From contig JAQVNN010000009.1 of NCBI GenBank assembly GCA_028703105.1, forward strand, positions 1-47,751: 47,751 nt of DNA, given 5' to 3'. Under the pieces are notes generated by a model that saw only the letters and a list, made by a program, of their open reading frames with translations, was not told the DNA's origin and did not search any database. A program made the position numbers and the translations under genes. This DNA comes from Paludibacter sp. (GTDB lineage: Bacteria; Bacteroidota; Bacteroidia; Bacteroidales; Paludibacteraceae). This document shows positions 1-47,751 of the stretch, in pieces (position 1 is the stretch's first letter; every line of letters begins with the position of its first letter).

Positions 1-197
1 TAACCGATTGGTAGTCAGCTATAAAGATACAAAATTTCAAGGTCTTTACCAAATAAAATGATACCTATTTTATTGATAATCAAATAATTATATCGCTATA
101 TAATTTTTGTCATGTACTAAAAAAAAAAGATTTAAATCTTGCAAATACTTCAGGAAATAATACTAACTTCGCCATCCGGTTTTGAATTGTATTAGAT
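1..197. other. Intergenic region upstream of recQ
   Basis: No coding sequence is supported here. It holds a perfect 14-bp palindrome, AAGATTTAAATCTT, at 127-140, directly after a run of A. It also holds a candidate leftward promoter at 22-53 (separate entry). For recQ the best -7-like box is TAACTTCG at 164-171, two matches short of TAnnTTTG in its last positions, with no clear -33 partner. The recQ promoter is therefore uncertain. Confidence 0.6.
22..53 (-). promoter_or_regulatory. Candidate leftward Bacteroidota promoter
   Basis: Read on the minus strand, TTTG (50-53) is followed after 20 bases by TATCTTTA (22-29). This fits TTTG-N19/20-TAnnTTTG except for the last base. It would drive a gene lying left of the window, divergent from recQ. 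That gene cannot be seen, so the call is tentative. Confidence 0.35.
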
Positions 198-2384
198 ATG
201 ATAAGTCATTCAGAATTAACCACTCATCTGAAACAACATTTTGGTTTTGACACCTTCAAAGGAAATCAGGAAGCTATCATTCAGAATGTGTTGGACAAAA
301 AGGATACTTTTGTCCTGATGCCCACCGGCGGTGGAAAATCATTGTGTTACCAACTTCCTTCTTTATTGATGGAAGGAACTGCTATTGTCATATCTCCACT
401 GATTGCACTCATGAAGAATCAGGTTGATGCCATGCGTAATTTCAGTGAAGAAGACGGTGTAGCGCATTTTCTAAACTCTTCGCTTACCAAACAAGCCATT
501 GATGCCGTAAAAGCAGATATTCTTTCCGGACAAACAAAATTGTTGTATGTTGCTCCGGAGTCTCTTACCAAAGAAGAAAATATTGAGTTCCTGAAACAGG
601 TAAAAATATCATTTTACGCGGTAGATGAAGCACATTGTATTTCGGAATGGGGACACGATTTCAGGCCGGAATACAGGAGAATTCGCCCGATTATCAACGA
701 AATTGGCGTTGCTCCTCTGATTGCGCTCACAGCAACAGCCACCCCGAAAGTACAGCATGACATCCAGAAAAACCTGGGCATGCTCGAAGCCAAAGTGTTT
801 AAGTCATCTTTTAACAGGGAAAATCTTTATTATGAAGTTCGAAGCAAAAATAAAGATGTTGACAAGGAGATCATCAAATATATCCGTTCCCAGAAAGGTA
901 AATCTGGCATCATCTATTGTCTGAGTCGCAAAAAAGTAGAGGAGCTTGCCGAAACTCTTCATGTGAATGGAATTTCAGTTCTTCCTTACCACGCCGGAAT
1001 GGACTCAGCAGTCAGAACCGAAAATCAGGATAAATTTTTAATGGAGAAAGTACAAGTCATTGTTGCCACCATTGCTTTTGGCATGGGAATCGACAAACCT
1101 GATGTACGCTTCGTCATCCATTATGATATGCCTAAAAGTCTGGAAGGCTACTACCAGGAAACCGGCCGGGGTGGCAGAGATGGCGGTGAAGGCCAGTGTA
1201 TTGCCTTCTATGCCTATAAAGATCTCGACAAATTAAGAAAATTTATGCAAGGCAAACCGGTTGCCGAGCAGGAAATAGGAAATCAATTATTATTAGAAAC
1301 GCAAGCATACGCAGAATCTTCCGTTTGCAGGAGAAAACTATTACTTCATTATTTTGGTGAAGAATACAAACAGGATAACTGCGGTAGTTGTGATAACTGT
1401 ATGAAACCGAAAAAAACGATCGAAGGACAGGAATTACTCATCCTGATTTTAGAAACCATTGTAGTTGTAAGAGAAAAGTTTAAAGCAGAACATATTGTTG
1501 ATATCCTGAAAGGAAACAGTACTTCAGATATAACATCCTATCAGCATGATGAACTGGAAAATTTTGAAGCAGCTTCAGATGAGGATGAAAAGTTGTTACA
1601 TGCCATCATCCGCCAGGCAATGATTGCCGGCTATATCACCAAAGATATTGAAAACTACGGCTTGTTGAAAATTACACCTGCCGGAAAAGCTTATTTGAAA
1701 AACCCGGCATCATTCCCGGTTGTAAAGGATAACGAGTTTGATGAAGATGATGATGAAACTGTTATCAAGTCGGCCGGAGGAACCTGTGCTGCAGATGAAG
1801 TCTTGTTCTCAATCCTGAAGGATCTGAGAAAGAAAATGTCAAAGAAATTAGAAGTTCCGCCTTTTGTAATATTCCAGGATCCATCCCTGGAAGCTATGGC
1901 TACCACTTATCCGATTACGATGGATGAACTCCAGAATATCCCGGGCGTTGGTGCAGGTAAAGCTAAAAGATACGGAGATGAATTTCTGAAAGTCATCAAA
2001 GAACATGTCAGGGAAAATGAAATTACCCGTCCGGAAGACTTACGTGTCAGGACTGTTGCTAATAAGTCAAAGCTAAAAGTTTCTATTATACAGGCAATTG
2101 ACCGGAAAATCGCCCTGGATGATATTGCAGAGTCGAAAGGACTGGACATGCTTGAACTGTTAGATGAAATTGAAGCCATCGTTTATTCAGGAACAAAAAT
2201 TAATATCAATTACTTCCTGAATGAAATTATGGAACCTGATCACATTGAAGAAATCTTCGAATATTTCAGCACTGCCGAAACCGACAAAATTGGTCCTGCC
2301 TTGCGAGAACTGGGAGAGGATGATTTCAGCGAGATTGAAGTGAGATTGGTAAGAATCAAATTCTTATCTGAGATAGGGAATTAA
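198..2384 (+). CDS. recQ: ATP-dependent DNA helicase RecQ
   Basis: RecQ is a 3'-5' superfamily 2 DNA helicase for recombination and replication-fork repair. The 728-residue protein shows Walker A TGGGKS (residues 43-48), the DEAH box (143-146), the motif VI arginine region QETGRGGRDG (320-329), and the RecQ zinc cluster with Cys377, 395, 398 and 401. A winged-helix region follows, then an HRDC domain at about 532-605 containing IPGVGAGKAKRYG. The last 120 residues form an extra C-terminal extension, common in Bacteroidota RecQ, which makes the protein longer than the E. coli enzyme (about 610). The ATG at 198 places the conserved helicase N-terminus normally. The next gene starts 35 bases downstream on the same strand and may be cotranscribed, but is not functionally related. 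Confidence 0.96.
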   Translation: MISHSELTTHLKQHFGFDTFKGNQEAIIQNVLDKKDTFVLMPTGGGKSLCYQLPSLLMEGTAIVISPLIALMKNQVDAMRNFSEEDGVAHFLNSSLTKQAIDAVKADILSGQTKLLYVAPESLTKEENIEFLKQVKISFYAVDEAHCISEWGHDFRPEYRRIRPIINEIGVAPLIALTATATPKVQHDIQKNLGMLEAKVFKSSFNRENLYYEVRSKNKDVDKEIIKYIRSQKGKSGIIYCLSRKKVEELAETLHVNGISVLPYHAGMDSAVRTENQDKFLMEKVQVIVATIAFGMGIDKPDVRFVIHYDMPKSLEGYYQETGRGGRDGGEGQCIAFYAYKDLDKLRKFMQGKPVAEQEIGNQLLLETQAYAESSVCRRKLLLHYFGEEYKQDNCGSCDNCMKPKKTIEGQELLILILETIVVVREKFKAEHIVDILKGNSTSDITSYQHDELENFEAASDEDEKLLHAIIRQAMIAGYITKDIENYGLLKITPAGKAYLKNPASFPVVKDNEFDEDDDETVIKSAGGTCAADEVLFSILKDLRKKMSKKLEVPPFVIFQDPSLEAMATTYPITMDELQNIPGVGAGKAKRYGDEFLKVIKEHVRENEITRPEDLRVRTVANKSKLKVSIIQAIDRKIALDDIAESKGLDMLELLDEIEAIVYSGTKININYFLNEIMEPDHIEEIFEYFSTAETDKIGPALRELGEDDFSEIEVRLVRIKFLSEIGN

Positions 2385-2419
2385 CCTGCACCTCTGACCA
2401 GCTTCAAAGTTATCTATGG

Positions 2420-5044
2420 ATGAATAACACATTATGTCCTGTAATAACAGGGATTTTATTCCAGATTCTGAGCCTTCAGACTTTTGCGGCTGAACCTGAT
2501 TTTGAAACAATCATCGCGTCCCGGTTTTCAAAAATCTGGCATACTGCCCCTCAGGAGAAAGTGTATTTACATACTGACAAACCTTATTATTACAGCGCCG
2601 GAGATGATATCTGGTTCAGTGCCCACCTCGTGAATGCCTCGACTCATAAGCCTGATACACGAAGTCAGTTTGTTTATGTTGAATTAATCGACCAATCAGA
2701 TTCTGTACTTACCAGGGTGAAAATTAAAAGAGATACTGCAGGAATAGCAGGTAAAATTACTATTCCTCCGGCAATGCCCCCGGGAGAGTATCTGCTGAGA
2801 GCATATACTTTTTGGATGTTGAATGGCTCGTCTGACTTCTTTTTTCACAAAAAAATATCGATCGGAAACATGATCGACGACAGAGTACGTCTAAGTACTA
2901 CTTTTGGCACACCTGAAAATGGAAAAATCCCGGTTGTTATCACCCTCAAAAATACATTTTCTACTCCTCTTTCAGGCAAAAAGGTAGCAATTAAAGAAGA
3001 TGACAGAAAAACCAGCCAGCACATCACAAATCAACTGGGAGAAATACATCTGCTTATTAAAAATGACAGCACTTCACGAATAAAGAACATCCTCGAAGTA
3101 TCTCTCCGGGAACCAGGGCTCAATTTTAACAGGAAAATTCAGCTCCCCGACATTCATGACGATTATGACGTCCGGTTTTTCCCTGAAAGTGGCGTTTTTC
3201 TGGATAATCAACTACAGACAATCGCATTCAAGGCGATTGGAACAGATGGCCTTTCCAGAAATGTATCCGGAAAAATATACACCCGGGAAAATAAAGAGAT
3301 AAGCGAATTCAGAACCATGAACAATGGCATGGGAAAAATTATTATTAAAACAATTCCGGGAGAACAATATTATGCTTCAGTTACAAATGAATCGGGGCTT
3401 GAAAAAAAAATTCTTTTACCCGAAACATCTTCTGAAGGTATTAGCCTGAAATTACGTACTGTGAACGGTAAAATATTTCTTCAGTTTATCAATCAAACCA
3501 ACATTGAAACAAAGGACTTATTTCTATTGATACATGCACGGGGTATTGTTTATCACGTTTCTTCTGTGAACGGTGCCGGGATACAAATATCAGAAGAGCT
3601 CCTCCCTCCGGGAATATGCTCATTCAGTATCATCGACAAAGCCGGAAATACCTGGTGCGAAAGACTCTGTTTTGTTAGAAACGCCAACTTTCCAACCGTT
3701 ACTATGCAAAGCAATAAAAATAAATACGGCCAACGGGATCCGGTAGAACTGGCATTTAGAGTCGTTTCCAACGATAGTCTTCCTGCCAGAGGAAGTTATT
3801 CTGTAAGCGTTACCGACAGTCATCTGGTTGATCAGGACAGCATAAACAACAACATCTTGAGTTATTTCTTACTGAGTTCAGATTTAAAAGGCTATATTGA
3901 AAAACCTCAGCAATATTTTGCAGACAACTCCAGACTTACACAAGAAAACACAGATCTACTGATGCTTACACAAGGATGGAGAAGATTTAATACCAATGAT
4001 GTGGTTAAAGGTGTTTTGCCAAAAACAGATTATTATCTGGAAATCGGACAAACTGTTTCCGGAAAAGTAATTAATCTTTTCAATAAACCGGTAAAAAATG
4101 CTGAAGTGATATTTTTCAGTAACTACAAAAATCAGATTACTACCGGTAAAACAGACACAACCGGACAATTTATCATTGATGGCATTGATTTTCCCGACAG
4201 TACCCATATTTTCCTGAAAGCAAAATCCAACAGTAAAATAGTAGATGTTGAACTAATCCCGAATGAAGATATCTTTCCAACTTCAAGAACAAACTTTCCT
4301 TTTACCCCAGATAAATTAGTTGCTGAACAGGAAGATTATCTGCATTTGTCTAAAGAAAGATATTATAATGAAGGAGGAATGATGGTCATCAACCTGGACG
4401 AATTTACCGTTGAAGGAGAAACAAGGAAACCCGATAATGCTTTATATTACTCGGGCTCAGCCGACAATTCTCTGGACTCCGAAAATTTAAAATCATTCGG
4501 CAATCAAACGGTACTCGATATTATTAGGACATTTCCCGGAGTCTTAGTGTCAGGAGATAGAGTATCAATCAGGGGAGCAACTGGTAATCCTCTTTTTTTG
4601 ATTGATGGAGTTGTGACAGAAGAATTAGAGGATGTCCAATTTCTGAATGCTTTTGATATTGAAGAAATATCGTTATTTAAAAGTGCCTCTGCATCCTTAT
4701 TCGGATTAAGAGGTGGTAACGGAGTAATTGCCATTACACTTAAAAAAGGAGTACAACAACAAAATGAAATACCTTCGAGTCTTGCACATTACACTCCTCT
4801 GGGATACCAAAAACCTGCCGAATTTTATGTGCCTAAATACGAAGTTGACAGCATTCGCAGTCAGTCAAAACCGGATTTACGTACCACCATTTACTGGAAC
4901 CCGGATGCAAAAACCGATGAGGAGGGAAATATCCGGCTGAAGTTTTATACTGCAGATAAAGCAAATAATTATCGCGTGAAGCTTGAAGGGGTCAGCAATA
5001 ATGGGGAAATATGCAACTATGAAGGAATAATTAAACGGGAGTAA
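2420..5044 (+). CDS. MG2-like / TonB plug domain protein without a barrel
   Basis: The 874-residue exported protein has an N-terminal signal peptide ending near TFAAEP (about residue 24). From about residue 41 there is a macroglobulin-like MG2 region (EKVYLHTDKPYY), then further beta-rich domains. A carboxypeptidase-regulatory-like repeat lies at about 544-614 (SGKVINLFNKPVKNAEV). A TonB-receptor plug domain lies at about 671-775, with VLDIIRTFPGV, SIRGATGNPLFLIDGV and GLRGGNGVIAITLKKG. Only about 100 residues follow the plug, far too few for a 22-strand barrel. This architecture recurs in Bacteroidota, but its biochemical role is not established. A periplasmic or surface role is inferred from the signal peptide. 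It is convergent with the DUF4296 gene, 28 bases apart. Confidence 0.85.
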   Translation: MNNTLCPVITGILFQILSLQTFAAEPDFETIIASRFSKIWHTAPQEKVYLHTDKPYYYSAGDDIWFSAHLVNASTHKPDTRSQFVYVELIDQSDSVLTRVKIKRDTAGIAGKITIPPAMPPGEYLLRAYTFWMLNGSSDFFFHKKISIGNMIDDRVRLSTTFGTPENGKIPVVITLKNTFSTPLSGKKVAIKEDDRKTSQHITNQLGEIHLLIKNDSTSRIKNILEVSLREPGLNFNRKIQLPDIHDDYDVRFFPESGVFLDNQLQTIAFKAIGTDGLSRNVSGKIYTRENKEISEFRTMNNGMGKIIIKTIPGEQYYASVTNESGLEKKILLPETSSEGISLKLRTVNGKIFLQFINQTNIETKDLFLLIHARGIVYHVSSVNGAGIQISEELLPPGICSFSIIDKAGNTWCERLCFVRNANFPTVTMQSNKNKYGQRDPVELAFRVVSNDSLPARGSYSVSVTDSHLVDQDSINNNILSYFLLSSDLKGYIEKPQQYFADNSRLTQENTDLLMLTQGWRRFNTNDVVKGVLPKTDYYLEIGQTVSGKVINLFNKPVKNAEVIFFSNYKNQITTGKTDTTGQFIIDGIDFPDSTHIFLKAKSNSKIVDVELIPNEDIFPTSRTNFPFTPDKLVAEQEDYLHLSKERYYNEGGMMVINLDEFTVEGETRKPDNALYYSGSADNSLDSENLKSFGNQTVLDIIRTFPGVLVSGDRVSIRGATGNPLFLIDGVVTEELEDVQFLNAFDIEEISLFKSASASLFGLRGGNGVIAITLKKGVQQQNEIPSSLAHYTPLGYQKPAEFYVPKYEVDSIRSQSKPDLRTTIYWNPDAKTDEEGNIRLKFYTADKANNYRVKLEGVSNNGEICNYEGIIKRE

Positions 5045-5072
5045 GAAATTCCTTAAACTGTTCTCATTACTT

Positions 5073-5984
5073 TCAACTGTTTTTACGGATTTTTTGCCGC
5101 GCTTTCTGTTCTGTGGGAGAGGCAGATTTCTCCTGAAGGTCCTTTTCTTTCACCGATAAAGTATCTGGTTTTGTACCCTTCGGAGGAAGAGAGTCTAACT
5201 GAAGGCGCAAGCTATCCTGAAACGCCGGCACATATCGACGGAACAGAACAACGCTGTCAATATTAATCCGGTACGTATCAGGACCATTCGGATTTGTATA
5301 AAATACCCCTGATAAAGAATCAATTTTAAAATTCCGGGCGGCCTTACATCTAAACTTATACCGCCTCAATACACTATCATTAAGTACCTCATGCCACAGA
5401 CTATCTACTTGCCCATTAGCATAATGAATTCTAAACACCGAATAGCCTGCATCCAATGAATCGTGAGGGAAAGCCCTCATCCTAAAAGAAAAACTGTAAA
5501 TATCCTTTGTAAGAAGCTCTGTGTTTTTGATGCTAAAATACAAATTATGTCGTGTTGAATCTTTCGGGAAGGAAAAAGTTGTATCCAGGTTCCAAATATT
5601 GGCCTGTTCCGGTTTAAGTCTGATTGAATCGGGTAAAACCGGAAAATACTTTCCATCCGCAACATCCAGGTCAAGTTTTTCAAGGTCTTTGTTTACATCG
5701 GTATAAATTCTCTCAAACATCTTGGGGTTTTTGGTATAATAGGCCAACGAAGAATCAAATTCAGCCTTGGTGATGCCATGCTTCAGGAAGAGAGCGTTGT
5801 AATAATAAGCCTTTTCACGTTCATCAATCGTTCCGTTCGACGAAAAAACGCCTTCGAGCAAATGCAGATCCGTCAGGAAAGACCTCATTTCCCTGCGGCT
5901 CATGACTTCATCAGGCCGGTTACTGCAGGCAAACTGAAATAATAAAATGCAGAACAGCAGGCAATTCGTCCCTTTTTTAAGCAT
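5073..5984 (-). CDS. DUF4296 family lipoprotein
   Basis: The 303-residue product begins with a short hydrophobic segment ending in a lipobox-like FQFAC (Cys20), so it is probably a lipoprotein. The following region, with MSRREMRSFLTDLHLLEGVF, matches the DUF4296 pattern found next to lspA in Bacteroidota. The C-terminal third is beta-rich, and the last 45 residues are low-complexity and charged (Lys, Pro, Ser). Its first 8 bases overlap the end of lspA, which indicates translational coupling. Lipoproteins are substrates of LspA, so the association may be functional, but no activity is known for this family. Confidence 0.8.
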   Translation of the reverse strand: MLKKGTNCLLFCILLFQFACSNRPDEVMSRREMRSFLTDLHLLEGVFSSNGTIDEREKAYYYNALFLKHGITKAEFDSSLAYYTKNPKMFERIYTDVNKDLEKLDLDVADGKYFPVLPDSIRLKPEQANIWNLDTTFSFPKDSTRHNLYFSIKNTELLTKDIYSFSFRMRAFPHDSLDAGYSVFRIHYANGQVDSLWHEVLNDSVLRRYKFRCKAARNFKIDSLSGVFYTNPNGPDTYRINIDSVVLFRRYVPAFQDSLRLQLDSLPPKGTKPDTLSVKEKDLQEKSASPTEQKARQKIRKNS

Positions 5985-6585
5985 TATCTTCTGTTTTTTT
6001 CTTTGATTTTTTGAAATCTAAGTGTTCATTCAGCTCTTTCCTGTAAAAAATCAGGATAATTGCCGCAGCAATGCTGATGGCAGAGTCAGCAATGTTAAAA
6101 ACCGGGCTAAAAAAGATCGTTTCTCCGATGCTGTTTTTAATGATCGGAAAATAAAGCATATCAACTACCTTTCCATGAAAAAGAGGAGCATATCCTCCCC
6201 CTTGTGGTAAAAAAGTGGCCAGATTTCCGTAACTATCACTAAACAATACTCCGTACAACACAGAATCGACGATATTTCCGGCAGCACCTGCAAGCAACAA
6301 TGCTACAACCAGAATAAAACCCTGACGCGCCTGTTTTTTTACTAAATAATGAATGAAATAAGCCAAACCGCCCACCGCAATAATCCTGAATATCGTGAGA
6401 AACAGCTTGCCTATTATTTCCATTCCGAAGGCCATACCATTATTTTCGATAAAATAAATGCGAAACCAATCGAAAACATAAACTGATTCTCCTATTACAA
6501 AATTTAATTTGATATAGATTTTGCTGACCTGATCGATGAGCAGGACTATGAAAATCAACAGGATAGATTTTTTTGTAACTGACAT
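5977..6585 (-). CDS. lspA: Lipoprotein signal peptidase (signal peptidase II)
   Basis: LspA is an inner-membrane aspartic protease that cleaves the signal peptide from diacylglyceryl prolipoproteins. The 202-residue protein has four predicted membrane segments, the DQVSK motif near the N-terminus (residues 18-22), NNGMAFG (48-54), AAGNIVDS (101-108), and the two expected catalytic aspartates in VVDM (Asp142) and FNIADSA (Asp167). The loop between the aspartates is longer than in E. coli, as is usual in this phylum. It sits between a DksA-like gene upstream and the DUF4296 lipoprotein downstream. Several other genes in the window encode likely lipoproteins that would be processed by it. Confidence 0.96.
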   Translation of the reverse strand: MSVTKKSILLIFIVLLIDQVSKIYIKLNFVIGESVYVFDWFRIYFIENNGMAFGMEIIGKLFLTIFRIIAVGGLAYFIHYLVKKQARQGFILVVALLLAGAAGNIVDSVLYGVLFSDSYGNLATFLPQGGGYAPLFHGKVVDMLYFPIIKNSIGETIFFSPVFNIADSAISIAAAIILIFYRKELNEHLDFKKSKKKTEDNA

Positions 6586-6607
6586 GCTTGCATTTTAAAC
6601 AACAAAT

Positions 6608-6640
6608 CGGCAAAAAGTCACTTTCCCGAGCCTTTTGCCG
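6608..6640 (-). terminator. Hairpin between the dksA-like gene and lspA
   Basis: CGGCAAAA (6608-6615) pairs perfectly with TTTTGCCG (6633-6640) across a 17-base loop. It lies 24 bases past the stop of the DksA-like gene. In the direction of transcription it is followed by the T-rich stretch ATTTGTTGTTT. It could be a terminator or attenuator limiting read-through into lspA. The loop is large and the T-run is broken, so full termination is doubtful. Confidence 0.45.
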
Positions 6641-6664
6641 AAATGCTTATTTTATCATATTAAT

Positions 6665-7048
6665 TTATTTCTTCTGTGTTTTAGCTTCAATACTCAGGGT
6701 TGCATGCGGAACCGCCCGCAAACGTTCTTTAGGAATCAACTTCCCGGTTTCGCGACAAATACCATAAGTCTTGTTTTCAATGCGAATCAACGCAGCCTGC
6801 AAGTGCTGAATAAATTTCATCTGACGTTGAGCCAAACGACCCGATTCTTCTTTCGAAAGCGTAGCAGCACCCTCTTCCAACACCTTGAATGTCGGGGAAG
6901 TATCCATCACGTCATTTCCGTCAAGATTGGTCAGACCATTCTTCAACATCTCATAATCCTTGTGTGCCTTTTCGAGTTTCTCGATGATAATCTGACGAAA
7001 CTCCTCCAATTCGGCGTCGGAGTATCTTGTTCTCTCTTCCATAACCAC
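6665..7048 (-). CDS. TraR/DksA-like protein with a depleted zinc finger
   Basis: The 127-residue protein has the DksA/TraR layout: an N-terminal coiled-coil helix pair (about 10-90), then the globular segment YGICRETGKLIPKERL with RAVPHATLSIEA. DksA-type proteins bind RNA polymerase in the secondary channel and, with ppGpp, alter initiation. Canonical members carry four zinc-binding cysteines as CxxC...CxxC. Here only Cys98 remains; the others are Thr101, Ser119 and Glu121 or neighbours. The fold signature is otherwise intact, so this is a zinc-independent homologue rather than a broken gene. Met1 or Met3 (7042) could be the start. It lies directly upstream of lspA. Confidence 0.85.
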   Translation of the reverse strand: MVMEERTRYSDAELEEFRQIIIEKLEKAHKDYEMLKNGLTNLDGNDVMDTSPTFKVLEEGAATLSKEESGRLAQRQMKFIQHLQAALIRIENKTYGICRETGKLIPKERLRAVPHATLSIEAKTQKK

Positions 7049-7168
7049 TACTTTTAATATTAACGAAAATGTTTCCCGAGTGCTATAAAAATTTTTGCGA
7101 ATATACGACTTTTGTTTCAGTTGGACAACATATTTAGTTAACCCGGTAATAATTTCTTTTTGCTATTT

Positions 7169-8119
7169 TCAATACACGGATTCTGCCACTCTTTTAACAC
7201 TTTGCGTAGCCATCATACTGTAAAAATGAATACTTGGCACGCCATGAGCAATCAAATCCCGGGCTTGCTGAATACACCACTCCACTCCTACCTCAACAGC
7301 ATCAGCATCGGATTTACATTTGCGCAATTCAGACGCAAATGCTTCGGGAATATCCGTGTGGAAAATCTTTGGTAAAACAGTCATCTGATTTTGCAGGGTA
7401 ATCGGCTTGATTCCGGGAATGATAGGCACATGAATGCCGTTTTCCCTGCATTTGGCAACAAAATCAAAGTACTTTTGGTTGTCAAAAAACATTTGAGTAA
7501 CCAGGTATTCAGCCCCGGCTTCCACTTTTTGTCTGGCATATTGCAAATCTGATTCCAGATTGGGTGCTTCTTCATGCTTTTCCGGGTAACAAGCCATACC
7601 ATAAGAAAACGGTGTAATTTTCGACTTCATCTGAGAGCCATCTAAAAAGATCCCCTTGTTGAACTGATTGACCTGTTGCTGTAGCTCTGTCGCGTAGCGG
7701 TGCCCGGTAGAACTAAACTCCTTTTCGTGTTTCCCTTTATCTCCTCTCAGTAACAAAAGATCGGTTATCCCCAAAAACTGCAAATCAATCAGGGCGTATT
7801 CGGTTTCTTCTTTCGTAAAACCACTGCAAATAATATGCGGGACCACCGGAATCTTATATTTATTCTGAATTGCCGCTGCAATGGCCACCGTCCCTGGACG
7901 ACGTCTTTCTGCTACCCGTTCGAATAATCCATCTGATTTCTCTCTGAAGACGAGTTCACTTCTGTGGGTAGTAATGTTGATATACTTTGGATCAAATTCC
8001 CGCAATGTATCAATAGTCCGATACACTGTTTCGATACCATTTCCTTTCAAAGGCGGCAACAACTCAAAAGAAAAAGCTGTTTTTCCTCCTGCTGATTGTA
8101 TTTTTTTTATCACACTCAT
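7169..8119 (-). CDS. metF: Methylenetetrahydrofolate reductase
   Basis: MetF reduces 5,10-methylene-THF to 5-methyl-THF using FAD, supplying the methyl group for methionine synthesis. The 316-residue protein is of normal family length. It shows FSFELLPPLKG near the N-terminus (the conserved catalytic Glu region), NITTHRS, the LLLRGDKG segment, QMFFDNQKYFDF and IPIIPGIKPI, and ends with IHFYSMM. It is a stand-alone gene, divergent from nuoA. A -7-like box TATTTTTG (minus strand, 8143-8150) lies just upstream but has no -33 partner. A near-palindrome AAGATTTGAATCTT (8121-8134) sits immediately before the start codon and could affect translation initiation. Confidence 0.95.
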   Translation of the reverse strand: MSVIKKIQSAGGKTAFSFELLPPLKGNGIETVYRTIDTLREFDPKYINITTHRSELVFREKSDGLFERVAERRRPGTVAIAAAIQNKYKIPVVPHIICSGFTKEETEYALIDLQFLGITDLLLLRGDKGKHEKEFSSTGHRYATELQQQVNQFNKGIFLDGSQMKSKITPFSYGMACYPEKHEEAPNLESDLQYARQKVEAGAEYLVTQMFFDNQKYFDFVAKCRENGIHVPIIPGIKPITLQNQMTVLPKIFHTDIPEAFASELRKCKSDADAVEVGVEWCIQQARDLIAHGVPSIHFYSMMATQSVKRVAESVY

Positions 8120-8204
8120 GAAGATTTGAATCTTAAAGTGTGCAAAAATACGAAATATAATTCTAATTCAGATTAAGAAGATGTAAAAGTCATTTTTTGA
8201 AAAT

Positions 8205-8248
8205 ATTTACATGTAAATTCTCAAATATTAAATGTTTCCGGAAACGTT
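8205..8248. promoter_or_regulatory. Two palindromes in the nuo leader (candidate operators)
   Basis: A perfect 14-bp palindrome, ATTTACATGTAAAT, lies at 8205-8218. A perfect 12-bp palindrome, GTTTCCGGAAAC, lies at 8234-8245, and extends to 18 bp with one mismatched pair at 8231-8248. Both are within 90 bases upstream of nuoA, where a regulator of the operon would bind. Neither is followed by a T-run, so they do not look like terminators. No convincing TAnnTTTG box is visible nearby. Confidence 0.4.
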
Positions 8249-8290
8249 CATTTATTTAATGTTAAAAAAATTCATTTATATAAAAACCAG

Positions 8291-8644
8291 ATGAACAATC
8301 TTTCTCTTTTCTTTACAGTTTTCATAGCTGGAATAACACTTGTAGTAGCAGGTTTGGGAATGGCAATACTTTTATCACCCAAGTCGTTCAATTTACAAAA
8401 GGGTGAACCTTATGAATGTGGTATTCCCACTCACGGCACTTCCTGGATGCAATTTAAAGCCGGATATTATTTATACGCAATTCTTTATCTGATGTTCGAT
8501 GTGGAAGCTATTTTTCTTTTCCCCTGGGCTACCATAGTTCGTGATTTAGGTTTTGCCGGTTTGACGAGCATTTTGTTCTTTTTAATCATTTTAGCATTAG
8601 GGCTGGCTTATGCCTGGAGGAAAGGAGTATTACAGTGGAAATAA
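8291..8644 (+). CDS. nuoA: Complex I subunit NuoA
   Basis: A membrane subunit of the proton-pumping complex I, 117 residues with three predicted transmembrane helices (about 8-30, 62-84, 91-112). It carries the conserved NuoA loop [10 protein letters not shown] with the segment [25 protein letters not shown], which contains the invariant acidic pair. It is the first gene of a ten-gene operon. Its stop overlaps the nuoB start region by 10 bases if nuoB begins at the GTG at 8635. Confidence 0.96.
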
Positions 8645-9213
8645 AAAAAATGCGCATAAAAGGTATTCCTACAGAAGAGTTCAATGACAATGAATACCTC
8701 GAAAAGTATATTGAGGAATTAAACGCCAACGGTGTAAATGTAGTTTTATCTACGGTTGACGATATGATAAACTGGGGACGTTCCAACTCTTTGTGGCCAC
8801 TGATATTTGCTACAAGTTGTTGTGGTATAGAATTTATGTCGGCCGCAGCAGCACACCATGACATAGCAAGGTTTGGCATGGAAGTAACCCGTAACAGTCC
8901 GCGACAGGCCGACTTGATGGTGGTAGCAGGAACTATTGTGCACAAAATGGCTCCTTTGCTCAAACGGGTGTATGACCAGATGGCTGAACCTAAATACGTG
9001 CTTGCCATGGGCGGATGTGCCATTTCAGGTGGTCCGTTCGTCGGCTCGTACCACGTAGTGAACGGAGTGGATGAAATTTTTCCTGTTGATGTGTACGTAC
9101 CCGGTTGTCCACCCCGCCCCGAAGCCTTGTTCTACGGACTGATGCAATTACAACGAAAAATTAAAGCCGAACATTTTCTACAAGGCAGAAAATCAAAAAA
9201 AACAAGCCGGTAA
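8635..9213 (+). CDS. nuoB: Complex I subunit NuoB (N2 cluster)
   Basis: NuoB holds the terminal 4Fe-4S cluster N2 that passes electrons to quinone. The cluster cysteines are visible: the tandem pair in ATSCCGIEF (Cys62-63), MGGCAISGG (Cys128) and VPGCPPRPE (Cys158). The reading frame can open with GTG at 8635, overlapping nuoA by 10 bases. The ATG at 8650 is the simpler start and removes only five residues; the conserved core is unaffected. Length (187-192 residues) is normal. Translation is probably coupled to nuoA. Confidence 0.96.
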
Positions 9214-9228
9214 TCCGCAACTAAAGTT

Positions 9229-10860
9229 ATGGAGCAAATACAAGCACAAATTAAAAATCAATTTCCCGACATAGACACAGAAGAAGGAGAGATATTAAAA
9301 ATCAAAGTTTCTCCAAAAGAACTTCGATCTATTATTGATTTCCTGTATCATTACAAAAACCTTCCGTTCAATTTTTTGAAATACATGATTGGTACAGATG
9401 AAGGTGAAACACTACGGGTATCTTACATCCTGTCATCTTCAGTAAACCCGGCTGTCAACATTATGGTTATCACAGGCACAGACAATCGGGAAAATCCTTT
9501 ATTATATACAGTTACTGATTTTTACAACACTGCTCAATTCAACGAGAGGGAAATATATGCGCTGCTTGGGATTCGTTTTATCAACAATCCCGATATGCGG
9601 AAATTTTTTCTGAATCAGGACTGGGTGGGCTATCCTCTTCGGAAAGATTACGATCCAAATCCGGCTCTGAATCCGGTTTCGGTTGAAAGTCGCGAGATTA
9701 ACGACAACTCTTTTGTAATCAGAGAATTGCCCGATGGCAGTATTAGTGAAGAAGTTACTAAAATATTTGATGACGATGATTACATTATCAACATTGGTCC
9801 GCAACACCCTTCTACACATGGTGTGATGCACTTTCGCACAGCCCTGGATGGTGAAGTGGTAAAAAAAATAGATATCCATAGCGGATATATTCACAGGGGT
9901 ATTGAAAAACTGAGTGAAAACCTGATGTATCCGCAAATTTTACATTTCACCGACAGACTCGACTATCTTTCAGCCAATATCAATCGCCACGCCTTGTGTA
10001 TGTGTGTGGAAAAAGCCACAGGAATAGAAGTCCCCGAAAGAGCGCAATACATCCGAACCATCATGGATGAGTTAAACAGGATAGACTCTCATTTACTTGC
10101 CTGGTCGGCACATACCAACGACCTGGGCGCCACAACTGCTTTTATTTATGGCATGCGTGAACGTGAAATCATCCTCGATATTTTTGAGAAAATTTGTGGC
10201 GGTCGACTGATTATCAACCAAAATGTGATTGGTGGTGTGATGTTCGATATATATCCGGAATTTCAAAAAGATGTAAAAAACTTTATCCCATACATGCGTT
10301 CGAGACTCAAAGAGTATGATAGGTTCTTTTCACACAATGTTATTGCATTAGGACGTATGAAAAACGTAGGGATACTGAATATTAAAGATGCAATAAGTCA
10401 TGCTGTAACTGGTCCTTCAGGTCGTGCTTCTGGATGGTCATGCGATGTACGCAAATACAATCCTTATGCACTTTACGACAAAGTGGAGTTTCGCGAAATC
10501 ATTCGTACTGAAGGCGACTCATACGCACGTTATATGAATCGACTCGACGAAATAGAAGAGTCACTGCATATTATAGAACAATTGATAGACAATATTCCTG
10601 ACGGAGAATTCTGTGCTAAAACAAAAGCAATAATCAGACTACCGGAAGGTGAATATTACCAAAATGTAGAGGCTGGGAAAGGTTTATTTGGCGTATATAT
10701 CGAAAGCCGCGGTGACAAAACACCATACCGGTTGAAGTTCCGTTCACCTTCAATGTCATTGGTAGCTGTTATGCCGTTGATATGCAAGGGTGAGAAAATC
10801 TCCGACTTTATTGGTATCGGCGGCTCTATGGATTATGTAATTCCGGATATCGACAGATGA
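9229..10860 (+). CDS. nuoCD: Complex I fused subunit NuoCD
   Basis: One 543-residue polypeptide fuses the 30-kDa subunit NuoC (about 1-165) to the 49-kDa subunit NuoD (from about 183). NuoC is recognised by [18 protein letters not shown] and [12 protein letters not shown]. NuoD opens with [23 protein letters not shown], which contains the quinone-site histidine region, followed by [12 protein letters not shown] and the C-terminal ending VIPDIDR. NuoD forms the quinone pocket together with NuoB. The fusion is known from E. coli and many Bacteroidota. There is no frame disruption at the junction. Confidence 0.95.
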
Positions 10861-10924
10861 TGTCAATCTTGAATTCCTCATACTCCAATCAATATTTAAT
10901 GCTTCATTTCAACATAGTTTTTTT

Positions 10925-12037
10925 ATGTTATTAAATTATAGTCAACCATTAGAGCTTAACAAGTTAACAAGTCGCATTGATGCAGCTTTGCATGCGGCAT
11001 TACCCGATTATTGGGCCGTAACCATTGAGTTGGTTCTGGTGGGAATCCTCATCATTGCAACCTACGCGTTGTTGGCTGTCGTTTTAATTTATGTAGAACG
11101 AAAAATAACTGCCTTCTTTCAGGCACGTATCGGTCCGAACCGCGTTGGGAAATACGGGATTTTCCAGACAGTAGCAGACGTAACGAAAATTCTGATTAAA
11201 GAAATTATTCACATCAATCGGATCGATAAATTTCTTTTCTATACAGCTCCGTTTTTTATCATCGTGGCTTCGATTCTGACATTCGGAGCTATTCCCTTCG
11301 GACAGGGACTTCAGGCGGTAGATTTCAATATAGGGGTATTGTATGTAATCTCCGTGTCTTCATTAGGCATTATCGGGGTACTGTTGGCCGGCTGGTCGAG
11401 CAATAATAAATACTCGATGATCGGCGCCATGCGTAGTGGGGCGCAATTTGTAAGCTATGAACTATCGGCCGGTATCGCGCTCATGACCATAGTGGTACTT
11501 TCCGGCACCATGCAACTTAGTACCATGGTCGAAAGTCAGCGATATTGCTGGAATATTTTCAACGGGCATATATCTGCGCTGGTAGCATTTGTTATTTATC
11601 TGATTTCCGGTCATGCTGAAACCAACCGTGGACCTTTCGACCTTCCTGAAGCTGAATCCGAACTTACTGCAGGTTATCACACCGAGTATTCCGGTTTGCA
11701 ATTCGGATTTTTCTACCTGGCCGAATACCTGAATATGTTCATTATCGCATCGATTGGCGCCACTGTATTTTTAGGAGGTTGGATGCCATTGCAAATAGCC
11801 GGTTGGGAAAGCTTTAATCAATTGATGTGGTTTATCCCATCGTATTTATGGTTTTTCGGAAAAGTAGCGTTATTAATTTTTTTCAGTTTATGGGTGCGCT
11901 GGTCATTCCCCCGACTCCGTATCGATCAGCTCCTCAACCTGGAATGGAAATACCTGCTTCCTATTAATTTGGTTAATTTATTGGTCATGGTTATTCTTGT
12001 ATTAACCGGTCTTACACTTACCGATATTTTTTATTAA
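10925..12037 (+). CDS. nuoH: Complex I membrane subunit NuoH
   Basis: NuoH anchors the peripheral arm to the membrane arm and lines the quinone channel. The 370-residue protein has about eight membrane helices. It contains [21 protein letters not shown] after helix 1 and the acidic loop [20 protein letters not shown] in the middle, both diagnostic of the family. Helix 2 and later segments carry the usual conserved charged residues. A 64-base gap separates it from nuoCD, the longest gap in the operon, with no terminator visible in it. Confidence 0.95.
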
Positions 12038-12044
12038 TAAGAAA

Positions 12045-12563
12045 ATGAGAAGCTTTTCAGAATATTTAAATGATTTGTTTTCAGGAATAAGATCGTTGCT
12101 CACCGGACTTTCAATTACCTGGAAAGAACTTTGGACTAAAAAAGTAACCCGTCAGTATCCTGAAAACAGAGGTACACTCGTCATATCGGAACGTTTCAGA
12201 GCGGAACTCAAAATGCCGCATGATGAAAATAATGAACATGCCTGCACTGCCTGTGGTATCTGTCAGATGAACTGCCCGAATGGCACTATAAATGTCATTT
12301 CGCGCACAACAGAAACTGCCGACGGTAAGAAAAAGAAAGAACTTGACAGGTATGTATATAACCTGGGTACCTGTACTTTTTGTAATCTCTGCGTCATTAC
12401 TTGTCCTTCTGATGCCATTGTGTTTTCAAATAATTTTGAAAACGCGACTTTCACACGGGATAAGCTGGTAAAACAACTAAACATGGAAGGTTCAAAAATG
12501 AGGGAAAAGAAGCCAATAAAAAAAGTTGAAAATGAGGCCGAAAAAGGTATTCAAACTGCATAA
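12045..12563 (+). CDS. nuoI: Complex I ferredoxin-like subunit NuoI
   Basis: NuoI carries the two 4Fe-4S clusters N6a and N6b. Both motifs are complete: CTACGICQMNCP (Cys67, 70, 73, 77) and CTFCNLCVITCP (Cys110, 113, 116, 120). The 172-residue length is normal, with a charged, Lys/Glu-rich C-terminal tail of about 25 residues. In complexes lacking NuoEFG, as here, the outer end of NuoI is the likely entry point for electrons from ferredoxin or another donor; that role is inferred. It starts 8 bases after nuoH. Confidence 0.95.
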   Translation: MRSFSEYLNDLFSGIRSLLTGLSITWKELWTKKVTRQYPENRGTLVISERFRAELKMPHDENNEHACTACGICQMNCPNGTINVISRTTETADGKKKKELDRYVYNLGTCTFCNLCVITCPSDAIVFSNNFENATFTRDKLVKQLNMEGSKMREKKPIKKVENEAEKGIQTA

Positions 12564-12601
12564 AACAATTTATGTCATCCACGGAGAATAATATCTAAAT
12601 T

Positions 12602-13108
12602 ATGATGATAAAAGAAATTATATTTTACATACTTGCGCTGGTAATTACAGTTTTTTCAATTATGGCTGTCAACTCAAGGCGCCTGATACGTTCGGCAACT
12701 TATCTTTTATTCGTGTTGCTTGCTACGGCAGGACTGTATCTTTTACTCGATTATCACTATCTTTTTGCCGTACAGGTTGCGGTTTATGCCGGTGGTATCA
12801 TGGTTCTTTTTATTTTTGCTATTTTGCTAACGCAAAAACCAGGCAAGAACATCAGACCCGAACCTTTACTTCAGCGCGTTATGGCTATCTTGCTTTCAAG
12901 TGCAGGGTTAATTTTTTGCGGCATCATCATCTATCAAAGTGTCAATAGGGTATATCACTACGTTGAAAAAGTGGAGATCCCTGTAAAAGAAATTGGATCC
13001 ACGCTGATGGGTACGGGTAAATATGAATATATACTACCCTTTGAGGCAATCAGTATCATGTTACTCGCATGTATCGTGGGAGCAATCATGATAGCTCGTA
13101 AACGATGA
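12602..13108 (+). CDS. nuoJ: Complex I membrane subunit NuoJ
   Basis: A membrane-arm subunit of 168 residues with five predicted helices. The third-helix region VAVYAGGIMVLFIFAILL contains the family glycine-rich pi-bulge motif. The protein ends with a helix rich in Ile/Met/Ala followed by RKR. ATG at 12602 is followed by a second ATG two codons on; either start leaves the first helix intact. It lies between nuoI and nuoK in the standard gene order. Confidence 0.93.
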   Translation: MMIKEIIFYILALVITVFSIMAVNSRRLIRSATYLLFVLLATAGLYLLLDYHYLFAVQVAVYAGGIMVLFIFAILLTQKPGKNIRPEPLLQRVMAILLSSAGLIFCGIIIYQSVNRVYHYVEKVEIPVKEIGSTLMGTGKYEYILPFEAISIMLLACIVGAIMIARKR

Positions 13109-13150
13109 TTAAATGATAGAAAACGTACTTAACAACATAATTCCAAAATA

Positions 13151-13522
13151 ATGGGAGCAATTTTTGACAATTTCGGTTCAGGCGTCATTCCGTTGGAAGG
13201 TTATATTTTTATAAGCCTTATCATGTTTTTTACAGGTATTTATGGATTTCTTTCCCGTAAAAGCCTGTTGATGATTCTCATCTCAATTGAGATGATTTTA
13301 AATTCAGCTGATATAAACTTTGCAGCTTTCAATCGCTATTTGTATCCCGACCAAATGGAAGGTTTCTTTTTTGCCCTGTTCACCATTGCTATTTCTGCCT
13401 GCGAAACGGCTGTGGCTATTGCTATTGTAATCAACATCTACCGAAATCTGAATAATGTGGAAGTGGATAGTTTACAAGAATTGCAAGAACCGGAATCAAC
13501 TGAAACAAAAACGGAGATCTAA
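13151..13522 (+). CDS. nuoK: Complex I membrane subunit NuoK
   Basis: A small three-helix antiporter-like subunit, 123 residues. Helix 2 contains the conserved glutamate in LISIEMILNSADINF, and helix 3 holds a second one in ISACETAVAIAIVI. The N-terminal extension before the first helix and the acidic C-terminal tail (ELQEPESTETKTEI) make it about 20 residues longer than the E. coli protein. It starts 42 bases after nuoJ. Confidence 0.95.
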   Translation: MGAIFDNFGSGVIPLEGYIFISLIMFFTGIYGFLSRKSLLMILISIEMILNSADINFAAFNRYLYPDQMEGFFFALFTIAISACETAVAIAIVINIYRNLNNVEVDSLQELQEPESTETKTEI

Positions 13523-13553
13523 ATAACATACAACTGTCGAAAGATAAAACAGG

Positions 13554-15461
13554 ATGGAATATACATTATATATATTGATTTTGCCCTTGCTGAGTTTTAT
13601 TGTACTCGGACTAATGGACACAAAATGGAAACCCCGGGTAGCCGGAACGATTGGTACAGCTGTGTTAACCATAGTAACTGCTCTTTCTTATTACACAGCC
13701 TGGGAGTATTTTTCAACAGCCAACCTGAATGGTACATATCAAAAGATTATCGCTTTCAACACAGTCTGGGTACAATTCAATGAATACCTGCACATTGACA
13801 TGGGTATTTTGCTGGATCCCATTTCTGTCATGATGTTGGTGGTGATTTCAACGGTTTCACTAATGGTTCACATCTACAGTTTGGCTTATATGAAAGGTGA
13901 ACGCGGCTTCGAACGTTATTATGCGTTTTTATCGCTGTTCAGCTTTGCAATGCTCGGACTTGTAGTTTCTACTAATATTTTTCAGATGTATATATTTGGG
14001 GAAATGGTCGGCCTTTCGTCTTATCTGCTTATCGGATTTTACTACACCAAACCCGAAGCAGTGGCTGCATCGAAAAAGGCATTTATCGTGACCCGATTTG
14101 CAGATTTAGGTTTTCTGATTGGCATTTTAATCCTTTCTTATTATACTAAAACATTTGATTTCGGCATATTGACTTCCTGTGATGCCAACGTGTTTGCTTC
14201 GTTTTCAGGCGTGACATTTATGGGTGCTTCGGCTCTAAGTTGGGCGATGGCGCTTATCTTCATCGGAGGAGCAGGAAAATCGGCTATGTTCCCGCTACAC
14301 ATTTGGTTGCCTGATGCCATGGAAGGGCCTACACCTGTCTCGGCTTTAATACATGCCGCTACCATGGTAGTTGCAGGTGTTTTTTTAGTTGCCCGCCTGT
14401 TTCCTATTTATATCACATTCACACCTGAAGTATTACATGGTATTGCTTACGTGGGTGCATTCACCTCTTTGTTTGCAGCTGTCATTGCAATTGTACAAAC
14501 AGATATTAAACGTGTGCTGGCTTTCTCAACGATTTCGCAAATCGGATTTATGATGGTAGCCCTGGGTGTTTCAGGGTATGGCGGACAAGCTGGTACGGGA
14601 TATATGGCATCCATGTTCCATCTGTTTACACATGCCATGTTTAAAGCATTGCTTTTCCTGGGCGCCGGTTCTATTATCCATGCTGTACACAGTAATGAAA
14701 TGACGCAAATGGGAAGCTTGAAGAAATTTTTACCGGTTACGCGCTGGACTTTCCTCATAGCCTGTCTGGCCATAGCAGGAATTCCACCTTTTTCTGGATT
14801 CTTCAGTAAAGATGAAATCCTTGCAGCCACTATGCACTTTAGCCCGGGACTGGGAGTGATGATGACGTTTACGGCCGGAGTTACCGCTTTTTATATGTTC
14901 CGCTTGTATTACCGCATTTTCCACGGAAAAGCATATCAAACCACAAACGGACATACACCTCACGAATCACCTGTTGCTATGACTTTGCCTTTGGTGTTTT
15001 TAGCTGTGGTAACTATTTTCGCAGGATTTATCCCTTTCGGAAAGTTTGTGTCAAGTGATGGCGCTTTTTATCACATCCACATCGACCCTACCATTGCGAC
15101 TATAAGTGTTGTTGTGGCATTGGCAGGCATCGGACTGGCCACCTGGTTGTATCGCAGGGAAAATGATGTTCCTTCTGTTGTTGCCCGTAAATTCAGTAAA
15201 ATATACCGGGCAGCTTATCATCGTTTTTATATTGATGAGTTGTATTTGTTTATTACGAAAAAAATAATCTTTAAACGAATATCCACTCCTGTTGCATGGT
15301 TCGACCGGCATATTATTGATGGTACTATGAACGGATTAGCTTCTGTAACCCAATGGACTTCTTTAAAAACTAAAGGATTCCAAAGTGGAAAAGTACAGCA
15401 TTATGCTTACGTTATTTTACTCGGAACACTGATTATTGCAGCAATTGTCATTTTTATTTAA
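13554..15461 (+). CDS. nuoL: Complex I antiporter-like subunit NuoL
   Basis: NuoL is the distal proton-channel subunit with a long lateral helix at its C-terminus. The 635-residue protein has about 15 membrane helices. Conserved signatures are VNMY-equivalent FGEMVGLSSYLLIGFYY (with the key Glu), GGAGKSAMFPLHIWLPDAMEGPTPVSALIHAATMV-type segments (the lysine and histidine channel residues), and VLAFSTISQIGFM. The C-terminal segment beyond about residue 540 fits the lateral helix and its anchor. It follows nuoK after 31 bases. Confidence 0.95.
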   Translation: MEYTLYILILPLLSFIVLGLMDTKWKPRVAGTIGTAVLTIVTALSYYTAWEYFSTANLNGTYQKIIAFNTVWVQFNEYLHIDMGILLDPISVMMLVVISTVSLMVHIYSLAYMKGERGFERYYAFLSLFSFAMLGLVVSTNIFQMYIFGEMVGLSSYLLIGFYYTKPEAVAASKKAFIVTRFADLGFLIGILILSYYTKTFDFGILTSCDANVFASFSGVTFMGASALSWAMALIFIGGAGKSAMFPLHIWLPDAMEGPTPVSALIHAATMVVAGVFLVARLFPIYITFTPEVLHGIAYVGAFTSLFAAVIAIVQTDIKRVLAFSTISQIGFMMVALGVSGYGGQAGTGYMASMFHLFTHAMFKALLFLGAGSIIHAVHSNEMTQMGSLKKFLPVTRWTFLIACLAIAGIPPFSGFFSKDEILAATMHFSPGLGVMMTFTAGVTAFYMFRLYYRIFHGKAYQTTNGHTPHESPVAMTLPLVFLAVVTIFAGFIPFGKFVSSDGAFYHIHIDPTIATISVVVALAGIGLATWLYRRENDVPSVVARKFSKIYRAAYHRFYIDELYLFITKKIIFKRISTPVAWFDRHIIDGTMNGLASVTQWTSLKTKGFQSGKVQHYAYVILLGTLIIAAIVIFI

Positions 15462-15488
15462 ACACAGTACGCATAAAATATTGAACTT

Positions 15489-16976
15489 ATGAATTTCTTG
15501 TCAATATTCGTTATTATCCCTTTGCTGACGCTGTTTGCGCTATATTTCGCCCGCAACAGGAAGCAAATCAATCTGATAGCGGCAACAGGAGCCACGCTTT
15601 TATTAATTCTTTCGGGGGTACTTACTTACCTGTATTTGAATGAAAGAGCTATGGGTAACGACAGCCTGATGCTTTTCAGAGCTGACATGTTGTGGTATGC
15701 TCCTTTTAATATATACTATTCGGTAGGTGTTGATGGAGTTTCTGTAGCCATGCTCATTCTGACTTCCATAATCATGTTTACCGGCGTTTTCGCATCCTGG
15801 CGTATCGACCCGCTTCCAAAAGAATTTTTCTTGTGGTTCTTCCTTTTATCTTCCGGAGTTTATGGCTTTTTTATCACCATAGATTTGTTCAGCATGTTCA
15901 TGTTCTATGAAATTGCACTGATACCCATGTATTTGCTTATAGGTATTTGGGGAACGGGACGAAAAGAGTATTCAGCAATGAAACTAACCCTGATGTTGAT
16001 GGGAGGGTCAGCCTTGTTGCTCTTAAGCATACTTGGGATATATTATTTCTCGGGAGGCGACACCATGAATCTGCTTGAAATAGCACAAAGGCATATCCCG
16101 ATTGAAGCACAACGCTATCTTTTTCCTTTGACATTTATGGGATTCGGAGTGCTGGGCGCGTTATTCCCATTTCATACCTGGTCGCCCGATGGACATGCCT
16201 CTGCACCGACTGCCGTATCGATGCTTCATGCAGGCGTATTGATGAAATTAGGCGGTTATGGCGCGTTTCGGGTAGCCATCTATCTGATGCCTGAAGCTGC
16301 ACATGAACAGGCATGGATATTTTTGATACTTACAGGAATAAGCGTGATTTATGGAGCATTTTCTGCTGTTGTACAAACCGACTTGAAATATATAAACGCT
16401 TATTCTTCAGTGAGCCACTGCGGTTTGGTGCTTTTCGCTATCCTGATGTTAAATGAAACTGCCATGACAGGTGCTGTTATGCAAATGTTGTCACATGGAT
16501 TGATGACAGCTTTGTTTTTTGCTCTCATCGGGATGATCTATGGAAGAACACATACACGACTGATTACAGAAATGGGTGGATTGATGAAAATAATTCCTTT
16601 TCTGGGGGTGAGTTATGTAATTGCCGGGTTGGCTTCGCTTGGATTGCCCGGGTTGAGCGGTTTTGTAGCCGAAATGACAATTTTTGTCGGTGCATTCCAG
16701 GAAAGTGGTACCTTACAACGGATTCTAACGATCGTAGCTGTTACTTCCATTGTGATAACAGCAGTTTATATCCTGCGTGTAGTTGGAAAAATCCTGTTTG
16801 GGAAAGTACAAAATCCGCAACACGAAACGTTGAGTGATGCTACCTGGTGGGAACGCACCTCGGTTGTAACACTGATTATTGCTATTGTTGCTCTTGGGTC
16901 GCTGCCTTTGTGGATTTCGGACATGATACAAAACAGCATCATGCCTATTGTAGGCAAGTTAATGGCTGCTTTATAA
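15489..16976 (+). CDS. nuoM: Complex I antiporter-like subunit NuoM
   Basis: NuoM is the middle antiporter-like subunit of the membrane arm. The 495-residue protein has about 14 helices, with YYSVGVDGVSVAML near residue 78, the helix-5 glutamate in FMFYEIALIPMYLLIG, the channel segment FPFHTWSPDGHASAPTAVSM, and YSSVSHCGLV after it. The order L-M-N follows the ancestral arrangement. No missing key residue is apparent. Confidence 0.95.
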   Translation: MNFLSIFVIIPLLTLFALYFARNRKQINLIAATGATLLLILSGVLTYLYLNERAMGNDSLMLFRADMLWYAPFNIYYSVGVDGVSVAMLILTSIIMFTGVFASWRIDPLPKEFFLWFFLLSSGVYGFFITIDLFSMFMFYEIALIPMYLLIGIWGTGRKEYSAMKLTLMLMGGSALLLLSILGIYYFSGGDTMNLLEIAQRHIPIEAQRYLFPLTFMGFGVLGALFPFHTWSPDGHASAPTAVSMLHAGVLMKLGGYGAFRVAIYLMPEAAHEQAWIFLILTGISVIYGAFSAVVQTDLKYINAYSSVSHCGLVLFAILMLNETAMTGAVMQMLSHGLMTALFFALIGMIYGRTHTRLITEMGGLMKIIPFLGVSYVIAGLASLGLPGLSGFVAEMTIFVGAFQESGTLQRILTIVAVTSIVITAVYILRVVGKILFGKVQNPQHETLSDATWWERTSVVTLIIAIVALGSLPLWISDMIQNSIMPIVGKLMAAL

Positions 16977-17006
16977 GTTTTTACGAACAAGTTTTTATTT
17001 CAGAAT

Positions 17007-18425
17007 ATGAATTATTCAGTTTTTTTACAATTGCACGATGAACTGTCACTATTGGTGGTGATGGTAATCCTTTTGACTTTCGACATAAGTGTTTCAATCA
17101 GGAGAGGGCGATATATTCAACCTTTAGCTATTGTCCTACTCACAATACATACGCTGCTGAATGCTTTTCCACGTGATGCTTTCGAAGTGGCAGGCGGCAT
17201 GTATCAGTATTTTCCCATGCACACTTATGTAAAAACCATCCTGAACATCGGAACGATTATCGTGTTTTTGCAAGCCAACAAATGGCTGAATAATAAGGAC
17301 AGTATGATTCGGCGGGGAGAATTTTATTTCATCACACTGAGTACATTGTTTGGACTCTATATCATGTTATCAGCAGGTCATTTTCTATTGTTCTTTATAG
17401 GCATTGAAATGGCTTCTATACCTATGGCCACCTTAGTTGCATTCAACAAATATCAGCATAAATCGGCCGAAGCAGGAGCTAAATTCATTCTTTCTACTGT
17501 ATTTGCTTCGGGCATTTCGCTATATGGTATTTCCATGATTTACGGAACAACAGGCACCCTGTATTTCGATGATTTATTACCGTTAATCGTCGGAGGTCCG
17601 ATGCAAATTATGTCTTTTGTGTTTTTTGCTGTAGGTTTGTTTTTCAAAATATCATTGGTGCCTTTCCATTTATGGACACCCGATGTTTACGAAGGCGCAC
17701 CAACACCTGTAACTGCTTACCTTTCGGTAGTATCAAAAGGTGCAGCAGCATTCGTATTATTCACCCTTTTTACGAGGGTTTTCGGAAATCTGATTGATGA
17801 GTGGCAATCTATTCTGTACGGCTTGATTATAATCAGTATTACTCTTGCCAATGTTTTTGCAATACGTCAGCAAAACATCAAACGCTTCATGGCGTTTTCA
17901 TCGATTTCACAAGCGGGTTATCTGATGCTGGGAGTAATTAGTGCGAGTACTACCGGTATGAGCTCGCTGGTTTATTATGTTTTGGTATATCTATTTTCTA
18001 ATTTGGCCATATTCGGAGTTATTACAATCATCGAAAACAACACGGGCAAAGTAGCAATCAAAGACTATAACGGATTATATCAAACCAATCCAAAATTAAG
18101 TGCAATCATGATGTTTGCCTTATTTTCACTTGCAGGTATCCCTCCTTTTGCCGGTTTTTTCAGTAAGTTCTTCATTTTTGCGGCTGCAGCTGAACAAGGT
18201 TTTTACGTGTTGGTATTCATCGCGCTGCTGAACACGATTATCTCCCTGTATTATTATTTGCTGATTGTGAAGGCCATGTTCTTGCGTAAATCAGACGAAC
18301 CCATCGAACGAATTACAAGTGATATTCCCGCACGCATCAGCTTAGTGATTTGCTTATTGGCCATTGTTTTCGCAGGGTTATTAAGCGCTGTTTATCAACA
18401 AATAGCCGCTTACAGTTTCATATAA
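17007..18425 (+). CDS. nuoN: Complex I antiporter-like subunit NuoN
   Basis: The proximal antiporter-like subunit, 472 residues and about 13-14 helices. It shows the helix-5 glutamate in [16 protein letters not shown], the lysine and histidine channel residues in [23 protein letters not shown], and [14 protein letters not shown]. It is the last complex I gene. There is no hairpin in the 30 bases before the following TerC-family gene, so transcription probably continues. Confidence 0.95.
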
Positions 18426-18455
18426 AAAACAACAAAATTTATTTACACTATTTTT

Positions 18456-19427
18456 ATGGGAATCAGTATCGGGTATTGGATTGGTTTTTTTGTGTTTGTA
18501 GTCGTAATGCTTCTACTCGACTTATTGATTTTTCATAAAAAGGATGAAATTATCAAGGTAAAATCAGCTTTATGCTGGAGTGCCTTTTGGATAGGATTGG
18601 CATTGGCTTTCAATGTTGTAATCTATTTAGTTAGCAACCAAATGTGGGGAAAAGAAATTGCTTCACAAAAAGCCATGGAGTTTTTTACAGCATACATAAT
18701 TGAAAAGTCGCTCAGTATCGACAATCTTTTCGTGTTCGTAATAATCTTCAGCTTCTTTACAATTGAAGAAAAATATCAACATAGAATTTTGTTCTGGGGG
18801 ATAATTGGAGCTATCGTTATGCGTGCCATTTTTATTTTTGCCGGCGTAGCACTGATTGAAAAATTCACATGGGTAATGTATGTGTTCGGTGCATTTTTGG
18901 TTTATACCGGAATTCACATGTTATTTAAAAAAGAGGACGAAAAAGATTTCGACCCCAATAAAAATATCGTCATACGAATCTTCCGGAAAATTATGCCTGT
19001 AAGCAATGATACGACTGAAACAAGCTTCTTCGTACGCAAGAACAACATACTATACGCAACCCGGTTTTTTATCGTGTTACTCATGATTGAAGCCTCAGAT
19101 CTTATTTTTGCAATTGACTCCATACCGGCTGTTCTTTCTATCTCAAAAGATCCTTTTATCGTGTACACATCCAATATCTTCGCTATACTGGGATTGCGAT
19201 CATTGTATTTTGCCCTAAACGGCGTAATGCAATATTTTCATTATCTAAAATATGCGCTTGCATTTATTCTCTCATTTATTGGTATCAAAATGTGTATAAA
19301 TGAATATTCCAGTGAATTTGGTTATGCATTTCATATCAGTACAACTACTTCACTTGGAGTAATTGCAGTTACACTGGCAATGTCAATTATTGCATCAATT
19401 ATAGTTAGTAGAAAAAACAATATTTAA
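18456..19427 (+). CDS. TerC/Alx family integral membrane protein
   Basis: The 323-residue protein has about nine membrane helices and the TerC family signature SIDNLFVFVIIFSFF (near residue 88), with a second matching half containing EASDLIFAIDSIPAVLSIS. These paired acidic motifs are typical of Alx/TerC-type proteins, which in other bacteria export manganese or act in tellurite resistance and membrane-protein metalation. The substrate here is unknown. It follows nuoN by 30 bases on the same strand and may be the last cistron of that transcript. The next gene has its own promoter-like box. Confidence 0.92.
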   Translation: MGISIGYWIGFFVFVVVMLLLDLLIFHKKDEIIKVKSALCWSAFWIGLALAFNVVIYLVSNQMWGKEIASQKAMEFFTAYIIEKSLSIDNLFVFVIIFSFFTIEEKYQHRILFWGIIGAIVMRAIFIFAGVALIEKFTWVMYVFGAFLVYTGIHMLFKKEDEKDFDPNKNIVIRIFRKIMPVSNDTTETSFFVRKNNILYATRFFIVLLMIEASDLIFAIDSIPAVLSISKDPFIVYTSNIFAILGLRSLYFALNGVMQYFHYLKYALAFILSFIGIKMCINEYSSEFGYAFHISTTTSLGVIAVTLAMSIIASIIVSRKNNI

Positions 19428-19473
19428 CACCCCAGTTTTCCAAATAAACGTCATAGGAATAATTAAATAGTAT

Positions 19474-19481
19474 TATCTTTG
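19474..19481 (+). promoter_or_regulatory. -7 box upstream of the DUF47/PiT pair
   Basis: TATCTTTG is an exact match to TAnnTTTG and would start a transcript near 19,488, giving an untranslated leader of about 100 bases before the DUF47 gene. No good TTTG -33 element is seen 19 bases upstream, so this rests on the -7 box and its position alone. Confidence 0.5.
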
Positions 19482-19587
19482 CGTGCAAAAATCAGGTTCT
19501 ATTTAGAATTCGTCGTTCAAGGATACTACATGATCTGAATTGAATTTCCTACATCAACAAGCATAACAAAACAACAGACATACTCAA

Positions 19588-20235
19588 ATGAAGATTAATA
19601 CTATTTTCAACGTTTTCACCCCAAAAGACGTAAAATTTTTTCCTATGCTTGATGAAATGGCTGATGTGTTAGTTGAAGGCGCCAACCAGTTAGAACTTAT
19701 TTTTTCATCTTCAAAAGATCAAATTAAAGACTGTTGTCATCGGATAAAGGACGAGGAAGTTAAAGGAGATAAAATTACCGGACGTATTTCCCGTGCATTG
19801 AATGACACATTTATTACCCCTTTTGACAGGGAAGATATTCATGCTTTATCAGATAGAATGGATGATGTTATAGATACAATAAACCGTTCTGCACAAAAGA
19901 TAATGTTATACGAACCGAATATATTGCCCAAATATATGGAACGCATGGCAGTTATTATAAAACAAAGTACCCATGAAATAAGACAAGCGATTAATGAGTT
20001 ACCAAATCTAAGAAAGAATGATAAAAACATAAGACAATACTGCAAACAAATAAAAACATGGGAAAGAGAAGCTGATGTTATATACGATGAAGGAATTATC
20101 CGCATTTTCCATGAGAAAATGAACACAGTTGAGTTGATAAAGATGAAAGAGATCTTATTCGAACTTGAAATGTCGGTCAATAAAATAAATCAAACTGGCA
20201 AATTTTTAAAAACAATCGTTGTCAAATACGCATAG
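19588..20235 (+). CDS. DUF47 (PhoU-like) phosphate-transport accessory protein
   Basis: The 215-residue, all-helical, cytosolic protein belongs to the DUF47/Pit-accessory family related to PhoU. Visible features are the N-terminal FTPKDVKFFPMLDEMADVLVEG, and the paired motifs KDEEVKGDKITGRI and TPFDREDIHALSDRMDDVID; the acidic ExxxD pattern is typical of PhoU-like metal sites. Members are usually encoded next to PiT transporters and are thought to control them. Here the PiT gene follows after 15 bases, so the two are almost certainly cotranscribed. Confidence 0.92.
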   Translation: MKINTIFNVFTPKDVKFFPMLDEMADVLVEGANQLELIFSSSKDQIKDCCHRIKDEEVKGDKITGRISRALNDTFITPFDREDIHALSDRMDDVIDTINRSAQKIMLYEPNILPKYMERMAVIIKQSTHEIRQAINELPNLRKNDKNIRQYCKQIKTWEREADVIYDEGIIRIFHEKMNTVELIKMKEILFELEMSVNKINQTGKFLKTIVVKYA

Positions 20236-20250
20236 TAAGATAAAGATTTT

Positions 20251-21252
20251 ATGACTTTGTTGATCTTCATTATTGTTTTGGCAATCATTTTCGATTTTAT
20301 TAACGGATTTCATGATGCCGCTAATTCCATCGCGACGATTGTTTCCACTCGCGTTTTGAAACCTTTTCAAGCTGTTTTGTGGGCTGCGAGTTTTAACTTT
20401 CTCGCCTTTTTCATTGCAAAATATGTGATTGGCGAATTTGGCATTGCAAATACAGTTGCAAAAGTTGTATTACATGACTACATTACTTTGCCCATTATTT
20501 TATCGGGAATTATTGCTGCCATTTCATGGAATTTACTTACTTGGTGGTTCGGTATTCCTTCATCATCATCGCACACGCTGATTGGCGGATTTGCCGGAGC
20601 GGCAATTTGTGCTGTCGGGTTTAAGTCAATTCATACTGTAACTATTATTAAGATAACTTCTTTTATTGTGCTTGCGCCCCTTATCGGGATGATTATTTCG
20701 TCCCTTATAACAATTGGCATTATGTGGACGTTTCGTAAAGTAAACGCACGAAAAGCAGAAACTATGTTTAAAAAATTACAGTTGGTTTCGTCAGGCCTTT
20801 TTAGCTTAGGACACGGCTTAAATGACTCCCAAAAAGTGATGGGTATCATTGCAACAGCAATGATTGCTGTTGGACAAATTGATTCGGTAAATGATGTTCC
20901 TAATTGGGTACCTTTGTCCTGTTTTTCTGCCATAAGCATAGGAACAATGATAGGAGGATGGAAAATAGTAAAAACCATGGGTACGAAAATAACGAAAGTA
21001 AACGCACTCGAAGGCGTATGTGCTGAAACTGCAGGAGCTCTGACTCTTTTCCTTACTGAAATTTTGAAAATCCCTGTAAGCACCACACACACTATTACAG
21101 GCGCTATAATGGGAGTTGGAGCAGTAAAAAGACTGTCGGCTGTGCGTTGGAAAGTAACTATCAATCTGTTGTGGGCTTGGATCCTTACCATTCCTATAAG
21201 TGCGTTGTTAGCCGGGCTGATTTATTATCTTTTTAAAATTATATTCTTATAA
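20251..21252 (+). CDS. PiT family inorganic phosphate transporter
   Basis: A low-affinity phosphate (metal-phosphate) symporter of 333 residues with about ten membrane helices. The two inverted PD001131-type repeats are visible: DFINGFHDAANSIATIVSTR near residue 11 and HGLNDSQKVMGII near residue 188. GIPSSSSHTLIGGFAG and IPVSTTHTITGAIMGVG complete the duplicated signature. It is shorter than E. coli PitA (499), with a compact central loop, as in many bacterial PiT proteins paired with DUF47. No terminator is obvious after the stop. Confidence 0.94.
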   Translation: MTLLIFIIVLAIIFDFINGFHDAANSIATIVSTRVLKPFQAVLWAASFNFLAFFIAKYVIGEFGIANTVAKVVLHDYITLPIILSGIIAAISWNLLTWWFGIPSSSSHTLIGGFAGAAICAVGFKSIHTVTIIKITSFIVLAPLIGMIISSLITIGIMWTFRKVNARKAETMFKKLQLVSSGLFSLGHGLNDSQKVMGIIATAMIAVGQIDSVNDVPNWVPLSCFSAISIGTMIGGWKIVKTMGTKITKVNALEGVCAETAGALTLFLTEILKIPVSTTHTITGAIMGVGAVKRLSAVRWKVTINLLWAWILTIPISALLAGLIYYLFKIIFL

Positions 21253-21277
21253 TGTGGTAAAAAGATTTTGGAGTTGC

Positions 21278-21285
21278 TATATTTG
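21278..21285 (+). promoter_or_regulatory. Isolated -7 box ahead of the inverted repeat
   Basis: TATATTTG exactly matches TAnnTTTG and would place a start site near 21,292, just before the long inverted repeat at 21,296. No -33 element is at the right distance. If active, it would transcribe the hairpin region and the short ORF at 21,390. Confidence 0.3.
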
Positions 21286-21295
21286 CTAAGACACA

Positions 21296-21385
21296 AAGTT
21301 TGCAGGTCCAACGTTCTATATAACAAACAGCGACAACAGAAAATAACAAACGAACTGCTCGATATAGTTAGTGGCTCGCAAACTT
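21296..21385. repeat. Long imperfect inverted repeat, attC-like
   Basis: The outer arms AAGTTTGC (21296-21303) and GCAAACTT (21378-21385) are perfect inverse complements. Inside them, CTATAT (21316-21321) pairs with ATATAG (21362-21367), and CCA (21308-21310) with TGG (21372-21374). GTCCAAC at 21306-21312 fits the integron R'' consensus RYYYAAC. GTTAGTG at 21367-21373 matches GTTRRRY in 5 of 7 positions. Size and nested imperfect stems suit an attC site, but a structured RNA or a dispersed repeat are equally possible. No integrase is in the window. Confidence 0.4.
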
Positions 21386-21389
21386 CAAC

Positions 21390-21431
21390 ATGAAAAACGC
21401 TGTTTTAATCCTACTATTTTCTATAAATTAA
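21390..21431 (+). pseudogene. Truncated secreted-protein start (13 codons)
   Basis: Five bases after the inverted repeat, an ATG opens MKNAVLILLFSIN and then stops. The sequence looks like the first part of a signal peptide. It is too short to encode a working protein and is best read as the 5' remnant of a lost gene or gene cassette. It could also be a chance ORF. Confidence 0.3.
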
Positions 21432-21461
21432 ATTCATCGATTAATAAATCTTTTCAAAAAA

Positions 21462-21493
21462 TTTGCCCAATTAAAATAATTCGATTTATTTTG
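21462..21493 (+). promoter_or_regulatory. Candidate tetR promoter
   Basis: TTTG at 21462-21465 is followed after 20 bases by TTATTTTG (21486-21493), which matches TAnnTTTG except at its second base. The predicted start site near 21,500 falls at the edge of the palindrome at 21501-21516, an arrangement expected for autorepression. Confidence 0.4.
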
Positions 21494-21500
21494 CGTTTCA

Positions 21501-21516
21501 TTAATAGATCTATTAA
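21501..21516. promoter_or_regulatory. Perfect 16-bp palindrome, probable TetR operator
   Basis: TTAATAGATCTATTAA is an exact inverted repeat, 12 bases before the tetR start codon and just downstream of the candidate promoter. TetR-family dimers bind palindromes of this size, and most regulate their own promoter and the adjacent transport genes. Binding by the adjacent regulator is inferred. Confidence 0.6.
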
Positions 21517-21528
21517 ATTACCTTATTA

Positions 21529-22155
21529 ATGGCAGAAGAAAAATTAAATCAACCCACAGAACAAGCCATTCTTGAAGCGGCAGAAAAGCTGTTTCTGGAA
21601 AAAGGATTTGAAGCTACATCCACGACTCAGATTGCCAAAGAAGTTGGTTGTAACCAGGCACTCATTCATTATTATTTCCGTACAAAGGATAATCTCTTCA
21701 ATACAATCTTCGAGCAAAAGTTCAGATACTTCTTTCAACAGTTATTTAATATCGAAGGTGCTAAGTCAATGGGATTCGAGGATAAAATCCGTCATTTAAT
21801 CACATCTCACTTTTCTCTCCTGGAAAACAATCCTCAGATTCCGCTTTTAATAATCAGGGAGTTATCTCGAAGGCCCGAGCAAGTAGCTCTGTTGCGGGAA
21901 AAATTACGGGAATTACCTGAAACGCTTTTTGCAGCACTGAACGATGACCTTCAGACAGAAATAAAAGCCGGCAGAGTTCGCCCGGTCAGTTTGATCGACA
22001 TCATGATACCTGCTATTTCAATGAATGTGGCTTTGTTCGTGATGATGCCTGTGGTCGAACAGGTTATGCAAATGAACGAGGAACAGAAGAAAAATCTGAT
22101 TGATCACAGGAGAAACTCGAATGTTGATTTCATTTTACATAGTATCCGTTCATGA
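21529..22155 (+). CDS. TetR/AcrR family transcriptional regulator
   Basis: The 208-residue protein has a standard TetR N-terminal helix-turn-helix: ILEAAEKLFLEKGFEATSTT, then QIAKEVGCNQALIHYYF with the recognition helix, then RTKDNLF. The C-terminal two thirds is a variable helical ligand-binding and dimerisation domain containing SRRPEQVALLREKLRELPE. It is the first gene of a six-cistron efflux operon, 86 bases before the TolC-like gene. A perfect 16-bp palindrome lies just ahead of it. The likely role is repressing the exporter until a toxic substrate binds; the ligand is unknown. Confidence 0.93.
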   Translation: MAEEKLNQPTEQAILEAAEKLFLEKGFEATSTTQIAKEVGCNQALIHYYFRTKDNLFNTIFEQKFRYFFQQLFNIEGAKSMGFEDKIRHLITSHFSLLENNPQIPLLIIRELSRRPEQVALLREKLRELPETLFAALNDDLQTEIKAGRVRPVSLIDIMIPAISMNVALFVMMPVVEQVMQMNEEQKKNLIDHRRNSNVDFILHSIRS

Positions 22156-22199
22156 ACACGTAAGATACAGGTTTTGTGGTTAGTGGTTAAGTTAATTAG

Positions 22200-22220
22200 T
22201 TTAAGGGTTTAAGGGTTTAA
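22200..22220 (+). repeat. Short tandem repeat, unit TTTAAGGG
   Basis: The tetR-tolC spacer holds two and a half copies of TTTAAGGG (ending GGGTTTAA). It may be a slippage product. Its position 22 bases before the TolC-like start codon could let copy number change spacing in the leader, though nothing shows that it does. Confidence 0.6.
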
Positions 22221-22241
22221 ATGCTAATTTCATTTTAAAAT

Positions 22242-23528
22242 ATGAGAAGAAAAGTTTTGATAGGAAGTATTTTCCTTATACTCTGTTTTACACAATTGAG
22301 CGGTATTACCCTCGATAGTTGCAGAATCAGGGCAAGAAATAATTATCCATTGGTTAAACAGTATGGATTGATTGAGAAAACACGTGACTACAATCTGTCA
22401 ACTGTATCTAAAGCCTGGTTACCACAGGTAAATCTAGGCATTAAAGCAACTTATCAGTCGGATGTAACGGAAATTCCGGCGTCACTCGGCAATGCCATTT
22501 CTGCTGTTACCAAACAACCTTTTAGTATGCCTTCTCTGAGTAAAGATCAGTATCAGGCGGTTGTGGAAGTCAATCAATTAATTTGGGACGGAGGCGTAAT
22601 TCGTTCTCAAAAAAGAAGCATGGAAGTATCTGCTGATATTGACAAACAAAAAACCGAAGTTGATTTGTACGCATTGAATGAAAGGGTGCATCAATTATAT
22701 TTCGGCATTTTGCTCTTAAACGAACAAATTGTTCTGCAGGATATTTTATTGAATGAGCTGACAGCCAATCACAAAAAAGTACAATCGCTCGTTGAAAATG
22801 GAGTTGCTTTACCATCCGATGCTGATGCCATAAAAGTTGAAATGATTCAGGCCAGACAACGAATTTATGATTTGCGCAGTACGCAAAAGAACTATTGCCT
22901 GATTTTGTCGGCATTTACCGGACTTGTAATCGATGAGAAAACACCATTGGAAAAACCGGTTGTTATTGAACCGGTTGAAGTAAACAATTATCGTCCGGAG
23001 TTAAAACTTTTTGCTACTCAACAGTTGTTACTATCTAATCAGGAAAAGGCTCTCCGTGCATCTAACCTACCAAAGATCAGCGCTTTCGTACAAGGTGGTT
23101 ATGGCCGACCGGGTTTGAATATGTTTACGACGGAATTTTCTCCATTTTACATAGGAGGCATTCGTCTTTCATGGAACCTGAGCAACTTTTACTCCCTGAA
23201 ATCAAATCTTGGAAAAATTGATATAAACAGGCAGCAAGTTGATGTGATGAAAGAAACCTTCCTGTTCAACAACTCACTGGAAAAAAATCAATATCAGACT
23301 GAAATAAACAAACTCAGGGAAAATCTGAAAAGTGATGATGAAATTATTTCTCTCAGAAAAAACATCAAATTGGCAGCAGAAGCCCGCTTATCAAACGGAA
23401 CAATCACTGTTACCGATTTACTCAGGGAGATCAATTCGGAACACATTGCTCTCCAGCAAAAAGCGCTACATGAAATTCAACTACTGATGGCAATTTACCA
23501 GTTAAAAACCAACTTAAATAATCTGTAA
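22242..23528 (+). CDS. TolC-like outer membrane efflux protein
   Basis: The 428-residue protein begins with a signal peptide (hydrophobic 6-20) and is built from the two TolC/OEP repeats, each beginning with a helix-strand pattern: LDSCRIRARNNYPLVKQYGL near residue 25, and a second repeat around 250-428 with the strand region IGGIRLSWNLSNF. Long alpha-helical coiled segments lie at about 110-210 and 330-420. It would form the trimeric outer-membrane channel for the exporter encoded downstream. It is cotranscribed with the HlyD gene, 11 bases away. Confidence 0.92.
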   Translation: MRRKVLIGSIFLILCFTQLSGITLDSCRIRARNNYPLVKQYGLIEKTRDYNLSTVSKAWLPQVNLGIKATYQSDVTEIPASLGNAISAVTKQPFSMPSLSKDQYQAVVEVNQLIWDGGVIRSQKRSMEVSADIDKQKTEVDLYALNERVHQLYFGILLLNEQIVLQDILLNELTANHKKVQSLVENGVALPSDADAIKVEMIQARQRIYDLRSTQKNYCLILSAFTGLVIDEKTPLEKPVVIEPVEVNNYRPELKLFATQQLLLSNQEKALRASNLPKISAFVQGGYGRPGLNMFTTEFSPFYIGGIRLSWNLSNFYSLKSNLGKIDINRQQVDVMKETFLFNNSLEKNQYQTEINKLRENLKSDDEIISLRKNIKLAAEARLSNGTITVTDLLREINSEHIALQQKALHEIQLLMAIYQLKTNLNNL

Positions 23529-23539
23529 ATACATTTGAT

Positions 23540-24439
23540 ATGAAAAGGTATAAAATTTATGTTTTGCTTATTCTGATTGCAGGATTTTCTTCTTGCAGAA
23601 ACACCGATTCCGACTTTGATGCTTTGGGTACTTTTGAAACAACTGAAGTTATCGTTTCAGCAGAAGCTGCAGGTAAAATAATGGCATTTAATTTAACAGA
23701 AGGCCAGCAGTTGAATGAGAATGAAATAGCTGGCTACATCGACAGCACACAGCTCCACCTGAAAAAGCAACAACTACTGTCATCCATTAACGCCTTGCTC
23801 AGCCGTCGACCCGATTTAAAGAAACAACTCGGTACGCTGGAACAGCAACTTATAACGGCCCGCAACGAGAAAAAGCGGGTGGAAAGTTTACTCAAATCAA
23901 ATGCGGCTACCACCAAACAACTTGACGACCTGAATGCCCAGATTGCTGTGCTGGAGCGACAACTTGCCGCGACAAAGTCAACGCTTGAATCATCGCTGCA
24001 AAGTATTTCAGGAGAAAAGGAAGCCCTTGAAATTCAGGCTTTGCAACTGGAAGATCAGCTTCAGAAGTGTAATATCACCAGTCCAATCTCTGGTACTGTG
24101 CTTGTGAAATATGCAGAAAAAGGAGAGTTGGCAGCACCCGGAAAAGCGCTTTTTAAAATCGGAGATACCAACAACATGATTTTCAGGGCTTACATCACAG
24201 CAGATCAGCTTACACAAGTAAAAGCCGATCAACAGGTGCAGATTTTTGCAGACTTTGGTAAAGATGAATATAAATCCTATGATGGCACAATAACATGGAT
24301 ATCTTCAAAATCTGAATTTACTCCCAAAACCATACAAACGAGAGACGAAAGAGCTAATCTGGTATATGCAGTGAAAGTGAAGGTAAAAAATGACGGATAC
24401 CTGAAAATCGGACAGTATGGTTTTTTGAAGATTAAATAA
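23540..24439 (+). CDS. HlyD-type membrane fusion lipoprotein
   Basis: The 299-residue periplasmic adaptor is of the YbhG/HlyD_D23 class. The N-terminus has a hydrophobic segment ending AGFSSC (Cys19), so it is probably a lipoprotein. A first biotinyl-lipoyl half follows (VIVSAEAAGKIMAFNLTEGQ), then a long coiled coil at about 75-170 rich in Gln, Leu and Lys. The second lipoyl half is CNITSPISGTVLVKYAEKGE, and a beta-barrel domain ends the protein. It bridges the permeases and the TolC-like channel. Confidence 0.92.
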   Translation: MKRYKIYVLLILIAGFSSCRNTDSDFDALGTFETTEVIVSAEAAGKIMAFNLTEGQQLNENEIAGYIDSTQLHLKKQQLLSSINALLSRRPDLKKQLGTLEQQLITARNEKKRVESLLKSNAATTKQLDDLNAQIAVLERQLAATKSTLESSLQSISGEKEALEIQALQLEDQLQKCNITSPISGTVLVKYAEKGELAAPGKALFKIGDTNNMIFRAYITADQLTQVKADQQVQIFADFGKDEYKSYDGTITWISSKSEFTPKTIQTRDERANLVYAVKVKVKNDGYLKIGQYGFLKIK

Positions 24440-24514
24440 TCCGGATAACCACATTAGTCACATTAGAAAACAAAAGAGTGATTAGTGATTGGCACATTAC
24501 GTATAAAAATTATC

Positions 24515-25480
24515 ATGATCAGTTGTAAAAATATCAGCAAGAAGTATAAAAAAGTACAGGCACTCAACGACATCAGTTTTGAGGTGAAACCGGGTGAGAT
24601 ATTCGGATTGATTGGTCCGGATGGTGCCGGTAAAACAAGCCTTTTCAGAATATTAACGACTTTAATACTGGCTGATGAGGGCTTTGCTTCTGTTGACGGA
24701 TTGGATGTTGTGAAAGACTATAAATTGATACGGGAACGGGTTGGATATATGCCCGGACGGTTTTCCTTGTATCAGGATTTGTCGGTCGAAGAGAATCTGA
24801 ATTTCTTTGCTACTGTATTTAATACAACGGTTGAGGAAAACTATGAATTAGTTAAAGATATTTATCAGCAAATCGAACCTTTTAAAACCAGGAAAGCCGG
24901 AAAATTATCAGGTGGCATGAAACAAAAACTGGCGCTAAGTTGCGCGTTGATTCATAAACCAACCGTGCTTTTTTTAGATGAACCGACGACAGGTGTCGAC
25001 CCTGTTTCCAGGAAAGAGTTTTGGGGAATGTTGAAGAATCTTCAGCAACAGGGAATTACAATCCTTGTTTCTACTCCTTACATGGATGAAGCAAGTCTGT
25101 GTGACAGGATTGCGCTAATTCAAAAAGGTCGATTTCTGACAATCGATAGTCCCCAAAAAGTGGCTGATTCATTTCAAAAGACCTTACTCTCTGTTTCAGC
25201 AGAAAATATGTCAAAGCTATTAACTGATTTAAGGGCCATTTCAGAAGTAGAAAGTTGCTTCGCTTTTGGCGATAGTCATCATATTACATTGAAAGACCCA
25301 ACTTCAACACATAAACAAGAAAATTGGGGTCCACAGAAAAAAAATATTAACGATATAGATTTGACCATTAATAATTTAAAAATGATGCTTGAAGCAAAAA
25401 ATCATATCAATGTTGTTATAAAGAAAATTAAACCGGGAATTGAAGATTGCTTCATGGAATTATCAAAAAATAATTTATAA
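24515..25480 (+). CDS. ABC transporter ATPase, YbhF N-half type
   Basis: One of two ATPases of the exporter, 321 residues from the ATG at 24515. A GTG at 24485 would add ten poorly conserved residues. Walker A is GPDGAGKT (34-41), the signature LSGGMKQ is intact (131-137), and Walker B with catalytic Glu is FLDEPTTGVDP (153-163). The Q-loop glutamine is replaced by Gly81 (YMPGRFSLY), and the switch histidine by Pro188 (STPYMDEA). About 90 extra residues follow the ATPase core. In E. coli YbhF this half is fused to its partner; here they are separate genes, 3 bases apart. Confidence 0.92.
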   Translation: MISCKNISKKYKKVQALNDISFEVKPGEIFGLIGPDGAGKTSLFRILTTLILADEGFASVDGLDVVKDYKLIRERVGYMPGRFSLYQDLSVEENLNFFATVFNTTVEENYELVKDIYQQIEPFKTRKAGKLSGGMKQKLALSCALIHKPTVLFLDEPTTGVDPVSRKEFWGMLKNLQQQGITILVSTPYMDEASLCDRIALIQKGRFLTIDSPQKVADSFQKTLLSVSAENMSKLLTDLRAISEVESCFAFGDSHHITLKDPTSTHKQENWGPQKKNINDIDLTINNLKMMLEAKNHINVVIKKIKPGIEDCFMELSKNNL

Positions 25481-25483
25481 GGG

Positions 25484-26224
25484 ATGAAGAAGGTCATTGA
25501 GGTGGAAAATCTAACGAAAGCATTCGGTCGTTTCAAAGCAGTCGATCAAATCTCCTTTGAGGTAGAAAAAGGTGAGATTTTCGGATTTCTGGGAGCGAAT
25601 GGAGCAGGAAAAACGACAGCGATGCGGATGTTGTGCGGACTTAGCATCCCTACATCCGGTAAAGCCATTGTAGCTGGTTATGACATCCGCACACAACCGG
25701 AAATGATTAAAAAGAACATCGGGTACATGAGCCAGAAATTCGCTCTTTACGAAGATTTGAGTGTAGCTGAGAACATCCGGTTTTATGCGGGTATCTATCA
25801 GGTTCCGGAAATAGAAATAGCACCCCGTACCTTAGAATTACTCAACAGGTTAGGATTAGAGAATGAGAAGGACAGCTTGGTTAAAGCATTACCACTGGGT
25901 TGGAAACAAAAATTAGCTTTTTCAGTGGCAATTTTTCATCATCCCGGAATTGTATTCTTAGATGAACCTACCGGAGGCGTTGACCCGGTCACCCGCCGCC
26001 AATTCTGGGAAATGATTTACGAAGCAACAGACAGCGGAATTACGGTGTTCGTTACAACTCATTACATGGATGAGGCTGAATATTGTGATCGTGTTTCTAT
26101 CATGGTGGACGGCAAAATTGCCGCTTTAGATACACCTGCTAATTTGAAAAAGAAATTTGAAGCCAACAATATGGATGAGGTGTTTTACCGCTTAGCACGT
26201 AATGCATCCAGAAAAGCAGATTAA
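25484..26224 (+). CDS. ABC transporter ATPase, YbhF C-half type
   Basis: The partner ATPase, 246 residues. Walker A GANGAGKT (37-44), the Q-loop glutamine (Gln84 in YMSQKFALY), Walker B FLDEPTGGVDP with Glu161, and the switch histidine His193 (TTHYMDEAEY) are all present. The signature is altered to LPLGWKQ (136-142) in place of LSGGQ. This complements the losses in the preceding ATPase: the pair should form one complete ATP site and one defective site. The permease start at 26226 follows the stop directly. Confidence 0.93.
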   Translation: MKKVIEVENLTKAFGRFKAVDQISFEVEKGEIFGFLGANGAGKTTAMRMLCGLSIPTSGKAIVAGYDIRTQPEMIKKNIGYMSQKFALYEDLSVAENIRFYAGIYQVPEIEIAPRTLELLNRLGLENEKDSLVKALPLGWKQKLAFSVAIFHHPGIVFLDEPTGGVDPVTRRQFWEMIYEATDSGITVFVTTHYMDEAEYCDRVSIMVDGKIAALDTPANLKKKFEANNMDEVFYRLARNASRKAD

Positions 26225-26225
26225 G

Positions 26226-27332
26226 ATGAAACAGTTTTTATCATTTGTCAGAAAAGAATTTCATCACATATTCAGGGACAGAACCACCATGGCTATTCTG
26301 CTCATTCTGCCTGTGCTTATGCTATTACTGTTCGGTTATGCCATCAATACGGAAGTGAAAAACTCTAAAATCGCAGTGTACGACCCATCCAATGATTCCT
26401 ACACCCGGGCTATCATCGAAAAAATGGATGCAAGCGAATACTTTTCCGTTGTAAAGATGCTGAAAAATGAACAGGAGATGAGCGAACAATTTAAAAATGG
26501 CGAAGTAAAAATGGTAATTGCTTTCAGTGAAAATTTCCATGAAAATCTTTTACACACCGGCGATGCCCAAATTGCCCTGATTGCTGACGCTACTGACCCG
26601 AACTCTGCCAAATCGGTTGTGAACTACGCAACAGCTATCATTGCCGGATATCAAATGGAATCTCAACATTTACAACAAATTCCCTTTCAGATAAATACAC
26701 AAATAAAACTACTCTATAACCCACAGATGAAAGGAGCTTACAATTTTGTACCGGGTGTTATGGGCATGATTCTGATGTTGATTTGTGCCATGATGACATC
26801 CATTTCCATCGCACGGGAAAAAGAAATGGGTACGATGGAAGTCTTGCTGGTATCCCCGGTAAAACCGGCTATGCTAATCATCGCGAAAACAATTCCTTAT
26901 TTTTTCCTTTCTTTAATCAACCTGACTACCATCCTGTTGATTTCGGTTTTTGTTTTGGGAGTGCCTGTTGTCGGTAGTTTGTTTTGGCTGTTGGTGCTTT
27001 CACTGGTCTATATTTTTGTTAATTTGTCGCTCGGATTAGTTATTTCATCCGTAGTTAACAACCAGCAAACCGCCTTACTTATTTCGGGGATGGTGCTTAT
27101 GTTACCGGTAATCATGCTTTCTGGTTTAATGTTTCCAATTGAAAATATGCCCGTGTTCTTTCAGTGGATATCGCAACTGATTCCGGCTAAATGGTATATC
27201 ATCGGAGTAAAAAAAATTATGATCAAGGGGTTGGGATTTTCAGCCATCATACCGCAACTGACTGTTTTGTCTGGTATGGCCGTTTTGTTAGTCGCCATCA
27301 GCATAAAGAAATTCAAATACAGACTAGAGTAA
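26226..27332 (+). CDS. ABC-2 type permease (YbhS/YbhR-like), first
   Basis: A 368-residue ABC-2 membrane protein with one N-terminal transmembrane helix (about 21-40), a periplasmic domain of about 130 residues, and five further helices from about 175 onward. It opens with SFVRKEFHHIFRDRTTMA, the amphipathic connecting motif of the family. The conserved REKEMGTMEVLLVSPV lies after the second helix, and the late segment MLSGLMFPIENMP is also typical. The ATG at 26226 sits one base after the ATPase stop; an upstream start at 26202 would lengthen it by 8 residues inside the ATPase gene. It pairs with the next permease. Confidence 0.92.
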   Translation: MKQFLSFVRKEFHHIFRDRTTMAILLILPVLMLLLFGYAINTEVKNSKIAVYDPSNDSYTRAIIEKMDASEYFSVVKMLKNEQEMSEQFKNGEVKMVIAFSENFHENLLHTGDAQIALIADATDPNSAKSVVNYATAIIAGYQMESQHLQQIPFQINTQIKLLYNPQMKGAYNFVPGVMGMILMLICAMMTSISIAREKEMGTMEVLLVSPVKPAMLIIAKTIPYFFLSLINLTTILLISVFVLGVPVVGSLFWLLVLSLVYIFVNLSLGLVISSVVNNQQTALLISGMVLMLPVIMLSGLMFPIENMPVFFQWISQLIPAKWYIIGVKKIMIKGLGFSAIIPQLTVLSGMAVLLVAISIKKFKYRLE

Positions 27333-27337
27333 AACTT

Positions 27338-28453
27338 ATGACACTGAAATATCTGTTAGAAAAGGAATTCCTGCAAATCAAAAGGAATAAGTTCATGCCG
27401 AGGATGATTTTCATATTACCCTTCGTAGCACTTGCTCTATTTCCTCTGGTAGCAAATTTTGAAGTTAAAGACATCAATTTGGTAGTGGTGGATAATGACC
27501 ACAGTAGTTTTTCAGCTCGTATGGTACAAAAAATCTCCTCTTCAGGATATTTTCGTTTGAACAAGGTTTCGGCCGACTACCAAACTGCTCTTTATAACAT
27601 TGAACAAGATGATGCAGATGTTATCCTGGAAATAGCTCCGGGATTTGAGAAAAACCTGATGAATTTCCAACCGGCGGGAGTATTAATTTCAACCAATACA
27701 GTGAATGGGATGAAAGGAGGACTCAGCAGCGCTTACCTTTCAGGAATCATAAACGATTTTTCATCTGAAATCAGAGCGGAGCACCTGCAAAACAACAGCA
27801 AGTTAAAGGCCAACGCCATCGAAATTATTCCCCGTTACGATTACAATCCTCATTTAGAGTACAAATACACGATGGTTCCGGCTATCCTGATGATGATGCT
27901 TGCCATGCTGAGTGGTTTTCTGCCGGCGCTGAACATCGTTGGTGAAAAAGAAAAAGGCACCATCGAACAGTTAAATGTGACGCCTGTAAGCAAATTCACC
28001 CTGATTTTATCCAAACTGATTCCCTACTGGGTGATTGGTTTCATTGTGTTGACAATCTGCTTTTTAGTAGCCTGGATGTTTTACGGAATGATATCCGCAG
28101 GTGGTTATTTACAGATTTACCTTTTTGCTGCCGTATTTGTCCTTGCATTTTCCGGACTTGGTTTAGTCATCTCAAACTACGCGAACACGATACAACAAGC
28201 CATGTTTATGATGTTTTTCTTTGTGATTACCTTCATTTTCCTGAGCGGTCTCTATACCCCGGTAAGCAGTATGCCCGATTGGACACAGGCATTAAGCCGG
28301 ATCAGTCCCCTTCGTTATATGATCGAAGTATTGAGGTTCATTTTTCTGAAAGGAAGTAATTTTTTCGATCTGAAATGGCACTTTGCAGCCCTGTGCGGAT
28401 TCGCGGTGCTGTTTAATGGGTGGGCAGTGTTGAGTTACAGGAAAACGAAGTAA
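27338..28453 (+). CDS. ABC-2 type permease (YbhS/YbhR-like), second
   Basis: The second permease half, 371 residues from the ATG at 27338. The frame is open further upstream to 27191, but that part lies inside the previous gene and is unlike any permease. Architecture repeats the first: one N-terminal helix after YLLEKEFLQIKRNKFMPRM, a large extracytoplasmic domain, then five helices with GEKEKGTIEQLNVTPVS and IFLSGLYTPVSSMPDW. It starts 6 bases after the first permease. The two differ in sequence, so a heterodimer is likely. It is the last gene of the efflux operon. Confidence 0.92.
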   Translation: MTLKYLLEKEFLQIKRNKFMPRMIFILPFVALALFPLVANFEVKDINLVVVDNDHSSFSARMVQKISSSGYFRLNKVSADYQTALYNIEQDDADVILEIAPGFEKNLMNFQPAGVLISTNTVNGMKGGLSSAYLSGIINDFSSEIRAEHLQNNSKLKANAIEIIPRYDYNPHLEYKYTMVPAILMMMLAMLSGFLPALNIVGEKEKGTIEQLNVTPVSKFTLILSKLIPYWVIGFIVLTICFLVAWMFYGMISAGGYLQIYLFAAVFVLAFSGLGLVISNYANTIQQAMFMMFFFVITFIFLSGLYTPVSSMPDWTQALSRISPLRYMIEVLRFIFLKGSNFFDLKWHFAALCGFAVLFNGWAVLSYRKTK

Positions 28454-28481
28454 AATTCAGTAACAATTAGAAATAACTTCC

Positions 28482-28524
28482 TTTATCAGCAGTTTTCTCA
28501 TATTGAAAATAATGTTCTGATAAA
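28482..28524 (+). terminator. AT-rich hairpin after the efflux operon
   Basis: TTTATCAG (28482-28489) pairs with CTGATAAA (28517-28524), and an inner stem GTTTTC/GAAAAT strengthens it. It lies 29 bases beyond the permease stop and just before the gyrB promoter. There is no clean T-run after it, so it may be a weak terminator or only stabilise the transcript end. Confidence 0.35.
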
Positions 28525-28545
28525 ATCATTTCGTTCCCAAATCAT

Positions 28546-28576
28546 TTTGAAATCCCAACTTTTTCAGCTATATTTG
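28546..28576 (+). promoter_or_regulatory. Consensus gyrB promoter
   Basis: TTTG at 28546-28549 and TATATTTG at 28569-28576 are separated by exactly 19 bases, a full match to the Bacteroidota primary-sigma promoter. The predicted start site is near 28,583, leaving a leader of about 90 bases before gyrB. This is the clearest promoter in the window. Confidence 0.75.
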
Positions 28577-28661
28577 TCTGTTTTTTGAGCAGGCGGGTAT
28601 TCATTTTGAAGATCAATACAATGCCCATGCAAATAGCCTGTAATTAATTGAATACAAATAA

Positions 28662-30632
<1,971 letters not shown>

Positions 30633-30665
30633 TTGCGGATAATGGGTGACGGAAAATACCGGTAT

Positions 30666-30695
30666 TGTAGAGACGCGCTATAGCACGTCTCTACA
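30666..30695. repeat. Palindromic intergenic repeat after gyrB
   Basis: TGTAGAGACG (30666-30675) and CGTCTCTACA (30686-30695) form a perfect 10-bp stem around CGCTATAGCA, whose core GCTATAGC is itself palindromic. The adjoining AATACCGGTATT (30655-30666) is another perfect palindrome. There is no T-run on either strand. GTAGAGACG-type palindromes occur as dispersed extragenic repeats in several genomes, from memory, so this is more likely a REP/MITE-like element than a simple terminator. Confidence 0.6.
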
Positions 30696-30732
30696 TCTAA
30701 TATAAATCGACTGTACAAAAAAAATCAACATC

Positions 30733-31674
30733 ATGAATCTGTTCTGGAAAAAGTTTTTTGGCAGACTGATGCCTACGGATAAGTATGAAAAACAAGAGGT
30801 TGATTTTCTGACTATTAGCGAAAAACTTAAATCGTTAAAATATTCGCAGGCTCTTGCTGAATATAAACAACTGTATTTATCCTCTAAATTTGTATCAGTA
30901 GAAACAAGAAAACAACAACAAAACCGGTTAGCAGAACTAAAAAAACATCCTGATGTGGCCTTCTTTCTGAAAAACGGTGCTAAACGAAATACTCCAATCC
31001 GTGATGCCACACTCACTTTCAGTGATGACTTCTACTGGAAAAAACCTGAAGATTCGCGGTGGAACCACGGGTTCTATTTCAGCAATGAAAAACTAATCCG
31101 GAATTATTCTTTCCACAACGAAAAACAAGCCAACAACGCCGGCAACAACACTTTAGTCAATGCAGGTGTTTTGCAAATTCAAACACGCAGAGAAGCGATT
31201 AAATCGCTCGCCTGGCATCCTGTCAGAGGATTCGCCGAAAAACAATTTGCTTATACCTCAGACGTATTGCAATCGGCTAAAAACTTCAGGCAGGAAGGGG
31301 GTATTTTTAAAGCAAAAATCAGGTGTTCGGGAAATATTCACCACGCTTTTTGGCTCGCAACAGAAAAGAAAGAACCTCACATCAACATTTTTCACTATAA
31401 TGGTTCTGAGATTCAAATGGGTTTTATGAACCGACAACAAGGTGATGGCATTATCATCAAGGGCATAAATCCCGCTGCATATTACATTTATTCGATGGAG
31501 TGGACAAAAGATGAACTGACATGGTATATCAATAATCTGGCTGTTTTTCGGACAAAGAACAATATTCCCAAAGAACAAATGTTCCTGGTTTTCAACTCAT
31601 TCATCCCGGAAAAAATGACCGGTGAAGAAGGCTTGCTTGAGGTCGATTGGGTCAGGGTGTATCAATGGTTATAA
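30733..31674 (+). CDS. GH16-fold protein lacking the catalytic acids
   Basis: The 313-residue product has an N-terminal region without family match (1-90, helical and Lys-rich, no signal peptide seen) and then a GH16/laminarinase-like beta-jelly roll. Landmarks are TFSDDF (95-100), GGIFKAKIRCSGNIHHAFWL (189-208), YSMEWTKDELTWYINN (253-268) and the ending EVDWVRVYQ (303-311). The GH16 active-site motif ExDxxE is replaced by HINIFH at 216-221: both glutamates are His and the Asp is Asn. It is therefore unlikely to be a classical glycosidase, and could bind glycan. It opens a polysaccharide gene cluster, 53 bases before a Stealth gene. Confidence 0.8.
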   Translation: MNLFWKKFFGRLMPTDKYEKQEVDFLTISEKLKSLKYSQALAEYKQLYLSSKFVSVETRKQQQNRLAELKKHPDVAFFLKNGAKRNTPIRDATLTFSDDFYWKKPEDSRWNHGFYFSNEKLIRNYSFHNEKQANNAGNNTLVNAGVLQIQTRREAIKSLAWHPVRGFAEKQFAYTSDVLQSAKNFRQEGGIFKAKIRCSGNIHHAFWLATEKKEPHINIFHYNGSEIQMGFMNRQQGDGIIIKGINPAAYYIYSMEWTKDELTWYINNLAVFRTKNNIPKEQMFLVFNSFIPEKMTGEEGLLEVDWVRVYQWL

Positions 31675-31726
31675 AATACAACTACGTTGATTGAGATTCA
31701 ATCATCAAATTTTATGAAATTAAGAG

Positions 31727-32719
31727 ATGGAAATTGATTTTGTGATTACCTGGGTGGACATGGATGATCCGGTATGGAAAGAGGAGTTCTACCGTTATTC
31801 AGGTAAAATAGATAACACAAAGAATGAAGTTTCTGAAGCACGTTTCAGAGACTATGGTCTTTTGAAGTATTGGTTCAGGGGAGTCGATAAATTTGCTCCC
31901 TGGGTAAGAAAAATACATTTTGTAACCTGCGGACAAAAACCCGATTGGTTGAACTTGAATCACCCAAAACTCAACCTAGTGAATCATGAAGATTTTATTC
32001 CCAAATCATTTACTCCTGTTTTCAACTCCAACCTGATTGAAATTTACATGCACAAGATTCCCGGATTGGCCGAACATTTCGTGTATTTTAATGATGATGT
32101 CTTTATCATCAATCACATCTCGGAGAATCGTTTTTTTATGGATGGTTTACCCAATGATATAGCCGCATTCAGAACAAACTTCGGTTTATCGCAGTTTGGT
32201 AAAATGCTGAAAAACAACATTAGATTGATAAATAAACACTTCGATAAAAAAAAGGTACTTTCTCGTGATCATGATAAATGGTTTGACAAGTCATACGGAA
32301 AAAGGAGCAGATTAAACTACCTGCTGAGACCTTACAGCAAATTTGTCACGCTGCGAACACCCCACAATGCACAACCTTATCTGAAAAGGACATTTGTTGA
32401 TGTGTGGGAAAAATGTGGTGAGGAGCTGACCGAAATGTCCACTCACAGGTTCAGGAGCGATAAAGATTATACTCCTGAATTGTTCAGAACCTGGCAAATC
32501 TGCAGGTCAAATTTTACTTCTTATAACACTTACCAGGACACTAAGATGTTTCCATTAGTACTTAAGTCAAAAAAAGCCATCGAGGCTGTGCGAGAACAAC
32601 GTTATTTACTTGTTTGTCTAAATGACAATGTACATATTCATGATTACGAAAACGTGCTAAATGAGCTGAAAATCGCTTTTGACAGTATATTACCCCAAAA
32701 ATCAACTTTTGAATTATAA
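31727..32719 (+). CDS. Stealth-family sugar-phosphate transferase, first
   Basis: Stealth proteins transfer hexose-1-phosphate to a growing glycan, producing phosphodiester links in surface polysaccharides. The 330-residue protein shows CR1 IDFVITWVDMDDPVW (3-17). CR2 runs from ARFRDYGLLKYWFRGV (38-53) through APWVRKIHFVT, FNSNLIE and IPGLAEHFVYFNDDVFI, with NDD at 122-124. A CR3-like part follows (TLRTPHNAQPYLKR), then CR4 with VCLNDNVH. CR2 here has RFRDYGLLKYW where most members have a DNDELKYS-type sequence, so the donor or acceptor may differ. No signal peptide: a cytosolic enzyme. Confidence 0.9.
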   Translation: MEIDFVITWVDMDDPVWKEEFYRYSGKIDNTKNEVSEARFRDYGLLKYWFRGVDKFAPWVRKIHFVTCGQKPDWLNLNHPKLNLVNHEDFIPKSFTPVFNSNLIEIYMHKIPGLAEHFVYFNDDVFIINHISENRFFMDGLPNDIAAFRTNFGLSQFGKMLKNNIRLINKHFDKKKVLSRDHDKWFDKSYGKRSRLNYLLRPYSKFVTLRTPHNAQPYLKRTFVDVWEKCGEELTEMSTHRFRSDKDYTPELFRTWQICRSNFTSYNTYQDTKMFPLVLKSKKAIEAVREQRYLLVCLNDNVHIHDYENVLNELKIAFDSILPQKSTFEL

Positions 32720-32736
32720 CTTTTTATCTGTAGAAT

Positions 32737-33606
32737 TTGGAAAAAGACAATATCATATCCGTAATTATCCCGGCTTACAATGCATCTGCCTACTTGTCGC
32801 AATGCCTGGAGTGCTTACTTTTTCAAACTTATAAGTCATTGGAAATCATTGTTGTTGATGACGGTTCCTCTGATGACACAGCGAAAATAGCCAAACAATA
32901 TCCGGTAAGGCTTATCGAACAAAAAAATCAAGGAGTTTCAGCCGCCCGAAATGCAGGTATCAATGCTGCAACGGGCCAATATATTCACTTCATGGATGCG
33001 GACGACATTGTCAACCTGGAATTTTATGAAAAAATGCTGTATGCAGCCTTATTGTCTAATGCAGATATTGCTTGTTGTGGTTTGGTGCACGAGCGATTGC
33101 CTGCCGTCAGTTTTTCATATCAGGATAGTATCCTGGTTTCGGCAACAGAGGATAAAATGCGCCTGACCAATGTTGGCAATCAGGGATATTCAGTCAAATA
33201 TCTTTTTAAAAAATCTTTACTGAATCAGCATCAACTTAACTTCGACGAAGACTTGCAGGTTGCCGAAGATATGGTTTTTTCTTTCAAAGCCGTGTATTGG
33301 GCAAACAAAATTGTAACCGTACCCGGTGCTATTTATAACTATAAACACAGGGAAAATTCTGCCATGACTACCAAAGGCGGGTTAAATCGTATAGATAGGC
33401 GACTAAAAATACAAGAAGCCAAAAGACGCAGGGACATCTTTGCACAAGAAAATAACATCTACATAAAAGGCAGACCAACCAAACAGGATCTCGATTATAA
33501 ATTATTCGGTATCATCCCTTTTTTCAAAAAAAGAATTTTTGACACGGGAAGAATTAGGTGGTATTTGTTTGGTATTTGCGTCATGCAACGTAAGGAATCG
33601 GCTTGA
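32737..33606 (+). CDS. Family 2 glycosyltransferase with TTG start
   Basis: A GT-A fold transferase, 289 residues. It contains IISVIIPAYNASAYL (6-20), the nucleotide-binding VVDDGSSDDT (39-48), SAARNAGIN (68-76) and the DxD metal site MDADD (86-90). The only start consistent with this complete N-terminus is TTG at 32737, 17 bases after the Stealth stop; the next in-frame ATG is inside the DxD motif. The C-terminal 80 residues are Lys/Arg-rich (DRRLKIQEAKRRRD), suggesting membrane-surface association. The sugar is unknown. It ends 3 bases from the stop of the oppositely oriented Stealth gene. Confidence 0.88.
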   Translation: MEKDNIISVIIPAYNASAYLSQCLECLLFQTYKSLEIIVVDDGSSDDTAKIAKQYPVRLIEQKNQGVSAARNAGINAATGQYIHFMDADDIVNLEFYEKMLYAALLSNADIACCGLVHERLPAVSFSYQDSILVSATEDKMRLTNVGNQGYSVKYLFKKSLLNQHQLNFDEDLQVAEDMVFSFKAVYWANKIVTVPGAIYNYKHRENSAMTTKGGLNRIDRRLKIQEAKRRRDIFAQENNIYIKGRPTKQDLDYKLFGIIPFFKKRIFDTGRIRWYLFGICVMQRKESA

Positions 33607-33609
33607 CAA

Positions 33610-34557
33610 TTATTTCTCAAAAGATGATTTATCAGGATAGAGTGCATCCAAAAATGGTTTCACTCGGGCACGATCTTCATCGGTTGCCCTTTCCGTATCA
33701 TTCAAACAAAACAAATCAGGATTGAATCGTTTCAAATATCCCATAAAATCGGGATTTTGAACCCTGATGCGACATGATTCCTTTCTGTTTACCAGTTTCA
33801 GGTGTCCTTGGTTTACTGCCAACACATAATACTGAAAAAGAACACGTTGTACATCAGAAGGATCTCTGAACTGATTCTTCAACACCGGCGATAATTCATC
33901 CTTAAAAACATCCTCAACAACTGCCCTGAAATCTTCTTTTCGGCATGCATCGATGTTATGATGAGACACGCCGGGATAATAAACTCCAAATTTACGTTTT
34001 ATTAAATCCAATGCGTTTTCGATACTTTTTCGGTAGTTGTTGATACGAATTCCAAGCAGTTTTTTTAGTTTAATTTCTGTCCGCTGCATAAACTGATATT
34101 GCAGCCTGACAACAGGGAATCCATCTCCGGAAAAAAAATAGGATGGTTGTAAATCGGCATGAATAAACATATCATCGTTTGCATACAGGAAGTAATCTGA
34201 GAGCCCGGGAATACGATAAATATAATACTCAATCACAACTGAATTAAAACATGGATTTGCTTCAGGGGGTAAAACATCCTCCTGATTAACCAACTGTATT
34301 TTAGGGTGATCTACATCCAGCCAGACCGGACGTTGATAATCGGTAACAATAAATATTTTTCTAATCCACGGTAAATGTTTTTCAACAGATCGTAAAGAAT
34401 ATTTCAATTCATCATTATCCACATACCTTCCGTTTAAGTTAATACCAGATGCTGATTTACTTTTACTTAATGCTACCTGTTTTTTGTTTTTCCATACAGG
34501 ATCATTTCCATCAACCCATAGATATACAAGGTCTATTTCTGGGAAACTATTATTCAT
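33610..34557 (-). CDS. Stealth-family sugar-phosphate transferase, second
   Basis: The second Stealth enzyme of the locus, 315 residues, closer to the consensus than the first. CR1 is IDLVYLWVDGNDPVW (8-22). CR2 begins GRYVDNDELKYSLRSVEK (43-60), runs through LPWIRKIFIVTDYQRPVWL, and includes FNSVVIE and IPGLSDYFLYANDDMFI, with NDD at 127-129. CR3 is GVSHHNIDACRKEDF, and CR4 CLNDTERATDEDR is near the end. The two Stealth copies are clearly different in sequence, so they probably act on different sugars or acceptors. The gene overlaps the end of the upstream wzy-like gene by 8 bases, so translation is coupled. Confidence 0.92.
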   Translation of the reverse strand: MNNSFPEIDLVYLWVDGNDPVWKNKKQVALSKSKSASGINLNGRYVDNDELKYSLRSVEKHLPWIRKIFIVTDYQRPVWLDVDHPKIQLVNQEDVLPPEANPCFNSVVIEYYIYRIPGLSDYFLYANDDMFIHADLQPSYFFSGDGFPVVRLQYQFMQRTEIKLKKLLGIRINNYRKSIENALDLIKRKFGVYYPGVSHHNIDACRKEDFRAVVEDVFKDELSPVLKNQFRDPSDVQRVLFQYYVLAVNQGHLKLVNRKESCRIRVQNPDFMGYLKRFNPDLFCLNDTERATDEDRARVKPFLDALYPDKSSFEK

Positions 34558-36046
34558 ACAACTGATTCAATCGATTTTTATTTAACATACGGGACAAATC
34601 AATACAAGTTCTATCCTTTTTACTTTCACTTATTGCTACGAAAAAAACCAGAAATACAGTAAATCTGGTAATCCCCTCCTGGGTATACAAAGGCTCCTCT
34701 ATCATCATAAACAAAATAAAAACAGCCATAAGCATCTGCAACAGATAAGAACGTTCTTTAATGGAATAGAGGATAATGATGTACAACAATAATACAAGAG
34801 CAATAAAACCCCAAATGCCATATTGAACCATATTACCCAAAAACTGGTTGTGTGTATATACTATTTTCCTCTCAACAGGAGGTATAGTATCCTTCATCTT
34901 TTCTTCCTGATATTTAAGAGCAACGTGTTGTTGCTGCGTTCCTGCCCCCCACCAGAAATGATCCTCAATGTAATGAATTGCCAGGGTTGAATATGTACTC
35001 CTGGCTTTATCACCAATGAATCCCTGAACAGTATCCTGCATAAACAGAAGTGCCCCACCACCAACAATTATATATACAATGATGGCAACTTTAAACATTT
35101 TCAGTCTTATTTTTGCATAATACAATCCGGTTGCCGCCAGAATGAAAACACATCCCACAAAACCAATCCGGCTCTCCATCAACGCTTCAACAAAAAGACA
35201 AAGTACAACATATAAAGTTAATTCAAATTTTGAAACAATACCCTGTTTATCTTTTTTATGGTATAAATAAAACCCGGTTATAAGTCCGAAAAACAAAACC
35301 AAAGAGATATAACTCGGGTGAGAATAGTATGCCCAGGAATTAACAAAAAAGTAAACCGGAAAAGTAATCCCGTTTACTAAGCGAATTTGGGGTTCCCAAT
35401 CTGCCATCCAAATAACAATATTCTTTTTTTGGGTAATCCAACACATAAAATCTACATCCAGATGAAGGAAGTTATACCACCAATATAATACGCAAACCAT
35501 TAAATAGATTGTCATTATCCTGAAAAAAACACGTGCAATGCGAATCAGGGTATCATGAGATAAATTGAAAAAACAAAAAGAAATCGGAACAACTAAAAAA
35601 GTATAGGTTAATTCCGGGAAATGAAATCCTTTTGGGGTAGAGATCGTTCCAAAAAATAACAACAAAAAATATCCAAACAAAAAATAATACAACTTATTTA
35701 GTTTATATAACTTTTTATTCAAAACAAGGTGTACTAATGACATAAGGACGAAGAAGCCGGTAGCATAAATACCGACCTTCCTGTGAAATATTGTTGCGAT
35801 CAGAAGAAAAACTAGAGGAATTATAACCAGCGTATTATTCTTGACAATATCCGAAAAAGGTAAATGAAACTTTTTAATTTCTGATGTGAGCAGGAGTAAA
35901 ACTCCCAAAATAAATAATCCCAATGAAAAGAAACGGATATAAATCTCGTTCTCGCTCTTGACAAGGTCAACTAAATGAAACAAGTAAATAACAACAAAAA
36001 ACAATATTCCTCCTAATAAAACAAGGGATGAGAATCGATTTTGCAT
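34550..36046 (-). CDS. O-antigen ligase / Wzy-like polysaccharide polymerase
   Basis: A 498-residue integral membrane protein with about 12 predicted helices. The periplasmic loop near the C-terminus has GAGTQQQHVAL (367-377) and THNQFLGNMVQYGIWGFI (398-415), the HNxFL...GxxG pattern of the O-antigen ligase/Wzy_C family. ESRIG (291-295) is the usual arginine-bearing helix start. The ATG at 36046 is preferred: an upstream TTG at 36067 would lie within the predicted -7 box. Such proteins polymerise repeat units or attach a glycan to lipid A or protein; sequence alone does not decide which. It shares a transcript with the second Stealth gene. Confidence 0.87.
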   Translation of the reverse strand: MQNRFSSLVLLGGILFFVVIYLFHLVDLVKSENEIYIRFFSLGLFILGVLLLLTSEIKKFHLPFSDIVKNNTLVIIPLVFLLIATIFHRKVGIYATGFFVLMSLVHLVLNKKLYKLNKLYYFLFGYFLLLFFGTISTPKGFHFPELTYTFLVVPISFCFFNLSHDTLIRIARVFFRIMTIYLMVCVLYWWYNFLHLDVDFMCWITQKKNIVIWMADWEPQIRLVNGITFPVYFFVNSWAYYSHPSYISLVLFFGLITGFYLYHKKDKQGIVSKFELTLYVVLCLFVEALMESRIGFVGCVFILAATGLYYAKIRLKMFKVAIIVYIIVGGGALLFMQDTVQGFIGDKARSTYSTLAIHYIEDHFWWGAGTQQQHVALKYQEEKMKDTIPPVERKIVYTHNQFLGNMVQYGIWGFIALVLLLYIIILYSIKERSYLLQMLMAVFILFMMIEEPLYTQEGITRFTVFLVFFVAISESKKDRTCIDLSRMLNKNRLNQLYE

Positions 36047-36064
36047 AGAATAATATTTAAGATG

Positions 36065-36072
36065 CAAAGATA
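36065..36072 (-). promoter_or_regulatory. -7 box for the wzy-like / Stealth pair
   Basis: TATCTTTG on the minus strand is an exact TAnnTTTG match, giving a start near 36,058 and a leader of only about 12 bases before the ATG at 36046. No -33 TTTG is visible at the proper distance. It also argues against the TTG start at 36067. Confidence 0.45.
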
Positions 36073-36172
36073 CAATTTTTAATGATTTTCATAGTTATAT
36101 ACCTAACTTTTGTTTAACTTTGTTCATTGAAAAATAAAACATTATTCATTCTAAAAGAAAGACTGAACGTAA

Positions 36173-36180
36173 TATCTTTG
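36173..36180 (+). promoter_or_regulatory. -7 box for the GT2 / wzi-like pair
   Basis: TATCTTTG matches TAnnTTTG exactly and lies 45 bases before the GT2 start codon. A second match, TAACTTTG, is at 36115-36122. Neither has a clear -33 element. The divergent promoters between the two halves of the polysaccharide locus occupy the whole 179-base gap. Confidence 0.45.
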
Positions 36181-36225
36181 ATTCTGGTAATTGAACTGCC
36201 GGATAATAGAAAAAAGACTTAAAAC

Positions 36226-37050
36226 ATGGAGTATAAAGCCTCGATTATAATTTCTGTGTATGATAAAACAAAATCACTTAAGGTAGTATTGGATTCATTA
36301 AAACTTCAAACTGAGAAAGATTTTGAAATTATTATATCTGAAGACGGTTGTCATGATCGCATGAAAGAATTCATAAGAAATTATAAATTTGAGCATGATT
36401 ACCTGCATTTAACTCAGGAAGATATCGGGTGGAGAAAAAATAAAGCATTAAATAACGCTATTCGTCATGCCAGATCCAATTGGTTGATTTTTATTGACGG
36501 TGATTGCGTCTTACACCGTCGTTTTGTGGAGATGCACCTGCGATATGCGAGTGATAACACCATTTTGTCAGGAAGAAGGGTGAAATTAGATAAACCAACT
36601 TCAACCTGTTTGAAAAAAAATTCACCCGGATACATTAAAAAACTTCAATGTATTCTTAATAAAAAACTTTTTTGGGGGAAAGGGAAAATAGAATATATTG
36701 AAGAAGGATATTTTATTTCTCCAACCGGAATGCTTGGTTTTATTCCCAAATTAAGAAAGATAAAATATATCATCGGATGTAACATGTCTTTCTCAAAACA
36801 GGCAATTTATGTCATCAATGGTTTTGATGAAAGCTATACTCTTCCGGGTGTTGGGGAAGATATCGACTTGTACTGGAGATTTAAAGCTACCGGGTTTCAG
36901 TTTAAATCTCTTAGAAGTCTTGCCATACAATATCATCTGTGGCACAAAGAAAATTATACCAATGCACATAAGAACAAAGATAAAATGAGATTAAAACAAG
37001 AAGAAAACAAGTACTTTTGTGACAATGGATTAATAAAAACTTCAAGATAA
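36226..37050 (+). CDS. Family 2 glycosyltransferase, galactosyltransferase-C type
   Basis: A GT-A transferase of 274 residues. It has ASIIISVYDKTKSL (5-18), the DxD metal site FIDGDC (89-94), and a C-terminal acceptor part with IGCNMSFSKQAIYVINGFDE, followed by VGEDIDLYWRF. The latter is the GEDxD motif of the glyco_tranf_7C domain, seen in chondroitin-synthase-like and galactosyl transferases. A long insertion at 120-175 is basic and aromatic. It leads a two-gene unit with the Wzi-like gene, 33 bases downstream. The sugar is unknown. Confidence 0.88.
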   Translation: MEYKASIIISVYDKTKSLKVVLDSLKLQTEKDFEIIISEDGCHDRMKEFIRNYKFEHDYLHLTQEDIGWRKNKALNNAIRHARSNWLIFIDGDCVLHRRFVEMHLRYASDNTILSGRRVKLDKPTSTCLKKNSPGYIKKLQCILNKKLFWGKGKIEYIEEGYFISPTGMLGFIPKLRKIKYIIGCNMSFSKQAIYVINGFDESYTLPGVGEDIDLYWRFKATGFQFKSLRSLAIQYHLWHKENYTNAHKNKDKMRLKQEENKYFCDNGLIKTSR

Positions 37051-37083
37051 TTTTCACTGGTACAATCAGAAAGACACCACCTT

Positions 37084-38730
37084 ATGAAATTAAAAAAAAC
37101 TATAACCTTCGTTGTTTCTCTATTACTTGCTTCTTTTCTTTTTTCACAGGAGAAAATATATTCAACAGCTGATTCTTATTTTGATTTTTTAACTTTAGAC
37201 AGCTTAACTGAACGTCCATACTTGAATTTTCGCACTTTATCCGATTCCAAATGGATTATGGATGACAAGACTGAAAATATTTGGAAGCAAAAGGTAAAAA
37301 TCGAAGGTTTTAACAAAAACAAAGCCCTGAAAATATATAATCCGGAGTTTTTTATTTCTTACAATGGAGCATCACCATACGGACAAAATGATGGATTACT
37401 GTGGCAAAGCCGGGGTCTTAATGCTTATTTCTCTGCTGGGGTCAGATTTGAAAAGAAGGGTTTTGAGTTAACTTTCAAGCCTGAGATTGTATTCTCTGAA
37501 AACCGGACATTTTCATTTATGCCGCCTAATCCTGCCTATGCTGGTGACTTATATAAAAACAAAGCTGATGTTTATGGATATTATGGAGTAGCCTCAATCG
37601 ATGCTCCTCAACGATTTGGCAACAACCCTTTCGTAGATTATGGATGGGGTGACTCCGAAATAAGGTATTCGACAAAGACTTTCACAGTTGGCATTGGTTC
37701 TCAATACCTGTGGCTTGGACCGGCTAAACTCAACCCAATCATACATTCTAACAATGCACCATCATACCCAAGATTTGATATTGGTATGCGCCCTACAAAT
37801 ATCCGGATTGGAAACTGGAACGCAGGAAAAGTTGAAGCGCGTCTGTGGTTGGGACAATTGAAAGAATCAGCTTACTTTGATCACAATGCAACAAACAATT
37901 TCAGGTTGATTTCCGGGCTATCTATCGCATATGCTCCTTCCTTTTTTACTGGGCTAACATTGATGGCTAACAGAGTTTTTATGTGTCAATGGGAATACAA
38001 ATCCTTATTATCTGTTCCTGATTTGTTTTTTATCCCCTTGAATATTCATGGAGGACGGGATACCTGGGACCAACGGGCATCTATCGGGTTCAGTTATTTA
38101 TTGCCAGGATCGGGATTTGAAGTTTTCACAGAAATTGGTTTAAATGACTACAGTCCCGGTCTCGACGGGTATATCAGATATCCTTTCCATAGCCTTGTTT
38201 ATACATCCGGCATGCGAAAATCTCTTGATTTGATTCTCTTTAATAAATCTCTGCGTGGAGAATTATTATTGGAAATAACAAATCTGGAGGTTTCACAGGA
38301 TTTTCAGTTAGATGGCACTTCCACTTTCTATGCACATCATCAGATTAGGCAAGGATATACAAACAAGGGGCAATGGCTGGGTGCAGGCAACGGAACCGGA
38401 GGAAACAGTCAGTACCTGGGATTCAAACTATATCATTCAAAAGGGTTGTTTAATATTTTTCTTCACCGGCAAAATCCTGATAATGACTATATATATCAGT
38501 TCTCTGTCGGCACAGAAAACACCGAAAGCGTAAAAGAAAATATTAGAGATTTCAAAGCAGTCATGAGTATCGGCATCGGTGGTGTCTATTTCATTCGTCC
38601 GGGCATTCAGTTTAAAGCGGGAATAAGTTATATTACAGAACATAACCCACTTTATAATGCCATTCACTGGGAAGAAACATCCAAAAGACAATCTCTACAC
38701 CTGGAAACTGGATTGATTTATAATTTATAA
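37084..38730 (+). CDS. Wzi-like capsule assembly outer membrane protein
   Basis: The 548-residue protein begins with a clear signal peptide ending at LFSQEK (about residue 22). The remainder is beta-rich, with alternating strands and turns rich in Gly, Asn and aromatic residues, such as WLGPAKLNPIIHSNNAP and FTGLTLMANRVF. It ends LETGLIYNL, a typical barrel C-terminus. This resembles the capsule-assembly Wzi family, which in E. coli is an outer-membrane lectin that anchors capsule to the cell surface. Its position at the end of a glycan gene cluster supports the assignment. Confidence 0.85.
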   Translation: MKLKKTITFVVSLLLASFLFSQEKIYSTADSYFDFLTLDSLTERPYLNFRTLSDSKWIMDDKTENIWKQKVKIEGFNKNKALKIYNPEFFISYNGASPYGQNDGLLWQSRGLNAYFSAGVRFEKKGFELTFKPEIVFSENRTFSFMPPNPAYAGDLYKNKADVYGYYGVASIDAPQRFGNNPFVDYGWGDSEIRYSTKTFTVGIGSQYLWLGPAKLNPIIHSNNAPSYPRFDIGMRPTNIRIGNWNAGKVEARLWLGQLKESAYFDHNATNNFRLISGLSIAYAPSFFTGLTLMANRVFMCQWEYKSLLSVPDLFFIPLNIHGGRDTWDQRASIGFSYLLPGSGFEVFTEIGLNDYSPGLDGYIRYPFHSLVYTSGMRKSLDLILFNKSLRGELLLEITNLEVSQDFQLDGTSTFYAHHQIRQGYTNKGQWLGAGNGTGGNSQYLGFKLYHSKGLFNIFLHRQNPDNDYIYQFSVGTENTESVKENIRDFKAVMSIGIGGVYFIRPGIQFKAGISYITEHNPLYNAIHWEETSKRQSLHLETGLIYNL

Positions 38731-38785
38731 ACTACTGAAGTTGCAGTTGGAAAATAAAGTTAATCAATAATTTTTCCGAATAAAT

Positions 38786-38817
38786 AACAGGCTGTCTGGT
38801 AATCCGGACAGCCTGTT
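38786..38817. terminator. Strong bidirectional terminator
   Basis: A 14-bp stem, AACAGGCTGTCTGG / CCGGACAGCCTGTT, closes a TAAT loop with one G-T wobble. It lies between the convergent wzi-like gene and pckA. On the plus strand TTTTACTCTTT follows; on the minus strand the stem is followed by ATTTATT. It probably terminates both transcripts. Confidence 0.85.
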
Positions 38818-38843
38818 TTACTCTTTATCAATTGAAAGATTTC

Positions 38844-40439
38844 TTACAATTGCGGACCTGCAACTTTCAATGCAATTGCAGCCTCGTTGTCGCAATACTG
38901 CTCGAAGTTAGCGATGTATTTTGCTGCCAGTTGTTTTGCTTTGGCAGTCCATTCAGCTTCAGTCGGATAAGTATCACGTGGATCCAGGATGCCTTCTGAA
39001 ACATTTTTCAATGCAACAGGAACAGTCAGATTCAATACCGGAATATGTTTAGTTTCAGCTTCCAGAATTGAACCATCGATGATGGCGTCGATGATGGCAC
39101 GGGTATCTTTCAAGGACATACGTTTGCCTGTTCCATTCCAACCTGTATTAACCAGATAAGCTTTTGCACCGTGCTCCTGCATTTTAGCAACCAGCGTTTT
39201 AGCATACATAGTAGGGTGCAACGTCAAGAACGCTTCGCCAAATGCCGGAGAGAATGACATCTGAGGTTCAGTAATACCACGTTCTGTTCCGGCTAATTTT
39301 GAAGTGTAACCGCAAAGGAAGTGATACTGTGCAGATTGGTCATCGAGAATAGATACAGGAGGCAATACACCAAATGCATCAGCCGACAAATAAATAATTT
39401 TAGAGGCGTGTCCTGCACGTGAAGGCAACACAATTTTACTGATGTGATATATTGGATAGGAAACGCGTGTATTCTCTGTTTTTGAAGCTTCTTTTGAGTA
39501 ATCCGGCGTTCCGTCAGCTTTCACAGTAACGTTTTCCAGCAATGCATCACGACGGATAGCTCTCCAGATATCCGGTTCGTTTTCTTTGCTCAGGTCAATC
39601 ACTTTGGCATAGCAACCACCTTCGTAGTTGAACACACCATGATCATCCCAACCATGTTCGTCGTCACCAATCAAGTAACGTTTCGGGTCGGCCGACAAAG
39701 TTGTTTTCCCGGTTCCCGAAAGACCGAAGAAAATAGCTACATCACCATCAACTCCCACATTAGCAGAGCAGTGCATAGAAGCAACACCTTTTAATGGTAG
39801 ATAGTAGTTCATCAAGGCAAAAATACCTTTCTTCATTTCTCCGCCGTACCAGGTACCACCGATAACCTGCATTCTACGGGTCAAGTCAAACAAAGTAAAG
39901 TTTTCAGAATGAAGTCCTTGCTCTTTCCAGTTCGGGTTGGTAATCTTTGATCCATTTAACGTTACGAAATCAGGTTCACCATAGTGAGCCAGTTCGTAAT
40001 GAGAAGGACGAATAAACATGTTTGTCACAAAGTGAGCCTGCCAGGCCACTTCCATGATAAAACGCACTTTCATGCGGGTATCTTCGTTGGTACCACAGAA
40101 TGTATCAACTACATATATTTTTTTTGCTCCTGATAGTTGTTTTGTCACCAAATCTTTACAAGCATCAAATACTTCAGGGGTTGTCGGACGGTTGATGGTG
40201 CCATCCCACCAGAGCGTATCTCTTGTTGTATCATCCAGCACGATAAACTTATCTTTTGGAGAACGGCCAGTGAAAACTCCCGTATCAACAGCAACTGCTC
40301 CGGTGTTTGTTAATACTCCCCTTTCAAAACCTTCGTTTGCGGGATCAATTTCAGCCTGAAACAGCTGCTCATAAGAAGGATTGTGTATGATCTCGAAATC
40401 TCCCGAAATACCATACTTACTTAAATCCAAATTTGCCAT
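38844..40439 (-). CDS. pckA: Phosphoenolpyruvate carboxykinase (ATP)
   Basis: PckA interconverts oxaloacetate and PEP with ATP/ADP. In fermentative Bacteroidota it usually runs toward oxaloacetate, fixing CO2 on the route to succinate and propionate. The 531-residue protein has the kinase loop [14 protein letters not shown] (239-252), the metal site [20 protein letters not shown] (257-276), GRSPKDKF (58-65), and [10 protein letters not shown] containing the metal-binding lysine. Length is normal. It is a single-gene transcript with its own promoter at 40519-40548 and the strong terminator at 38786. Confidence 0.97.
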
Positions 40440-40518
40440 TTGCTAATTAATGAATTAAATTGTTGTTTATAGATTGTTGTTTTCTCCTTAAAAAAACGAA
40501 TACCTTTTTTCGGCGATA

Positions 40519-40548
40519 CAAAAGTACTATAAATTTTTAAGCTACAAA
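40519..40548 (-). promoter_or_regulatory. pckA promoter
   Basis: On the minus strand TTTG (40545-40548) and TACTTTTG (40519-40526) are 18 bases apart, a good fit to TTTG-N19-TAnnTTTG. The leader would be about 70 bases. An AAGGAGAA sequence at 40477-40484 is too far from the start codon to be a ribosome-binding site. Confidence 0.6.
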
Positions 40549-40630
40549 AAATATTAGAGAAAAATTTCTTTAATTAATCAAAAAAACTATTTTCAATCCT
40601 TTATTATATGACTATCCGGGGAAAAAATAG

Positions 40631-40638
40631 TATTTTTG
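40631..40638 (+). promoter_or_regulatory. -7 box upstream of dut
   Basis: TATTTTTG fits TAnnTTTG and lies 47 bases before the dut start. No -33 TTTG is visible. It could drive the dut to envC-like gene run, which has no larger gap until parE. Confidence 0.45.
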
Positions 40639-40685
40639 TGGCTAATGTGATTTTTTTGACGTTAGAGAAGTAAGAGAAGTTAGTT

Positions 40686-41117
40686 ATGAAAATAAAAATT
40701 GTAAACTGTTCCGGACATGCTCTGCCGGAATATGCAACAGTTCATTCGGCAGGCTTGGATTTACGGGCTAACCTGGATGAAAGAATTATTCTCAAACCAC
40801 TGGAAAGGAAGCTTATTCCCACGGGTTTATTCATCGAACTACCCGTTGGTTATGAAGCCCAGATTCGTCCCCGAAGTGGTCTTGCTATCAAAAGAGGGAT
40901 AACTGTTTTGAACTCTCCGGGTACCATTGATGCGGATTACCGGGGAGAAATCCGTGTAATTTTAGTCAATTTATCTTCAGAAGATTTTGTAATTGAAGAT
41001 GGTGAGCGCATATGCCAAATGGTGATAGCCTCACATGTGCAGGCTGAATGGGTTGAAGTGGAAGAACTTGGTTCTACCAACCGCGGAGCCGGAGGTTTTG
41101 GACACACAGGCGTATGA
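40686..41117 (+). CDS. dut: Deoxyuridine 5'-triphosphate nucleotidohydrolase
   Basis: Dut hydrolyses dUTP to dUMP, keeping uracil out of DNA and supplying thymidylate synthesis. All five trimeric-dUTPase motifs are visible in 143 residues: AGLDLRA (22-28), RSGLA (63-67), [11 protein letters not shown] (79-89, with the catalytic Asp), RICQMVI (108-114) and [10 protein letters not shown] (133-142). The stop overlaps the start of the TPR gene by 4 bases (ATGA), indicating translational coupling. Confidence 0.97.
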
Positions 41118-42859
41118 AAATAAAAGAATTCATCCTATACATTTTTCTCTTACTGATTGTTTCCTGTAACAGCACAAAAAATGCCGCTTTACAGAAAGAG
41201 AGTATTCGTGCCTTAACCGAAGAGGAGCAACGTGAATTTGATTTTAACTTTTATGAAGGATTGAGGCAAAAAGAAGAGGGGCAATTTGCTCAAGCCTATG
41301 AATCTTTTCTCAAATGTCGGGAAATAGATTCTATCGACGCCGGCTTAATGGTTGAAATTGCTTTCATGCAGCTTTCTGCCGGAAAGAAGGAAGAAGCGCT
41401 CAAAGTCATGCAACAAGCTGTCGAACTGGAACCAAACAACTGGTGGTACAACACAAACCTGATAAGCCTCTATATACAGGAGAAAAAATATAAAGAAGCG
41501 ATTGCTATCGGGGAGCCGCTGTTAAAAAAACATTCGGAGAAAGAATATACATACAATGTTTTAATTCAACTATATAAGGAAACAAACCAATTTTCAAAAG
41601 CCATTGCTTTGTACGAAAAGCTGGAACGAATTACCGGCATTAACGAAAGAATTATTTTTGATAAAATAAGGCTCTATCTGGTTAACAATAACATCAAAAA
41701 AGCACATACTGAAATTGACAAACTAATCTTTAAATTTCCACGAGATAATAAATATAAAGTGCTGAAAGGCGATATGCTGATGCAGCAAGGGAAAATGTTG
41801 GAGGCTTATGAATTATATCAGTCTATTTTAGAAAGCGAACCTCAAAACCCTTTCGTACAAGTTTCTCTTTCAGAATATTACAAGGCAATGAACGAACCAG
41901 ACAAATCGCTCGAATATACGATGCTCGCGCTACGAAACGGGCAACTGGATATGGCCGCAAAATTTGACATCCTCAGCCAACACATTGAAAACATCATCCG
42001 GGCTGATGGAAAAATTGAAGAAACGGAAAATCTTTTTAAACTGCTGGTTGAATATTACCCGTTAGAAGAAGCAGTACATGGTTATTACGGAGCTTTCCTC
42101 CAATATTTAAAAAGAGATGAAGAGGCTGCGCTTTCCTATGAATCAATGCTGAATATCAATCCAAAAAACACACAGACCTGGTTAAATCTGATACAAATAT
42201 ATTTTGCGAAAAAAGCGTATGAAAAAGTTATTCAACTAACCGACAGGGCAATTGAAGCAACTGAGGACAACCTGGTTTTTTATTTTTATAAGGGCATCAC
42301 ACAAGAGCTTACTGAAAATTACACGGAGGCTCTCAGAACGCATACGACAGCTCTTTCGCTTTTTAAACCCGGAGAGAAACCGGAGCTAAAAAGCGACATT
42401 TACACTCATCTGGGCGATATCTACATGAAAATGGAAAAACCGGAAGAAGCTTTTGCGATTTATGAAGAGGCCGTTACGCACAATCCGAACAACCTGATTG
42501 CCCTGAACAATTATGCCTATTATCTTTCTCTCGAAAAAAGAGATTTACAAAAAGCAGAAAGGATGAGCGCCAAAACAGTTGAAAAGGAACCCCGTAATAG
42601 TACTTATTTAGATACTTATGCCTGGATATTTTATCAACAGGGGAACTATTCTTTAGCAAAATTTTATATCGAAAGGGCGATTGACAATATGAAAGAGGAT
42701 CAGGATTCGGGGGTTTTGCTGGAACATTACGGAGATATCCTCTGGATGCTGGGCAATCACGATATGAAAGCCATTGAAACCTGGGAAAAGGCCTATAACG
42801 GAGGATATCAGACAGAAGAACTGAAAAACAAAATTGATAACAAAGGATGGAAAAGATAA
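41114..42859 (+). CDS. TPR-repeat lipoprotein
   Basis: The 581-residue protein has a signal peptide ending in the lipobox LIVSC (Cys18) and then tetratricopeptide repeats over nearly the whole length. Repeats with the typical W/L-G-Y-A-P spacing are seen around residues 53-115, 120-170, 210-270 and 330-530, for instance in [23 protein letters not shown] lipoproteins in this position, between dut and a DUF4292 lipoprotein, recur in Bacteroidales. They are probably envelope scaffolds; no enzymatic residue is evident. The next gene starts one base after the stop. Confidence 0.88.
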
Positions 42860-42860
42860 T

Positions 42861-43670
42861 ATGCGAATAACCCTGAAGCAAATATTATTGGTGACACTCA
42901 TGGGAATTTTTCTATGGGGATGTAAAACTACGCGAAAAACAAAAAAAACCGATTTACAAACTCATCATGAAACCTTAATAAATGAGGTCATGAACGCAGA
43001 ACCCAAGTTCAGGAATATTGAATTTAAACGCATGAGTATCGGGCTAAACCTGAATGAAAAAAGTCACTATAATAGCAACGCAACCTGTAAAATCATTCCT
43101 GACTCGGTTATTCATATCTCTGTTCAGCCTTTTTTTGGCATCGAAATGGTTGTCGTGAGATTGACTCCAGATCAGATATTGGTGGTTGATAAAATCAAAA
43201 ATATTTATTATCAATCAGATTACCTGCTTTTCGAGCAGCAATTCGGATTAGAAATTAATTACAGTACATTTGAATCCTTGTTCACAAATAAGCTCTTTAC
43301 CATTGGTGCAAAAGATAAAAATGCTGCCAAATTGACAAATACAACCGATAAAAATGGTAACAGCATACTTGTATATAAAAACGTATCCTTGAGCCAACAT
43401 TTCTTTTTGAACGAAAACTTCAGGATCAGGGAAGTCGCCATCAACTCAACCTCGGGGAATGAACAATTTATGGCCTTTTACACTGATTTCGCCATCAATA
43501 CAGGAAATTTGCTTTTCCCATCAGGAATACGTTTTCAGCTTAAAAATAACGCTGAGATATATAGCATCAACATGTCAATCAACCGGTTAGCAGTTGATGA
43601 AACGATTGACATCCCATTTATTAATATTAATCAGTACCGGCAGGGAAATATCCTGTCACTTTTTAAATAA
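42861..43670 (+). CDS. DUF4292 family lipoprotein
   Basis: The 269-residue protein starts at the ATG at 42861; the frame opens with a TTG at 42834 inside the previous gene, which is unlikely. It carries a signal peptide ending in IFLWGC (Cys21). The body is predominantly beta, with RNIEFKRMSIGLNLN, SVIHISVQPFFGIEMVVVRLTP and YYQSDYLLFEQQFGLEIN, which matches the DUF4292 pattern and resembles LolA/LolB-like outer membrane lipoprotein folds. A lipoprotein-carrier function is only a guess from that fold. It lies between the TPR lipoprotein and an EnvC-like gene. Confidence 0.82.
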   Translation: MRITLKQILLVTLMGIFLWGCKTTRKTKKTDLQTHHETLINEVMNAEPKFRNIEFKRMSIGLNLNEKSHYNSNATCKIIPDSVIHISVQPFFGIEMVVVRLTPDQILVVDKIKNIYYQSDYLLFEQQFGLEINYSTFESLFTNKLFTIGAKDKNAAKLTNTTDKNGNSILVYKNVSLSQHFFLNENFRIREVAINSTSGNEQFMAFYTDFAINTGNLLFPSGIRFQLKNNAEIYSINMSINRLAVDETIDIPFININQYRQGNILSLFK

Positions 43671-43681
43671 GCGCCACAAAG

Positions 43682-44944
43682 ATGCGAAAAATACTCATCA
43701 TATTTGTAACTTTGCTGACACTGACTGTAGCGGTTGGACAGACTATCAAAGAGTTAGAAGAACAGCGGAAAAATGCACTGAAACGTCTCGAAACCACCAG
43801 TAAAGTATTGAGTGAAACCAAAAAAACACAACGGACTTCACTCAACAAACTTAATATTATCAATAAAAGTATCAGTCAACGAAAGGCACTCATTAACAAT
43901 ATTAACAAGGAAATTTCAGTCTTAGACAATGAAATAACCAAGCTCAATGCCGAAACCAGAAAGTTGGAAAGAGAACTGGAAATTTATAAAGCTGATTATG
44001 CAAACATGGTAAAAGAAGCATACATCAACCGAAGCGTGTATTCAAAGTTATTATTTTTATTATCGGCAGAATCTTTCGATCAGTCGTTCCGACGATTGCG
44101 TTATATGCAGGAATATTCCGAATACCGAAAAGAGCAAATGCGGAAAATTGAAAACACGAAGCTTGAAATAGCTAAAAAAACAGAGCAACTGGGTCAGCAT
44201 AAAAAAACACAGGTTGAAATAAAAAATCAGAAAAACACGGAACAACAAAAATTAATTGTCGATCAGAAAAAGGAAAATTCGGTATATGCCAATCTGAAGA
44301 AAAAGGAAAGAACACTCCAGTCTGATTTGAAGAAGCAACAAAGAATTGCCAATGATCTGAACCGAAAGATTGAAGCCCTGATCGCGGAAGAAGTCCGGAA
44401 AGCAGAAGAAAAAAGAAGAGCAGAAGAACAGGCAAAAAGAGGGAAAGGAACGGATAGTAAGGAACCTGCAACCACTCCGCGTACATCCGAAAAAGGATAC
44501 GCAATGACCAAAGAGGAAAAACTAATCTCAGGGAATTTTGCAGCGAACGCCGGCCGGCTTCCCTGGCCGGTTGAAAGAGGATTTATCAGTGGAAAATACG
44601 GCATACAGGCACATCCAACACTGAAATACGTAACAACAAATAATAAAGGAATTTATATCCAGACTCCGGTAAAAACAGATGCTCGTGCGGTATTTGATGG
44701 CATTGTTACACAACGTTTCTCTGTACCTGGGAGCAACAACGGAGTAATCATTCAACATGGTCAGTATCGGACAGTATATGCCAACCTCACTAATATTTAC
44801 GTGCGCATCGGGCAAAAGATTAAAGCAAAACAAAGCATCGGACAAATTTACACAGATCCAGAGAGCGACAACAAGACTGAATTGTTTTTCCAGATATGGA
44901 AAGACCGGACTATTTTAAATCCGGAGTCATGGATAGCCAGATAA
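43682..44944 (+). CDS. EnvC-like murein hydrolase activator (degenerate LytM)
   Basis: The 420-residue exported protein has a signal peptide ending at VAVGQ (about residue 20), a long coiled coil over about 21-250, and a C-terminal LytM/M23 domain (about 293-415). The zinc peptidase motifs are lost: the expected Asp in NNKGIDI-type sequence is Tyr325, YAH is YAN (366-368), and HLHFEI is ELFFQI (400-405). The same kinds of loss define EnvC and NlpD of E. coli, which activate amidases during cell separation without cutting peptidoglycan themselves. The same function is inferred here. Confidence 0.87.
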   Translation: MRKILIIFVTLLTLTVAVGQTIKELEEQRKNALKRLETTSKVLSETKKTQRTSLNKLNIINKSISQRKALINNINKEISVLDNEITKLNAETRKLERELEIYKADYANMVKEAYINRSVYSKLLFLLSAESFDQSFRRLRYMQEYSEYRKEQMRKIENTKLEIAKKTEQLGQHKKTQVEIKNQKNTEQQKLIVDQKKENSVYANLKKKERTLQSDLKKQQRIANDLNRKIEALIAEEVRKAEEKRRAEEQAKRGKGTDSKEPATTPRTSEKGYAMTKEEKLISGNFAANAGRLPWPVERGFISGKYGIQAHPTLKYVTTNNKGIYIQTPVKTDARAVFDGIVTQRFSVPGSNNGVIIQHGQYRTVYANLTNIYVRIGQKIKAKQSIGQIYTDPESDNKTELFFQIWKDRTILNPESWIAR

Positions 44945-44974
44945 AGACTATATTAAACATCATACATCAGAGAT

Positions 44975-46831
44975 ATGGACGAATTAAATGAGATGCAACA
45001 AGTTGATTACAGCGATAGCAATATTATCACGCTGGAGGGGTTGGAACATGTCCGCCGTCGTCCCGGTATGTATATCGGTAAACTGGGGGACGGCTCACAT
45101 GCAGATGACGGAATTTATGTTTTGCTGAAAGAAGTGCTCGACAATTGTGTGGATGAATTCAGGATGGGTGTCGGGAAACAGATCAACGTTACTGTTCACG
45201 ACGGCTATGTGGAAGTCAGGGACTTTGGACGTGGCATTCCCCTTGGTAAAATGATTGATGCTGTATCCATTATGAATACAGGCGGTAAATATGACTCAAA
45301 GGCGTTTAAAAAGTCAGTCGGACTGAATGGCGTGGGCACGAAAGCCGTAAATGCGTTATCCCATAAATTTATCGTGCAAAGTTACCGGGAGGAACAAACC
45401 CGGCGTGCAGAATTTGAAAAAGGGAAAATCACCTCTGATTCAGGTATCATTGAAGATAATACTTCGGAAAGAGGAACCTATGTCTGTTTCGAACCGGATG
45501 ACACCATGTTTGAAAAGTACAAGTACAACGATGAATTCATCGAAACAATGCTTCGGAATTACGCGTACCTCAACACCGGTCTTACCATCAAATTCAACGA
45601 TAAAAAAATCAGCTCGAAAAATGGATTGCTCGACTTGCTGAATGAAAATATCACGGCTGATATGCTGTACCCAATTATTCAACTGAAAGGGGAAGATATC
45701 GAAATTGCCTTTACTCATACCGACCAATACGGAGAAGAGTATTATTCTTTTGTAAATGGTCAGCATACCACACACGGCGGTACACATCAGAGTGCATTTC
45801 GTGAGGCTGTCGGTCGCACCATCAAGGAGTTTTACAATAAAAATATGGAGTTGACCGATATCCGCAACGGAATTGTGGCGGCTGTTGCTATCAGCGTGGA
45901 GGAACCGGTTTTTGAATCGCAAACCAAAACGAAACTCGGTTCGAGGGATATGGCCAAAGACGGCGTTTCCATCAATAAATTCATTTCGGACTTTCTAAAA
46001 AAAGAACTGGATAACTACCTGCACCGCAATGCTGAGACTTCCAACATCATGTTGCAAAAAATTCAGGATTCAGAAAAAGAAAGAAAAGCCATTGCCGGTG
46101 TAACCAAGCTGGCCCGGGAACGTGCTAAAAAGGTAAATCTGCACAACAAAAAGCTACGTGACTGCCGGCTTCATTACAACGATACCAAAGGGAATGTGGA
46201 AGACACCTGCATTTTCATCACCGAGGGTGATTCGGCAAGCGGTTCGATTACAAAAAGTCGTGATGTGAATACCCAGGCTGTTTTCAGTTTGAGGGGAAAG
46301 CCACTCAATAGCTACGGTCTTACCAAGAAAATTGTGTATGAGAACGAGGAATTTAACCTGCTGCAGGCTGCTTTGAATATTGAAGACGGGATCGATGGTT
46401 TAAGATATAACAAAGTCATCGTGGCAACCGATGCCGATGTGGACGGGATGCACATCCGCCTGCTGCTGATTACTTTCTTCCTTCAGTTCTTCCCCGATTT
46501 GATTAAAAAGGGACATGTATATATCCTGCAAACACCTTTGTTCCGGGTACGGAATAAGAAGGAAACTATTTACTGTTATTCGGAAGAAGAAAGGATACAG
46601 GCAATAGCCAAGCTGGGAACAAATCCGGAAATTACACGTTTCAAAGGATTGGGTGAAATTTCTCCGGATGAGTTTAAACATTTTATTGGAAAAGATATGC
46701 GTTTGGATCAGGTTACACTAAAAAAAGAAGATGCCGTATCTGAATTGCTTTCTTTTTATATGGGTAAAAACACTTCTGAACGTCAAAACTTTATCATTGA
46801 TAACTTAGTTATAGAAGAAGATGTTGAATGA
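44975..46831 (+). CDS. parE: DNA topoisomerase IV subunit B
   Basis: A second type II topoisomerase ATPase subunit, 618 residues. It begins [19 protein letters not shown], and has the GHKL site [13 protein letters not shown], the transducer [30 protein letters not shown] and [10 protein letters not shown], and [13 protein letters not shown]. The TOPRIM sequence [12 protein letters not shown] and a shorter C-terminus separate it from the gyrB gene at 28,674, supporting ParE. ParE acts with ParC to unlink sister chromosomes. parC is not adjacent here. The tadA start lies inside its last codons. Confidence 0.88.
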
Positions 46832-47255
46832 TGAGCATTTCATGCGTCAAGCCCTTGCCGAAGCTCGAAAGGCTTTTGAACGGGATGAAGTACCGGTGGG
46901 AACTGTCATCGTATGTGGGGAGAGAATCATCGCACGCGGTCACAACCTCACTGAGACTCTGAACGATGTAACTGCCCATGCTGAAATGCAGGCCATTACT
47001 GCTGCTACAGGTTTTCTCGGAGGGAAATACCTGACCGATTGTACTATCTATGTAACGGTTGAACCTTGTGTAATGTGTGCCGGCGCACTGGGATGGTCAC
47101 AAATCAGCCGGATTGTGTATGGCGCACCCGATGAAAAACGTGGTTTTTTACGTTTTGCTCCTTGCGCTGTTCATCCAAAAACCGTCATTACTGGAGGGGT
47201 TCTTGAAGAAGAGTGTGCTGCCCTGATGAAAGAATTTTTTCAGAAGAAGAGATAA
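46821..47255 (+). CDS. tadA: tRNA adenosine(34) deaminase
   Basis: TadA deaminates A34 to inosine in tRNA-Arg(ACG). The 144-residue protein has the zinc deaminase motifs TAHAEMQA (His53, catalytic Glu55) and PCVMCAGAL (Cys83, Cys86), and the family N-terminal helix [12 protein letters not shown]. The start at 46821 overlaps parE by 11 bases; Met8 (46842) is an alternative. Length is slightly short, as in many Bacteroidota. It is followed 3 bases later by a helicase gene. Confidence 0.94.
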
Positions 47256-47258
47256 ATT

Positions 47259-47751
47259 ATGCTGAAAATATATCGTGCCTCTGCAGGTTCCGGTAAAACA
47301 TTCCGTCTCACGCGGGATTATATCCGTTTGCTTTTCGATGCTGACAACCCCAATCACCATCGCCGCATTCTGGCTGTAACTTTTACCAACAAGGCTACTG
47401 AAGAAATGAAATTCCGTATCCTGAAGGAGCTTCATCTACTGGCTACCGGACAGGAATCGCCGTACAGAGAGGAGTTAATGATGAAGAAAAATCATTCGGC
47501 TGAGAAAATTAATCAACAAGCCGGCAAAATACTCATCAACATCCTGCACGATTATGCTGCTTTTTCCATCAGCACCATCGATCGTTTTTTTCAACAGGTC
47601 ATCCGTGCTTTTGCCCGTGACATTGGCGTGCATGGGGGTTATGCGCTTGAATTAGACACCGGTCAGGTACTCGACGAATCTGTTGATAACCTGTTTTTTG
47701 ATTTATCTGAAAAGGAAAACAAACAATTGTTGGAATGGCTAACCTCTTATG
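47259..47751 (+). CDS. UvrD/AddA-like helicase-nuclease (5' part, runs off the window)
   Basis: Only the first 164 codons are present. They show Walker A ASAGSGKT (7-14), the motif Ia region AVTFTNKATEEM (39-50), and FSISTIDRFFQQVIRAFARDI (about 103-123), an arrangement typical of the RecB/AddA-like superfamily 1 helicases of Bacteroidota. These act in double-strand break processing with a partner nuclease subunit. The C-terminal nuclease domain, if any, is outside the window. The ATG at 47259 is 3 bases after the tadA stop. Confidence 0.85.
   Translation, partial: MLKIYRASAGSGKTFRLTRDYIRLLFDADNPNHHRRILAVTFTNKATEEMKFRILKELHLLATGQESPYREELMMKKNHSAEKINQQAGKILINILHDYAAFSISTIDRFFQQVIRAFARDIGVHGGYALELDTGQVLDESVDNLFFDLSEKENKQLLEWLTSY

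Follow-up and report, generated by a model that had tools for sequence, protein, structure and literature searches.

The closest described relatives of the protein considered here are the GH16 glycoside hydrolases (PF00722), such as laminarinases and carrageenases, with the EglC family (NF052454). These share its jelly-roll fold and framework motifs. The protein and its family lack the catalytic Glu pair of the hydrolases and, in the members aligned with true GH16s, their WPxCG loop and subsite Trp-Pro; they add a hairpin of their own and N-terminal helices, and in a crude scan show no obvious signal peptide, a feature usual in bacterial GH16. Loss of the glutamates has a parallel: passages of PMC6403176 present the β-1,3-glucan recognition proteins (β-GRP/GNBP) of insects as GH16 domains without catalytic glutamates that are thought to bind β-glucan. 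Those proteins serve in insect immunity and carry an extra region, N-terminal or for carbohydrate recognition, whereas the present family is bacterial and its modelled N-terminus helical; Pfam found no such added region in 49 members.

Two other systems bear on the genes nearby. Stealth polymerases are described, in excerpts of PMC5974469, as joining sugars through phosphodiesters; these hexose-1-phosphate transferases are neighbours of the protein and not relatives, and it matches no Stealth model in Pfam. Cyanobacterial LPS is described in parts of PMC3087551 as free of Kdo, with the early lipid A genes present without the Kdo steps; here, by comparison, presence and absence of Kdo genes varies within genus groups of one Bacteroidales family.

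The window, the whole stretch of DNA that was analysed, is 47,751 nt long and comes from Paludibacter sp. (GCA_028703105.1, contig JAQVNN010000009.1). The gene of interest lies at 30733..31674 (+ strand, stop codon included) and encodes 313 aa. On the family to which it belongs, open-access papers yielded nothing to the point, which is weak evidence of novelty.

Fold and former active site

An earlier, sequence-only reading had proposed that this protein keeps the GH16 framework around an active site in which all three catalytic carboxylates are replaced. Both halves of that proposal hold. Pfam Glyco_hydro_16 matches residues 208-307 (E=1.8e-5, exceeding the gathering cut-off); phmmer pairs HINIFH (codons 216-221; 31378..31395, + strand) with EIDILE of the laminarinase ULam111 (5wut); and the flanks of the motif align as well, AFWL...HINIFHYNG in the window protein against ALWM...ELDIMEHVG. 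HINIFH thus stands where ExDxxE is expected. An AlphaFold2 model built on a 49-sequence alignment (mean pLDDT 91, pTM 0.84) places helices at residues 4-8, 15-37, 39-53, 56-70 and 73-82, followed by β strands; the strands form a β-jelly-roll that Foldseek and a profile search of PDB sequences both identify as the GH16 fold. Judged by title, nearly all of the best 50 Foldseek matches in the PDB are glucanases, laminarinases or carrageenases of GH16 type, the strongest at E 4.9e-16. The profile search gave 24 matches at E<=0.001 (best 2.6e-10), 23 named as GH16-type and one just as 'Hydrolase', with no solved structure of a close relative among them. Residues 216-222 form a single strand of the model, and HINIFH lies on the strand that aligns with the catalytic motif.

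Loss of the catalytic pair is general in the family. The motif was read in a census of 152 non-identical proteins: the 144 scoring >150 bits were kept and the 8 with 150 bits or less dropped; L195 lacks letters at the motif, which leaves 143 readable; L039 was left out of A1, and L095, whose match lies outside the aligned part, was excluded from the motif reading. Not one of the 143 keeps both glutamates; because the loss is common to the whole family, HINIFH is not a chance replacement in one gene. Among the 144, position 216 (the nucleophile) is H in 73, Q in 27, E in 18, M in 7 and other residues in the rest; position 218 is D in 66, N in 51, S in 11 and K in 7, with others; position 221 (the acid/base) is K in 56, H in 45, R in 17 and E in 6, with others, and so is basic in 118.

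What took the place of the carboxylates is less uniform. The same earlier reading allowed for a different chemistry at HxNxxH, to be checked for conservation among orthologues; a selected new active site of this kind is not supported. Only 23 of the 48 members from the window's bacterial family (assigned by score and genome) carry the complete HxNxxH, and none of the 96 others does. Within those 48, position 221 is His in 45, and position 216 takes the values H/M/N/Q/L/R/F/Y/V; among the others, 73 of 96 have Lys or Arg at 221. Positions 216, 218 and 221 are moderately conserved (ranks 88, 85 and 104 of 221 columns). A FastTree tree from which the motif columns were left out gives them 39, 26 and 29 changes, against a column median of 39. 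A conserved HxNxxH site was accordingly rejected: the positions drift.

Constraint has instead moved. The former catalytic residues evolve at the median rate or somewhat more slowly, while W161, G166, W110, W264 and N267 show no change on the tree, and F167 only three. The first two and F167 lie in a family-specific β-hairpin tip (residues 157-172; 31201..31248, + strand), the end of a hairpin that is long in the model, with strands 146-162 and 166-176. When eight members were compared with six true GH16s (L042, L048, L091-L094), approximately residues 157-172 proved to be an insertion absent from all six; the eight have also lost the WPxCG loop, which takes a variant form in one of the six, and the subsite Trp-Pro that precedes the motif.

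Distribution, N-terminus and location

The pseudoenzyme is no isolated case, its family being found across Bacteroidales. A set of 60 related genomes includes 36 from the window's genus, and 34 of these carry it (E<=1.3e-74; it was not found in G003 and G021). An order-wide sample of 393 genomes gave 110 matches at E<=1e-12, or about 102 once eight weak ones (E 1e-12 to 2e-20), which may be ordinary GH16s, are set aside. In a phylum-wide sample of 395, six genomes match, the window's among them; the remaining five proteins score about 50 bits and resemble ordinary GH16, and the four of these examined at the motif all have ExDxxE intact. As far as sampled, then, sequence matches mark this as a Bacteroidales family. 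The protein is also encoded, at 84% identity, in three Paludibacter sp. records and, at 86%, in one Bacteroidetes bacterium record. On a FastTree tree a branch with support 100 sets the family apart from the six true GH16s, a separation that carries a long-branch warning. PF00722 is matched by 47 of 49 aligned members at E<=0.01, and EglC by all 49 at E<=0.001; the window protein itself reaches 29 bits against EglC, for which the cut-off is 700. A Pfam carbohydrate-binding domain occurs in none of the 49. A family of this kind, spread over an order, would by default be annotated as glycosidase, and knowing that the GH16 catalytic pair is lost prevents a false assignment of function.

The N-terminal helical part (residues 1-90; 30733..31002, + strand) opens with a conserved start, MNLFWKK..G..PT..E, and varies greatly in length. 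Most relatives in the genus are about 440 aa long, with a longer helical region than the window protein, and across the order the open frames measure about 330 to 907 aa. A structure model of the long form from a single sequence reached a pLDDT of 38. In some Bacteroidales the helical region has grown to give proteins of about 830-905 aa (L110:8639-11353, L140, L162), and Pfam found no repeat family in the members that were scanned. The window's own clade (L001-L006, L050, L051) has a shortened N-terminal region, and this short form occurs in both of the genetic contexts described below.

No visible signal peptide had been noted in the window protein, and none was found: its first 40 residues contain no signal-peptide-like hydrophobic run, by a crude scan that gave low values for four of six true-GH16 controls too, their starts apparently having been set wrongly. 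On the same scale two secreted-looking GH16s measure 2.9 and 3.2, and the more hydrophobic N-termini of distant members reach up to 1.95. The protein is probably cytosolic; because of those N-termini, this location is least sure in some distant members. An N-terminal amphipathic helix, also considered, is unsupported (2587 of 5000 shuffles had a moment at least as large).

Neighbouring genes and possible functions

In the window the pseudoenzyme gene follows gyrB (28674..30632, + strand; named from its sequence) and precedes a run of envelope-glycan genes assigned by Pfam: a Stealth-family transferase (31727..32719, +; regions CR1-CR4, two of the four below the Pfam cut-off), a family 2 glycosyltransferase (32737..33606, +), a second Stealth-family transferase (33610..34557, -; CR1-CR4, CR3 below the cut-off), an O-antigen ligase/polymerase-like membrane protein (Wzy_C; 34550..36067, -), another family 2 glycosyltransferase (36226..37050, +) and a Wzi-like capsule assembly protein (37084..38730, +). 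Across 43 non-redundant loci of the window's bacterial family, 36 have gyrB no more than two genes upstream, and 28 have a SLOG-family gene as the immediate upstream neighbour. Downstream the loci fall into two kinds. Within eight genes, a distance that some short contigs do not reach, kdsA (in many cases fused to kdsC) occurs in 24, Stealth in 14, both in none and neither in 5. Representative neighbours were assigned by Pfam (DAHP-synthase family with HAD hydrolase, SIS with CBS, Stealth, GT2, Wzy_C), and the names kdsA, kdsC and kdsD are our reading of those domains. A large part of the window's genus, and some genera related to it, seem to encode kdsA and kdsC as one protein of about 450-480 aa (L118:7738-9132 and relatives); outside the genera with the fused form the two parts match separately.

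The Stealth cluster that had been described at this locus is real in the window, where two Stealth genes follow; as a property of orthologues or of the whole protein family it does not survive. Stealth is the rarer downstream neighbour, in 14 of 43 same-family loci against 24 for kdsA, and order-wide Stealth_CR2 and the pseudoenzyme occur together in 4 of 393 genomes where about 6 would be expected, so that linkage as a family trait was rejected. Within the window's bacterial family, 19 of 74 pseudoenzyme carriers have Stealth against 1 of 36 non-carriers (p=0.003, uncorrected), and in 10 of the 19 holding both the Stealth match lies within 2.5 kb of the pseudoenzyme. A tie between the residues HNH at the former catalytic positions and Stealth context was also tried (11 of 14 against 8 of 24 loci, p=0.017); it disappears over independent pairs of the gyrB tree. 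One genome (G028) holds two pseudoenzyme copies (L026, L041), one in a Stealth context (L124) and the other elsewhere.

What such a protein might do can be approached by way of what it is unlikely to be. A decaying pseudogene would explain the loss of catalytic residues and is hardly credible on any other ground: the gene is present nearly throughout the genus; matches from related genomes have no internal stops, and only two in the wider family set have any; pairwise dN/dS over the whole gene is 0.024-0.107 in nine pairs, with dS saturated in several, and is also low in the two least saturated (0.107 at dS 0.27; 0.059 at dS 0.57). Codon comparison thus marks the gene as a working one under purifying selection, with decay excluded, as the sequence-only reading had supposed. 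That it might be a working GH16 hydrolase whose active-site stretch has been misaligned is very improbable; the Pfam match would suit this, whereas strand and flanks align clearly and a scan of the whole window protein turned up neither ExDxxE nor [ED]x[ED]xx[ED]. An enzyme with a new chemistry, using His, Lys or Asn in the old cleft, would account for the prevalence of a basic residue at 221, and of His there in the window's bacterial family. It has a small chance at best, given the merely moderate conservation of 216, 218 and 221 and the loss of the subsite Trp and the cleft loops. Probably, then, the protein no longer cuts glycans.

Two explanations of a non-catalytic kind are then to be compared. 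According to one, which we consider possible if somewhat unlikely, the protein is a scaffold, purely structural or between proteins, whose housekeeping role has nothing to do with glycans, and the nearness of kds or Stealth genes is a chance feature of the gyrB locus. The drift of the old catalytic positions and the near-invariance of the W161/G166/F167 hairpin suit such a scaffold, as does the lack of association with KdsA presence (51 of 74 carriers against 27 of 36 non-carriers, p=0.66). So do the neighbours in other Bacteroidales families, which are mixed and, judged by eye from sequence starts, mostly not glycan-like; in a few loci a gene that looks by eye to be of heptosyltransferase type lies some genes away. 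Against accident stand the many short gaps between kdsA and the pseudoenzyme (<600 bp in 27 of the 51 same-family genomes with both, in 11 genus groups) and the presence of another glycan module, Stealth, downstream in 14 of the 19 loci without kdsA. The other explanation, to which we give about an even chance, makes the protein a non-hydrolytic GH16-fold binding or scaffold protein, at the cytosolic or inner membrane face, beside an envelope-glycan module. An envelope-glycan role is plausible because the two alternative downstream modules, kds and Stealth, are both glycan-related; what counts against it is that the coupling may be local, given the neighbours elsewhere in Bacteroidales.

As a mechanism, this envelope-glycan explanation would run as follows. 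The protein would be cytosolic or lie against the inner side of the membrane. Its GH16 sandwich, in which the acid/base Glu has mostly given way to a basic residue, would bind an envelope glycan (perhaps an anionic one) or a lipid-linked precursor; alternatively, the W161/G166/F167 hairpin peculiar to the family would dock a partner. A connecting role would fall to the N-terminal helices, and the whole might work beside the downstream module: Kdo synthesis (kdsA-kdsC, kdsD) in most loci, the Stealth/GT cassette in the window's lineage. The family would then offer a new handle on envelope-glycan assembly.

Kdo genes and Stealth cassettes

The exchange of Kdo genes for Stealth genes is more surprising than the pseudoenzyme itself. 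Kdo links lipid A to the remaining LPS in most Gram-negatives. In the window's genus, 14 of 36 genomes give no match to WaaA or to the synthase part of KdsA, yet LpxC is present in every one of them; four of these are <90% complete. The window's own genome (G000, 92% complete) is one of them: KdsA, KdsB and WaaA were not found in it and LpxC is present, which suggests a lipid A without Kdo. Two others of the genus, G019 and G030 (87% and 82% complete), have KdsA and no WaaA, and one more, G031, has WaaA with just the kdsC part. On Kdo loss in Bacteroidales the open-access literature yielded nothing to the point.

A census of the three Kdo genes covered 110 genomes of the bacterial family, each >=85% complete: 69 have KdsA, KdsB and WaaA together, 27 (one, G832, a single contig) have none of the three, and 14 are mixed. 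Weak, GH16-like matches in G820 and G909 and a Stealth match below cut-off in G892 were not scored as hits in the family-wide counts; the KdsB matches of G829 and G870, which fall short of the family cut-off, were scored. Presence varies inside single genus groups, such as g1, g28, g386 and g396. All three genes are missing from 16 of the 20 Stealth-bearing genomes, the window's included, and from 11 of the 90 without Stealth (Fisher p=5.6e-9, uncorrected for relatedness). Exceptions run both ways: besides those 11 Kdo-less genomes without Stealth, three genomes combine Stealth with all three Kdo genes (G833, G855, G884) and one Stealth genome keeps KdsB (G825).

The gyrB tree covers 38 of the 43 loci, five having no usable gyrB. 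On it the kds or Stealth state changes seven times, and well-supported branches force at least three changes of the Stealth label and at least five of the kds label. In the window's bacterial family, the pseudoenzyme is often found at a site where another glycan cassette has taken the place of the Kdo genes. A bolder version, which we regard as doubtful, would have one Bacteroidales lineage repeatedly dropping Kdo, with a Stealth cassette taking its place at the same site and the pseudoenzyme acting as the site's fixed scaffold or glycan-binding subunit, serving either glycan. Genomes in which the Kdo enzymes are absent, Stealth cassettes present and LpxC kept (its presence was tested in the 60 related genomes) would make it possible to test whether, and by what, Kdo can be replaced in nature. 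In three genomes (G031, G886, G895) the kdsA-kdsC query finds a match for its kdsC-like part alone, which was not scored as a KdsA hit; KdsB is missing from them and WaaA is present.
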